Shown here piece by piece: positions 1-56,583 of a DNA stretch of 56,583 nucleotides. The stretch is from NCBI GenBank assembly GCA_947451045.1, contig CANFXM010000002.1, positions 1 to 56,583 on the forward strand. The letters run 5' to 3'. The first letter of the stretch is position 1. Each line of letters opens with the position of its first letter. Under the pieces are notes generated by a model. That model was not told the DNA's origin. It saw only the letters and a list, made by a program, of their open reading frames with translations, and did not search any database. This DNA is from Actinomycetota bacterium (GTDB lineage Bacteria; Actinomycetota; Actinomycetes; Nanopelagicales; Nanopelagicaceae). A program made the translations under genes and the position numbers.

Positions 1-1
1 A

Positions 2-193
2 CAACAACCACAAGGTGGCAAAGGTCAACAACCACAAGGTGGCAAAGGTCAACAACCACAAGGTGGCAAAGGTCAACAACCACAAGGTGGCAAAGGTCAA
101 CAACCACAAGGTGGACAAGGACAACAACCACAAGGTGGACAAGGTCAACAACCACAAGGTGGACAAGGTCAACAACCACAAGGTGGACAAGGT
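2..193 (+). repeat. Tandem repeat, 8 copies of 24 bp (CAACAACCACAAGGTGGcAAAGGT / CAACAACCACAAGGTGGACAAGGT)
   Basis: Direct reading: copies start at 2, 26, 50, 74, 98, 122, 146 and 170. The first four encode QQPQGGKG and the last four QQPQGGQG. Confidence 0.95.
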
Positions 194-730
194 CCAACTA
201 ATGACAAATGGACGCAGTGTTATCAGCAAAATGGCGGCAAACTTAGTGGCGTAGTGAGTACAAATGCAACGCAATATATTGCTGGTCCGCCAACATTTGA
301 TGAGACAGCACAAGCTTTAGATTACAAAGTTGCAGCTCCGCACTATTTACCTAATGGTGGTGTATTCCAAGGAACGTATAACTTGCAAATCAGTGACACA
401 TTGGCTCGTTGTCTTTATGGTTTCTCAAATGCGCCAATTAGTGCAACAGTTTCTGTTGTAAGCATTGATGGAACTGCAAAAGTGGCAACAACTGTGGTCA
501 AAGATTCCGGTGGTTTTTTACAATTATCAGCAGCCGGCTTTACTTTCTCTAGTCCAACTATCAGAGTGAAGCTTTTCCAAGAAGCTACTTCTGCATCAAC
601 ATCTAAAACCTCATCAGGCACTTCAGCTAAAACCCCGCCTTCGTCTATTACGTGTATTAAAGGAAAGCTTTCAAAGAAGGTAACTGGGGTCACTCCAAAG
701 TGCCCATCTGGGTACTCTTTAAAAAAGTAA
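2..730 (+). CDS. Secreted/surface repeat protein, C-terminal part (5' end outside window)
   Basis: Frame +2 is open from the window edge through the 254..730 ORF. It reads (QQPQGGKG)4(QQPQGGQG)4-PTNDKWTQCYQQNGGKLSGVVSTNATQYIAGPPTF... and ends ITCIKGKLSKKVTGVTPKCPSGYSLKK. The tracked ORF 15..254 is a different frame of the same repeat. Confidence 0.8.
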   Translation, partial: QQPQGGKGQQPQGGKGQQPQGGKGQQPQGGKGQQPQGGQGQQPQGGQGQQPQGGQGQQPQGGQGPTNDKWTQCYQQNGGKLSGVVSTNATQYIAGPPTFDETAQALDYKVAAPHYLPNGGVFQGTYNLQISDTLARCLYGFSNAPISATVSVVSIDGTAKVATTVVKDSGGFLQLSAAGFTFSSPTIRVKLFQEATSASTSKTSSGTSAKTPPSSITCIKGKLSKKVTGVTPKCPSGYSLKK

Positions 731-789
731 TAACCTGAATCGCAAGCCAAATACCGAGAAGGTAAATGGTGAGGTTAGATAATGAGGGC

Positions 790-2640
790 ATGAAGAGAAA
801 AGTAGTTATTGCATTCGCTCTTGTGTTCTCTTCCCTTGCCTCACTTCCAGTGGCCATGGGTACTACAACACTTTTGGGATCAATCGGCGCCATAACAACA
901 ACTCTTGATCAAGGCACCGTAACCGTTGTAGCACCCACAACAAATTCGCCAGGAGCCTTTACTCTTTCATTTGATAATCCAGCGATTGCAACCGCAAAAG
1001 GCCTAGTAGTTACATTGCTATCACCCGGAACAACGAGAATTACTTTTACTCAAGCAGCTAGTGGTGCTTATGGCAGCGCAACTCGAACTGTGCAATTTTA
1101 TGTGCGACCTGGAACACCAACACTCGGGGCATTTGCTTCCAAAACTGTTTTACTCAACGTTGGCTCACTTTTGCTCACCGCACCCACTTCAAATTCAAAA
1201 GGCTCGTGGTCATACACATCTTCTGATCCAACCATCGCAGCAGTTGCCGGAAATAAAGTAACTCTTCTCGATGGCGGGAAAGTAACAATAACCGCAACTC
1301 AAGCTGCGACAGCAGAGTGGTTGACTGCAAAAACAACAATGGAATTAACAATTACAGCGGTTACTCCAACACTGGGAACATTTACGAATATAACTTTGAC
1401 TATAGATAGCATCGCGAAAGTTGATCTCACACCGCCAACTTCGAATTCAGTAGGTGGGTGGACATTCACATCGAGTAATCCAGCTGTTGCAACAATTTCT
1501 GGAGTAACACTGACACCTTTGCAGGCTGGAACTACAACGGTTACCGCGAAGCAATCGCCTTCCGGTGGTTTTAGTTCAGGTAAAACGAGCATGGTAGTAA
1601 CTGTTTTGGCTGCCGATCCCGTTGTTGGCGCACTCAATGACATCACTGTCGTGCAAAATGCAACTTCGTCGCCTTCTATTTCTTTAGTAGTTCCAACATC
1701 AAATTCTGCAGGTACGTGGTCACTAACTTCCTCTGATCCAAAAGTTGTATCTATTGATGGAAATAATGCTCAAATCAATGCCCCGGGTAAATCTACGATC
1801 ACGGCTCGACAAGCAGCTTCAGCAAAGTTTGGGCCATCTAAGCCAGTAACGATGACATTTACCGTAAAAGGAACTCCGACTTACTCTGCGTTACCTAATT
1901 TGGAAAAACTTGCTGGTGATCCAGATGTAGTTATAACGAACCCTGTTTCAAAATCTGATGGCGCATGGACTTACGTTTCAAGTGATTCCAAAATCGCAAC
2001 GATTTCTGGAAACACAATCAAACTTGGTGACGCGGGTCTTGTAACAATCACACTTACACAAGCAGCAGCGCCTTATTGGGTGGCTGGGACAACACAATTT
2101 ACGATTCGTGTTCTCGGGGTTACACCAACAATTGGAACTTTTGATGCCCAACAAATATCTATGGGGGATTCGCAATCAAAGATCAAAAACCCAACCTCTA
2201 ATTCACCAGGTCAATGGAGCTATTCGGTCCTTGATGAAAAAGTTGCGAAAGTTGTCAATGGAGTTGTTGTAGCCGTTGCGCCAGGAAAGACGACGCTTTC
2301 AGCAACACAGGCACCCGGTGGAAAATATGGCCAGTCAAATATGGTTCAAACAACTTTAACGGTAATTGGAAAAGCAATAACTCCGACACCTTCTCCAACG
2401 CCTTCCGCTACTGCGACACCTAAGCCCTCTGTTCCGGCAGAAACAACTACCGCGCTCAAAGTTGTAGTTGTAAAGCGTGTGATGACAATTTCGGTAACTG
2501 GTTCAAAAACTGGACTGCGAATTAGAATTAACGGTGTCAATGCCAAGATTGGTAAGAACACGGTTTCTGCTGGAACAAAGACAGTAATTGCTACCTTAGG
2601 CACAAAAGTTATCTATATGAAAGCCTTTGTAATCAAGTAA
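790..2640 (+). CDS. Secreted protein with about six Ig-like (Big-type) repeats and a Pro/Thr linker
   Basis: Signal peptide MKRKVVIAFALVFSSLASLPVAMG. Repeats of about 85 aa have the core PTSNSxGxWxYxSSDPxxAxIxGxxVxxLxxGxxTITATQAA. Linker is TPTPSPTPSATATPKPSVP. The ORF is open from 766; the start at 790 is preferred because of the signal peptide. Confidence 0.75.
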   Translation: MKRKVVIAFALVFSSLASLPVAMGTTTLLGSIGAITTTLDQGTVTVVAPTTNSPGAFTLSFDNPAIATAKGLVVTLLSPGTTRITFTQAASGAYGSATRTVQFYVRPGTPTLGAFASKTVLLNVGSLLLTAPTSNSKGSWSYTSSDPTIAAVAGNKVTLLDGGKVTITATQAATAEWLTAKTTMELTITAVTPTLGTFTNITLTIDSIAKVDLTPPTSNSVGGWTFTSSNPAVATISGVTLTPLQAGTTTVTAKQSPSGGFSSGKTSMVVTVLAADPVVGALNDITVVQNATSSPSISLVVPTSNSAGTWSLTSSDPKVVSIDGNNAQINAPGKSTITARQAASAKFGPSKPVTMTFTVKGTPTYSALPNLEKLAGDPDVVITNPVSKSDGAWTYVSSDSKIATISGNTIKLGDAGLVTITLTQAAAPYWVAGTTQFTIRVLGVTPTIGTFDAQQISMGDSQSKIKNPTSNSPGQWSYSVLDEKVAKVVNGVVVAVAPGKTTLSATQAPGGKYGQSNMVQTTLTVIGKAITPTPSPTPSATATPKPSVPAETTTALKVVVVKRVMTISVTGSKTGLRIRINGVNAKIGKNTVSAGTKTVIATLGTKVIYMKAFVIK

Positions 2641-2641
2641 T

Positions 2642-2968
2642 TTATTTTTCTCGATCTTCTCTTTCAAAAGCTTCAAGGTCTGGTTTTGGAATCTGGGGAA
2701 CATCCCCCCGCATAAGTCGTTTCCATAAATAGATTGCAATTCCCGCAAAAAGGGGCCATTCAAATGTGTAAACCCACGCACGCCAATTGCCGCTTTGAGC
2801 ACGACCAAATTCAAACCATCCCGCCCACATGCATGCTGGAAAAACACAAATCAAAGTAGCTGTCAAAATTATTTTTTGTTTTTGAGATGGCTCTCCAGTT
2901 GATTTCTCTTTGGTTGGATCTAATTCATCGCGAACCCATTGAGGTGCCTGGAACTCATCCTTATCCAT
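2642..2968 (-). CDS. Small membrane protein (two predicted TM segments), next to ctaG
   Basis: 108-aa ORF with hydrophobic stretches IILTATLICVFPACMWAGW and WPLFAGIAIYLW. It abuts the ctaG start. Confidence 0.6.
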   Translation of the reverse strand: MDKDEFQAPQWVRDELDPTKEKSTGEPSQKQKIILTATLICVFPACMWAGWFEFGRAQSGNWRAWVYTFEWPLFAGIAIYLWKRLMRGDVPQIPKPDLEAFEREDREK

Positions 2969-3798
2969 TATTCGAAATCTCGAATCATTTTCTTCTCTGC
3001 AGCAATCTCAGCATCAACTTCGATTGATTTTAGTTCCTCAGATTTAATCCAGTTGTAGACAGCAAATGCCATCCAAACAGTGTCAATGATCATTGCGCCA
3101 GACCACATAAGTGAGCCACCTCGACGTTGATCCGTGAGTTCGTACATGTTGTCGTAAAGGGAGCCTGGGTTTGTGTAAATAAAGAACCCAGTCAATGTTT
3201 CAGGCACCATCATGAGAAAAAGTGAAATCACAGAAAATGCAGGTGACATTCGTCGATTAGTCAGATTGCGATCCAATAGATTGAAATAAAAGAAATAGGG
3301 TAAAAGAATATAAAGAGGAACTTCGAAATATGTATGTGCCCAAGGGTGATTCATGATGTATCCGTGTGGAACTGGAAGGTGCACACCAATCATCAACGCG
3401 GCATATAAGAGCCAGCTAATCCAAGGATTAGTAAGAGTTATAAAAATACGATTCGTAGGATGGAATGTATTGGGAGTGCCAAGCACTAGAAGCGGGCCGC
3501 TAATCATCATCAACGTAATGTGCTGAGTCATGTGTAATGAGAAATAATCCATCGCGCGAGCGCCAACTGGAGTTATAAGAACAGCAAGAATTGAACTCAA
3601 TCCAGAGAAGAAAAATACCTGTTGACGCAACGTGACGCTGTGTTCAGACTTTTTAGTTTCACGTATATATATGTATGCAATCAAAAATAGAGGAATTAGA
3701 ATTTCGGGGGCTAATTGCCACGAATTCCAAACACTAATGTTGTGATGATGCATATCCATGATTGAGGCAGGGTAGACCCGATTTGAGAAATTGTGCAC
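2968..3798 (-). CDS. ctaG: Cytochrome c oxidase assembly protein, CtaG (caa3-type) family
   Basis: Polytopic His-rich membrane protein (LHMTQHITLMMISGPLLVLGTP, LPVPHGYIMNHPWAHTYFEVPLYILLPYFFYFNLLDR), divergent to the oxidase genes. Confidence 0.8.
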   Translation of the reverse strand: MHNFSNRVYPASIMDMHHHNISVWNSWQLAPEILIPLFLIAYIYIRETKKSEHSVTLRQQVFFFSGLSSILAVLITPVGARAMDYFSLHMTQHITLMMISGPLLVLGTPNTFHPTNRIFITLTNPWISWLLYAALMIGVHLPVPHGYIMNHPWAHTYFEVPLYILLPYFFYFNLLDRNLTNRRMSPAFSVISLFLMMVPETLTGFFIYTNPGSLYDNMYELTDQRRGGSLMWSGAMIIDTVWMAFAVYNWIKSEELKSIEVDAEIAAEKKMIRDFE

Positions 3799-3921
3799 AA
3801 AAAATAATGATTTAAGATCTTTCTGAGAAATAACTGAGAGTGAGTGCTATCCCTCAGGCAAGATTTCACCTTATTTTGTGCTTTGCAGTAATAACTTCAA
3901 CGTGTACCCTCCTGTGAACAC

Positions 3922-3941
3922 ACTCACATTTCGGTGTGAGT
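3922..3941 (+). promoter_or_regulatory. Perfect 7-bp hairpin followed by TTT, in the leader of the cupredoxin-cox operon
   Basis: ACTCACA-TTTCGG-TGTGAGT then TTTCTG, about 32 bp upstream of the ATG at 3974. Confidence 0.4.
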
Positions 3942-3973
3942 TTTCTGCATCCACTGTCAAAAAAGGGGCATAG

Positions 3974-4663
3974 ATGAATAAGCGGATTATCGCCGCATTC
4001 GGAACCGTGATCTTAGGCGCAGCAGTTATCGCTGGAATCGGAACGTATGTGGCATCGGCAAAGAATGATTCACGAGTACTTGCGGCAACAGCTGCGGGAA
4101 CCATGGATACACCTCAAGGAACTTTGCCTCACTACACATTAGCTATTTCTACTTATCCAGACAGCATGGCGGGTAGTCACGGTAAAGATGGTGGCGCACA
4201 TCCCGGATACGTAACGTATGGCCCTGTAACTAATTTTGAAGTGCCAGCACACTCGGCAATTACTATCACTGTCACAAATTATGATAGTGGTGAAAGTTTG
4301 AACAACGATTATTTCAGAGTTGTACGCGGAACCGTCGGTGGAACGGCAACCCTCAATGGAGAAGTAATTCGCTCAATCCCAACAGATAAAGTTGGACACA
4401 CTTTTACAGTTCATGGAATGGCTAATGAAAATTCAGAACTTTTCTTTAGCGTCCCACTAAAGGCTGTTCCTGAAGAAAATATGCCTGAAGAGGGATACAC
4501 AAAGAAGCCAAACGTCACGACATTCACTGTTATCACTGGTAATGCTGGAGAGTACGTATGGAACTGTGAATATCCATGTGGTGATGGAACGATTGCAAAA
4601 TTTGGCGCAGTCATGTCAACAATGGGTTATATGTCCGGCCACTTCAACGTCGTGAATAGCTAA
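3974..4663 (+). CDS. Membrane-anchored cupredoxin-domain protein
   Basis: N-terminal TM/signal, then a beta-sandwich-like region with GHTFTVHGM and GEYVWNCEYPCGDGTIAKFGAVMSTMGYMSGHFNVV. First gene of the cox cluster. Confidence 0.65.
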   Translation: MNKRIIAAFGTVILGAAVIAGIGTYVASAKNDSRVLAATAAGTMDTPQGTLPHYTLAISTYPDSMAGSHGKDGGAHPGYVTYGPVTNFEVPAHSAITITVTNYDSGESLNNDYFRVVRGTVGGTATLNGEVIRSIPTDKVGHTFTVHGMANENSELFFSVPLKAVPEENMPEEGYTKKPNVTTFTVITGNAGEYVWNCEYPCGDGTIAKFGAVMSTMGYMSGHFNVVNS

Positions 4664-4674
4664 GGGGCGCGAAT

Positions 4675-5442
4675 ATGTCACTCGATACTGAAAAAACTCC
4701 ACAATGGTGGAAGAAGAAAGATGTTAAGCAAACATTTGTAATTTGGGTAATCCTTACTCCAATTATTGGATATGTCGGATCGACAGTTCAAATTCGTTCG
4801 ATGGGCGCACCTGCATCAGAGACAATGGCGAGCGTTATCAACCTCATGGGACTTTTCACATGGGTAGCAGCACCGGTTGCAGCATTGGTTGGAGCAATGT
4901 GTTTGACAACTTTGCTTACAAAGAGTCACTATGGCGATAACCCGCCACATGAGGCCGAGAATGAAATTCGTAACTCTCCTCGCGCAAATGCAATCTGGGT
5001 TTCAATATCAGCTCTTCTTTGTTTGTTCGCACTAGTTGTCGGATTAATCGTGCTTCAAAAAGATGCTGGAGCACTTACTGATAAAGCAGCGATGAATATT
5101 AATGTCACTGGTCAACAGTGGGTTTGGAACTATGACTACGAAAATGGAGCGAGAAGTTCCGTTCTTTACCTTCCAGTCAATAAACCTGTGGTCTTTCATG
5201 TAACAAGCAAAGATGTAAAGCACTCTTTCTGGGTAGTTCAAATGGGCATAAAGATTGATGCGAATCCAGGCTACGTAACTGAGACAGCGGTTACTCCGAA
5301 CAAGATTGGCGTGTTTGATATTAGGTGCGCCGAACTTTGCGGATTGCTTCATGCATACATGCAAAATAAAGTTCACGTTGTAAGTCAGGCTGATTACGAC
5401 GCGTGGGTAAAAACTAATGCGACAACGGAGGCAGCAGCCTGA
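4675..5442 (+). CDS. coxB: Cytochrome c oxidase subunit II
   Basis: CuA motif CAELCGLLHAYM, GQQWVWNYDY, and KHSFWVVQMGIKIDANPG; two N-terminal TM helices. Confidence 0.93.
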   Translation: MSLDTEKTPQWWKKKDVKQTFVIWVILTPIIGYVGSTVQIRSMGAPASETMASVINLMGLFTWVAAPVAALVGAMCLTTLLTKSHYGDNPPHEAENEIRNSPRANAIWVSISALLCLFALVVGLIVLQKDAGALTDKAAMNINVTGQQWVWNYDYENGARSSVLYLPVNKPVVFHVTSKDVKHSFWVVQMGIKIDANPGYVTETAVTPNKIGVFDIRCAELCGLLHAYMQNKVHVVSQADYDAWVKTNATTEAAA

Positions 5443-7322
5443 TGACAACAACAATGGATCGACCAGCATCGGCACCAGGACAATCTCGCAGAAGTAAGCC
5501 ACTCATTGAGAGACTTAATATCTTCACCGCATTAGCGCTAGGTGCAATAAGCGCACTAGTTGTTTGGCAGTTAGCTTTGCACTTCTTGCCACAACTCCCA
5601 GACGGTCAACAGTATTTCAACCGCGAAGACAAGATCACGCTACTTTCAATGGTTGCATGGTTTATTGGATTCATGACTGGAATTGGAGCCCTTATAGGTC
5701 CATTCCGTTGGTTGATGGGTAAAGATCTTTCACATGATGAAAATATGTTTTATGCTGGAAAAGATTTAGGCGTAAAGCGTTATTTCCGCTACACAACAGA
5801 TCACAAAGTCGTGGGTATTCAATATCTTGTAATGACAATGTTGATTTTCTTTATTGGTGGAACACTTGCGATGCTTATCCGTACAAACTTGGGTCATCCT
5901 CAAGGAGGCTGGATTCATCCTCAGGCATATAACTCCATTGTTGGTACTCACGGAATCATCATGATTGTTGGAACAATCATTATGGTGACAGGACCATTTG
6001 GTAACTTCATTATGCCAATCATGATCGGTGCTCGCGATATGGCATTCCCTCGTTTGAATGCTTTGAGCTTCTGGCTCATCGTTGCAGCTGCTGTTCCATT
6101 GATTTGGGGTCAGTTCATTGGTGGCATCACTACCGGTTGGACTGCATACAACCCACTTGCTTCTCAAGCACCATTGGGAATGGATGGATACATCATGTTT
6201 ATTTGTATCTTTGCTATTTCTACAATGGTTGCAGGCGCAAATATCACAACAACAGTTATTCGTATGCGCGCAAAGGGTATGACCTGGAATCGCACACCAA
6301 TCTTTATTTACGGAACTGTGGCATCAGTTGCTCTCGCACTTCCTGCATTCCCAGTCTTCTTCTTGTCACAAATTATGTCGGCAATGGATCGTGCGCTTGG
6401 CACATCTTTCTATGACACAACACATGGTGGCAGTGGTTGGTTATACGAGAATCTTTTCTGGATTATGGGTCACCCAGAGGTGTACGTAATTCTTATACCT
6501 GCAGTTGCAGCGCTTATGGAGATGGCTCCGGTCTTCGCCCGTAATCCGCTCTTTAGCTTTAATATTGCTGTGTTAGGTATTGCAGGAATTTCTGGTCTAT
6601 CAGTTCTCGTATGGGCACACCATATGTACATGGCCGGATGGGCCCCACTTCTTAATGCACCATTTATGTTGACGACAGAATTGATTTCGATTCCAACCGG
6701 AATGCTCTTCTTGGTTCTGGTGGGCACGTTATGGCGCGGCAGACTATGGGTCACAATGCCAATGGCATCAATTTTTGCGTTGCTCTGGAACTTTATGATT
6801 GGTGGAATTACTGGAATTTATCTTTCAGATGTTCCAGCAGATGCCTTCTTGCACGGTTCAATGTATGTAACCGCGCACTTCCATTACACATTGATGGGCG
6901 CAGGACTTACAGGCGCACTTGCATCTCTCGTGTATTGGTTCCCAAAAATGACTGGTCGTATGTTTGATAAGAAGCTAAGTTGGATTTCATTCTGGATGGT
7001 TCAGATTGGCTTCAACGTAGCGTTTATGGGCATGTTCTTAGTTGGCCTTGCTGGTCAACCACGTCGTGTTGAAACATATGCAAAGATGTTTAGTCGCGGT
7101 AACTTGATTACAACGATTGGTGCGTATGTCATCATGGCAGGAATGCTCGTACTTCTACATGGAGTTATTTCATCATGGCGACACGGTGTGAAAGCACCAA
7201 TGAATCCATGGCAAGCAAAGACTTTAGAGTGGAGTGTTGCTAACCCAATTCCACTTGAAAACTTTGATGTTCTCCCAGTAGTTACAGCCGATGCTTACGG
7301 ATATGGAAAGGCAAAGTCATGA
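5442..7322 (+). CDS. coxA: Cytochrome c oxidase subunit I (divergent A-family haem-copper oxidase)
   Basis: THGIIMI (haem ligand His), GHPEVY (Glu plus Tyr cross-link site), WAHHMY and HFHYTL (CuB/haem a3 ligands), GQPRR. Confidence 0.95.
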   Translation: MTTTMDRPASAPGQSRRSKPLIERLNIFTALALGAISALVVWQLALHFLPQLPDGQQYFNREDKITLLSMVAWFIGFMTGIGALIGPFRWLMGKDLSHDENMFYAGKDLGVKRYFRYTTDHKVVGIQYLVMTMLIFFIGGTLAMLIRTNLGHPQGGWIHPQAYNSIVGTHGIIMIVGTIIMVTGPFGNFIMPIMIGARDMAFPRLNALSFWLIVAAAVPLIWGQFIGGITTGWTAYNPLASQAPLGMDGYIMFICIFAISTMVAGANITTTVIRMRAKGMTWNRTPIFIYGTVASVALALPAFPVFFLSQIMSAMDRALGTSFYDTTHGGSGWLYENLFWIMGHPEVYVILIPAVAALMEMAPVFARNPLFSFNIAVLGIAGISGLSVLVWAHHMYMAGWAPLLNAPFMLTTELISIPTGMLFLVLVGTLWRGRLWVTMPMASIFALLWNFMIGGITGIYLSDVPADAFLHGSMYVTAHFHYTLMGAGLTGALASLVYWFPKMTGRMFDKKLSWISFWMVQIGFNVAFMGMFLVGLAGQPRRVETYAKMFSRGNLITTIGAYVIMAGMLVLLHGVISSWRHGVKAPMNPWQAKTLEWSVANPIPLENFDVLPVVTADAYGYGKAKS

Positions 7323-7921
7323 GCGTAGAAACACATGCACATCACGAACATCCTGATGTTGTTGGAAGTCGCAACCGCCTAGGAGTAATTCTGATTCTGG
7401 TTGCAGATATCGCCTTTGCACTCAGCATGCTCTTTGTTTATTTCTATCTTCGAATGCAAAATGTCAACGATATGTGGCTTCCAAAAGCTACTGCTGATGT
7501 TCCTGCGACAACTCCTATTTCTAGTTCTACCGGCTACACAATTACTGCGATCATGGCAGTTGGATTACTTGCTCATTTTTATGGGCTCAAAGGAATTCAA
7601 GCTAAGAATCAAACGCAGTTGAAACTTGGCGGACAAGTCGCTTTGATTCTTTCCCTAGTTGGCCTTGGATACCAATTCAACACAATTGCTAGCTCACCAT
7701 TCACTTTCAATTCTGGTGGATATGCATCATGTTTCTATTTGATAACTATCTTGAACTTCGTCCACATAGTTTTGACTGTTTTCATCGCACTGGGCAATTG
7801 GAATCGTTCACGACTTGGACTTTATAAAGCCGATCACTGGCACGTCAATATCGTCAACGTGTGGTGGATCTGGATGACTGTGTCATCATTACTAGGTGCC
7901 TTCGCTCTCTCCTTCACCTAA
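7319..7921 (+). CDS. coxC: Cytochrome c oxidase subunit III-like
   Basis: 200 aa with about five TM helices, immediately after coxA with a 4-bp overlap. ADHWHVNIVNVWWIW resembles the COX3 YWHFVDxVW segment. Confidence 0.8.
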   Translation: MSVETHAHHEHPDVVGSRNRLGVILILVADIAFALSMLFVYFYLRMQNVNDMWLPKATADVPATTPISSSTGYTITAIMAVGLLAHFYGLKGIQAKNQTQLKLGGQVALILSLVGLGYQFNTIASSPFTFNSGGYASCFYLITILNFVHIVLTVFIALGNWNRSRLGLYKADHWHVNIVNVWWIWMTVSSLLGAFALSFT

Positions 7922-8807
7922 ATCTAAAAGTAGTAACTGGCTCAGCCTCTACATCGCCTTAGGCGTTGTTTGGGGCTGTTCCTTTATATTCATAAAGTTA
8001 GGCTTGGAATTTCTCACTCCCGTTGGCGTTGCATTTGGACGCGTATCGATGGGTGCCCTCACCTTGGTTTTTTGGGCACGCTATAAAAAAATTTCCCTGC
8101 CAACTGATAAAAAATTATGGGCACATTTATGGGTCGTCGCAATGTTGCTCAATGTTGTTCCAGGAATTCTCTTTGCTCAAGCTGAGACTCAAGTGACATC
8201 TATCTTGGCTGGAATAATCAATGCCGTAACTCCACTGACAACACTTATTGCAATCATGATCGTTTTTCGAGCAGAAAAAATAAAAACTTTTCAAACGATT
8301 GGGCTCATTCTTGGTTTCTTAGGAGTACTCACAGTTCTTGGTGCCTGGAAAGGTTTCGGGACAAATCCCATCAGAGCAGTTCTGGAACTTTTATTTGCGG
8401 TGACGTGTTATGGCTTTTCATTCCCGTACACAAGAAAATTTGTCTTGTCTCATAAATTACAACCCGAAGCACTTGCGGCTACCCAACTTTCAATTGCAGC
8501 AATAACTCTTTTACCGTTGTATTTGATGGGTGGCATTGCAAAAGATATCTACAAACCAGGGCCAGTCTTTGCAATGATTGCATTAGGTGTATTTGGAAGC
8601 GGCTTTGCATACATATGGAATTTTAAGATTATGGAAGCAGCAGGAAGCGCTATTGCAAGTAGCGTTACCTACGCAACTCCAGTGGTTGCAGTTATTGTCG
8701 GAATTGTTTTCTTGGGTGAAGGCATCACGTGGAATGAACCAGTAGGTGCGCTATTGGTATTACTAGGCGCAGCTATTGGGCAAGAACGAATAAAAATTAA
8801 TCGATAA
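7896..8807 (+). CDS. EamA/DMT-family transporter
   Basis: Two EamA-like halves (ALGVVWGCSFIFIKLGLEFLTPVGVAFGR...; ALGVFGSGFAYIWNFKIMEAAGSAIASSVTYATPVVAVIVGIVFLGEGI). Confidence 0.88.
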   Translation: MPSLSPSPKSKSSNWLSLYIALGVVWGCSFIFIKLGLEFLTPVGVAFGRVSMGALTLVFWARYKKISLPTDKKLWAHLWVVAMLLNVVPGILFAQAETQVTSILAGIINAVTPLTTLIAIMIVFRAEKIKTFQTIGLILGFLGVLTVLGAWKGFGTNPIRAVLELLFAVTCYGFSFPYTRKFVLSHKLQPEALAATQLSIAAITLLPLYLMGGIAKDIYKPGPVFAMIALGVFGSGFAYIWNFKIMEAAGSAIASSVTYATPVVAVIVGIVFLGEGITWNEPVGALLVLLGAAIGQERIKINR

Positions 8808-9984
8808 TAAAAGGTGCACGGATTGGGCCTGGTTCAATACCTGCGGCAGCGTGATCCGATTCTTCTCCGCGTGATAGTTGAGCCGAATGGGCCTTGTTAT
8901 GCCAGCGTTCTTCAATATTTCCAAAGCGCCACAACAACAGAGCCACGCTCCAAACAACTGCAAAAGCTCCAACAATAAAGTATCCCGCACTGTTGAGATT
9001 GAATGCTTTTGCATAATTCCAAAAACCACCTGTGAGGTTGAGTTGGTTTGCAAATACTTGAAGGAGTTCGAGGCCGCCAACAAAGAGTGCAACTGCAACT
9101 GAGAGCCCGGTAATAATTATGTTGTAGTACACCTTACGTACTGGCTTTGAAAACGCCCACCCGTATGCAAAGTTCATAAATGATCCATCAATTGTGTCGA
9201 GCAAACTCATTCCACCTGCAAAAAATAGTGGAAGAGAAATTATTGCCCACCACGGTAACCCCGCAATCACAGATGAACCTGCAAGTACGAGCAAACCAAT
9301 TTCAGTTGCTGTATCAAATCCCAAACCAAAAAGAATTCCAAGCGGATACATTTTCCATGAAGCATCAATCCGGCGGGCTATAGGACCGAAAAAGCGCATC
9401 AGCAAACCACGAGAATTTAAGTGTTTTTCTAATTCTTCTTCGTTATATGTTCCTTTGCGCATTTGCAAAAAAACACCGACGATAGAAATAAGAATCATCA
9501 AGTTTAGAATTGCAATCAACATCAAGAAGGTTCCACTCACTGTGGTTCCAATGAGTCCGGTGTAATGGTGGAGAGCAGAATGCGTATCTTTGAGCTGCCC
9601 ACCGAGGGCTTTGATTCCAAAGTTTAAAATTATGGCAAGGAATGCAACAACGGATGAGTGACCGAGTGAAAAGAAGAAGCCAACAGCGAGCGGGCGTTTT
9701 CCTTCAGACATTAATTTTCGAGTTGTGTTATCGATAGCGCTAATATGATCGGCATCGAATGCATGGCGCATACCTAAGGTGTATGCCAGCGCGGCAGTGC
9801 CCCATCCAAAGAGTGAACCGTCACTGAGTTTGTAATTTCCACTCGTTGCTCGCCACATCAATATGGCGCCAGCGACGTGGAGAAAGGCTATAAAGCCGAA
9901 CATGGCGGCCATGCGGCGCCATTCATCGCGGCTTAGGCGCTCTCGAAGTGGGATTTTAGGCGTGGCCATGACGACGATATTCAT
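8797..9984 (-). CDS. NiCoT-family nickel/cobalt permease (HoxN/NixA-like)
   Basis: Signature GMRHAFDADHISAIDNTTRK; GFDTATEIGLL; eight-TM pattern. The start at 9984 is preferred over 10176 because of the upstream AAAGGCGGAGGAATCG Shine-Dalgarno sequence. Confidence 0.9.
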   Translation of the reverse strand: MNIVVMATPKIPLRERLSRDEWRRMAAMFGFIAFLHVAGAILMWRATSGNYKLSDGSLFGWGTAALAYTLGMRHAFDADHISAIDNTTRKLMSEGKRPLAVGFFFSLGHSSVVAFLAIILNFGIKALGGQLKDTHSALHHYTGLIGTTVSGTFLMLIAILNLMILISIVGVFLQMRKGTYNEEELEKHLNSRGLLMRFFGPIARRIDASWKMYPLGILFGLGFDTATEIGLLVLAGSSVIAGLPWWAIISLPLFFAGGMSLLDTIDGSFMNFAYGWAFSKPVRKVYYNIIITGLSVAVALFVGGLELLQVFANQLNLTGGFWNYAKAFNLNSAGYFIVGAFAVVWSVALLLWRFGNIEERWHNKAHSAQLSRGEESDHAAAGIEPGPIRAPFIID

Positions 9985-10005
9985 CGATTCCTCCGCCTTT
10001 TCTAG

Positions 10006-10022
10006 TTGCAAATCACTTGCAA
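10006..10022 (-). promoter_or_regulatory. Candidate Nur (nickel uptake regulator) box
   Basis: TTGCAA-ATCAC-TTGCAA, an exact match to the Streptomyces Nur-box pattern tTGCaa-N5-ttGCAA as I remember it; 22 bp upstream of the NiCoT ATG. Confidence 0.65.
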
Positions 10023-10028
10023 GTAAAA

Positions 10029-10093
10029 GGGTAGGTGAGCCTTCTCGTACTGTCCACTCGAAATCTTGAGGCCTACCCTGCTCAAGTTCAGGG
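10029..10093 (-). promoter_or_regulatory. Two mutually exclusive hairpins in the NiCoT upstream region (possible attenuator)
   Basis: On the minus strand, CCCTG-AACTTGAG-CAGGG (10093..10076) shares its GGG with GGGTAGG...CCTACCC (10078..10029), which is followed by TTTTACTT. Confidence 0.35.
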
Positions 10094-10197
10094 AAGTCTA
10101 AGTCAACTCTAAGAAGCGGATGAGCGTGTGGTAAATATTTTATGCGGGAAGGACTGTCACACTTACCGCTATTCACATCAACGTATGAGGAGTTCTA

Positions 10198-10449
10198 ATG
10201 AAGAAGATCGTTATCGCAACAGGCCTAGCAGTGGCACTTTCACTACCAGCTGGCGCTGCAATGGCTGCCGCGCCTAAGCCGCACATCGCTAAGCCAGGAG
10301 CAGTGGCTAAAGAAGGCACGCAAGCACATGAGTCATCAGAGAGTTCCATGACTGAAGGTGGAGAAGGAAAGCCAGCTGCCAAGAAGATTCCTACGGCAAA
10401 GGCCAAGAAGATTCCTACGGCAAAGGCCAAGAAGAAAGTCAAGAAATAA
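10198..10449 (+). CDS. Small secreted Ala/Lys-rich protein
   Basis: Signal peptide MKKIVIATGLAVALSLPAGAAMAA; GAGG upstream; C-terminal KKIPTAKAKKIPTAKAKKKVKK. Confidence 0.65.
   Translation: MKKIVIATGLAVALSLPAGAAMAAAPKPHIAKPGAVAKEGTQAHESSESSMTEGGEGKPAAKKIPTAKAKKIPTAKAKKKVKK
10381..10428 (+). repeat. Perfect 24-bp tandem duplication (AAGAAGATTCCTACGGCAAAGGCC x2)
   Basis: Direct reading; encodes KKIPTAKA twice. Confidence 0.95.
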
Positions 10450-10484
10450 CGAAACTGGCAATTTCGAAAAATATTTAGATTACA

Positions 10485-10518
10485 AAAAGGTCGCTCTCGG
10501 TACCGGGGGCGACCTTTT
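10485..10518. terminator. Bidirectional-type intrinsic terminator
   Basis: 10-bp stem AAAAGGTCGC / GCGACCTTTT with a 14-nt loop, A-tract upstream and T-tract downstream. Confidence 0.85.
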
Positions 10519-10560
10519 CGTATAGAGTCAAGTGCACAAGCGCGGAAATGGAGAGCTGCA

Positions 10561-11499
10561 TTGAGCGAAGACGAAGGTATGGAAGAACTCGTAACTGAAG
10601 AAATGTTGTGGGATCGAATTCCTGAAGTCGAAGGCGCTGAACGTGCGAGTACTTACTACGAACTTAGTGCGCGAATTTATGCGCGAGGACAATATGACGA
10701 AGCGCTTGCATTGGCTGAAACTGCATGCGATATTTATGATCAACTCGGAGGCGCTGCACCTAGTGAAGGCGTCGCACAAGCGTATTCAGCAATTGGTTAC
10801 AACCTCAATCAGTTAGAGCGCATGGATGAAGCGGCAACTGCGATGAGTAAAGCCGTAAAGATTTTGCGCGAAAATAAATCTCCCGTTGCGCTAGAACTTG
10901 CATGCACCTTAGGGGAGTGGTGGTACACCTCAAAGAAGTATGACGATGTTATTTCAACAATGAATGAGTGCGCGCAAGAGCATCTAGTTGACGGAAATGA
11001 AATCGGCGCGGCTAATGATCTTCACCTTATTGGATGCGCACAACGTGAATTAAAAAAATATGACCAAGCAGTTGAATCATTTTTTGAAGCTCGGCGCTTA
11101 TTCAAAAAGAATAAAGAAGTAATTCACGTGGCCCGCTGTGATCAAAAGATAGCGTCTTGTTTGATTGAACTTGGTGAAGGTGAGAAAGCGCTAGAGCGCG
11201 CTCGCAAAGCGGTAGATGTATTTGAAACCGCGCACGATCACCGTCGCGAAACTTTTGCACTCTTTGAATATGGGAAAGCACAAATTCTCCTAGAACAATA
11301 TGAAGAAGGTCTCAATACTCTTGATCAAGTTCTTATGGTGGCAACTGAAGACGAGCCAAAAGATTTTGAATTTCTTGTCGATATTGAATCACGCATGGCG
11401 AAAGTGATGCGTATTCAAGGACGTGAAGCAGAAGCATTAGAAGTAGAACGTCGATTGCAATCTGTTACTGAAGCGATGGAAGAGGATAAGGAAAACTAG
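10561..11499 (+). CDS. TPR-repeat protein
   Basis: TTG start; repeated helix pairs such as ARIYARGQYDEALALAETACDIYDQLG, AYSAIGYNLNQLERMDEAATAMSKAVKIL and LHLIGCAQRELKKYDQAVESFFEARRLF. Confidence 0.8.
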   Translation: MSEDEGMEELVTEEMLWDRIPEVEGAERASTYYELSARIYARGQYDEALALAETACDIYDQLGGAAPSEGVAQAYSAIGYNLNQLERMDEAATAMSKAVKILRENKSPVALELACTLGEWWYTSKKYDDVISTMNECAQEHLVDGNEIGAANDLHLIGCAQRELKKYDQAVESFFEARRLFKKNKEVIHVARCDQKIASCLIELGEGEKALERARKAVDVFETAHDHRRETFALFEYGKAQILLEQYEEGLNTLDQVLMVATEDEPKDFEFLVDIESRMAKVMRIQGREAEALEVERRLQSVTEAMEEDKEN

Positions 11500-11505
11500 T
11501 TCCAA

Positions 11506-12153
11506 TTATCGGGGTAGATGTTGCAGCGCCCAGTGATACATAGCAATTGCACCAGCCGCAGAGGCATTCATGGAGCGCGTTGAACCGTATTGGTTAATCT
11601 CGTAGAGCACGTCACAGACCGCTAACGCCTCCTCACTCATCCCAGAACCTTCTTGACCAAAAAGAAGTACGCAATTCTCTGGGAGTTTTGCACTCTCTAA
11701 TTGCAAAGAGCCCGGCATGTTGTCAATACCGATGATTGGAAGTTTGTTCTTCGAACACCACGCTGCGAAATCTTCAACGGTTGGATGATGTGTGACACTG
11801 AGATAGCGGTCGGTAACCATTGCGCCACGTTTATTCCAATCTCGTTTTCCAATAATGTGTACGCCAGAAACATTAAATGCGTTAGCAGTTCGGACAATCG
11901 AACCAATATTCAAATCATGTTGCCAATTTTCAATTGCAATTTGTAACTTATGACGTTTGGTGTTGAGATCGGCAACAATTGCTTCGACACTCCAATAGCG
12001 ATATCTGTCGAGCACGTTTCGGCGGTCACCATTCAGCAATAACTCAGAATCAAAGTGTGGATCTGTGGGATGAGGCAACGGGTGAGGCCCAACTCCTACG
12101 ACCGGAAAAAATTCACCAGGGCCTATTGTTGCGGGAGTAGTAGGTGAATCCAT
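11506..12153 (-). CDS. TrmH/SpoU-family RNA 2'-O-methyltransferase
   Basis: NIGSIVRTANAFNVSGVHIIG; LFGQEGSGMSEEAL; IKW-like tail NQYGSTRSMNASAAGAIAMYHW. Confidence 0.9.
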   Translation of the reverse strand: MDSPTTPATIGPGEFFPVVGVGPHPLPHPTDPHFDSELLLNGDRRNVLDRYRYWSVEAIVADLNTKRHKLQIAIENWQHDLNIGSIVRTANAFNVSGVHIIGKRDWNKRGAMVTDRYLSVTHHPTVEDFAAWCSKNKLPIIGIDNMPGSLQLESAKLPENCVLLFGQEGSGMSEEALAVCDVLYEINQYGSTRSMNASAAGAIAMYHWALQHLPR

Positions 12154-12175
12154 GGTTGCACTCTAAACTGCCAGC

Positions 12176-12541
12176 ATGCAAATTCTCAATACGATCGTGC
12201 TCACCATCCATATTCTTTGTGTAATCGCTATTTTGACTCTCTTGCTACTTCAGTGGAATAAGAACCCCCGCAAATTACATCCTGGAATTCTACATAGTGG
12301 CTTAACTGCGTTGTTAGCTGGATTAATCATGATTGGCCTTCGCCATTCCCTCTATGCCTCAGACCCATCAAAATATCCAGTATTAGATAACACAAAATAT
12401 TCAATCAAACTTGTAGTTCTCATTGTTATTTTGTTGCTCGGATATCGCAATGTGAAGAAACCAGTTCTATCGAAGAATATTTGGTTGACAATGGTTCTCT
12501 TAACAATTGTAAATATTGGTATTGCCTCAGCGTGGAAGTAG
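12176..12541 (+). CDS. Small integral membrane protein (about four TM)
   Basis: 121-aa hydrophobic ORF, intact, close to downstream gene. Confidence 0.6.
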   Translation: MQILNTIVLTIHILCVIAILTLLLLQWNKNPRKLHPGILHSGLTALLAGLIMIGLRHSLYASDPSKYPVLDNTKYSIKLVVLIVILLLGYRNVKKPVLSKNIWLTMVLLTIVNIGIASAWK

Positions 12542-12545
12542 CTCG

Positions 12546-13748
12546 ATGCTAAAAGGCTTGCGTTTTATTTCCGTGCTCATGTGTCTTCCATTGATCTTGA
12601 GTACAACCAACGCGCAGGCTTATTCGCACGTACCCCCTCAATCCATCCCAGCGTTCCTTGAAAAAATAATGGCATCACCAGCCTTGGCCGACCCATCAAT
12701 GATTTTGATTGACGAATCAACTGGAGAAGTCGTTTTTGAGAGAAATGCAGATTCATTGAGAAAGCCTGCATCGGTTTTAAAAATTGTTTCAGCAAGTTCA
12801 GCGCTAAAGTATTTAGACCCAAATTTGCAGTATAGAACCTCGATAAATCTAGGAAAAACCAAAAACACGATCGTTATTAATGGCCAGTATGACCCTTGGA
12901 TTAGTTACAGCTATTTAGCAGCAAAAAAACAACATCGAACTTCTCTTCCATTTCTCACAACAAAATCTCTACAAATGTTGCGAAAGATTAATCACAAATC
13001 AGCCAGACACCTAACAATTAAATACTCTGGACTATATTCCCGAGATATTGCTAACTTTCGCGCGTTCTATGCCATGCGTGGTGTTTCAACAACAATGAAA
13101 CAAGTAACAGCAGAGCAGGCGTTAGCTGCATCAGGTGAAGAATTAGCGTCAGGAAATTCACCAACGGTGGCCACGATGTTGGAATGGACACTCACGTGGA
13201 GCGATAATTTGCTAGCAGAAAGATTTGCACGCCTTGCATCGAGAGCTGCTGGTAATAAATTCGATGATGCTGGGGTAGCAAAGACCTTTACTCAAATGTT
13301 TAATGAACTCGGAATAAGTGATCCTAAAATTCAAATTTCTGATGCAAGTGGTCTTTCAAAAAATAATCGTGTCAGTGCAAGAACAATCGCAGAACTTTTA
13401 GCAAAGATAAGAAATGAAAGCACCTATGCAACAGTCTTTAAAGGTTTGCCTGTTAGTGGAATAACAGGCACTCTAGAAAATAGGTATATAACAACGGCTC
13501 CACAAGCAGTTGGTTTAATCCATGCCAAAACAGGAACACTTAATGGAACTATGAGTTTGGCAGGCTACGTCGAAGCCGGCGATAGAGAGTATATTTTTGT
13601 GACATTTGCAGATCGAATTCCAAAAAGCACACGTGCTGAAAACTTAGCGCGAGTAACATTAGATAAAGCAATTGCGAAGTTAGCCAGCCCCATAATTAAT
13701 CTTCCAAAATTTCAAACAACTATGATTGAAACATCAACAGCAAATTAG
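12546..13748 (+). CDS. D-alanyl-D-alanine carboxypeptidase/endopeptidase (PBP4/S13)
   Basis: SVLK (SxxK), SDN (SxN) and HAKTGTLNG (KTG) motifs; signal peptide MLKGLRFISVLMCLPLILSTTNAQA. Confidence 0.88.
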   Translation: MLKGLRFISVLMCLPLILSTTNAQAYSHVPPQSIPAFLEKIMASPALADPSMILIDESTGEVVFERNADSLRKPASVLKIVSASSALKYLDPNLQYRTSINLGKTKNTIVINGQYDPWISYSYLAAKKQHRTSLPFLTTKSLQMLRKINHKSARHLTIKYSGLYSRDIANFRAFYAMRGVSTTMKQVTAEQALAASGEELASGNSPTVATMLEWTLTWSDNLLAERFARLASRAAGNKFDDAGVAKTFTQMFNELGISDPKIQISDASGLSKNNRVSARTIAELLAKIRNESTYATVFKGLPVSGITGTLENRYITTAPQAVGLIHAKTGTLNGTMSLAGYVEAGDREYIFVTFADRIPKSTRAENLARVTLDKAIAKLASPIINLPKFQTTMIETSTAN

Positions 13749-14146
13749 TCGTCTTTTCCGCCTTCACTTTCCTGACGTTCTTCACTGTGACCTCGACCAG
13801 TAGGTGCCTGAATTCCAGGTGCTTGAGGCGCTAAGGAAACTACTGGAGGTGTTGTAACCACAGCGGCGCTCACGACTCGTTGAACTGATTTGATAGGTGC
13901 GGGAGCATCCTCGGTTGACACTGCTACCGCTGGAGTGCTTGGGAGTTGAGTTGATGAATTATTCGAGGATTCGATTGCAGCAGCTGGCGCTTCATTTTCA
14001 GATTGTGCGAAAACAACTCCGGCTCCAATGATAAGAAGCGCAGAACCAAGCGCGATTACGGGTAGCGCCTTTGAGACTTTGCGAGTTGATGTTGCGTTGT
14101 CGTTATCAGCGATCTCAAACCATTCTGGTTTCTTTGGAGGTGTCAT
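13745..14146 (-). CDS. Single-pass membrane protein with Ala/Pro/Ser-rich extracytoplasmic tail
   Basis: MTPPKKPEWFEIADNDNATSTRKVSKALPVIALGSALLIIGAGVVFAQ... The longer tracked ORF (to 14548) overlaps ctaB and lacks a plausible N-terminus. Confidence 0.55.
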   Translation of the reverse strand: MTPPKKPEWFEIADNDNATSTRKVSKALPVIALGSALLIIGAGVVFAQSENEAPAAAIESSNNSSTQLPSTPAVAVSTEDAPAPIKSVQRVVSAAVVTTPPVVSLAPQAPGIQAPTGRGHSEERQESEGGKDD

Positions 14147-14219
14147 GTGGAAAATATAGAGCTGGAGTCTGAGAAGGAACTGGGAGCAGCAATGTAGTTT
14201 TCTGAGTAATCTTTGGCCG

Positions 14220-15089
14220 GTGAGCACAACTACGCGTGGATATATAGATTTAATGAAATTACGGGTAGTCGAACTTCTTCTAGTGTCAACTTTGCCCGCC
14301 ATGGTCTTGGCCAAAAAAGGTTTGCCTCCACTGGGGCTCACGCTCCTTACAATTCTTGGTGGAACTCTTGCAGCAGGCAGTGCCAATGCTTTCAATATGG
14401 TTATCGAAAGTGAAAGCGATGCGCTCATGGCACGCACTGCAAAGCGCCCATTAGTTACAGGCGTTATTACGAAAAGGCAAGCAACCATTTTTGCAACATT
14501 TATTGGGCTTTTGTCACTGGCAATATTTTGGTTCTTTGTCACACCCATGGCTACTTTATTAACTTTAATTGCAATTTTATTTTATGTATTGGTTTACACA
14601 ATAGGTCTAAAACGTAGAACTAATCAGAATATTGTTTGGGGTGGCGCAGCAGGTTGCATGCCTGTATTTATTGGTTGGGCCGCAGTAACGAATTCATTAT
14701 CTTGGGCGGCAGTTGCATTCTTTATGGTGATTTTCTTTTGGACTCCACCACATTTCTGGGCCTTGGCAATTAAATATAAAGATGAATACACGGCGGCTGG
14801 TATTCCCATGTTGCCCTCCGTTGCAACGCGCGGTCGAGTTCAAAGGGAAATGTGGTTTCACACAATTGCCATGATGCTTTCATCGATGTGGTTAGTTTTC
14901 GCTGCCGGACTTCCGCTTTGGGTCATGTTAACCACGATCGGATTAGGTTTGGTATTTGCACATGAACTAATTGCATTGAAAGAAAGTTCACCCAACTACA
15001 ACAAAGTTGCTGGAAAAATTTTCCAGTGGTCAATTACTTATTTGAGTTTATTGTCAGGACTTTTAGTTGTTGCTCAACTTCTCAACTAA
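14220..15089 (+). CDS. ctaB: Protohaem IX farnesyltransferase (haem O synthase)
   Basis: GTG start; SANAFNMVIESESDALMARTAKRPLVTG (UbiA/CyoE NxxxDxxxD-type motif), WTPPHFWALAIKYKDEY. Confidence 0.93.
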   Translation: MSTTTRGYIDLMKLRVVELLLVSTLPAMVLAKKGLPPLGLTLLTILGGTLAAGSANAFNMVIESESDALMARTAKRPLVTGVITKRQATIFATFIGLLSLAIFWFFVTPMATLLTLIAILFYVLVYTIGLKRRTNQNIVWGGAAGCMPVFIGWAAVTNSLSWAAVAFFMVIFFWTPPHFWALAIKYKDEYTAAGIPMLPSVATRGRVQREMWFHTIAMMLSSMWLVFAAGLPLWVMLTTIGLGLVFAHELIALKESSPNYNKVAGKIFQWSITYLSLLSGLLVVAQLLN

Positions 15090-16302
15090 AGGCTTGCGTA
15101 AGATCCTTGATCAAATCAGTTGAGTGCTCTAATCCGACTGAAAGCCGAAGAACACTCGGAGTTATTCCCATTTCCGCTTGAACCTCAGGTGCTAAACGGC
15201 GATGTGTGGTTGTTGCAGGGTGAGTAATTAGTGATTTGCTATCACCCAAATTATTGGAAATATCAATGACTTTGAGCGCATCCATAAATTTGAATGCATC
15301 CTTTTGAGTGCCTGCAAATTCAATTCCAATAGTTGTACCGCCACCGCTCATCTGCTTTTTCACAATGGCGTGCTCGGGATGTGATTGCAAACCCGGATAA
15401 CGAACAGCCTTAACTTCTTTACGGCCTTCAAGGAATTCAGCGACTGCTTGAGCATTGCTCACCATTCGTTCCACACGCATTTCAAGTGTTTCAAGTGATT
15501 TCAATAGCACCCACGCATTGAATGGACTCAGTGATGGGCCTGTGTGACGACTAAATGGAATGAGTTTTTCTTGGATGTATTCAAAAGATCCAAGGACTGC
15601 GCCCGCAAGAACTCGACCCTGGCCATCGATATGTTTTGTCGCTGAATACATCACTACATCGGCACCTAGCTTTAATGGTTTTTGCAAAATAGGAGATGCC
15701 ATAACGTTATCAACGATGACGGTTGCGCCAACTTTGTGTGCAAGTTCGCTGACCATTGCGATATCGACGATATCCATCATCGGATTACTTGGCGTCTCAA
15801 TGAATACAACTTTTGTTGGCTTACTCAATGCGCCAGCCCAAGCCGCAGGATCATTTCCTTTTACAAGTTCAGTAGTTATTCCCCATTTTGGTAGGAATTC
15901 AGTGAGCACAACATGGCAAGAACTAAACATTGATGCTGAAGCAACAACGCGGTCACCGGCGCTGACCATGCAGGCAATTGATGCAAACATTGCTGACATT
16001 CCTGAACCAGTTGCCACACAAAATTCTGCACCTTCAATTGCAGCTAAGCGTTGTTCAAACATTGCAACAGTGGGATTGTGAAAACGGCTATAAAGAAAAT
16101 GATCAGTCTCATCTGAAAAAGAATCGAGCGCTTCTTGAGCACTCGAATAAGTAAAACCACTATTGAGAAAGAGTGCTTCTGAAGTTTCACCAAAGCCAGA
16201 ACGTGCAAGTCCAGCACGCACTGCATGTGTTTGCGGATGAAGTTCCCAGGTAGGTCCATCCTGATTCTCAGGTGGCTGGTAGCCCCAAATCTTCTTGCTC
16301 AT
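15082..16302 (-). CDS. metZ: O-succinylhomoserine sulfhydrylase / Cys-Met metabolism PLP enzyme
   Basis: PLP lysine motif YSATKHIDGQGRVLAGAVLG; GSGMSAMFASIACMVSAGDRVV. Confidence 0.88.
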   Translation of the reverse strand: MSKKIWGYQPPENQDGPTWELHPQTHAVRAGLARSGFGETSEALFLNSGFTYSSAQEALDSFSDETDHFLYSRFHNPTVAMFEQRLAAIEGAEFCVATGSGMSAMFASIACMVSAGDRVVASASMFSSCHVVLTEFLPKWGITTELVKGNDPAAWAGALSKPTKVVFIETPSNPMMDIVDIAMVSELAHKVGATVIVDNVMASPILQKPLKLGADVVMYSATKHIDGQGRVLAGAVLGSFEYIQEKLIPFSRHTGPSLSPFNAWVLLKSLETLEMRVERMVSNAQAVAEFLEGRKEVKAVRYPGLQSHPEHAIVKKQMSGGGTTIGIEFAGTQKDAFKFMDALKVIDISNNLGDSKSLITHPATTTHRRLAPEVQAEMGITPSVLRLSVGLEHSTDLIKDLTQAFS

Positions 16303-16328
16303 GGGATAAGTGTGACAGAGTGAGCCCT

Positions 16329-17234
16329 ATGTCTAATACTGCGATTTCTGTCTCTGATCTAAGTAAAAAATATGGTGAGCGCAATGCGCTCTCGCATGCA
16401 ACATTTGAAGTCCCATTGGGCACCGTTTGCGGCTTTGTTGGCCCAAATGGCTCTGGGAAAACGACCACTATGCGAATGCTGTTAGGACTTATATCCCCGA
16501 CAGGTGGGACTGGCGAAATTTTAGGTCATTCAATAAAGCACCCAGAGAAGTATTTGCCGCGTGTAGGAGCGATGATTGAAGGACCTGCATTTTATCCAGC
16601 GCTGAGTGGGAGTGAGAATCTAAATTATCTTGCAACCCTCGGTGGTTTTTCAACGGATAAAGTTCAAGGACTTTTAGAACAAGTAGGACTAGGCGAGCGC
16701 GCGAAATCTAAGTACAAAACATATTCACTCGGAATGAAACAACGATTAGGTATCGCAGCAGCGCTGCTGCCTAATCCACAACTATTGATGTTGGATGAGC
16801 CAACAAATGGATTAGACCCTGAAGGAATTCAGGAAGTTCGTGATTTGCTGCGAACCCTTGCTAATAACGGAACCTCGGTTTTTGTTTCGTCGCATTTGCT
16901 TTCAGAGCTTGAAATTATTAGTGACTATCTAGTGATGCTTCGCAAGGGAGAGGTTGTTTTTACGGGAAAGATTCAAGATCTTTTGCACGCACAACAGCCG
17001 CTCATTATTGCAAAAAGCGAAAATGAAAATGATTTAACAAAAATTGTTGAGATAGCTAGAAGTGCTGGCCACCATGCCGTTATTCGAGATGGTGCAGCTC
17101 ATATTGAAGGACCAAAAGATTGGGCTGTAACTTTGAATAAAGCTGCCTTTGATGCCGGAATAACACTTTCACAATTGAGTCCGCAATTACCAAATCTGGA
17201 AGAAACTTTCTTTGAAATGACAGGTGACAAATAA
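16329..17234 (+). CDS. ABC transporter ATP-binding protein
   Basis: Walker A GPNGSGKTT, signature YSLGMKQRLGIA, Walker B LLMLDEPTNGLDP. Confidence 0.93.
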   Translation: MSNTAISVSDLSKKYGERNALSHATFEVPLGTVCGFVGPNGSGKTTTMRMLLGLISPTGGTGEILGHSIKHPEKYLPRVGAMIEGPAFYPALSGSENLNYLATLGGFSTDKVQGLLEQVGLGERAKSKYKTYSLGMKQRLGIAAALLPNPQLLMLDEPTNGLDPEGIQEVRDLLRTLANNGTSVFVSSHLLSELEIISDYLVMLRKGEVVFTGKIQDLLHAQQPLIIAKSENENDLTKIVEIARSAGHHAVIRDGAAHIEGPKDWAVTLNKAAFDAGITLSQLSPQLPNLEETFFEMTGDK

Positions 17235-18040
17235 TGTGGCGCGTAGCATTTGCAGAACTTCGTAAGTTACGTCGCCCAACTTTGCTCATAGGAACAATGG
17301 GGGCAGTTATTTTCTTTAGCTCCCTATTTTCATCGCTTCTTTTTATTCTTATAGATTCACCACAAGGAAACTCGGAACGCGGACGAATGGTTGGTCGTCA
17401 AGTTTTGAGCATGTCATCTGGTGCAGTGCAAGGATTTAGCAGCGTCGGTGGATTCTTAGGAATTATTGCCCTATGTGTATTTGCTGCACAAACCGCGCAA
17501 GAATATACATATGGCACTCTAAGAAATTTATTAGTTCGCCAGCCAGGACGTTTACGGATATTGCTTGGAAAATTTGTAGCAATGAAACTGTTCGCTTTAG
17601 CGATGATTGTTGTTTCAGCGATTGTCAGCATCAGCGCTTCAGTAATTTTGGCTCCAGGCGCAAAAGTCCCAACTAATTTGTGGTTTGGGGCTGATGGGCG
17701 ACATGCGATCTTTACCACCTTTATTAACGTTGTGATCTCTGTAATCGGATATGGAACTATTGGAATGGTGCTTGGTTTGCTTCTACGCTCACCAATTAGT
17801 GCTATTTCACTCGGACTCTTGTGGTTGCTCATTGTTGAAAATTTATTAGTGGCAGTAAAAAGTTCTTTGGAAAGTTGGTTGCCGGGGGCTCAACTAAGAA
17901 TTATTGCTTCTGGTGGAGCACGAACCGGATTAGTTCCTGGAATTACCTATTCCCACGCACTTGTTGTCGGTGGAATATATGTGAGTGTAGGTGCGGCAAT
18001 TGCATCTTTCCTATTTCTTCGAAGAGATGTAGCAAATTAG
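17234..18040 (+). CDS. ABC transporter permease (ABC-2 type)
   Basis: Multi-TM protein, overlapping its ATPase gene by 1 bp; QEYTYGTLRNLLVRQPGRLRILLGKF. Confidence 0.85.
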   Translation: MWRVAFAELRKLRRPTLLIGTMGAVIFFSSLFSSLLFILIDSPQGNSERGRMVGRQVLSMSSGAVQGFSSVGGFLGIIALCVFAAQTAQEYTYGTLRNLLVRQPGRLRILLGKFVAMKLFALAMIVVSAIVSISASVILAPGAKVPTNLWFGADGRHAIFTTFINVVISVIGYGTIGMVLGLLLRSPISAISLGLLWLLIVENLLVAVKSSLESWLPGAQLRIIASGGARTGLVPGITYSHALVVGGIYVSVGAAIASFLFLRRDVAN

Positions 18041-18118
18041 AGACACTCTCCAACAACTGCCATATTTCTAAGTTAGCTGTCTTATTCTTAAGCCCTATTA
18101 CTTCCCTGGGGGTTTACA

Positions 18119-19321
18119 TTGAAACTGTATAAAGCGTGTTCTATTGCGCTTGCCCTTGGACTCACATTGACGACAACTCCTGCTATTGCAAAAAGCCCTA
18201 AACCAACTCTTGCCGAGATTGACGCAGCAAAAAAAATCGAAGCAGCAAAAAAGAAGGCAGCTGACGACGCAACCAAAAAATTGAATGCTGCAAATCAAAC
18301 TCTTAGAACTCTGAGCGCAAAAGCAAATGCAGCGCAAGCTTTATATTCAAAAGCTCAAAGCGAATTAACGATTGCCACAAAAGCTGCTACTGCTGCAGCG
18401 GCTCATGCAGCAGCTACCGCTCAGTCGGTAACCCAAGCACATCAGGTGATAGGCAAGATGGCCGCTAACGCCTACATCATGGGTGGGAGTATGAGCGATA
18501 TACAACCTTTACTCAGTGCTAACGGACCACAAGATTTGGTTGATCAACTTTCCACACTGAGCACTTTGGGTTCGCAAAACTCTGTGGCACTTGAAAGATT
18601 CAAAGCAGCAGAAGTTATTGCTCGCGCAGCCAAACAAGCAGCCGATGATGCCAAAGTTGCTCAACAAAAAGCAACAGATAAAGTTGCAGCTGCAAAGAAA
18701 ATTGCTGATGACGCAAGAGCTGAACAAGCAAAGGAAGTTGCAAAACTTCAAGTTGTACAAAATGCAATTATGAAAGAATTAGCGAGTGCTAAGAAGGTGC
18801 GAACAACACTTGAACAACAAAGACAGCTGGCATTATTAGAAGAGAATCAAGCAAATACTGCTGCAATAACCCCAGGACAGAAAAAAGTATGGCCAGATTT
18901 AGGATTCAAAGGTCGTTCAACAATTAGAACTTCAGAAGCACAACGACTCAAAGCGGTTGAGTATGCCAAGAAACAAGTTCTTGCACGCAAGCCTTATGTG
19001 TGGGGTAGCCAAGGTCCAAATTCTTTTGACTGCTCAGGTTTAGTGTTTGCTGCCTATCGTTATGCAGGACTTGATTGGCCAAATTGGGATCGACTTAACG
19101 CAGCTCTTTATGCTGGATATACAAAGCATGTTTCGCTCAATGATTTGCAACCCGGGGACCTGCTTTTCTATTCCTACAAAGGCACAATCTCGACGATTCA
19201 TCACATCACTATTTATGCGGGCAATGGAATGATGTGGGAAGCCAATTCGAAAAAGGTTGGACTCATTTTTTCAAATATTTATAGCGTTAATGGTCTTATG
19301 CCATTTGGCGGCCGGGTCTAG
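18119..19321 (+). CDS. NlpC/P60 peptidoglycan hydrolase with N-terminal coiled coil
   Basis: TTG start; signal peptide; Ala/Lys coiled coil; catalytic FDCSGLVFAAY ... HHITIYAGNGMMWEA. Confidence 0.9.
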   Translation: MKLYKACSIALALGLTLTTTPAIAKSPKPTLAEIDAAKKIEAAKKKAADDATKKLNAANQTLRTLSAKANAAQALYSKAQSELTIATKAATAAAAHAAATAQSVTQAHQVIGKMAANAYIMGGSMSDIQPLLSANGPQDLVDQLSTLSTLGSQNSVALERFKAAEVIARAAKQAADDAKVAQQKATDKVAAAKKIADDARAEQAKEVAKLQVVQNAIMKELASAKKVRTTLEQQRQLALLEENQANTAAITPGQKKVWPDLGFKGRSTIRTSEAQRLKAVEYAKKQVLARKPYVWGSQGPNSFDCSGLVFAAYRYAGLDWPNWDRLNAALYAGYTKHVSLNDLQPGDLLFYSYKGTISTIHHITIYAGNGMMWEANSKKVGLIFSNIYSVNGLMPFGGRV

Positions 19322-19330
19322 TCTTAGCGC

Positions 19331-20296
19331 ATGATCTCTACACCGAATACGGTGGCAATTCGAAGTGTGGTGCGCTCGTTTCTGGCGCATCATGAAGCTG
19401 GAGATTGCATTCTTGTTGCAGTCTCAGGTGGTGCCGATTCCCTAGCACTTGCATATGCAATTTCGAAGGAAGCACCATTGCTTTCACTTAAAGTTATTGG
19501 TGTCACAGTTGATCATCAATTACAAAGTGGATCGGGTGAACAGGCAAAAAAAGTTATTGCTGAACTCAATAAAATGGGTATTACTGAAAATGAAATCGCA
19601 AAAGTAAAAGTAGAAATTACCGAAGGCCTAGAAGCTTCAGCCCGTAGTGCACGGTACGAAGCTCTAGAAAAAATTGCACAAAAGTTCAATGCAGTTGCTA
19701 TTTACTTAGGCCACACTCGTGATGACCAATCTGAGTCAGTCTTATTGGGACTTGCCAGAGGTTCTGGTACTCGTTCGTTATCTGCGATGGCATCGATTAA
19801 TGGAAAATATATTCGACCACTTCTTTCAATCACCCGAATTGAAACCTTAGGTTTATGTGCAGAATCAGATATTTCACCTTGGATGGACCCCCATAACTTT
19901 GATCTTCAATTCACGCGAGTGAGAGTTCGAACTGATGTACTTCCAAATTTAGAAAAGAATTTAGGTCCAGGAATTTCTGAAGCACTTGCTCGCAGCGCTC
20001 ACCTTTTACGCGATGATGCTGATGCCCTGGATGCATGGGCTGAGAATGAGATTGCATCGATGGATTTATCAAATTTGGAATGCGAAGTACTGGCAGCCCT
20101 GCCTCGAGCAATTAGAACCAGAATCATCCGTCGAGCGATTTATAGCGCTGGTGCCCCTTCAGGCTCGCTCAGCGCCGATCATGTGAGCGCAGTTGAGGCA
20201 TTGGTCACCTCGTGGAGCGGGCAAGGGGCTGCTCACCTGCCGGGTGGTGTGAAGGTTTCACGATTATCGGGCAGACTTTCGCTCTTGCAGGACTGA
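19331..20296 (+). CDS. tilS: tRNA(Ile)-lysidine synthase
   Basis: PP-loop VAVSGGADSLALAYA; GHTRDDQSESVLLGLARGSG. Confidence 0.93.
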   Translation: MISTPNTVAIRSVVRSFLAHHEAGDCILVAVSGGADSLALAYAISKEAPLLSLKVIGVTVDHQLQSGSGEQAKKVIAELNKMGITENEIAKVKVEITEGLEASARSARYEALEKIAQKFNAVAIYLGHTRDDQSESVLLGLARGSGTRSLSAMASINGKYIRPLLSITRIETLGLCAESDISPWMDPHNFDLQFTRVRVRTDVLPNLEKNLGPGISEALARSAHLLRDDADALDAWAENEIASMDLSNLECEVLAALPRAIRTRIIRRAIYSAGAPSGSLSADHVSAVEALVTSWSGQGAAHLPGGVKVSRLSGRLSLLQD

Positions 20297-20316
20297 TTCC
20301 GACTCAAGGGAGCACC

Positions 20317-20868
20317 GTGGACTTATCGAAGGTTGAAAGCGATATTGAACGCGTCATTGTTGACGAGAAGCAACTTCAAGAAAAAATTAAAGAACTTGCA
20401 GCTCGCGTTGATAAAGATTACGAAAATAAAGACTTGCTACTTATTGGCGTTCTCAAAGGCGCGGTTATGGCTGTTGCTGATTTATCTCGCGCACTTCAAC
20501 GACATGTTGATATGGATTGGATGGCGGTTTCATCATACGGTTCAGGAACAAAATCAAGTGGCGTTGTACGTATCCTAAAAGATTTAGATCGCGATATCAC
20601 TGGCCGCAACGTATTAATTGTTGAAGACATTGTCGATTCTGGTTTAACTCTTTCCTGGCTCAAATCAAATCTTGAATCCCGTGGTGCTGGTTCGGTTGAA
20701 ATCTTGGCGATTCTACGCAAGCCTGAATCTGCGAAAGTTGAAGTAATTGTTAAATATGTGGGCTTTGATATTCCACCTGACTTTGTTGTTGGTTACGGTC
20801 TGGACTTTGACGAGAAGTATCGCAATTTGCCATTTATTGGTGTTCTTGCAAAGCATATGTATTCCTAA
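20317..20868 (+). CDS. hpt: Hypoxanthine phosphoribosyltransferase
   Basis: PRPP motif VLIVEDIVDSGLTL; GTG start at 20317 preceded by AAGGGAG. The tracked start at 20212 lies inside tilS. Confidence 0.92.
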   Translation: MDLSKVESDIERVIVDEKQLQEKIKELAARVDKDYENKDLLLIGVLKGAVMAVADLSRALQRHVDMDWMAVSSYGSGTKSSGVVRILKDLDRDITGRNVLIVEDIVDSGLTLSWLKSNLESRGAGSVEILAILRKPESAKVEVIVKYVGFDIPPDFVVGYGLDFDEKYRNLPFIGVLAKHMYS

Positions 20869-20903
20869 AGATCCCCTGACTACGAGACGAGATATCCAGA
20901 AAT

Positions 20904-22964
20904 ATGACAGACGAAAAGAAGACACCTAAGAAGAGTTTCCCAATCAAGAAACTTTCGAAAGATGTTAATAAAAAAGAGGCTTCGAAGAAGCCAACGACTC
21001 GCATGGGTCGCCTATTTCGTGGACCTCTTTTCTGGATTATCGTTGCAATATTTGCAGTATCAATTTTTGGTCAAATCACAAGCGCGGGAAATAGATATAC
21101 AAAAGTACAAACATCTCAAGCGCTTGCAGCAATTTCTACCTCCGAAGTCGAATCGGCTGTTGTTGTAGATAAAAGCCAAAAAATTCGATTGATTCTCAAA
21201 GCTGGAAATACAATTAACGGCTCGAGCAAAGTTGAAGCCTTTTATGTAATTCGAGAAGAACCAACAATCGTTGATGCTCTTACTGGTAATCCACCATCAA
21301 AGGGTTGGACTGTTGATGTTCCATCTCAGTCACTTCTAGTTTCCTTCCTGTTTTCGATTGCGCCCATTCTTCTCATTGGTCTGCTCTTCTTCTTCATGAT
21401 GAGCCAGGCCCAGGGTGGAGGAAATCGGGTATTCCAATTCGGTCGCTCTCGTGCAAAATTGCAAAGTAATGATGTACCAAAGACAACCTTTAAAGATGTT
21501 GCTGGTGCCGAAGAAGCTATTGCCGAACTTGAAGAGATTAAAGATTTTCTTGCCAACCCAGATAAGTATGGAGTTCTTGGTGCGAAGATTCCAAAAGGTG
21601 TTTTGTTATACGGTCCTCCGGGAACGGGTAAGACTCTTTTGGCTCGTGCAGTTGCTGGTGAAGCAGGAGTTCCTTTCTATTCAATCTCAGGTTCTGATTT
21701 TGTTGAAATGTTTGTTGGGGTCGGTGCGGCTCGTGTTCGCGATTTATTCAATCAAGCAAAAGAGAATTCACCCTCGATAGTTTTCGTTGATGAAATTGAT
21801 GCAGTAGGACGTCAACGTGGAGCTGGAATGGGTGGCGGACATGATGAACGCGAACAAACACTCAACCAACTTCTAGTCGAGATGGATGGGTTTGAAGAGA
21901 ACACAAAAGTTATTTTGATAGCTGCTACTAATCGTCCTGACGTATTAGACCCTGCATTGTTGCGCCCAGGTAGATTCGATCGCCAAATTGCAGTCGATCG
22001 CCCTGACCTCAAAGGTAGAGAAGAAATTCTCAAAGTTCATGCCAAAAACAAACCACTTGATAAAGATGTTGATCTCATTAATTACGCACGACGCACGCCT
22101 GGATTCACTGGTGCTGACTTAGCAAATGTGCTCAACGAAGCCGCACTTCTAACCGCGCGCGAAGAAAAAAAGCTCATTACAAATGTTGAATTAGATGAGG
22201 CCATAGATCGCGTTATGGCTGGCCCTCAACGCAAATCACGCATCATGAGTGATGATGAACGACGCGTCACGGCCTATCACGAAGGCGGTCATGCATTAGT
22301 GGCATTTGCGCTTCCACATACAGATCCTGTACATAAAATCACAATCATGCCTCGTGGTCGTGCATTAGGTTACACAATGGTTTTGCCAGATGAAGATAAA
22401 TATTCGACAACTAGAAATCAATTGCTTGATCAGCTTGCGTATTCCCTAGGTGGTCGTGCTGCAGAAGAACTTATTTTCCATGATCCTTCAACTGGGGCTT
22501 CAAATGATATTGAAAAGGCAACAGCACTTGCTCGTGCGATGGTGACTCAATATGGAATGACTGAAGCAATTGGCGCAATTAAATTGGGTGGCGGAGATTC
22601 AGAACCATTCTTAGGTCGCGACTATGGGCATCAGCGCGATTATTCAGAAAATGTAGCTGGAATTGTTGATCGTGAAATTCGCAATTTGATTGAAACTGCA
22701 CATCAGGATGCTTTTGATATCTTGGTTGCGAACCGTTCAATATTAGATGAAATGGTTTTGCAATTACTAGATAAAGAAACTCTGAATAAAGATGAAATTT
22801 CAGAGATTTTTGCAAAGGTAAAAGCATGGCCACGTCGTCCAGCTTGGACAGGCTCGGCAACTCGTATACCTTCTGAAAAACCACCGGTAGCTGTTCCAAC
22901 AAAAGTTATTCTAGAAGAGGCTCCAGTAAAGAAAGTTACAAAGAGAAAGCCAAAGAGTGAGTGA
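20904..22964 (+). CDS. ftsH: ATP-dependent zinc metalloprotease FtsH
   Basis: [27 protein letters not shown] zinc site, two N-terminal TM segments. Confidence 0.97.
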
Positions 22965-23562
22965 GATAAATCCAATCTCAGTTGGTGATGGCAAAGCTGT
23001 GCAGCCATACGATCAGGAACGAGTAGAACGTGCGATTCGAGAGCTACTGAGTGCACTCGGTGAAGATCCAGATCGTGAAGGATTGAAAGAGACTCCAGCC
23101 CGCGTAGCGAGAGCTATGAAGGAGAATTTTGAAGGCTTGTGGCAATCACCAGAAGATGTGCTTACGACAACTTTTGATATCGGTCATGAAGAATTAGTGA
23201 TCATCAGAGATATTGAAGTCTTTTCACATTGCGAACATCACCTAACACCTTTTCATGGTGTTGCACATGTTGGATACATACCTCGAGGAAAAATAACTGG
23301 ATTATCAAAAATTGCACGTTTAGTTGATTTGTATTCGAAGCGTCCTCAAGTACAAGAGCGCCTAACAACTCAAATTGCCGATGCAATGGTTAAAATTCTC
23401 GATCCACTCGGCGTTATTGTGATTATTGACTGCGAACATTTGTGTATGTCAATGCGAGGAGTAAAGAAATCTCACGCACGCACTACAACAAGCGCAGTGC
23501 GTGGAGCGCTTACAAATCCCACCACCCGCGCTGAAGCAATTAGTCTGATAACTAGTAAGTAA
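22957..23562 (+). CDS. folE: GTP cyclohydrolase I
   Basis: [32 protein letters not shown]. Confidence 0.96.
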
Positions 23563-23567
23563 ATTTC

Positions 23568-24323
23568 ATGTTAGTCATGGGAATTCTCAACGTTACTCCC
23601 GATTCTTTCGCCGATGGTGGAAAATTTGATAATTTAGAAAGTGCCATTGTTCGGGCCAAAGAAATGATTACTGAGGGCGTGGATATCATCGATGTGGGAG
23701 GAGAATCAACTCGTCCTGGTTCTGATCGGATCAGCATTGAATCTGAATTAGATCGCGTGATTCCTGTAATCAAAGAAATATCGAAATTAGGAACTCGGAT
23801 AAGTATCGACACCATGCGTAGCCAAGTTGCTGAGAAGGCGGTAAAGGCTGGCGCAACAATAATTAATGATGTGAGCGGAGGCCTTGCTGATTTAGAAATG
23901 CTTGCAATGGCTGCCACATTGAATGTCCCATATATCGCTATGCATTGGCGTGGACATTCAAAAAATATGAATGACCGTGCTCACTATGGCGATGTTGTAA
24001 AAGAAGTAATCGCCGAACTGCAACTGCGCATTGATGCAGCCTTAGATGCAGGTATATCTGCGCAACACTTGATTGTTGATCCAGGAATAGGTTTCGCAAA
24101 AGATAAAGAACATAATTGGGCAATCATTGATTCCATCTCAAGTTTTGTAGATTTGGGATACCCAGTACTTGTAGGTGCTTCTCGCAAGCGCTTTCTAGGG
24201 GGAGATTCACCTGATGAAAGAGAAGCAGCGACTATAGAACTTACTCGACTACTTTCCACAAAAGGGGTTTGGGGAGTTAGAGTTCATAGCGTGAAGGAAC
24301 ATAAGAATGTGATGAGTGCATGA
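23568..24323 (+). CDS. folP: Dihydropteroate synthase
   Basis: MGILNVTPDSFADGG; DVGGESTRPGSD; DPGIGFAKD. Confidence 0.96.
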   Translation: MLVMGILNVTPDSFADGGKFDNLESAIVRAKEMITEGVDIIDVGGESTRPGSDRISIESELDRVIPVIKEISKLGTRISIDTMRSQVAEKAVKAGATIINDVSGGLADLEMLAMAATLNVPYIAMHWRGHSKNMNDRAHYGDVVKEVIAELQLRIDAALDAGISAQHLIVDPGIGFAKDKEHNWAIIDSISSFVDLGYPVLVGASRKRFLGGDSPDEREAATIELTRLLSTKGVWGVRVHSVKEHKNVMSA

Positions 24324-24682
24324 GCAATCAAATAATTCTTACTGGCATTCGTGGTTACGGATATCACGGACTTTTCGATTTTGAAGCAGAAGAAGGTCAA
24401 ATCTTCTTAGTTGATTTAACGATTTCCATTGATTTAACGAAAGCATCATTGAGCGACCAAATTGCTGACACAGTTGATTATGGAGCTGTTGCAGAGTTGG
24501 TGCTAGAAGAGATTGAAGGCGAACGAGTAATTCTTATCGAGAGACTTGCTGGACGAATCGGTGATCGCGTATTAGCGCTAGATTCTCGGATAAACAGTGT
24601 GGAAATTATTGTTCATAAACCACAAGCACCAGTTAAAGCTGACCTGACAGATATTGCCGTAAAGATCACACGTAAAAGATGA
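24320..24682 (+). CDS. folB: Dihydroneopterin aldolase
   Basis: GIRGYGYHGLFDFEAEEGQIFLVDL; 4-bp overlap with folP. Confidence 0.93.
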   Translation: MSNQIILTGIRGYGYHGLFDFEAEEGQIFLVDLTISIDLTKASLSDQIADTVDYGAVAELVLEEIEGERVILIERLAGRIGDRVLALDSRINSVEIIVHKPQAPVKADLTDIAVKITRKR

Positions 24683-25125
24683 AAGCTGTTGTGGCGCTTG
24701 GAGCAAATTTAGAAAATCCGGCTGATGCAATTCAAATGGCAATAGCCTTATTGAGGGAATCAACTGATGTGAAACTAATTTCATCCTTGTATGAAACCGA
24801 ACCAGTGGGAGGGCCGGAACAACCTAATTACATAAATGCTGTTTGTATCCTAGAAAGTGATTTGCCTGCTCTTGATTTACTTGCACTTTTGCACGGAATT
24901 GAAAAAAGTATGGGGCGCGTTCGCATCGAAAAATGGGGACCACGGGTAATCGATCTTGATTTAATACAGTATGGAAATATTTTGAGTAGTAGCGATGAAT
25001 TGGAAATACCCCACCCGCGTGCCTTTGAAAGGAAATTTGTTTTAGAACCATGGTATGAAATCGAGCCTGATGCAGTACTGCTAACACATGGACCTATTTC
25101 TCAGCTTTTGAAAGAATTGAAGTAA
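24679..25125 (+). CDS. folK: HPPK (6-hydroxymethyl-dihydropterin pyrophosphokinase)
   Basis: ALGANLENP; YETEPVGGPEQPNYINAV; WGPRVIDLDLIQYG. Confidence 0.95.
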   Translation: MKAVVALGANLENPADAIQMAIALLRESTDVKLISSLYETEPVGGPEQPNYINAVCILESDLPALDLLALLHGIEKSMGRVRIEKWGPRVIDLDLIQYGNILSSSDELEIPHPRAFERKFVLEPWYEIEPDAVLLTHGPISQLLKELK

Positions 25126-25179
25126 AGGCGTAAACTTTTATTTATCAAGCCCGGTACCTGAAAGGACTGGAGCCATACG

Positions 25180-25941
25180 ATGACCGTTTTAGTGCCAACG
25201 ATGGGTTCTCTGCATAGAGGACATCAAGCGTTGATTAAGCGTGCTCGAACATTGAGTAAAGAGGTCATCGTTAGTATTTTTGTGAACCCACTGCAATTTG
25301 AAAATAAAGTGGACTTAGAAAAGTATCCCCGTTCCCCACAACTAGATATCGAGTTAGCGACGCTAGCGGGTGCAACCGAAGTGTGGTTTCCAGAATATGA
25401 AGATATTTACCCAGGAAAGATTGAGACGCTAAGTGCAGGACCGGTTGGTTCGTTGTATGAAGGTGCAAGTAGACCTGAACATTTTGAGGGTGTCCTAACT
25501 GTTGTCAATCGCTTATTTGAAATGGTAAAACCTACGCATGCAGTATTTGGTGAGAAAGATTTTCAACAATTATTCCTTATCAAGACAATTGCCAAGAAAG
25601 TTGAAATAGTTTCAGTTCCAACAATTCGAAGCGGAAGTGGTTTAGCGCTCTCTTCACGCAATACTCACCTCAGCGAATTGGAGCGTGAATGCGCAGAAAT
25701 CATTTCTCGAGCGCTTACAGCAGCAACTCAAGAAAATAATCTTCTCCAAGCGCAGCGAAAATTAGAAGAGATATTGGCTAGCGAAGCAAGCTTTAAAAAG
25801 GATTACGCAGTCATCATTGATGAGAAAGATTTTTCAATTGCCAAAGAATCAAGCCAAAAGAAGCGTGCGCTTGTTGCTGGCTGGATTAATGGCATACGTT
25901 TGATTGACAATATGCCAATGAGTAAAGAAGTTCGGCTATGA
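25180..25941 (+). CDS. panC: Pantothenate synthetase (short N-terminus)
   Basis: VPTMGSLHRGHQALIKRA; SIFVNPLQF; FGEKDFQQLFLI; LSSRNTHL. Confidence 0.93.
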   Translation: MTVLVPTMGSLHRGHQALIKRARTLSKEVIVSIFVNPLQFENKVDLEKYPRSPQLDIELATLAGATEVWFPEYEDIYPGKIETLSAGPVGSLYEGASRPEHFEGVLTVVNRLFEMVKPTHAVFGEKDFQQLFLIKTIAKKVEIVSVPTIRSGSGLALSSRNTHLSELERECAEIISRALTAATQENNLLQAQRKLEEILASEASFKKDYAVIIDEKDFSIAKESSQKKRALVAGWINGIRLIDNMPMSKEVRL

Positions 25942-27551
25942 AGTTATTGGCGCCAGCTCCGGGCTGGACTTCGCAGGCCGATGTCATAGTTGTGGGCTCT
26001 GGCGTTGCTGGACTAACTACTGCACTCCAAGTTCGAACTTTTGGTTTATCGGTACTCCTTGTCACAAAAGCAAAAGTAGATGAAGGTTCCACGAAATGGG
26101 CGCAAGGTGGAATCGCTGCTGCACTCGGTCCCGGAGATACACCGGATCAACATGAAAAAGACACACTTGTTGCAGGCGCAGGTTTATGTGATGTAGCAGC
26201 TGTGAAAGTACTAGTTACTGAAGGTCCAGAAGCAGTGCGCAAACTTATTGCTCGGGGTGCAAAATTTGATACAGAAGCAAGTGGTGAAATATCACTTACT
26301 CGAGAAGGTGGCCACTTAAGAAATCGCATTTTGCATGCTGGTGGCGATGCAACTGGTGCAGAAGTATCACGTGCATTATTAGCTGCAGTCAAAGATGATC
26401 CAGAAATTGAAGTTGTAGAAGATGCTTTGGTACTAGATGCCCTCAAAGATAAGAACGGTGCTGTCTGCGGTGTTACATTGCACGTAATAGGTGCAGGTAC
26501 GCGCGATGGTGTTGGACAAGCTATGGCTCGGGCAGTCGTACTTGCAACTGGTGGGCTTGGACAAGTATTTGCACAAACAACTAATCCTTCGGTCTCAACT
26601 GGAGATGGTGTTGCACTTGCATTACGTGCAGGTGCAAAAGTGGCAGATGTGGAATTCATACAATTTCATCCCACAGTTTTGTGGTTAGGCGAAAATTCAC
26701 AGGGACAGCAACCACTTATAAGTGAAGCGGTGCGCGGTGAAGGTGCATATCTTGTAGATGATAGTGGTGTGCGATTTATGAAAGACCAGCACCCATTAGC
26801 TGAACTCGCTCCGCGAGATGTCGTTGCAATTGCAATTATGCGTTCAATGGTTGCAAATAAAACAAATCACGTATGGCTCGATGTGCGCCACCTCAAAGGT
26901 TTCACAGAAAGATTCCCAACAATTTACGCCTCATGTATTGCACACGGGATTGATCCACTCACAGATTTAATTCCTGTCGCACCCGCGTCGCACTACGCCT
27001 CGGGCGGTGTGCGAGTTGACCTCAATGGTCGTACCAGTGTGGCTGGCTTATATGCATGCGGAGAAACTGCATGTTCTGGAGTACATGGCGCTAATAGGTT
27101 GGCATCTAATTCGCTACTGGAAGGTCTAGTTTTTAGTGCTCGCATCGCAGCAGATATTGCTGCAACGATTCCGCCTCAAGGAATTGCGGTGGCAGATCAA
27201 TCAGAATCAATTCTTATTGACCCAAGTGCTCGCAAGGAACTTCAATGGAGTATGAGTAAAGGTGCAGGAGTGCTGCGTTCTTCGGATTCACTTGTTTCCA
27301 CCAGTGATGATCTCGCACGTATTCAGGTACGTAAAAGCAATAATCCTTGCGTCGAGGCATGGGAGACAACGAACCTTTATCAACTAGCGCAAGCAATTGT
27401 TAAAGCTTCTTTGATACGTCAAGAAACACGCGGCTCTCACTGGCGTGAGGATTTTCCAGATACAAGTAATTTATGGCTCAAACGAATAGTGCAACGACTT
27501 AGCCCAACAGGAATCTGGAACACTGATTATCAGGAAGTTGGTCATCCATGA
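25938..27551 (+). CDS. nadB: L-aspartate oxidase
   Basis: GSGVAGLTTAL FAD motif; STKWAQGGIAAALG; HGANRLASNSLLEGLVF. Confidence 0.95.
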   Translation: MKLLAPAPGWTSQADVIVVGSGVAGLTTALQVRTFGLSVLLVTKAKVDEGSTKWAQGGIAAALGPGDTPDQHEKDTLVAGAGLCDVAAVKVLVTEGPEAVRKLIARGAKFDTEASGEISLTREGGHLRNRILHAGGDATGAEVSRALLAAVKDDPEIEVVEDALVLDALKDKNGAVCGVTLHVIGAGTRDGVGQAMARAVVLATGGLGQVFAQTTNPSVSTGDGVALALRAGAKVADVEFIQFHPTVLWLGENSQGQQPLISEAVRGEGAYLVDDSGVRFMKDQHPLAELAPRDVVAIAIMRSMVANKTNHVWLDVRHLKGFTERFPTIYASCIAHGIDPLTDLIPVAPASHYASGGVRVDLNGRTSVAGLYACGETACSGVHGANRLASNSLLEGLVFSARIAADIAATIPPQGIAVADQSESILIDPSARKELQWSMSKGAGVLRSSDSLVSTSDDLARIQVRKSNNPCVEAWETTNLYQLAQAIVKASLIRQETRGSHWREDFPDTSNLWLKRIVQRLSPTGIWNTDYQEVGHP

Positions 27552-28372
27552 TTGATCGCGAAATAATTAAACGCGCTATCGCCGAAGATTTAGCTGGTGG
27601 CGAAGATATAACCACAGTTGCGACAATCGCTGGAACCTCTCAAAGCACAGCAGATTTTGTTGCAAGAAAAGATGGAGTAATCGCTGGAATAGAAATGGCA
27701 CAAGGAGTACTAGAAGAAGTTGGTCTCACCAACATTGCTCTCTATGTCAGTGATGGAGATCGTGTATCTACAGGAAAAGTCTTACTAACCGTGCGTGGCG
27801 ATACTCGCGCTATCTTGCTAGCTGAACGTACTGCACTAAATTTCTTAGGGCACCTCAGTGGTATCGCAACATTAACGCGGGCGTGGGTAGATGCAATCGA
27901 AGGAACAGATGCGAAAATTAGAGATACCAGAAAGACCACACCAGGAATGCGAATGCTTGAAAAAGCTGCAGTTGTTGCCGGTGGCGGAACTAACCACCGA
28001 CTAAGTTTAAGTGATGCCTCGCTCATAAAAGATAATCACATTGCGGCAGCAGGTAGTGCTACGGCAGCATTTACAAAAGTCCGAGATAAATACCCAACTA
28101 CTCCGATTGAAATTGAAGTTGACACTTTGGAGCAATTGCGTGAAATCTTGCCGCTCAAACCCGATCTCATCTTGCTCGATAATATGAGTGTTGAGGAATG
28201 TGAGCAGGCGGTATCTATTACTAATGGCATAGCAAAATTAGAGGCGTCAGGTGGATTGAGTATTGAGAGCGCAAAGGCATATGCAATGACAGGAGTTGAT
28301 TTTCTTGCAGTAGGTGCACTGACACATTCAGCACCAAATTTTGATATCGGTTTAGATTTCAGAGCGGAGTAA
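27548..28372 (+). CDS. nadC: Nicotinate-nucleotide pyrophosphorylase (quinolinate phosphoribosyltransferase)
   Basis: DTRKTTPGMRMLEKAAVVAGGGTNHRLSLSDASLIKDNH; EIEVDTLEQ. Confidence 0.96.
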   Translation: MIDREIIKRAIAEDLAGGEDITTVATIAGTSQSTADFVARKDGVIAGIEMAQGVLEEVGLTNIALYVSDGDRVSTGKVLLTVRGDTRAILLAERTALNFLGHLSGIATLTRAWVDAIEGTDAKIRDTRKTTPGMRMLEKAAVVAGGGTNHRLSLSDASLIKDNHIAAAGSATAAFTKVRDKYPTTPIEIEVDTLEQLREILPLKPDLILLDNMSVEECEQAVSITNGIAKLEASGGLSIESAKAYAMTGVDFLAVGALTHSAPNFDIGLDFRAE

Positions 28373-28375
28373 AAT

Positions 28376-29140
28376 ATGTTGCTAGCAATAGATGTTGGTA
28401 ATACCAACACAGTCCTGGGTATTTTCGATAAGGAAGTACTTATTCACTCTTGGCGAGTAAAAACAGATCCACGTTCAACCGCCGATGAGCTTTGGCTGCA
28501 GTACAGAGCACTCGTTGCAGATTTTCCAATAACTGATCTTGCAGTCTGTTCTACAGTCCCAGCAACACTGCGAGAACTTCGCCAGATGATTGATAATTAT
28601 TTTTCTGATATCCGAGTAACTATTGTTGAACCAGGAATCAAAACCGGAGTTCCATTACTTGTGGATAATCCGAAAGAGATTGGTGCCGATCGCATCGTCA
28701 ATACGTTAGCTGCGCACACTCTTTATGGAGGTCCAGCAATCGTCGTGGATTTTGGAACTTCAACAAATCTTGATGTTGTATCTCCTAAAGGTGAATTTCT
28801 AGGAGGAGCACTCGCGCCAGGAATCGAAATATCCGTTGACGCACTTGCTGCCCGTGCGGCCCAACTTCGAAAAGTCGAATTAGTAAAGCCAAAGAATGTA
28901 ATTGGTAAGAACACAGTAGAAGCACTTCAATCGGGAACAATTTTTGGTTTTGCTGGCCAAGTTGATGGACTTGTAGATCGAATTACGGCAGAACTTCTAG
29001 AAACATATTCAGAAAAACCCCACGTAATTGCGACAGGTGGATTAGCACCATTGATTTTCGGGGTTGCAGAAACAATTGACCACTATGAGCCCGATTTAAC
29101 ACTGATTGGCCTGCGCCTGATTCACGAACGAAATGCTTGA
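28376..29140 (+). CDS. coaX: Type III pantothenate kinase
   Basis: MLLAIDVGNTNTVLGIF; GADRIVN; VVDFGTSTNLDVV; GGALAPGI. Confidence 0.95.
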   Translation: MLLAIDVGNTNTVLGIFDKEVLIHSWRVKTDPRSTADELWLQYRALVADFPITDLAVCSTVPATLRELRQMIDNYFSDIRVTIVEPGIKTGVPLLVDNPKEIGADRIVNTLAAHTLYGGPAIVVDFGTSTNLDVVSPKGEFLGGALAPGIEISVDALAARAAQLRKVELVKPKNVIGKNTVEALQSGTIFGFAGQVDGLVDRITAELLETYSEKPHVIATGGLAPLIFGVAETIDHYEPDLTLIGLRLIHERNA

Positions 29141-29160
29141 GTCGCTAGACTCACCACATT

Positions 29161-30663
29161 ATGAGCGCAGATAACACACCTATTGAGGATGACCTTCCCG
29201 AGCAATTGAGAATTCGCCGTGAAAAACGTGCGGATTTGATTGAGCGAGGAATCGAGCCATACCCAGTCTCTGTCGCTAGAACGAAAAGTTTGAAAGATAT
29301 CCGTGCGAAATATGGCGCATTAGATATAGATGTTGCAACGGGTGATGTTGAAAGTTTGACTGGCCGTATTATTTTTAAACGTGATACCGGCAAACTCTGT
29401 TTTGCAACTCTTCGTGAAGGCGATGGCACTGAAATTCAAGCTATGTTCTCGCTCGATAAAATTGGACAAGAGCAACTTGATTCGTGGAAATCTGATATCG
29501 ATCTTGGTGATTTTGTTAGTGTGACAGGTGAAATTATTTCTTCAAAGCGCGGAGAACTTTCAGTCCTAGCGAATTCATGGTCACTTGCTGCAAAATCCTT
29601 ACGACCTCTACCAAATGAACACAAACCGATGTCGGAAGAAACTCGTGTCAGAATGCGCTACGTAGATCTCATTGTTCGCCCTGAAGCGCGCACAAATGCC
29701 CGATTGCGTCCAACCGTGATGCGTTCACTTCGTGAAACATTTCACAACCGTGACTTCATCGAAGTTGAAACACCCATGCTTCAAGTAATGCATGGTGGGG
29801 CAGCAGCGCGCCCATTCAAATCATTTAGTAATGCCTATGACATGGACCTTTTCCTTCGAATCGCACCAGAACTTTTCTTGAAGAGATGCGTTGTTGGAGG
29901 AATCGAACGCGTATTTGAAATCAACCGAAATTTTAGAAATGAAGGCGCTGACTCTTCGCACTCTCCAGAATTTGCAATGATTGAGAGCTATCAGGCCTAT
30001 GGTGATTGGCGCTCGATTGCAGAACTCACTCAAGCGTTGATTCAAAATGCTGCAATGGCAATCTCGGGTTCACATGTTGTGACACATCACGATGGCCGCC
30101 AAGCAAATTTGGGTGGAACTTGGAAGGAGATTTCACTCTACGAGGCTATTTCGCAAGGCGTTGGGGAAACCGTTACAGCCCTTACTCCTATTGAAGAATT
30201 GAAGCAGCACGCAACAAAGGTAGGCATAAAGATTGATCCAAAATGGGTTACTGGAAAACTTGCCGAGGAAATTTTTGAGCATGTTGCAAAAGACCAATTG
30301 ATTGAACCCACTTTTGTTATGGGCTTTCCAGTTGATACTTCACCACTTGTTCGGGCACATCGCGAGCTTCCTGGAGTTGCAGAAAAATGGGATCTCTATG
30401 TTGATGGATTTGAATTAGCAACGGGATACTCAGAACTTATTGATCCGGTTGTGCAAAGAGATCGTTTAGTCGAGCAATCCAAACTTGGTGCAAAGGGTGA
30501 TTTAGAAGCAATGCAAGTAGACGAAGATTTCTTGCGTGCAATGGAATTTGCAATGCCGCCTACTGGTGGAATGGGAATGGGGCTCGATCGTTTACTCATG
30601 GCACTTACTGGTCTTGGTATTCGCGAAACAATTCTTTTCCCACTCGTCAAACCGGAAGAATAA
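29161..30663 (+). CDS. lysS: Lysyl-tRNA synthetase, class II
   Basis: FIEVETPMLQ; FEINRNFRNEG; GMGMGLDRLLMALTG. Confidence 0.97.
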   Translation: MSADNTPIEDDLPEQLRIRREKRADLIERGIEPYPVSVARTKSLKDIRAKYGALDIDVATGDVESLTGRIIFKRDTGKLCFATLREGDGTEIQAMFSLDKIGQEQLDSWKSDIDLGDFVSVTGEIISSKRGELSVLANSWSLAAKSLRPLPNEHKPMSEETRVRMRYVDLIVRPEARTNARLRPTVMRSLRETFHNRDFIEVETPMLQVMHGGAAARPFKSFSNAYDMDLFLRIAPELFLKRCVVGGIERVFEINRNFRNEGADSSHSPEFAMIESYQAYGDWRSIAELTQALIQNAAMAISGSHVVTHHDGRQANLGGTWKEISLYEAISQGVGETVTALTPIEELKQHATKVGIKIDPKWVTGKLAEEIFEHVAKDQLIEPTFVMGFPVDTSPLVRAHRELPGVAEKWDLYVDGFELATGYSELIDPVVQRDRLVEQSKLGAKGDLEAMQVDEDFLRAMEFAMPPTGGMGMGLDRLLMALTGLGIRETILFPLVKPEE

Positions 30664-30666
30664 TAA

Positions 30667-31164
30667 ATGGCGTTAGAGATTCGTTCTGCTAAAACATCAG
30701 ATGTAAAAGGTATTCGAGCACTTATCGATTCCTATGCACCCGAAGGAAGATTGCTTTCAAAAGAGACTGTGACTTTGTATGAAAGCACTCAAGAATTTAC
30801 TGTTGCCATTCTTGACGGTGTCGTAGTTGGTTGTGGCGCACTACATATACTTTGGGAAGATCTTGCTGAAGTTCGCACCGTTGCAGTTATTGAAAAATTA
30901 CAAGGCACAGGTATTGGTCACCAAATTATGGAAGCGATATCCGATCGTGCTCGCAATGTTGGAGTAAAACGAATTTTCTGTCTTACATTTGAAACTGAAT
31001 TCTTTGGTCGCCATGGTTTTGAAATAATTGATGGCACTCCAGTAGATCCAGATGTGTATGCCGAACTCTTGCGTTCCTATGATGCTGGTATTGCTGAATT
31101 TCTCGATCTTGAATCGGTAAAACCCAACACTTTGGGAAATACCCGTATGCTCAAAAAACTCTAG
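30667..31164 (+). CDS. argA: Amino-acid N-acetyltransferase (GNAT; ArgA-like)
   Basis: GNAT fold: GCGALHILWEDLAEVRTVAVIEKLQGTGIGHQIMEAI; VKRIFCLTFETEFFGRHGFE. Confidence 0.8.
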   Translation: MALEIRSAKTSDVKGIRALIDSYAPEGRLLSKETVTLYESTQEFTVAILDGVVVGCGALHILWEDLAEVRTVAVIEKLQGTGIGHQIMEAISDRARNVGVKRIFCLTFETEFFGRHGFEIIDGTPVDPDVYAELLRSYDAGIAEFLDLESVKPNTLGNTRMLKKL

Positions 31165-31189
31165 ATTTAGCCAAAACTCGGGCATAAGT

Positions 31190-31205
31190 ACCCCACATCT
31201 GGGGT
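31190..31205. promoter_or_regulatory. Perfect palindromic hairpin in the clpC upstream region (argA terminator or clpC operator)
   Basis: ACCCCA-CATC-TGGGGT between argA stop and clpC start; a second hairpin-capable segment CGTGC-CTAT-GCACG lies downstream. Confidence 0.4.
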
Positions 31206-31292
31206 TATAGAAGACAGAAGCAATCCACCTCGCGTGCCTATGCACGTGGGTATTAGGCTTAGAGCCACGAACCATGAATAAGGAGTACGCCG

Positions 31293-33794
31293 ATGTTTGA
31301 GCGCTTTACAGACCGAGCCAGACGTGTAGTCGTGCTTGCCCAAGAAGAGGCACGCATGCTCAACCACAATTACATCGGAACAGAGCACATTCTTCTTGGA
31401 CTCATTCATGAAGGCGAAGGCGTTGCCGCTAAAGCACTCGAAGGTATGGGCATCTCACTTGAAGGCGTTCGCGCGCAAGTTGAAGAGATTATTGGTCAAG
31501 GCCAACAAGCACCAAGTGGTCACATTCCATTTACACCTCGTGCAAAAAAAGTTTTGGAACTCTCACTTCGTGAAGCACTACAACTTGGACACAATTACAT
31601 CGGCACAGAACATATTTTGCTTGGGCTTATTCGTGAAGGCGAAGGCGTAGCGGCTCAGGTATTAGTAAAACTTGGTGCAGATCTCAACCGTGTTCGCCAG
31701 CAAGTAATTCAATTACTTTCGGGATATCAGGGTAAGGAAGCAGTTGCATCAAATGGTCCAGCAGAAGGAACACCATCAACATCATTAGTTCTCGATCAGT
31801 TTGGTCGAAACCTCACACAAGCAGCACGTGAAGGAAAGCTCGATCCGGTAATTGGCCGAGAGACAGAGATCGAACGTGTAATGCAAGTACTTTCACGTCG
31901 TACAAAAAATAATCCAGTTCTTATTGGTGAACCAGGTGTTGGTAAGACTGCAGTTGTTGAGGGACTTGCACAAGCAATTGTGAAGAATGATGTTCCTGAA
32001 ACATTGAAAGATAAACAGCTTTATTCACTCGACCTCGGTGCACTTGTTGCAGGCAGCCGCTACCGTGGAGATTTTGAAGAGCGCCTCAAGAAGGTTCTCA
32101 AAGAGATTAAAACTCGCGGAGATATCATTCTCTTTATTGATGAGATTCATACTCTTGTTGGTGCAGGCGCAGCAGAAGGCGCAATTGATGCTGCAAGTAT
32201 CTTGAAACCAATGCTTGCTCGCGGTGAATTACAGACAATTGGTGCAACTACTCTTGATGAATATCGTAAGCACCTTGAGAAAGATGCTGCACTGGAGCGA
32301 CGTTTCCAGCCAATTCAAGTTAAAGAACCATCAGTTGCACATACGATTGAAATTTTACGAGGACTTCGTGATCGCTACGAAACACATCACCGTGTATCGA
32401 TTACAGATGGCGCTCTCTCAGCTGCTGCAAATATGGCCGATCGCTATATTTCAGATCGTTTCTTGCCCGATAAGGCAATCGACCTCATCGATGAAGCTGG
32501 ATCACGTCTTCGCATTAAGCGCATGACTGCACCTGCTGAACTTCGCGAATTCGATGAAAAAATTGCTAGCGCTCGTAAAGAAAAAGAATCTGCAATCGAT
32601 GGCCAAGATTTTGAATTAGCCGCCTCGCTTCGCGATAAAGAAAAGTCACTTATTACCGAGAAGCAAGTTGCTGAAAAGAATTGGAAAGCAACTGATCTCG
32701 ATAAGGTAACTGAAGTTGATGAAGAACTCATCGCTCAAGTACTTTCAGCATCAACAGGAATTCCAGTGTTCAAGTTGACTGAAGAAGAGACTGCGCGACT
32801 TCTACGCATGGAAGATGAATTACATCGCCGTGTTATTGGCCAGGATCAGGCAATCAAGGCACTTTCACAAGCAATTCGTCGCACACGCGCAGGTCTCAAA
32901 GATCCAAAGCGTCCAGGTGGTTCATTTATTTTTGCCGGCCCATCAGGTGTTGGTAAGACAGAACTCTCGCGCACACTCGCATCATTCTTATTCGGTGATC
33001 AAGATGCTTTGATTCAACTCGATATGTCTGAATATTCAGAGCGTCATACTGCATCACGACTCTTTGGAGCACCTCCAGGATATGTTGGATATGACGAAGG
33101 TGGACAGCTCACAGAGAAAGTACGTCGTCGTCCTTTCTCTGTCGTTCTCTTTGATGAGATTGAAAAAGCACACCCAGATATCTTCAACACACTTTTGCAA
33201 GTACTAGAAGATGGCCGTCTAACAGATGCACAAGGTCGCACTGTTGATTTCAAGAATACGGTCATCATCATGACAACAAACCTTGGTACTCGAGATATTT
33301 CAAAGGGCCAAGGACTAGGTTTCGCAAATAGTGATGATGATCTAACAAATTATGAGCGCATGAAGGGCAAAGTAAGTGATGAACTCAAGACTCACTTCCG
33401 TCCAGAATTCCTCAACCGTATCGATGATGTCATCGTCTTCCATCAATTAACGAAGGATCAGATTATTCAGATTGTTGATCTCATGATTGCAAATCTTGAT
33501 GAACGACTTCGTGCAAAAGACATGGGTATCGAACTGACTACAAGTGCAAAGGAACTTCTTGCTACTCGTGGCTACGACCCATTGATGGGTGCGCGTCCAT
33601 TGCGTCGCACAATTCAGCGTGAAATTGAAGATTCTCTCTCTGAGCGAATTCTCTTTGGAGAGCTCAAAGCTGGTGAAATTATTGTCGTTGATGTTGAAGG
33701 GGAAGGCGCTGAAGCAAAATTCACATTTGCCGGTGCTCCTAAAGCAACAATGCCAGATTCACCAGAGGATCTAGCTGAAACACCTACTGTCTAA
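31293..33794 (+). CDS. clpC: ATP-dependent Clp protease ATP-binding subunit ClpC
   Basis: [37 protein letters not shown]; two AAA+ modules ([18 protein letters not shown]); UVR-like middle domain. Confidence 0.97.
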
Positions 33795-34646
33795 TTATTG
33801 AGGAAGTCTAAAACGAGAGCGAGATTGCTCTTCGATTAGTCGATCGGCAAGAAGTGTCTCAAGTGCTTTTTCAACTTGAGATTCTTCTGGCCATAATTTC
33901 TTGATTGCACTCAGTGTCAGCGATTCACTTTCTCGTAACGCCTGAACAATTGTGCCGCGACATTTTCGATCAGTGCCATGCCAATCTTGTGATTTTCGAA
34001 TGAGTTCGGTTTTTGGATATCCATTCTTTCGCCACTTACATTCAGAAATAATTGGGCATTCGTTGCACATTGGACTCTTCGACGTGCAGACAAGTGCACC
34101 GAGTTCCATCACCGCCGCAGCCCAAATATCAGCATTTTTTCGGGGGAGTATTGCTAATCGTGATTCTCTTTCACGAACTGTCGGGCTTGAAGTGGGATGC
34201 TCTTTTCCATCAATGACGCGAACTAGTACACGCCGAATATTTACATCCATCACCAACGTGTTGGCGCCAAAGGCGAATGCAGAGATTGCAGCTGCTGTGT
34301 AGTCACCAATCCCAGGAAGAGATCGTAGAATTTCTTCACTTTCGGGAACTTGATTTCCAAAATCACGTGAAATTATTTTGGCGCTCTCATGTAATCGTAG
34401 AGCCCGACGTGGATAGCCAAGTCGGCCCCATGCAGTAATTACTTGTGCCGGAGTGGCTTTTGCTAGCTCTGCTGGGTTTGGCCAGCGCAACATCCACTCA
34501 CTCCATATGGGTAAAACTCTTGCGACAGGGGTTTGTTGCAACATAAATTCACTCACCACCACACCCCATGGTGTTGTATTTCGCCAAGGTAGGTCTCGTT
34601 TATTTTTTTCAAACCATCGTGTAACTGGTTTTTCTAGCGAACTCAT
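33795..34646 (-). CDS. mutY: A/G-specific adenine glycosylase
   Basis: HhH segment LPGIGDYTAAAISAFAFG, VMDVNIRRVL; Fe-S Cx6Cx2Cx5C (CTSKSPMCNECPIISEC). Confidence 0.93.
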   Translation of the reverse strand: MSSLEKPVTRWFEKNKRDLPWRNTTPWGVVVSEFMLQQTPVARVLPIWSEWMLRWPNPAELAKATPAQVITAWGRLGYPRRALRLHESAKIISRDFGNQVPESEEILRSLPGIGDYTAAAISAFAFGANTLVMDVNIRRVLVRVIDGKEHPTSSPTVRERESRLAILPRKNADIWAAAVMELGALVCTSKSPMCNECPIISECKWRKNGYPKTELIRKSQDWHGTDRKCRGTIVQALRESESLTLSAIKKLWPEESQVEKALETLLADRLIEEQSRSRFRLPQ

Positions 34647-36010
34647 TCGCCTGTAATTTTTACCCTCTGCAGAGCTTGATCAAGACGTGAAACTTCTACA
34701 ATCTCCATCCCCGCAATTGTTACATCCGAGCCCGCTGGAACTAGGGCTCGTTTAAATCCAAGGCGAAAGGCTTCCTGCAAGCGTCGGTCTACTCCACTAA
34801 TTTTTCTAATTTCACCCGCTAAACCAACTTCACCAATGGCAACAAGGTCTGCAGGTAGTGCTAAACCTTTTGCCGCAGATGCAACCGCGAGTGCGAGTGC
34901 GAGATCTGCAGCAGGCTCTGCCATTTTCATTCCACCAACAGTTGCTGCATAAACATCGCGACCGCCAATTCGAATAGCTGCTCGAAGTTCTAGCACAGCT
35001 AATGTCATCGATGTCCGTGCAGAATCTAAACCACTTACGACACGACGCGCATTCCCAAAATCATTATCACGGCCCTGGCTTACAAGGGCTTGAATCTCAG
35101 CAAGTAATGGGCGACGACCTTCCAGAGTCACTGTTACACATGTACCAGGAACAGGTTCTGCATGGCGCGAAGTAAATAATCCGGTTGGATCCAAAACACT
35201 AGTAATTCCAGTATCACTGAGTTCGAAACATCCGACTTCATCGCTGGCGCCGAATCGATTCTTTATTGCACGAATGAGACGCAGACGTGAATGACGCTCT
35301 CCTTCGAATTGAAGTACGACATCAACAATATGTTCGAGCAGTCGAGGTCCAGCAATGGATCCATCTTTTGTTACATGACCGACTAAAAGAAGAGTGATAT
35401 CACGATCTTTACAGATACGAATAAGAGCGCCAGCAACTTCGCGAACTTGTGTAACCCCACCGGGCGCACCATCTGCTGCAGCACTTCCAATTGTCTGCAC
35501 ACTATCGATAATCAATAGCTGAGGTTTTACGGAATCAATATGCGAAATAACTGCGCCAAGATCATTTTCAGAGGCGAGAAAAAGTTGTGGGTCAACAGCT
35601 TTGATTCGCTCTGCTCGCAAGCGAACTTGTGAAGCAGATTCTTCGCCGCTTACATATAAAACTGGAATCGAACGCGATGCGGTCTGTGCTGCAACTGCAA
35701 GTAACAAAGTTGATTTACCAACTCCTGGTTCACCCGCAACAAGGATTGCAGCACCAGGGACTAATCCGCCACCAAGCACGCGATCAAGTTCTGAAACTCC
35801 TGTTGGTCGCGCACTTGCTGCAGAGAGATCGACATCGCCGATAGGAGTTGCTTTATGAGTTACCGCGCCTGGTACAAGAGATAATCTTTTTGGTGCAGCG
35901 ATTTCTTCGACACTTCCCCATGCCTGACATTCACCGCAGCGGCCGACCCATTTTTGCGAACTCCAACCACATTCCGTACAACGGAAGGGTTCCTTTTCGA
36001 CTTTGGCCAT
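34643..36010 (-). CDS. radA: DNA repair protein RadA
   Basis: FRCTECGWSSQKWVGRCGECQAWGS zinc finger; GEPGVGKSTLLL; KNRFGASDEVGCFE. Confidence 0.96.
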   Translation of the reverse strand: MAKVEKEPFRCTECGWSSQKWVGRCGECQAWGSVEEIAAPKRLSLVPGAVTHKATPIGDVDLSAASARPTGVSELDRVLGGGLVPGAAILVAGEPGVGKSTLLLAVAAQTASRSIPVLYVSGEESASQVRLRAERIKAVDPQLFLASENDLGAVISHIDSVKPQLLIIDSVQTIGSAAADGAPGGVTQVREVAGALIRICKDRDITLLLVGHVTKDGSIAGPRLLEHIVDVVLQFEGERHSRLRLIRAIKNRFGASDEVGCFELSDTGITSVLDPTGLFTSRHAEPVPGTCVTVTLEGRRPLLAEIQALVSQGRDNDFGNARRVVSGLDSARTSMTLAVLELRAAIRIGGRDVYAATVGGMKMAEPAADLALALAVASAAKGLALPADLVAIGEVGLAGEIRKISGVDRRLQEAFRLGFKRALVPAGSDVTIAGMEIVEVSRLDQALQRVKITGE

Positions 36011-36033
36011 GGGTAGAGCCTAGAGCGAAGCGC

Positions 36034-36843
36034 TTACTTCTGTGCAGCCAGAGTTGCGGGATGTTGGATAACAAATAGAGGCAAGGAACGCTTTTGCGCA
36101 TCAAGTATTCCAGCAACGCGCGCATCACAATGCTTTGCCAAGATTGCATATGCATCATCACCCATCAGGGCCATGAGTTCAGTCTTATTAGAAATATAGA
36201 CCGGCTCACTTCCAATGTGGGCTTCGGTGTTACTTGTGCAGTACCAATCGAAATCATCTCCGCCATCGCCCCAAGCAAGACGTTCGTATTCACCAATAAC
36301 TGTAATTGAATATTCACGTTCACCAACTTCGCGAGTTTCAAAACTTCTACGAAGTGGTAATTGCCAGCAAACATCCGGTTTTGTATCTACAAAGTGAATA
36401 TTCTTCTTTTGTGCAAGATGGTGAAGTACACACCCAAATGATCCGGTAAAACCTTCTGCTTCGTAACCTTTACGGTTCAAGAAGATACATGATCCATCAA
36501 CGCGACGAGTTTTTCTCTCATTATCTTCATCTTTTTCACTAATGCGTAAATCGCCGCCAGCTTTCTTAGGGCGCGCTTCTTCATAATATTGCCACATTTC
36601 GGGAGTTAAGAATGCAGCAGCTTTTTGTACTCGAATTTCATCATCTTTATCGGAATACATTGCACCTTCTGTGCAACAACCAGAGTTTGGCTGACCTTTA
36701 AAAACTCCTTGGCAACCATCGCCATAGATGCAGGTCCAAAAAGATGTGAGCCATGTGAGGTCACATTTAAAAATTCCTTCAGGATCACTTGGGTCTGCAA
36801 ATTCAACCCAATCACGTGCAAAGCCTGGCTTTATCTCGGACAT
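36034..36843 (-). CDS. Conserved Cys-rich protein of unknown function
   Basis: Start MSEIKPGFARDWVEFADPSDPEGIFKCDLTW; clusters C..CIYGDGCQ..GCCTEG, GCVLHH, DVCWQLP suggest a metal/Fe-S site. Confidence 0.7.
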   Translation of the reverse strand: MSEIKPGFARDWVEFADPSDPEGIFKCDLTWLTSFWTCIYGDGCQGVFKGQPNSGCCTEGAMYSDKDDEIRVQKAAAFLTPEMWQYYEEARPKKAGGDLRISEKDEDNERKTRRVDGSCIFLNRKGYEAEGFTGSFGCVLHHLAQKKNIHFVDTKPDVCWQLPLRRSFETREVGEREYSITVIGEYERLAWGDGGDDFDWYCTSNTEAHIGSEPVYISNKTELMALMGDDAYAILAKHCDARVAGILDAQKRSLPLFVIQHPATLAAQK

Positions 36844-36913
36844 AGTGTGAGAGCCTACGGGTTTACTCCTTAATACGCACATCCTGAGCAATCGCTTTCG
36901 GTACTCTTACCTT

Positions 36914-37705
36914 ATGAAGGTTGGAGTAATTGGCGCTGGGGTAATGGGTGAGGCTCTTATCACCGCACTCATTTCTTACGGTGTTAGCCCACAAGAAATT
37001 ACAATCTCTGAGAAAAGACATGATCGCGCAAATGAACTTAAAGCTCGATATGGAATAAGCGTCGAAGAACTATCAGTCAATGTTGCATCGAGCGAGATCC
37101 TCCTACTGGTCGTAAAACCACAAGATATGACGGCCGTTCTCAGCGAAATACGCACAGAGATGAAACCAAGCACGACAGTTGTTTCATTTGCAGCAGGCAA
37201 GAAAATTGATTTCATATCAACAGGATTAGGTGGAAACTCACCTGTTATTCGCGTTATGCCAAATACGCCAACACTTGTAGGTGCAGGAATGGCAGCATTT
37301 TCGGTAGGTGCTGGTGTTTCGACTTCACATAAGGAATTCGTTTCAGGATTTTTAGTGGCAACAGGTAAAGTCGTAGAAATTGCTGAGGAACTCCAAGATG
37401 CTGTAACGGCAACGAGTGGTTCAGGACCTGCGTATTTCTTCGCCTTTGTTGAAGCGATGATTGATGGTGCTGTTGCGCTAGGTCTTTCAAAGGAAGTTGC
37501 AACGCAACTTACTGTTCAAACTTTCATAGGATCTGCAAAGTTGCTCCAAGAATCTGGTAAAAGTGCCACAACATTGCGTGAAAACGTAACTAGCCCAAAT
37601 GGCACGACGGCGGCTGCATTGGAAACATTGTCAGCGAAAGATTTATCGCATGTAGTTGCAGACGCGATGAAATCAGCACGAAATCGCTCTATTGAACTAG
37701 CGTAA
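36914..37705 (+). CDS. proC: Pyrroline-5-carboxylate reductase
   Basis: GVIGAGVMGEALI; VIRVMPNTPTLVGAGM; TATSGSGPAYFFAFVEAMIDGAVALGL. Confidence 0.95.
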   Translation: MKVGVIGAGVMGEALITALISYGVSPQEITISEKRHDRANELKARYGISVEELSVNVASSEILLLVVKPQDMTAVLSEIRTEMKPSTTVVSFAAGKKIDFISTGLGGNSPVIRVMPNTPTLVGAGMAAFSVGAGVSTSHKEFVSGFLVATGKVVEIAEELQDAVTATSGSGPAYFFAFVEAMIDGAVALGLSKEVATQLTVQTFIGSAKLLQESGKSATTLRENVTSPNGTTAAALETLSAKDLSHVVADAMKSARNRSIELA

Positions 37706-37715
37706 AGATTTTGTT

Positions 37716-38909
37716 GTGAAGAAATTTCTTACTATATTAACAATTTTGGTATTTTCACTTTCTCAGAGTGCTTATGCAGTTCAAAAGAAAATCACGGTAC
37801 AAAGTCTCGTACTTATCTCCAGCATAGGAAACCGTGATGAAATTTCTGGGATGTTGACCAATGGAAAAACTATTATTCTCTACGGTTCCAATGTAAAAGC
37901 GGTCGATATAAGTGGAGCCGAGCTTTGGAATCTTCGTCTAGAAGAGAAGGCAGAAGCCTTTGTTACCACAGCAGTTACAGATAATTTAGGAAATATATGG
38001 GCGGCGGGATCACTCTCGTCTGGAGTTTCGGTTAGCCCTTCGCCAACGCCGAGTATTTCCCCACTCAATCCGGATAGCGTTGTACTCACCACTCCTGATC
38101 CATTGCGTAGTGATCTCAATTCAGTGGGAGTGTGGAAAATTTCAAACAAAGGTGAAATATTAACCAGATTTCATCTTGATTTAAATAAACCAGTTCTAGC
38201 CACAGATATTGCCATCGATGAAAGTGGCGTAAGTATTTCTGGAATTACTGACACTGGTCAAGGAACGATTGGTGTTCTCATTAATTGCGACAATGCAGGA
38301 ATCTGTTCCAAACCCTTTTTTATTGGCTCATCTGATACAAATTTAGATGGGGTAGTTCGAAACATCGATGGGTCTAAAATCCTTTCAGGTGGAAGTTCTG
38401 AGACACTATTTGGAAAAAAAGTTGTAGGAAGCCGTGATGGAATTTTGATCACCGTAAGTAAGACGGGAAAAATTTCAAAAGTAGTGAGAAGTTCTGCAGC
38501 AAAGTCGAAACGGAATTGGAAAAGTATCACCAATAATTTTTTATTAGGTGGCGAAGTAACTTCGGGTAATAAATCAGAAAGTGCGATTACAAAATTTTCA
38601 GGGACGTTAGTGCCCACTTGGAATGTTCGATTTCCCTCAACCGGCAATACTTTGGTATCAAATGGCACCCCCACGAATTTCTTTACATTTTTTGCTTCAA
38701 CATCGGCGATTAGTAATCTCTCGGGTTGGAATCCAAAAAGAGCAAGTGGATTAGTTCTTCGACTAGATAATAAAGGCGCGATTATGGGTGGCTATAGCGC
38801 AACAGCCATTACAGAGCCTTTGGCAATGGCATATTCGAAGGAACTGGGCCTTGTAGTGGCAGGCCTCACGGGCGATACCGTTTCGATTTTTCACCTCATT
38901 TCAAGGTAG
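37716..38909 (+). CDS. Secreted protein, probable beta-propeller-like repeats
   Basis: GTG start; signal peptide MKKFLTILTILVFSLSQSAYA; repeated NLGNIWAAGS / GNTLVSNG-type strands; SPSPTPSISP. Confidence 0.65.
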   Translation: MKKFLTILTILVFSLSQSAYAVQKKITVQSLVLISSIGNRDEISGMLTNGKTIILYGSNVKAVDISGAELWNLRLEEKAEAFVTTAVTDNLGNIWAAGSLSSGVSVSPSPTPSISPLNPDSVVLTTPDPLRSDLNSVGVWKISNKGEILTRFHLDLNKPVLATDIAIDESGVSISGITDTGQGTIGVLINCDNAGICSKPFFIGSSDTNLDGVVRNIDGSKILSGGSSETLFGKKVVGSRDGILITVSKTGKISKVVRSSAAKSKRNWKSITNNFLLGGEVTSGNKSESAITKFSGTLVPTWNVRFPSTGNTLVSNGTPTNFFTFFASTSAISNLSGWNPKRASGLVLRLDNKGAIMGGYSATAITEPLAMAYSKELGLVVAGLTGDTVSIFHLISR

Positions 38910-38920
38910 CCTAACCACCT

Positions 38921-38937
38921 TGCACCTAAGGGGTGCA
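38921..38937 (+). promoter_or_regulatory. Inverted repeat upstream of bS22
   Basis: TGCACC-TAAGG-GGTGCA, 24 bp before the ATG at 38962. Confidence 0.4.
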
Positions 38938-38961
38938 TTAGAGATGAAGAGAGAGTGACAT

Positions 38962-39060
38962 ATGGGTTCCGTAATCAAGAAGCGACGTAAGCGCATGGCG
39001 AAGAAGAAGCATAAGAAACTTCTTAAGAAGACTCGCATTCAGCGCCGTAACGCTAAATAG
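38962..39060 (+). CDS. 30S ribosomal protein bS22 (AURKAIP1/COX24-domain micro-protein)
   Basis: Translation [32 protein letters not shown] (32 aa), near-identical to mycobacterial bS22; downstream of proC as in mycobacteria. Absent from the supplied ORF track because of its length. Confidence 0.93.
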
Positions 39061-39063
39061 TAA

Positions 39064-41445
39064 TTACGGTTTTAGTAAAGAAAGTTTGCCGTTAACACTG
39101 GCAAGTAGATATTTTATTTTAGACACAGTAACCCAGGCCATTCGTAATTGGTCTGGGTTTTGTGCTGAAGAAACTAATTTAATTGCATTGACCCCATTCT
39201 TTGAATAATCCATCGCGCAGATACGTTCCTGACAACTAAATACAAGCTCTTTTCCATCAGATGCTAAAGAGGCATCTGGAGTGCCGTAAGAATCAGTTGC
39301 TGATTGGGAAATATAAGTTGGAGCATTCAGTAGTGCCCAACGGATGTGATCTGCATGTGGAAGTGTTAGTACTGAGGATGTCATCCAGGTTGCTTGAACT
39401 CCATTAGAAACTTTCGCAAGGGCTACGTCATAACCTGCAACAGCAATTGCGCCATCGGTGAAATCTAATGATTTATAGCTCCATGTGTTTTCATCAAGAC
39501 CGGATCTTGAAGCAACACGAACGGCCCCCGAAGTCGCTGCTTTTTTCTGATCCACAACTAGGACGGAGTCATACAAGACATATGTGATGCCGGCATCGTA
39601 AATTGCTCGTAGATGGAAAGCCACATCTCCTGTTGTTCTATCGTCTGTCTTACGATCTCCATCAACTAATTCATAATTCCAATCTTGCCCTGTCTTCTTT
39701 ACTGCACCTAAGAGAATGCCTTGAGATTCATCACGATAGAAAACTTGAACACCAGCAGATGTGGCAACACAGGCATTAGAAACGCTTACATCGCTATTTC
39801 CTTTTACCCGAATTGGATCCTGGTAATTGTTGAGTGTTGTTGCATTTCCGTCGACAACCTCGAAGGTGAATTTACTTCCATCGTATGTCGCATAGCGTAA
39901 ATCCTTCTCAATTGAATCGCTATAGAAAATATGAAGTAATTGTTTTGTTCCAGTGCCGTTAACACATAACGAAATTTGGCCAGTAATAGGATTCTTTGTA
40001 CGTCCACCACTTCCACCGGTACCATCAACTGTAAGTTTCTTCCAACTTTTTCCGTTATAGACTGCAAGCTTGAGCGCGCCACTCTTTGAATCGGTGTATG
40101 CGATAGTCGGCGCTAAATCAAAGACCGTACTAGCTGAACTCTTACCATCAGCTGCACTATCCAGGATTGTTTTCTTCCAGGCAAGCTGTGGTGTTACAGC
40201 ATCAGTCAGTGCGCTTTGAGATGGACCTATCGAATTGAGCGCATAGACAGCGAAATTATATGAAGTTCCATTCTTCAATCCTGAAATTACTACAGGACTA
40301 GTGAGTGATTTTTTCTCGGCTCCAGACTTCAAATTCTTCACTACATAAGTGCTTATTTGTGCAGTTCGAACATTTACTGGTGCATCAAATGTAATGATTG
40401 CGCTTGAATCTCCAACAAGTGCTTTCACATTTCTTGGCATTTGAGGAACGGCAGTAGCGATACCAACGGGTGGTTTATTTCTAATATCTTGCATCATCGC
40501 AAGAAGGATTGGACCGGGATTATGAAAAACTTCACCTGCGTCAAGATTCGGTGTCATAACAGAATCGGGACCTGATTTTGAGAAAGTAGATTCATCGAGG
40601 TGGCTAACGGAAGAGCCTGCTTCATATGGATTTGGCGTGTAAAGCTTTATTGGTCCGCCATTTACTTTATTTCCTAAAGGGCCTCCCCATGTCATAGTGC
40701 TCGTCAAAGCAGTTCCCAATTCGAGGGAAGGTGAAGGTAAATCAGCCAAACGAGTTCCATCTGGTGTTTGAGCATAGGCATCATATGGAGTCGGTTGATC
40801 GATACTTCCATATCCAAAAAAAGTATCAAATGAATTATTTGATAAGAAACCTAAGCCATGTGCAAGTTCATGGAGCATCACGGATTCAAGATCGTATTCG
40901 CGGCTTGTGGGTTGTCCGTCTCCACGTTGATCCCATGTAGCTGTCGAATTTACTTGAATAATAATGTCAGATGAAATTTTGTCCAGATCTTTTCCGGCAA
41001 GAGCATTAGCAAGAGCGGATGGATACCAAAGAGATGCATCTGGCGCTCCAGCGAATCCGGAGTAATAATTTCCTGGACGTGCACTTCCTAAAATTCCAGA
41101 TGACGATGAACGACCCCATGTCGCTTCGACTGCAATTGGAACAGAGGATTGAAAGTTTGCACTCCATACATCAATTGCAGCTTGGACATCAGACTTCGCC
41201 CAATCTGGAAAGTTGACATAGTTGACAACGAATTTAGATTTCGCATCGATATTCGCAGAGTGTGTTCTCGAAGAAGTTGTGGAATAGGCACTTTTTACGG
41301 GGGAAGTTCCCGCATATGTGTGACCCCACACTGTTGAGGGGGCCACTCGAACAAGTGCTTGCGCCGGTGCGCTGAGAAAAATTCCAGCAAAAAGGGCTGC
41401 AATCAGAGATGCAGCGCCCACCTTTTTACTCAATAGATTTCGCAT
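39064..41445 (-). CDS. Secreted metalloprotease-like protein with FnIII domain and C-terminal propeller-like region
   Basis: Signal peptide MRNLLSKKVGAASLIAALFAGIFLSAPAQA; zinc motif MLHELAHGLGFLS; FnIII-like MPRNVKALVGDSSAIITFDAPVN... Confidence 0.75.
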   Translation of the reverse strand: MRNLLSKKVGAASLIAALFAGIFLSAPAQALVRVAPSTVWGHTYAGTSPVKSAYSTTSSRTHSANIDAKSKFVVNYVNFPDWAKSDVQAAIDVWSANFQSSVPIAVEATWGRSSSSGILGSARPGNYYSGFAGAPDASLWYPSALANALAGKDLDKISSDIIIQVNSTATWDQRGDGQPTSREYDLESVMLHELAHGLGFLSNNSFDTFFGYGSIDQPTPYDAYAQTPDGTRLADLPSPSLELGTALTSTMTWGGPLGNKVNGGPIKLYTPNPYEAGSSVSHLDESTFSKSGPDSVMTPNLDAGEVFHNPGPILLAMMQDIRNKPPVGIATAVPQMPRNVKALVGDSSAIITFDAPVNVRTAQISTYVVKNLKSGAEKKSLTSPVVISGLKNGTSYNFAVYALNSIGPSQSALTDAVTPQLAWKKTILDSAADGKSSASTVFDLAPTIAYTDSKSGALKLAVYNGKSWKKLTVDGTGGSGGRTKNPITGQISLCVNGTGTKQLLHIFYSDSIEKDLRYATYDGSKFTFEVVDGNATTLNNYQDPIRVKGNSDVSVSNACVATSAGVQVFYRDESQGILLGAVKKTGQDWNYELVDGDRKTDDRTTGDVAFHLRAIYDAGITYVLYDSVLVVDQKKAATSGAVRVASRSGLDENTWSYKSLDFTDGAIAVAGYDVALAKVSNGVQATWMTSSVLTLPHADHIRWALLNAPTYISQSATDSYGTPDASLASDGKELVFSCQERICAMDYSKNGVNAIKLVSSAQNPDQLRMAWVTVSKIKYLLASVNGKLSLLKP

Positions 41446-41474
41446 ATCGGCAAACGGTATCAGGATGAGATGAT

Positions 41475-41807
41475 TTGCCAATGGCCACAACCCCTCAGGA
41501 TGAGTTCTCTAAGGTAATTGACAGGATTCATAAGGAAGCAAGCCCCGTCATTGACTTCTCGGGTACTTCACCACGACGTGAAGCAACATTGGATGAAGCA
41601 CGTCAAGAATTTGCACAATCCATAAGCGCGATTGCACATACATTATTTTCAAAGAAATATGGACCCCTTGTTGGAACCGTTACTGAAAGTACAGTTGTTG
41701 CCGTGCTCAAAGATGTAGAAAAGAATGTCTACCGTGCAAAAGGCGACATAACTTTGGTAACGCAAGAGTTACTTGATCGAGCAATGGGAAGTTGTAAGAA
41801 GAAGTGA
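41475..41807 (+). CDS. Small conserved helical protein, unknown function
   Basis: 110-aa ORF, overlapping the downstream glutaredoxin gene by 4 bp; start could be 41475 or 41481. Confidence 0.6.
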   Translation: MPMATTPQDEFSKVIDRIHKEASPVIDFSGTSPRREATLDEARQEFAQSISAIAHTLFSKKYGPLVGTVTESTVVAVLKDVEKNVYRAKGDITLVTQELLDRAMGSCKKK

Positions 41808-42055
41808 CTGTTGTAACCGTTTACTCACGAACTGGTTGCCATCTTTGCGAAGACGCTATTGAAATTCTTGAAACTATGAAAGATGAACTTAGTTTTTCAA
41901 TAGAAGTGAAATTTATTGATGGTAATCCAGAATTAGAAAAAATTTATGGGGAGCAAATACCTGTCACTCATATTGATGGTATTCACCATGATTTTTGGAA
42001 GATAGATCCTGAGCGCTTTAGATCTTCTCTTTCGAAATATCGTCAGCATCAATAA
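41804..42055 (+). CDS. Glutaredoxin-family protein
   Basis: VYSRTGCHLCEDAIEIL (CxxC); QIPVTHIDG (cis-Pro segment). Confidence 0.85.
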   Translation: MTVVTVYSRTGCHLCEDAIEILETMKDELSFSIEVKFIDGNPELEKIYGEQIPVTHIDGIHHDFWKIDPERFRSSLSKYRQHQ

Positions 42056-43667
42056 TTGTGTAGGAATATCCTTGCTCGGCAAGAAAGCGTTGTCTATTTT
42101 GCGCAAAATCTTGGTCGATAGTATCGCGCGATACAAGTGAATAGAACGTGGCACTTCTGCCATCAGACTTAGGACGCAAAATACGACCTAATCTTTGTGC
42201 TTCTTCTTGTCGCGAACCAAATGCTCCAGATACTTGAATTGCAATGGTTGCATCGGGCAAGTCAATCGAAAAGTTAGCTACTTTTGAGACCACAAGAGTT
42301 GTGAGCTCACCTATTCGAAACATATTGAAAAGCCGTTCGCGTTCCTTCACTGGAGTATCGCCCTTAATAACTGGAACACCAAGAACTTCCGAGAGCTCAT
42401 CAAGTTGCGTTATGTATTGGCCAATGACAAGAATTTGTTCTCCTGCATGCTTCTTTACGAGAGTCTCAACAACATTGCGCTTTGTACGAGTCGTTGCGCA
42501 GTAGCGATAACGCTCTTCTGGCTCAGCAGTTGCGTAGAGCAATCTTTCTTCTTCAGTGAGATTGACTCGAACTTCTATACATTCAGCAGGGGCGATATAT
42601 CCCTGTGATTCAATCTCTTTCCACGGTACGTCATATCTTTTGGGACCAATGAGCGAGAAAACCTCACCCTCCATTCCATCTTCGCGAACGAGTGTGGCTG
42701 TCAGACCTAATCGACGACGAGATTGAATGTCGGCTGTAAATCGAAATATTGGTGCGGGTAGCAGATGGACCTCATCATAAATAATGAGACCCCAGTCGTG
42801 AGTGTCAAAGAGATCAAGGTGTGCGTACACACCATTTTTCTTCTTCGTCATCACTTGATAGGTCGCAATCGTGACCGGACGAATTTCTTTTTTTGCACCC
42901 GAATATTCGCCTATCTCATCCTCTGTCAAAGTTGTGCGCTTAAGTAATTCTTCACGCCATTGACGGGCAGCAACAGTATTTGTAACAAGAATGAGAGTTG
43001 TTGCTTTTGCATGTGCCATCGCAGCTGCGCCGACAATTGTTTTACCGGCACCACATGGCAGAACAACTACACCACTTCCGCCATGCCAAAAACCTTCAGC
43101 TGCTAATTCTTGGTAGGGACGAATCTTCCAATCATTTTGGACTAATGAAATTTCATGTGCTTCACCATCGACGTAACCTGCAAAATCCTCAGCTGGCCAA
43201 CCTAGGCGAAGTAGAGATTGTTTTATGGCTCCACGTTGGTTTGCAAAGACAACAATTGTTTCGGCATCGATACGCGGTCCAAGCAATGGCGCAATTTTCT
43301 TAGCGCGGATAACTTCTTCTAAAACTGCAGTATCTGTGGTTACAAGAATGAGTCCGTGCACAGGATCAGCTTCCAGACGCAAGCGTCCATAGCGAGACAT
43401 GGTTTCAGCAACATCGACCAAAATGGAATGTGGAACTGCATATCGTGAGTATTTGATAAGGACATCAATAACTTGCTCGGCGTCGTGACCTGCTGCACGA
43501 GCATTCCATAAACCAAGATTTGTTAGACGGTACGTGTGAATATGCTCTGGTGATCTTTCGAGTTCAGCAAATGGTGCGATTGCGCGACGGCATTCAGTGC
43601 TCAGTGGGTGATCTATATCGAGTAAAACAGTCTTGTCACTTTGAACGATTAGTGGCCCATCAGTCAT
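42018..43667 (-). CDS. XPB-type DNA repair helicase (SF2)
   Basis: LPCGAGKTIVGAAAM, IIYDEVHLLPAPIFRFTADIQSRRRLGLTATLVREDG, QEEAQRLGRILRP. Confidence 0.94.
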   Translation of the reverse strand: MTDGPLIVQSDKTVLLDIDHPLSTECRRAIAPFAELERSPEHIHTYRLTNLGLWNARAAGHDAEQVIDVLIKYSRYAVPHSILVDVAETMSRYGRLRLEADPVHGLILVTTDTAVLEEVIRAKKIAPLLGPRIDAETIVVFANQRGAIKQSLLRLGWPAEDFAGYVDGEAHEISLVQNDWKIRPYQELAAEGFWHGGSGVVVLPCGAGKTIVGAAAMAHAKATTLILVTNTVAARQWREELLKRTTLTEDEIGEYSGAKKEIRPVTIATYQVMTKKKNGVYAHLDLFDTHDWGLIIYDEVHLLPAPIFRFTADIQSRRRLGLTATLVREDGMEGEVFSLIGPKRYDVPWKEIESQGYIAPAECIEVRVNLTEEERLLYATAEPEERYRYCATTRTKRNVVETLVKKHAGEQILVIGQYITQLDELSEVLGVPVIKGDTPVKERERLFNMFRIGELTTLVVSKVANFSIDLPDATIAIQVSGAFGSRQEEAQRLGRILRPKSDGRSATFYSLVSRDTIDQDFAQNRQRFLAEQGYSYTIIDADDISKEKI

Positions 43668-44763
43668 TGAGTAAATCCTTTATGAGTGCGTGTAAGAGTG
43701 CACTTCTCTCTTCAAGTCGAGATGTATCAATCCATTCATTTGCAGCATGGGCGCCGCCACCAATTGCGCCAAGACCATCAAGCACTTGAGCGCCAGCCGC
43801 TGCTGCAAAATTTCCATCACTTGCACCACCGACCGAAGCGTGACCGAGAGCTGGAAAACCAATTTCTTGTGCAACTTTCTCTGCTCGTTCGTAAAGTTTT
43901 AGAGTCGAAGTGGTTTCAAGGGGCGGCCTATTGAAACCACCAGTGATAACAATGCGCGCCTCTGAATTTTCTGGTGTGAAAGCTTTAATAGCTTTTTCTA
44001 CTCTTTCTAACTCGTTCATAGAGAAAGAGCGAATATCGACATCAAGAGTTGCCAAATCAGGAACTGTGTTCGTTGTATTTCCACTGCGCACCATTGTTGG
44101 AACAACAGTTGTACCGTTGGAGGAATTTTCAAGTTCTTTGAGAGCCAAAATAATTCGGGCAATTTCGACGGTCGAATTGATTCCTTTTTCCGGTTCTAGC
44201 CCTGCATGAGATGCGCGACCATGAACATTGATTTGATACATAGCAGTACCTTTGCGACCAGTCTTTACTTTGCCGTCAAGACTTGCTTCTAGTACAAGAA
44301 CTGCTGAAGCTTTTGCTGAAATTTCTTTGATAAATTCTTTTGAAGTCGCACTTCCTGTCTCTTCATCAGTTGTTGCAACTAATGCGACTGAACCATCAAC
44401 GCCATTGAGTGCATAAAGCGCTTGTACAAATCCAGCTTTCATATCAAAGATGCCAGGGCCACGGGCAATATTTTCTTCAACACTCCATAACGGAGAAAAA
44501 GAATTGTGAGGCCAAACAGTGTCTAAATGTGCGAGCAAAATTACTTTTGGTTGCTGAGCACCCCACCAAAAAACTGGACGACCATTTACTTCGCGAATTT
44601 CTGCTGGCATTCCGAGAACTCGCGTCGCGATATCACTTGCCAATTTCACAACATCACGACAAGCATCGAGATCTTCGGTAGGGGATTCCATTTTTACAAG
44701 TGCTTCAATCGCTGCGAGCATGGAGTCAATTCTGCCGTATTCGGCGGGACTCTGGTGGCTCAT
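43660..44763 (-). CDS. M20-family metallopeptidase (carboxypeptidase G2-like)
   Basis: VILLAHLDTVWP; TDEETGS; GRASHAGLEPEKGINS; GGASDGNFAAAAG. Confidence 0.9.
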   Translation of the reverse strand: MSHQSPAEYGRIDSMLAAIEALVKMESPTEDLDACRDVVKLASDIATRVLGMPAEIREVNGRPVFWWGAQQPKVILLAHLDTVWPHNSFSPLWSVEENIARGPGIFDMKAGFVQALYALNGVDGSVALVATTDEETGSATSKEFIKEISAKASAVLVLEASLDGKVKTGRKGTAMYQINVHGRASHAGLEPEKGINSTVEIARIILALKELENSSNGTTVVPTMVRSGNTTNTVPDLATLDVDIRSFSMNELERVEKAIKAFTPENSEARIVITGGFNRPPLETTSTLKLYERAEKVAQEIGFPALGHASVGGASDGNFAAAAGAQVLDGLGAIGGGAHAANEWIDTSRLEERSALLHALIKDLLND

Positions 44764-46955
44764 AATGGCGCCACACCTGTAATGCGCGGAATTCTAAAGG
44801 TTTGTAGTTCACCAGTGGCGTGATCACGAGCGATAAGGGAACCCGCACTAACTTTAAGTGGATCAATAATTCGATGAGAAACAGAACCATTGTTATCGGC
44901 ATAGCCAATCGAGAGTGATTGAGCTTTTTCGATGTATTGCGTTAACAGTTCAAGAGTTTCATTTGCAGTTGTGCGCGGAAGTGAACCGAGTGCAGCACTG
45001 GCAACGCTTCGAAGATGTGTCTGTCTATGACTAGATTTCTCTCCAGTGCGCAGTGCCCGGATAGCTGATATCAAATTTTCTTCTGTCGGAGATTCAATTT
45101 CTCCAATAATTCTTGGTGGACGAGGCTTTGTGACTGCGCGATTACTACGAGGCCCAGCCAACATAAGGCCAGAAGAAGATTCACCCGCTGGAAGATAACC
45201 TGCCTCGCGCAATATGCGCATTGCGTCCGTTGCATCATGGTCACAAATGAGGACTTCGGGAGCAATTCGACGTAACGATAAAACTTCTAAGCGTTTGTCA
45301 TTGATGATTTGGGCGATCAGTGCGGAATCTTCACAACGAATAAACGAAGATGTATTTCCAACTCGTAGCTTTCCATGTTTCTTTGCAACATCTGCAATGA
45401 GATATTCCAAAGGTTGTGGCATTGGAGTTTTTGAAATTTTCTTGAGGAATGTACTTACCTCTTCGCCAGTTTTACCATGGTCGAGTGCACGACGAATTGT
45501 TGCCTCACTAAATCGATAAACGGTCGCACCTCCACGACTTTCAATATCGGCCATAATTGCAAGTTGTCCTGAAATTTCATGTTCTAGCGGTCCTGGCGCA
45601 ATTGCAGTGTTATCGCTTTGAATTAATATGTGATCAACTGTCTTTGGGAGATCTGCATCTATTAAGGCCAAATCTTCAGAGTTAATAAGTGCGGCGCCAT
45701 ATTTTGATAATGCGCCTTGTCCAGTAATTCCAAGCCATTCAGCTTCGCGCAAACTCCATTCGACAAGCTCGTCTTGTAGCGAAGAATTTCTACGAAGGGG
45801 TGCACGCCAAGAGAAAAGTTCTTGGAATGAATCTTTGTTTGGTGCAATCGAAGAATTCTCGTACAGAAGTTGCAAAGTCAACGAGCGAACTCGGGCAGCA
45901 TTTACTCGATCTAGTTCTGGACCAAGTGCTGCAATATTCTTAGATTCAGCACGCCCTACTAAGCCACTAACCCGAGAAGTTATGAGCCATTGGCTTGCAA
46001 TTACTTGCCAGCGTTGTGCTGGAGTTTGCATCAACCAAATATCAAATTTATTACTTGGCATGATTTGGTCATCGGCATTGATTGCAATGAGTGATGAAAG
46101 GTAAGCAAGTTCAGCGATGAAAGCGGTACAACTTTCATCGACACCTAAATGATTGGCAGCAACTTTCAAATCGCGAACACCGAGACCCCCGGCTCGAAGG
46201 GAATCAGCTGGTTCTTGCGCCCAGAAATTCAATAACTCTTCGACCCACCGCAATACGGTTGAAATATTAGCTATGGCTGCGAGGTTTCGATTCTTTTCAT
46301 CACGTTTTGTGCCTTTGAGTATGGGGGGCTGTACAAACCGTTGTTTATGAATCTTTCCTTCGCGTAAATAGATTGCAACTTCACGCGGCAGTATTACTGT
46401 TCGTTGATCTAAGGGCACAAGGAATTTTTCTTTGAGTAACCACGCAACACCAGGACCTGGATTTTTTATATCACCCACGCTTCCACGTGGCGGTCCCCAA
46501 ATAAGGTGAGATAAAACTTTTTCAGCATCTTTAGGAATGTCATTCAAAGTAGAAAGTTTTAGTTTAGCCATTGACGTAGGTCCAAGACCTGCAGGTTCAT
46601 TTCCGATTACCTCACGTAATTGGTAGGGCAATCGCAGGCCTTCATCGGATGGATACAAAAGGCCCATTGAGATCAGGAATGGAATTACTTCTAGTGCTGC
46701 TTTTTCGGTGACTGCGACAATATCTTTTTCTCGGAGCGGTTCATCAAGAGCAGCACAGGCTTCAAGAACTTGGAACTGCCACTTATTGAGTGAATCTATG
46801 GCACGCGCCAAACTTGGTGCGGATGTTGCACGCACTGCAAGCGAGGCAATATCAGGTGGAACTGGAGTTATGAGATCGGGACGTGCAGAAAAAAGCGCAA
46901 GCAATGCCTCATCGTCGACATTGCGTAAGTGGTCGGTGAATGAGCGCTTTTCCAT
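44760..46955 (-). CDS. Helicase-associated (XPB/Ssl2-linked) domain protein
   Basis: 731 aa; ILIQSDNTAIAPGPLEHEISGQLAIMADIESRGGATVYRFSEATIRRALDHGKTGEEVSTFL; operonic with the XPB gene. Confidence 0.82.
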   Translation of the reverse strand: MEKRSFTDHLRNVDDEALLALFSARPDLITPVPPDIASLAVRATSAPSLARAIDSLNKWQFQVLEACAALDEPLREKDIVAVTEKAALEVIPFLISMGLLYPSDEGLRLPYQLREVIGNEPAGLGPTSMAKLKLSTLNDIPKDAEKVLSHLIWGPPRGSVGDIKNPGPGVAWLLKEKFLVPLDQRTVILPREVAIYLREGKIHKQRFVQPPILKGTKRDEKNRNLAAIANISTVLRWVEELLNFWAQEPADSLRAGGLGVRDLKVAANHLGVDESCTAFIAELAYLSSLIAINADDQIMPSNKFDIWLMQTPAQRWQVIASQWLITSRVSGLVGRAESKNIAALGPELDRVNAARVRSLTLQLLYENSSIAPNKDSFQELFSWRAPLRRNSSLQDELVEWSLREAEWLGITGQGALSKYGAALINSEDLALIDADLPKTVDHILIQSDNTAIAPGPLEHEISGQLAIMADIESRGGATVYRFSEATIRRALDHGKTGEEVSTFLKKISKTPMPQPLEYLIADVAKKHGKLRVGNTSSFIRCEDSALIAQIINDKRLEVLSLRRIAPEVLICDHDATDAMRILREAGYLPAGESSSGLMLAGPRSNRAVTKPRPPRIIGEIESPTEENLISAIRALRTGEKSSHRQTHLRSVASAALGSLPRTTANETLELLTQYIEKAQSLSIGYADNNGSVSHRIIDPLKVSAGSLIARDHATGELQTFRIPRITGVAPL

Positions 46956-46956
46956 A

Positions 46957-46979
46957 ACTTGCCTACATTACTGGCAAGT
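46957..46979. promoter_or_regulatory. Inverted repeat immediately upstream of the helicase-associated gene
   Basis: ACTTGCC-N9-GGCAAGT, one base from the ATG (46955..46953, minus strand). Confidence 0.4.
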
Positions 46980-47006
46980 GCGTGCTTCTGTGTAATCGAG
47001 ACGGTT

Positions 47007-47774
47007 TTAATCTCGCTTTGCGCGTGGCGTTAGCCAAGTAGCCAAGGCAGCAATTCGGATAACAATTGGGGAAAATGCTTTTGTAAATATTCGTGCGCGC
47101 CTAAAATCGTGAATTGGCCACCCTTCTGCCATTGCGCGAATTCCGAGAATTGCATCAGGATTGATTGCACATGGATGACCAACTGCTAATAAAAGTGGAA
47201 GATCATTGTGGCTATCTGAATATGAATAACAATTCTCTAGTACAAAGCCTTTTTCAATTGCTAGCTTCTCAATGGCTTTAGCTTTTTCTTTTCCGTGAAG
47301 TAATTCTCCAAGCATGGCTCCTGTGTAGGTGCCATCTTTTACTTCAGCCCGACTTCCAAGCGCTCCAGTAAATCCCAATCTCTTCGCGATAAGAATCGCC
47401 ATGTCTTCAGGAGCTGCCGTAACAAGCCAGACTTCTTCACCATTTCGCAAATGATTTTCCGCAATATCAATAGTTCCTTGCCACATTTTAGGTGAGACAT
47501 ATTCATCATAAATATCTTGTGCAATCGCTTCAATATCTTTCACTGAATGGCCGCCGATAAAATCGGTTGCAGCATCCTGAAATCTTTTTATCTCTTCGCT
47601 ATTTTCTTTACCGGTCAATCGAAAGCGCAAATTTGCAAGCACGAACCTTGAAATATCCCCTTTGGTGAAGAAGCCTCGTTGATACATGCCTCGACCCAAG
47701 AAGTAGAGGCTAGATCCGCGTATCAGCGTGTTATCGACATCAAAAAAGGCTGCTCGTTTCTGCGTGAGTGCCAT
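47007..47774 (-). CDS. HAD-IB family hydrolase (SerB-like)
   Basis: AAFFDVDNTLIRGSS; VWLVTAAPEDMA; YSYSDSHNDLPLLLAVG. Confidence 0.92.
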   Translation of the reverse strand: MALTQKRAAFFDVDNTLIRGSSLYFLGRGMYQRGFFTKGDISRFVLANLRFRLTGKENSEEIKRFQDAATDFIGGHSVKDIEAIAQDIYDEYVSPKMWQGTIDIAENHLRNGEEVWLVTAAPEDMAILIAKRLGFTGALGSRAEVKDGTYTGAMLGELLHGKEKAKAIEKLAIEKGFVLENCYSYSDSHNDLPLLLAVGHPCAINPDAILGIRAMAEGWPIHDFRRARIFTKAFSPIVIRIAALATWLTPRAKRD

Positions 47775-47824
47775 GTCACTACCTTATCGATAAGGGCTCA
47801 GATTGGACGCTTTATGCTTATCCA

Positions 47825-48448
47825 ATGAGCAGCACTGTCCATGTAATTCGTCATGGTGAAGTTGAGAATCCGCAGAAGATTCTTTATGGGCGCCAACTTG
47901 GTTGGAAGCTCTCTTCACGTGGTCAAGAAATGGCAGAAGTAATTGGTGAATGGTCAAAGACAATTAATTTAGGCGCTCTACATGTATCACCTCTACAACG
48001 AGCACAAGAGACCGCTGCTCCAATTGTCAAGGCGCACAATATTTCAATAACAACTGACGAAAGATTAATCGAGGCAGCAAATATTTTTGAAGGAAAATCT
48101 TTCGAATTAGGTAGTGGAGTTCTCAAACACCCATCATCATGGCGTCATCTCTATAACCCTTGGAAACCATCATGGGGTGAGCCATATATTGAGATTATCA
48201 ATCGCATGCTTCCTGCTGTCTTTGCAGCCAAAGAGGCGGCAAATGGTAAAGATGCAATATGTGTTTCACATCAGCTACCAATATGGATTTTGCGAAGTGC
48301 AATAGAAAATCGCCATCTTATTCATGATCCACGAAAGCGTGAATGCACATTAGCTTCTGTAACAAGTATCCATTTTGATGATGATGGAATTATTAGCGGT
48401 ACTTCATATTCGGAACCTGCGCGGCATTTGTTGCCAGCGAAAAAATAA
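47825..48448 (+). CDS. Histidine phosphatase (phosphoglycerate mutase family)
   Basis: VHVIRHGEVENP; VSPLQRAQETAAPI; VSHQLPI. Confidence 0.9.
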   Translation: MSSTVHVIRHGEVENPQKILYGRQLGWKLSSRGQEMAEVIGEWSKTINLGALHVSPLQRAQETAAPIVKAHNISITTDERLIEAANIFEGKSFELGSGVLKHPSSWRHLYNPWKPSWGEPYIEIINRMLPAVFAAKEAANGKDAICVSHQLPIWILRSAIENRHLIHDPRKRECTLASVTSIHFDDDGIISGTSYSEPARHLLPAKK

Positions 48449-48990
48449 TGCTAAAAAAGCTTCTAGCCGTTGTCGTCACATCAGCTTTTATACTTACTGG
48501 TTGTGGCGGTGGAGGTACTTCATCGGCTCAAAAGAGTTTTATCTCAGGTGATGGCAACATAACTTTCATTGAGCAATCGCAGCGCCAATTAGCCCCGAAG
48601 CTCTCAGGGATGACGCTAAAGGGAGTGAATTATTCATTACCTGGCAACTCCATTGCCGTCATTAATGTCTGGGCCTCATGGTGTGCACCATGTCGTGCTG
48701 AAGCACCAACTCTTGCAGCACTCTCACAAAAATATAACAAAGTAGCTTTTGTTGGAATATTGACACGTGATAATCCAGTGAGCGCCGAAGCATTTGAAAG
48801 AAGATTTGCGCTGCCCTATCCAACACTAATAGATGATTCGGTATTGATTGGATTTAGAAAAACCTTACCTGCAAATGCCATTCCATCAACTGTTGTTATC
48901 GATAAAAATGGAAAAGTAGCGGGACGAATTTCGGGTGAGATAACAGTTGCATCGCTGAGCACGCTGATTGAAAAAGTGAGTGCGGAATGA
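48448..48990 (+). CDS. TlpA-like thioredoxin-fold lipoprotein (thiol-disulfide oxidoreductase)
   Basis: Lipobox LTGCGG; WASWCAPCRAEAP; IPSTVVID. Confidence 0.92.
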   Translation: MLKKLLAVVVTSAFILTGCGGGGTSSAQKSFISGDGNITFIEQSQRQLAPKLSGMTLKGVNYSLPGNSIAVINVWASWCAPCRAEAPTLAALSQKYNKVAFVGILTRDNPVSAEAFERRFALPYPTLIDDSVLIGFRKTLPANAIPSTVVIDKNGKVAGRISGEITVASLSTLIEKVSAE

Positions 48991-49712
48991 AGGAATTTAT
49001 AGTCTCGCAATTATTAGATGGTTTTCTTTTAGCAGCATTCCCAATCGCCTTTATCGCTGGCTTGATTTCATTTCTTTCACCATGCGTTCTTCCGCTTGTG
49101 CCAGGGTATCTTTCATTTGCGGCTGGTTTCTCCAAGAGTCGCGGCAAAGTCTTACTTGGTTCTTTGCTATTCGTACTGGGATTTTCTTTTGTCTTTATTT
49201 CTTACGGAATTCTTTTTGGTGGAATCGGTTCAACTCTTGCAGTACATGAGGTAGGAATAACGCGAGTATTAGGTTTCTTTACTATCGCACTCGGAATAGT
49301 TTTCTTGGGAGTGTTCCCTATGGCTCCAACTATTAGGCCGCGGATGAATACAACGGGTGGACTCATTGGTGCACCACTATTGGGATTTCTATTTGGAATC
49401 GGATGGACACCATGTATTGGTCCGGCACTAGCGACAGTTCAAACTCTGGCTTTCCAAGAGTCTAGTGCGCTGCGTGGTGCAATTCTTTCCTTTGGTTATT
49501 GTTTAGGTCTTGGATTGCCATTCATACTCTCTGGACTTTTTCTGGATAAATCAGAAAGACTGCGAAAATTATTAGTACGTCGTGGAAATTTAGTAACAAT
49601 TATTGGTGGAATATTTCTCATCTGTATTGGTATTTTGCAAGTAGCAGGCGTGTGGAGCGATGTAATGAATTCATTGCGTTCATTGATGAGTGATTATGTG
49701 CCGGTGATCTAA
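48987..49712 (+). CDS. ccdA: Cytochrome c biogenesis protein CcdA
   Basis: LISFLSPCVLPLVPGYLSF; GFLFGIGWTPCIGPALA. Confidence 0.94.
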   Translation: MKEFIVSQLLDGFLLAAFPIAFIAGLISFLSPCVLPLVPGYLSFAAGFSKSRGKVLLGSLLFVLGFSFVFISYGILFGGIGSTLAVHEVGITRVLGFFTIALGIVFLGVFPMAPTIRPRMNTTGGLIGAPLLGFLFGIGWTPCIGPALATVQTLAFQESSALRGAILSFGYCLGLGLPFILSGLFLDKSERLRKLLVRRGNLVTIIGGIFLICIGILQVAGVWSDVMNSLRSLMSDYVPVI

Positions 49713-51187
49713 TGACAAACGAAATTGAAATACCTGAACTAGGCGCTCTGGGCTTATTTCGTTACAGTTGGCGCCAGCTCACAAGCATGCGTACTGCGCT
49801 CATACTTTTATTGATGTTGGGTGTTGCATCCATCCCGGGTTCTTTGATTCCGCAAAGAGATCAAAACCCAATGAAAGTCACTCAGTATTTTACGAATTCT
49901 CCAGGTGCGGCTAGATGGATGGATCGTTTCTCACTATTTGATGTCTATGGTTCACCATGGTTTAGTGCAATCTATATATTGCTATTTATTTCACTTATCG
50001 GTTGCGTACTTCCGCGCTCTATCGAACATTTTCATGCGGCACGCGCTCTACCTCCTGTGACGCCAAAGAATCTTCAACGGATGGAGTTCTATAACACTTG
50101 GGACTCGAATGGCAGTGAATTAGATCGTGCCCATTCATGGTTGAAGTCAAGTCATTTTCGAATTCTAAAAACTGATAATTCGATTTCAGCTGAGAAGGGT
50201 TTTACTCGTGAAACCGGCAATCTTTTCTTCCATCTCTCCCTTATTTTAATTCTAGTAGGAGTTGGATTTGGATCCTTGTTTGGCATGCGCGGAGAAGCGA
50301 TTGTCAATGTAGGAGAGCGCTTTATAAATGTACCCACAACCTATGACTCGCTCACTTTTGGTAAATTATTTAGTGAAAAAGATTTACCACCATTCGTTAT
50401 TACCGTTGATAAATTTGTAGCAAAATATAATCCTGTGACAAATATGCCAGAGGATTACACTTTATGGGTTACAGAAGTTGAAAAGCCTGGGGCCCCTGCA
50501 GTCAAGAAGATCATCAAGGTTAATCACCCGCTGACTTTTGGTAGTACAAATGTTTATCTGCAAGCAAATGGTTACTCACCAATCGTTACAGTAAGAGATA
50601 AAGCTGGAAATGTAGCCTTGCAAGGTCCAATTCCATTTTTACCGCAGGATGGCAACCTTCGTTCAATTGGTGCAATCAAAGTGCCTGATGCGAAACCACA
50701 GATTGGTTTCGTAGCTTCATTCCTACCAACTCAAGCCCGTGATGCGCTTCGTGGTGGAATAAGTGTCTTTCCAGAAGCGCTCGATCCAAAACTTTTATTT
50801 TCCGTTTGGCGAGGCGATCTAGCGTTAGATAAAGGAATCCCACAATCTGTTTATCGGATAGATACTTCTAAGATGGAAAGAATTGGCCTGCATTCACTCA
50901 AGCCAGGTGAAACATTTTTTTACGATGGGGGCTCCATCACATTTGAAGGAATTGTGCCGTGGGTAAATTTGCAAGTGGTTCGAGATCCCGGAAAGACCTA
51001 CGCACTTCTTGGCGGTATTGTTGCCATCCTAGGTTTACTTGCTTCACTCTTTACTCGTAGGCGACGAATATGGATTCGCATAAACGATGACGGAAGAGTT
51101 GAAGTTGCAGGCTTAGCAAAGAATGCAGCACCAGGACTCGAAGAAGAGATTAAAAAGTTATTTAGATTATTGAACGGGGAGAAATAG
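49712..51187 (+). CDS. resB: Cytochrome c biogenesis protein ResB
   Basis: SMRTALILLLMLGVASIPGSLIPQR; SPWFSAIYILLFISLIGCVLPR; position between ccdA and ccsB. Confidence 0.93.
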   Translation: MTNEIEIPELGALGLFRYSWRQLTSMRTALILLLMLGVASIPGSLIPQRDQNPMKVTQYFTNSPGAARWMDRFSLFDVYGSPWFSAIYILLFISLIGCVLPRSIEHFHAARALPPVTPKNLQRMEFYNTWDSNGSELDRAHSWLKSSHFRILKTDNSISAEKGFTRETGNLFFHLSLILILVGVGFGSLFGMRGEAIVNVGERFINVPTTYDSLTFGKLFSEKDLPPFVITVDKFVAKYNPVTNMPEDYTLWVTEVEKPGAPAVKKIIKVNHPLTFGSTNVYLQANGYSPIVTVRDKAGNVALQGPIPFLPQDGNLRSIGAIKVPDAKPQIGFVASFLPTQARDALRGGISVFPEALDPKLLFSVWRGDLALDKGIPQSVYRIDTSKMERIGLHSLKPGETFFYDGGSITFEGIVPWVNLQVVRDPGKTYALLGGIVAILGLLASLFTRRRRIWIRINDDGRVEVAGLAKNAAPGLEEEIKKLFRLLNGEK

Positions 51188-52101
51188 TGTCACAAACGTG
51201 GGCTTACATTTCTAATTATTGTATTTATTCGGCGATGGCCGTTTATACCCTTTCATTCTTTGCGCATGCATATGAAACCGCATGGGCAGTTCGTTCTCCT
51301 CAAAGTGAAGAAGCATCCAGCGCTAATTTGCTGACTAAAACTTTGGATTACACACGCACAGAAAAAGTTGCTCGTATCGCGACTGCAATGATGATTCTTG
51401 GCTTTCTTCTTCTCTTTGCCGGTGTTATTGCTCGCGGACTATCTGCCCATCGCGTTCCTTGGGGAAATATGTATGAGTTTTCTATTACCGGTGCATTGGC
51501 ATTTACCGGCGCTTATTTAGGTGCACTTCGTAAATATGATTTGCGTTGGCTCGGCTTACTCGTCTCAATTGCTGTACTACTCACTTTAGGAACTGCAGTC
51601 GCAGTCCTTTATCGACCAAGCGCTCCTCTTGTACCTGCACTGAAATCGACATGGTTAGTCATACATGTTTCTGCTGCGATTATTTCAGGTGGAGTCTTTC
51701 TACTTGCCAATGTTATTGCCGCTGCATATTTATATTTGGATTCGATGGAGAGCAAAGGCCCACGTTCTGCTTGGGCGCAACGTTTGCCTTCACTTGAAGT
51801 TTTAGATCAACTCTCATATCGACTTGTTGCATTCGTTTTTCCATTATGGACTTTTGCAGTAATTGCAGGTGCCATATGGGCAGAGAGTGCGTGGGGACGA
51901 TATTGGGGTTGGGATCCTAAAGAGACTTGGGCTTTTATTACATGGGTTGCATATGCAGCTTATTTACATGCCCGTGTAACGATTGGCTGGCGTGGTCGCA
52001 GAGCTGCATGGCTATGTTTATTTGCAGGTTCTACATTCTTGTTCAACTACATATACGTAAATATTTATGGAACTGGTAAGCACACCTACTCAGGTTTATA
52101 A
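51187..52101 (+). CDS. ccsB: c-type cytochrome biogenesis protein CcsB/CcsA
   Basis: WD-type haem-handling motif WAESAWGRYWGWDPKETWAFITWVAYAAYLHAR. Confidence 0.95.
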   Translation: MSQTWAYISNYCIYSAMAVYTLSFFAHAYETAWAVRSPQSEEASSANLLTKTLDYTRTEKVARIATAMMILGFLLLFAGVIARGLSAHRVPWGNMYEFSITGALAFTGAYLGALRKYDLRWLGLLVSIAVLLTLGTAVAVLYRPSAPLVPALKSTWLVIHVSAAIISGGVFLLANVIAAAYLYLDSMESKGPRSAWAQRLPSLEVLDQLSYRLVAFVFPLWTFAVIAGAIWAESAWGRYWGWDPKETWAFITWVAYAAYLHARVTIGWRGRRAAWLCLFAGSTFLFNYIYVNIYGTGKHTYSGL

Positions 52102-52102
52102 A

Positions 52103-52357
52103 TTAAATTTTACGTAAGAAATCTGGATCATCATCCGGTGGCAAGATACGGCGCTTTGGTCCGCCCCCAAGTCCTGGACGCTTTGGTCGACCAGCAACCC
52201 AATAAGCAATTGGTCCAAGAGTTCCGATGAGAATAATGATGAGTATCCATCCCCACTTTGGAAGATTTCTTATTTGCGATTCGTCGGTACGCGCACAGTC
52301 AACAAGTGTGTAGATTGAAAAACCCACAAGTATCAAGGGGAGTAAGAAGCGAATCAT
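52103..52357 (-). CDS. PLDc_N-domain (phospholipase D nuclease N-terminal) membrane protein
   Basis: IRFLLPLILVGFSIYTLVDCARTDESQIRNLPKWGWILIIILIGTLGPIAYWVAGRP. Confidence 0.85.
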   Translation of the reverse strand: MIRFLLPLILVGFSIYTLVDCARTDESQIRNLPKWGWILIIILIGTLGPIAYWVAGRPKRPGLGGGPKRRILPPDDDPDFLRKI

Positions 52358-52376
52358 GAGAAGAGTCTAACGCTCT

Positions 52377-53225
52377 TTAGCGCGCTAACAATGCAATTGA
52401 AAAAAGTAGCGCAAATAGCAATTGCAACTTCCCAGTGGCACCAAGGAGTGGAATAAGTTCCTTACCTTGAGCGCCCTTGAGTACTAAACGGATAACGCGC
52501 ACACTCAATGGCAGGACAAGAAGAGTAAGAGCGCCCCAAGGAAGTGTGGTTGCTAAAGCCGCTACATGTGCCGAAATAATTAGAAGTACAAAGAAAATTC
52601 TGGCCCGATGATCCCCAAGACGGACGGCAAGAGTTCTCTTTCCGACTAAGAAATCTTTTTCTCGATCACGAATATTATTGACTGCCAAAATTGCACAAGC
52701 CAAGGCACCAATCGGGATAGCAGCAAGAGCGCTTTGAAAAGTTATTTTTTCACTTTGAACATAGAAAGTTCCTATTGTTGCAACTAAGCCAAAGAATATA
52801 AAAACCGAAATTTCACCAAAGCCACTGTAACCATATGGATTTTCTCCACCGGTATACCCCCATGCAGCCAGAATTGCGATTGCTCCAATGAGAATTATCC
52901 ACCATGAAGTTTGGGCAGCAAGAATTAATCCGATGATTGCACCAAATAAAAATGAAATATAAGCAGCACGTTTTACTGCCTTTGGGGTCGCAAGACCACT
53001 AGCCGTAAGTCGAATTGGCCCAACTCGATCTGTATCAGTTCCACGAATTCCATCAGAATAATCGTTTGCATAATTGACACCGATTTGCAGACTCAAACTT
53101 ACGAGCAGTGCGAGGAGGGCACGGGATAAATTCTTACTATCTGCCGCAAGCGCGCTACCAACTAATACGGGTGCAATTGCCGCCGGCAAAGTGCGCGGGC
53201 GCGCCCCCAGAATCCATTTATTCAT
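52377..53225 (-). CDS. menA: 1,4-dihydroxy-2-naphthoate polyprenyltransferase
   Basis: ARPRTLPAAIAPVLVGSAL; VNYANDYSDGIRGTDTDRVGP; VNNIRDREKDFLVGKRTLAVRLG. Confidence 0.94.
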   Translation of the reverse strand: MNKWILGARPRTLPAAIAPVLVGSALAADSKNLSRALLALLVSLSLQIGVNYANDYSDGIRGTDTDRVGPIRLTASGLATPKAVKRAAYISFLFGAIIGLILAAQTSWWIILIGAIAILAAWGYTGGENPYGYSGFGEISVFIFFGLVATIGTFYVQSEKITFQSALAAIPIGALACAILAVNNIRDREKDFLVGKRTLAVRLGDHRARIFFVLLIISAHVAALATTLPWGALTLLVLPLSVRVIRLVLKGAQGKELIPLLGATGKLQLLFALLFSIALLAR

Positions 53226-54291
53226 AATGAAGTAATTCTAGGAGTGCAGAACGATTGACTTTACCAATTCCAATGTATGGAATCTGCGCAATTTTATGAA
53301 TCTTTTTTGGCTTAGCAGCAACACCAAGCTTTTCTTCTAATGCTTTAGATAATTGCGCGCTATCTACTTCTCCAACAATTGCAATATGAAGCGCCTGTCC
53401 CCATTCAAGATCGTGAACCGCAAAAGCAGCACATTGATTATTTGGAAAATGAGTAGCTAATAATTCTTCGATAGCCGTGATTGATATATTTTCCCCCCCA
53501 CTAATGATTACTTCATCGGCTCGACCTTGAACATAAAGAATGCCATTCTTAATTTCACCCAAATCTTGTGTCGTGAACCAAGTTCCATCAAAAGAATTAT
53601 CTTTGGAATTGAGATAACCAGAGGCAAGGGTTTTTCCAGATATTCGAATATACGAATCCTGATTGATTTCAATCGAGACCCCATCGAGTGGTTGTCCGTC
53701 ATAGACACATCCACCAGATGTCTCACTCATCCCATAAGTTGTCACCACATTAATTTTATGACTCAATGCAAGGTCTTGCAGTTGAGGCGAAAGATGAGCG
53801 CCTCCAACCAGAACTGCTTTTGTTGCTTGCAGATGACGAAGTAATCTTTCATCACCATGTAAAGCTCTGTATAGCTGCGTTGGAACAATTGCGGTGTAAG
53901 TAGCTTTTGGAAATTCACCGTCAAAATTTCGTAAATCCAATGGCACTGTTCCTAATTCGAGTGAACGAATAATTACATTTACTGCTGCAATATGTGTCAG
54001 CGGAAGCAGAAGTGACCACAGCTCACCCTGTTTAGCATCTAGAAATTTATTGGATGCTTGTGCAGATGCAATAACAGCCTTGGCGGTCAATGCAACCTCT
54101 TTAGATATTCCGGTACTGCCCGTTGTTGCGACTATGAATGCAATATCTGCTGGTGCGTGAATTGATGCAACTGTCCCGAAAGCAAGTGCTGGTCCAGTTC
54201 CCGAGATGGCAGTTGCAATCTTGCCCATAATTTCGGCAAGGGGCTCTTCCGAGCCTACGAGGCTCACTTCTCGTTGTGACTTCATATCCAT
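53218..54291 (-). CDS. menE: o-succinylbenzoate-CoA ligase (short actinobacterial form)
   Basis: TTGSTGISKEV; YGMSETSGGCVYDG; GRADEVIISGGENIS; IGKVNRSAL. Confidence 0.9.
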   Translation of the reverse strand: MDMKSQREVSLVGSEEPLAEIMGKIATAISGTGPALAFGTVASIHAPADIAFIVATTGSTGISKEVALTAKAVIASAQASNKFLDAKQGELWSLLLPLTHIAAVNVIIRSLELGTVPLDLRNFDGEFPKATYTAIVPTQLYRALHGDERLLRHLQATKAVLVGGAHLSPQLQDLALSHKINVVTTYGMSETSGGCVYDGQPLDGVSIEINQDSYIRISGKTLASGYLNSKDNSFDGTWFTTQDLGEIKNGILYVQGRADEVIISGGENISITAIEELLATHFPNNQCAAFAVHDLEWGQALHIAIVGEVDSAQLSKALEEKLGVAAKPKKIHKIAQIPYIGIGKVNRSALLELLHYE

Positions 54292-54332
54292 TGCCGTCGT
54301 AGGCTATCGCTAGCAACGAAGATGGAGGAAAT

Positions 54333-55211
54333 ATGAGCAGACCGATCAAGCGTGATTTTGGCAGCCGAGAGATTCCGCAATGGAAGAGCGCTCCTGGAGC
54401 TGATGCATTTACCGATGTGAAATATGAAATCGGTGATGGAATCGCCAAAATAACAATCAATCGACCTTCAGTTCGCAATGCCTTTAGACCGCAAACTATT
54501 ATCGAATTGCAATCTGCATTCTCACTTGCTCGTGATAATGAAGAAGTCGGCGTCATTATTTTTACTGGCGAAGGAACAGAAGCATTCTGTTCAGGCGGCG
54601 ACATTAGTGTTCGCGGTGACGATGGATATCTTGGCGATGATTCACTTGCTAAAAAAGGAATCGGACGTCTCAATGTTTTAGATCTACAAGTTCAAATTCG
54701 TCGCACACCAAAACCTGTTGTTGCAATGGTTGCAGGATGGGCAATTGGCGGCGGTCATGTATTACATGTTGTTTGTGACTTAACAATTGCAGCCGATAAC
54801 GCACTCTTTGGTCAAACTGGTCCAATGGTTGGTTCATTCGATGGTGGATACGGCTCTGGATTACTTGCAGCAAGTGTTGGACAAAAGAAAGCTCGCGAAA
54901 TTTGGTTTATGACTCGCTCATATGATGCAAAAGAAGCGCTCGCGATGGGTCTTGTAAATACAGTCGTGCCTATCGCCGAACTTGAAGCAGAGACAGTTTC
55001 ATGGTGTCGAGAAATGTTACGTAACTCTCCACTAGCTCTTAGATTGCTCAAAGCGAGTTTGAATGCAGCAGATGATGGATTAGCCGGTGTTCAACAACTT
55101 GCCGGTGATGCAACCCTTCTTTTTTATATGACAGAAGAGGGACAAGAAGGACGTGATGCTTATAAAGAGCGCCGCGAACCTGATTTCAAGAAATTCCCAA
55201 AGCGTCCCTAA
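54333..55211 (+). CDS. menB: 1,4-dihydroxy-2-naphthoyl-CoA synthase
   Basis: Crotonase fold: [57 protein letters not shown]. Confidence 0.96.
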
Positions 55212-55214
55212 TAA

Positions 55215-56162
55215 ATGTTGCAAGAACTCTTCTCCACAATGCGCGTCATCGCATTGCCAACAAAGACTAATTTCCGCGGGATAAATATTCGGGAAGTTGC
55301 ACTTTTTGAAGGCGAATGCGGCTGGGGAGAATTCTCGCCATTTCTTGAGTACGGATATGCAGAATGCGCACCATGGTTGATGTGCGCAATTGAGGCTGCA
55401 ACAATGCCTCGCCCACAGATGTATCGAAACTCCATAAAAGTCAATGGAACAATTCCTGCACTCAATGACCCATCAGATATCGAGAGAATTGTTAGCTCTT
55501 TTCCTGGCGTAGAAACTTTTAAAGTAAAAGTCGGTGAAAATCTTTTAGAAGATATCGCTCGTCTTGCGCGCGTTAGAGCGTTACGACCTCATGCGAAATT
55601 ACGTATCGATGTCAATGGCAATTGGGATGTTGCAACTGCAGTTACAAATTTGCGAGCAATCTACGAAAATATTGGCCCACTCGAATACGTCGAGCAGCCT
55701 TGTGCCACGATAGAAGAGTTGCGCGAGTTAAAGGGAAAACTAAAGCTAGATATAAAAATTGCTGGAGATGAAGTGTTGCGTAAAGCAGCCGACCCTTTCG
55801 CAGTTGATCTTGCAGGCGCGGTCGATATTCTGATGCTCAAAGTTCAACCACTAGGTGGCATTGTGCGCGCGCATGCATTGGCACAACATCACAATCTTCC
55901 AGTAGTTGTCTCGAGTGCGCTAGAAAGCGCAGTCGGGATAAATTATGGATTAATTCTGGCTGCATCTTTTCCTGAAATAAAATTTGATTGTGGACTTGGA
56001 ACCGGATCGCTACTCAGTGCAAATGTTGCGCAATTACCTATCGTTAACGGTGAAATTGAAATAACAGATTTCGAGCCTGACTTCAGTCGTTATGAGGTGG
56101 CACCCGAACGCTTTGAATGGTGGAAGAATCGTGTCATGAACACTGCGGAGCACTTGGCATGA
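55215..56162 (+). CDS. menC: o-succinylbenzoate synthase
   Basis: Enolase superfamily: FKVKVG; LRIDVNGNW; YVEQPC; IAGDEVLRK. Confidence 0.93.
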   Translation: MLQELFSTMRVIALPTKTNFRGINIREVALFEGECGWGEFSPFLEYGYAECAPWLMCAIEAATMPRPQMYRNSIKVNGTIPALNDPSDIERIVSSFPGVETFKVKVGENLLEDIARLARVRALRPHAKLRIDVNGNWDVATAVTNLRAIYENIGPLEYVEQPCATIEELRELKGKLKLDIKIAGDEVLRKAADPFAVDLAGAVDILMLKVQPLGGIVRAHALAQHHNLPVVVSSALESAVGINYGLILAASFPEIKFDCGLGTGSLLSANVAQLPIVNGEIEITDFEPDFSRYEVAPERFEWWKNRVMNTAEHLA

Positions 56163-56583
56163 ATACCTCCACTTCTCTTGCACGCGTACTAGTACGACAA
56201 ATGATTGAAGCAGGAATCACAGATGCTGTCATTTCTCCAGGTTCGCGCAATGCCCCCCTTTCATTAGCACTTGTTGCTGCCGAAGAAAGAGGATTGATTA
56301 CCCTACATATTCGCATTGATGAACGAACCGCTGCATTTTTTGCACTTGGCCTTATAAAAGCCACGAAGCGACCAGTCCCCATTATTTGTACAAGTGGAAC
56401 TGCTGTAGCCAATTACCATCCAGCTATTCTTGAAGCATCACACACGAATCAGCCTTTATTGGTACTTACAGCTGACCGTCCTGCGATGCTTCGCCGTACA
56501 GGTGCAAATCAAACAACAGAACAAGCACGCATATTTGGAAAAGCTGTTCGTTATTTTGCAGATGTTGATGGTCCTGTTTTTCC
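56159..56583 (+). CDS. menD: SEPHCHC synthase, N-terminal part (runs off window)
   Basis: Translation MNTSTSLARVLVRQMIEAGITDAVISPGSRNAPLSLAL...HIRIDERTAAFFALGLIKATKRPVPIICTSGTAVANYHPAILEASHTNQPLLVLTADRP. Not in the ORF track because there is no stop. Confidence 0.95.
   Translation, partial: MNTSTSLARVLVRQMIEAGITDAVISPGSRNAPLSLALVAAEERGLITLHIRIDERTAAFFALGLIKATKRPVPIICTSGTAVANYHPAILEASHTNQPLLVLTADRPAMLRRTGANQTTEQARIFGKAVRYFADVDGPVF

Follow-up and report, generated by a model that had tools for sequence, protein, structure and literature searches.

Organization of the oxidase locus

The window analysed here, by which we mean the whole stretch of 56,583 nucleotides, comes from a small actinobacterial genome (assembly of 1.39 Mb; 96% complete, 73 contigs) and carries a four-gene operon that encodes a cupredoxin-like protein followed by subunits II, I and III of a haem-copper oxidase (COX2, COX1 and COX3). 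The genes and features to which we refer are as follows:

2642–2968, minus strand: small membrane protein, overlapping the CtaG gene and kept near three related oxidase loci
2968–3798, minus strand: CtaG-like oxidase assembly factor of the Caa3_CtaG family (PF09678, E = 2.7e-36), divergent to the operon
3974–4663, plus strand: cupredoxin-like protein, secreted or anchored (fold likeness, tracking of the oxidase, invariant residues)
4675–5442, plus strand: COX2 (TIGR02866, 147.8 bits against a cut-off of 147.7; PF00116; complete CuA motif)
4987–4989, plus strand: codon of the COX2 residue Asn105, in place of the Glu that marks the entrance of the K-channel (Rhodobacter E101-II, bovine E62-II; alignment)
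5326–5361, plus strand: CuA motif of COX2, complete (CAELCGLLHAYM; motif match)
5442–7322, plus strand: COX1, subunit I of an A-type haem-copper oxidase, lacking the K-channel Lys (PF00115, E = 2e-118)
5520–5684, plus strand: two extra N-terminal transmembrane helices, residues 27–48 and 61–81 (AlphaFold2, helix pLDDT >90)
6003–6059, plus strand: D-channel entry N188-D199-N206, intact (sequence)
6471–6485, plus strand: HPEVY, with CuB ligand H344, D-channel Glu346 and active-site Tyr348 (sequence)
6516–6518, plus strand: Met359, at the K-channel Ser (Rhodobacter S299; alignment column)
6678–6689, plus strand: helix VIII stretch bounded by Glu413 and Ser416 (bovine M310/A313, Rhodobacter M353/A356; alignment)
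6705–6707, plus strand: codon for Leu422, at the K-channel Lys (bovine K319, Rhodobacter K362; alignment column)
7319–7921, plus strand: COX3, divergent (PF00510, E = 2.6e-9)

The three subunit genes are joined by start–stop overlaps: the start of COX1 overlaps the stop of COX2 in the sequence ATGA, and the start of COX3 in turn overlaps the stop of COX1. The small membrane protein is 41–47% identical (blastp) to its relatives at the three other loci (L033, L035 and L037), and a Pfam search with it gave no match. A repetitive secreted Big_2/Ig-like protein, encoded at 766–2640 of the window, adjoins the oxidase cluster.

COX1 is an A-type subunit I

Judged by its motifs, the 626-residue COX1 is a complete A-type haem-copper oxidase subunit I. 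The catalytic motifs that had been listed in the initial annotation are all present, namely, THG (residue 169), HPEVY (344), WAHHMY (391), HFHYTL (479) and PRR (540), and the ligands of haem a, haem a3 and CuB are kept without exception (H170, H344, H393, H394, H479 and H481). The same annotation listed the D-channel positions N-x10-D-x6-N as present, and Y128, N188, D199, N206, S209, N267 and E346 are all retained; the motif GNFIMPIMIGARDMAFPRLN lies at residue 187. The AlphaFold2 model has a confident A-type fold (mean pLDDT 90), for which the top Foldseek matches are the mycobacterial and corynebacterial aa3 enzymes, R. sphaeroides aa3 and bo3, with 37–39% sequence identity to the closest solved structures. 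Against the CtaD/CoxA equivalog profile TIGR02891, COX1 returns an E-value of 1e-155 and a score of 519.3 bits, which is below the curated cut-off of 670.75 bits. In a tree with outgroups, it falls with family A and apart from types B and C and the NO reductases (NORs), on a branch with 96% SH-aLRT support that carries a long-branch warning.

Type A is defined by D- and K-channel residues that include the Lys (PMC3084760). With the A1 enzymes (mycobacterial aa3, Thermus caa3 and R. sphaeroides aa3), the window oxidase shares the fold, the ligands, the active-site Tyr, CuA and a D-channel with its Glu; it differs from them in lacking the K-channel Lys and Ser in subunit I and the entrance Glu in subunit II, and in having a new helix VIII Glu/Ser pair, two additional helices at the N-terminus and an operon gene for a cupredoxin-like protein. 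The Lys is also missing from types B (ba3) and C (cbb3), but these have no D-channel and use an alternative K-channel of Ser, Thr and Tyr (PMC3084760), whereas COX1 keeps its D-channel, has Leu at the K position and groups with family A.

The N-terminal extension of about two transmembrane helices ahead of the usual first helix, as had been proposed from the sequence, is seen in the AlphaFold2 model. It had been read together with the loss of the Lys, but it does not belong to that trait: Lys-bearing oxidases, for example, L020, L024 and L029, have the extension too, and a link between the extra helices and the loss of the K-channel is, therefore, rejected.

The K-pathway is lost from both subunits

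To compare channel residues, we aligned 212 COX1 sequences, 75 without the Lys and 137 with it. They were collected by similarity to the window sequence from 397 Actinomycetota, 399 Pseudomonadota, 251 Chloroflexota and 200 Bacillota genomes, together with GTDB contigs and genomes of the same genus, so that the frequencies given below are not those of family A overall. The absence of the K-channel Lys is borne out: helix VIII reads MLTTELISIPTGMLFLVL, with Leu422 at the Lys position, and the alignment has no Lys on a neighbouring helix turn. The Leu422 column is Lys in 137/137 Lys-bearing sequences and mostly hydrophobic in the clade to which COX1 belongs (see below); similarly, the Met359 column is Ser in 93% (Thr in 6%) of the Lys-bearing sequences, and most members of the clade have a hydrophobic residue or Gly there. 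From the K-channel set Lys354/Thr351/Ser291 (P. denitrificans numbering), COX1 keeps only the Thr, as Thr419, alongside Tyr348; the position of Rhodobacter T352 is also kept as Thr.

The LTTELIS segment, to which the initial annotation had pointed in connection with alternative polar residues, was an apt choice, as its Glu and Ser are invariant: Glu413 and Ser416 are each present in 100% of the 67-member clade. The helix VIII Glu is found in 68 of the 75 Lys-less sequences versus none of the 137 that bear the Lys, and the column of Ser416 is Ala in 92% of the latter. A simple helical-wheel count, which uses no coordinates, gives an angle of ~140 degrees between Glu413 and the side of helix VIII that faces the K-channel; consequently, a direct exchange of Lys for Glu within the same channel would be unlikely.

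The changes extend to subunit II, where the entrance Glu is kept in 116/116 scorable Lys-bearing enzymes and lost from 67 of the 68 scorable Lys-less ones (L168, with an X at this position, is left out of the count); the single exception is L037, a member of the clade. The losses of the Lys, the Ser and the subunit II Glu together show, at the level of sequence, that the K-pathway has been dismantled in both subunits, rather than mutated at one site.

A tree of 197 rows, calculated with the helix VIII columns removed, resolves four independent losses of the Lys: in the main clade, in L031, in a Pseudomonadota group that includes Methylopumilus, and in the pair L083 and L163. E101(II) is lost in four of these four events and the helix VIII Glu is gained in two (sign test on the four events, p = 0.125). 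As one clade dominates the sample, it is these four events that constitute the independent evidence, which is consistent, but alone not statistically decisive.

The Pseudomonadota A-type oxidases without the Lys (L067, L070, L108, L060 and L081, including Ca. Methylopumilus) are also without the helix VIII Glu; the subunit II Glu is missing wherever it can be scored, and they carry a PLAVLFF or P[IV]GLM motif. L083, from Roseovarius spongiae, and L163 are very divergent A-type COX1 sequences in which the Lys is replaced by Ser or Gln and the D-channel is altered; in L083, Trp also takes the place of the helix VI Glu.

A distinct subfamily of A-type oxidases

COX1 of the window falls in a single clade with 67 members, which come from Actinomycetota, Chloroflexota and, in a few cases, Bacillota; every member lacks the Lys and has the helix VIII Glu and Ser. 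Seven aligned orthologues from the same genus, with 82–89% identity, share the same helix VIII state. The sample of 399 Pseudomonadota genomes contains no close member of the clade, and a plasmid search for named members returned, among the matches listed, only oxidases of 37–41% identity, none of them close.

Three subgroups can be recognized within the clade. The first (29 sequences, including the window) has HPEVY and an intact D-channel, and the second (23 sequences) has HPEVY, with mostly Arg in place of D132 and mostly Glu in place of N139; in the third (15 sequences), the motif is of the SHPAVY type, with Ala for the helix VI Glu and with D132 and N139 intact. The second, D132R-type subgroup is thus without both canonical proton channels, yet its ligands, Tyr and helix VI Glu are kept. 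Among its members are L011, L012, L013, L015, L017, L037 and L039, as well as L179–L182, L184, L186, L188, L189 and L192.

Outside the K-pathway, the main clade has lost bovine W323, bovine H413 (to Phe) and S299, and has gained an Asn at 450, in helix IX, and an Asp at 463. Asn450 is co-conserved with Glu413 in 80–91% of the clade, and the two could be in contact. L031 (G150:C129) has the helix VIII Glu and Ser and a hydrophobic residue at the K position, has lost the subunit II Glu and is without Asn450; its background is otherwise canonical, with W426 and H532 kept, and it lies inside the canonical clade (93–99% support). With the same helix VIII in such a nested position, L031 must either have converged on this state or have acquired it by recombination.

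The initial annotation had suggested a distinct subfamily or altered proton uptake. The first of these stands, with an addition: on the evidence of the alignment and trees, the window COX1 belongs to a real, distinct subfamily of A-type oxidase, namely the 67-member clade, with L031 as a convergent case, in which the helix VIII Glu and Ser occur and the Lys does not. The second goes only so far as being strongly suggested by the sequences, because the K-pathway is removed in subunit II too.

Whether this is a Lys-less clade already described can be answered in part. In PMC8239418 (Degli Esposti et al. 2021), COX1 proteins with two extra N-terminal helices (‘2TM’) from iron-oxidizing and other bacteria are basal in family A, repeated loss of the K-channel within family A is reported on an archaeal tree, and K-channel variants are discussed; the absence of the K-channel as such is, therefore, not new. 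The 2TM proteins resemble the window COX1 in combining family A membership with the extra helices; in the present set, the extra helices occur both with and without the Lys. A literature search, supplements aside, found no text on the helix VIII Glu/Ser signature, on a link between this signature and the loss of the subunit II Glu, or on the D132R subgroup.

Members of the clade are common among Actinomycetota and Chloroflexota, where annotation would read just ‘cytochrome c oxidase subunit I’. The need of A-type oxidases for two proton inputs and the task of the K-channel have long been under question, and most of the work has used crippling point mutants (the reasons for expecting one or two protons per cycle via the K-channel are given in PMC8079940). 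The clade offers natural enzymes from which the K-pathway has been cleanly removed in both subunits and which have a candidate replacement residue, together with a sister subgroup in which the D-channel entry is gone as well.

Possible routes for the protons of the reductive phase

We infer that Glu413 and Ser416 are the best candidate for a replacement proton route. The explanation that we favour, to which we assign an even chance, is that the enzyme is a functional A-family O2 reductase of the cytochrome c/cupredoxin type that has lost its K-pathway as a whole and in which Glu413 and Ser416 form a relay, and that it is put to accessory use. Electrons would reach CuA from cytochrome c and/or the cupredoxin encoded next to the oxidase, and then pass to haem a; the protons of the reductive half, which normally reach the active-site Tyr via the K-channel, would now be drawn from the D-pathway or pass along a rearranged helix VIII, and the invariant, buried Glu413 and Ser416 would supply a protonatable group and a water site in place of the Lys relay. 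The enzyme would serve as an accessory oxidase beside the canonical ctaD enzyme. In its favour are the intact ligands, Tyr and D-channel, the losses in both subunits and in each of the four lineages, the state of L031, the full conservation of Glu413 and Ser416 in the clade, the canonical ctaD in the same genome, a cupredoxin gene that tracks the oxidase, and the haem A synthase gene. Several points count against this explanation: in known enzymes, loss of the Lys nearly abolishes turnover; the helical wheel turns Glu413 away from the K-channel face; L037, within the clade, retains the subunit II Glu; the sign test on four events gives only p = 0.125; two of the four K-less lineages are without the Glu, which is, therefore, not obligatory; and the 23-sequence subgroup is also without the D-channel Asp and Asn, so that takeover by the D-pathway cannot be general. 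A more ambitious form of the proposal, which we advance tentatively and regard as somewhat doubtful, is that the reductive-phase relay of A-type oxidases has moved to Glu353/Ser356 (Rhodobacter numbering), that this evolved at least twice and characterizes a widespread subfamily, and that one branch, lacking both channels, would need a wholly different route.

The strongest alternative, albeit an unlikely one, is that the K-pathway was lost unreplaced: all substrate protons would travel through the D-channel, whereas Glu413, Ser416 and Asn450 would make a structural contact between helices VIII and IX that fills the space of the Lys. Several observations agree with this: the window and 45 of the 68 Glu-bearing sequences have the full Asp/Asn entry of the D-channel, Asn450 accompanies Glu413 to the extent noted above, two K-less lineages do without the Glu, and mutants without the Lys still make the first reduction step, as stated in PMC8079940, citing Ganesan and Gennis. 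However, a purely structural role sits uneasily with a Glu that is universal in the clade and was regained in L031, where Asn450 is missing; moreover, a buried Glu would presumably be costly to keep for structure alone.

The Lys might instead never have been present, with the clade retaining a state of family A that predates the K-channel; an argument of this kind has been made for 2TM COX1 from acidophilic iron oxidizers. The basal placement of two-extra-helix COX1 and the discussion of K-channel variants in PMC8239418 are in keeping with this, as is midpoint rooting, which separates the clade from the rest. Nevertheless, when B, C and cNOR sequences serve as outgroups, family A begins with a multifurcation in the set compared, and the three remaining lineages without the Lys clearly lie within Lys-bearing clades; we consider an ancestral absence quite improbable.

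It is very improbable that COX1 is a NOR-like or degenerate enzyme, rather than an O2 reductase. cNOR likewise has a Glu in helix VIII and no K-channel (PMC3431322), and cNOR and qNOR share with the window COX1 a helix VIII carboxylate and the lack of the Lys; against this, their Glu is two residues away, and COX1 keeps the oxidase Tyr and all of the ligands and has a CuA subunit. The NOR fingerprints H-x-Arom-x-E and HH-x-Arom-Arom-x17-E (PMC3084760) are absent: COX1 has HPEVY instead, and Glu413 stands at +19 from the second His, not at +21. Equating Glu413 with cNOR Glu280 was considered and rejected, as the cNOR Glu pairs with Ile415 in both profile and multiple alignments. Finally, an artefact of assembly or sequencing, or chance divergence of a single gene, for which only the division of the assembly into many contigs might speak, can be dismissed as next to impossible given the shared helix VIII state of the seven orthologues, the spread of the clade across phyla, and the uninterrupted reading frame, whose start and stop overlap the neighbouring genes of an intact operon.

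The cupredoxin-like protein and the accessory role of the gene set

The protein encoded at 3974–4663 is cupredoxin-like and is probably a dedicated electron donor, with CuA as the candidate acceptor, or an extra Cu domain, and it is possible that it represents a new family of dedicated donors. Its gene lies beside 41 of the 52 loci of the two HPEVY-type subgroups, beside none of the 137 Lys-bearing loci and beside no others; within the genus, it is present in 7 of the 9 genomes with the K-less oxidase and in 0 of the 16 without, the assemblies of the remaining two showing only part of the oxidase gene. The invariant residues H142, C198, C202, M214 and M220 are candidate ligands. In the predicted model (pLDDT 73), the fold resembles those of the cupredoxins auracyanin and rusticyanin, the best match being auracyanin (E = 1.6e-4, TM 0.35–0.54); a profile search of PDB sequences gave nothing significant, and there was no Pfam match above cut-off. 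The candidates H, C, C and M differ from the ligands of blue copper proteins in having Cys in place of the second His. The CxxxC of the protein is like that of the CuA motif, without the second His of CuA.

The second, canonical ctaD for which the initial annotation advised a search was found on another contig of the same genome (G000:C31, L001); this enzyme keeps both the Lys and the subunit II Glu, and a haem A synthase gene is also present in the genome. Across the genus, a canonical-type oxidase occurs in 25/25 genomes searched, and the K-less oxidase in nine of the 25, that of the window included. The K-less gene set is an accessory oxidase beside the canonical ctaD, missing from most species of the genus. 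In the canonical COX2 of the same genome (L001:638-1399), the CuA motif reads CNMLC, versus CxExC, and the CuA Glu is, therefore, Met there.
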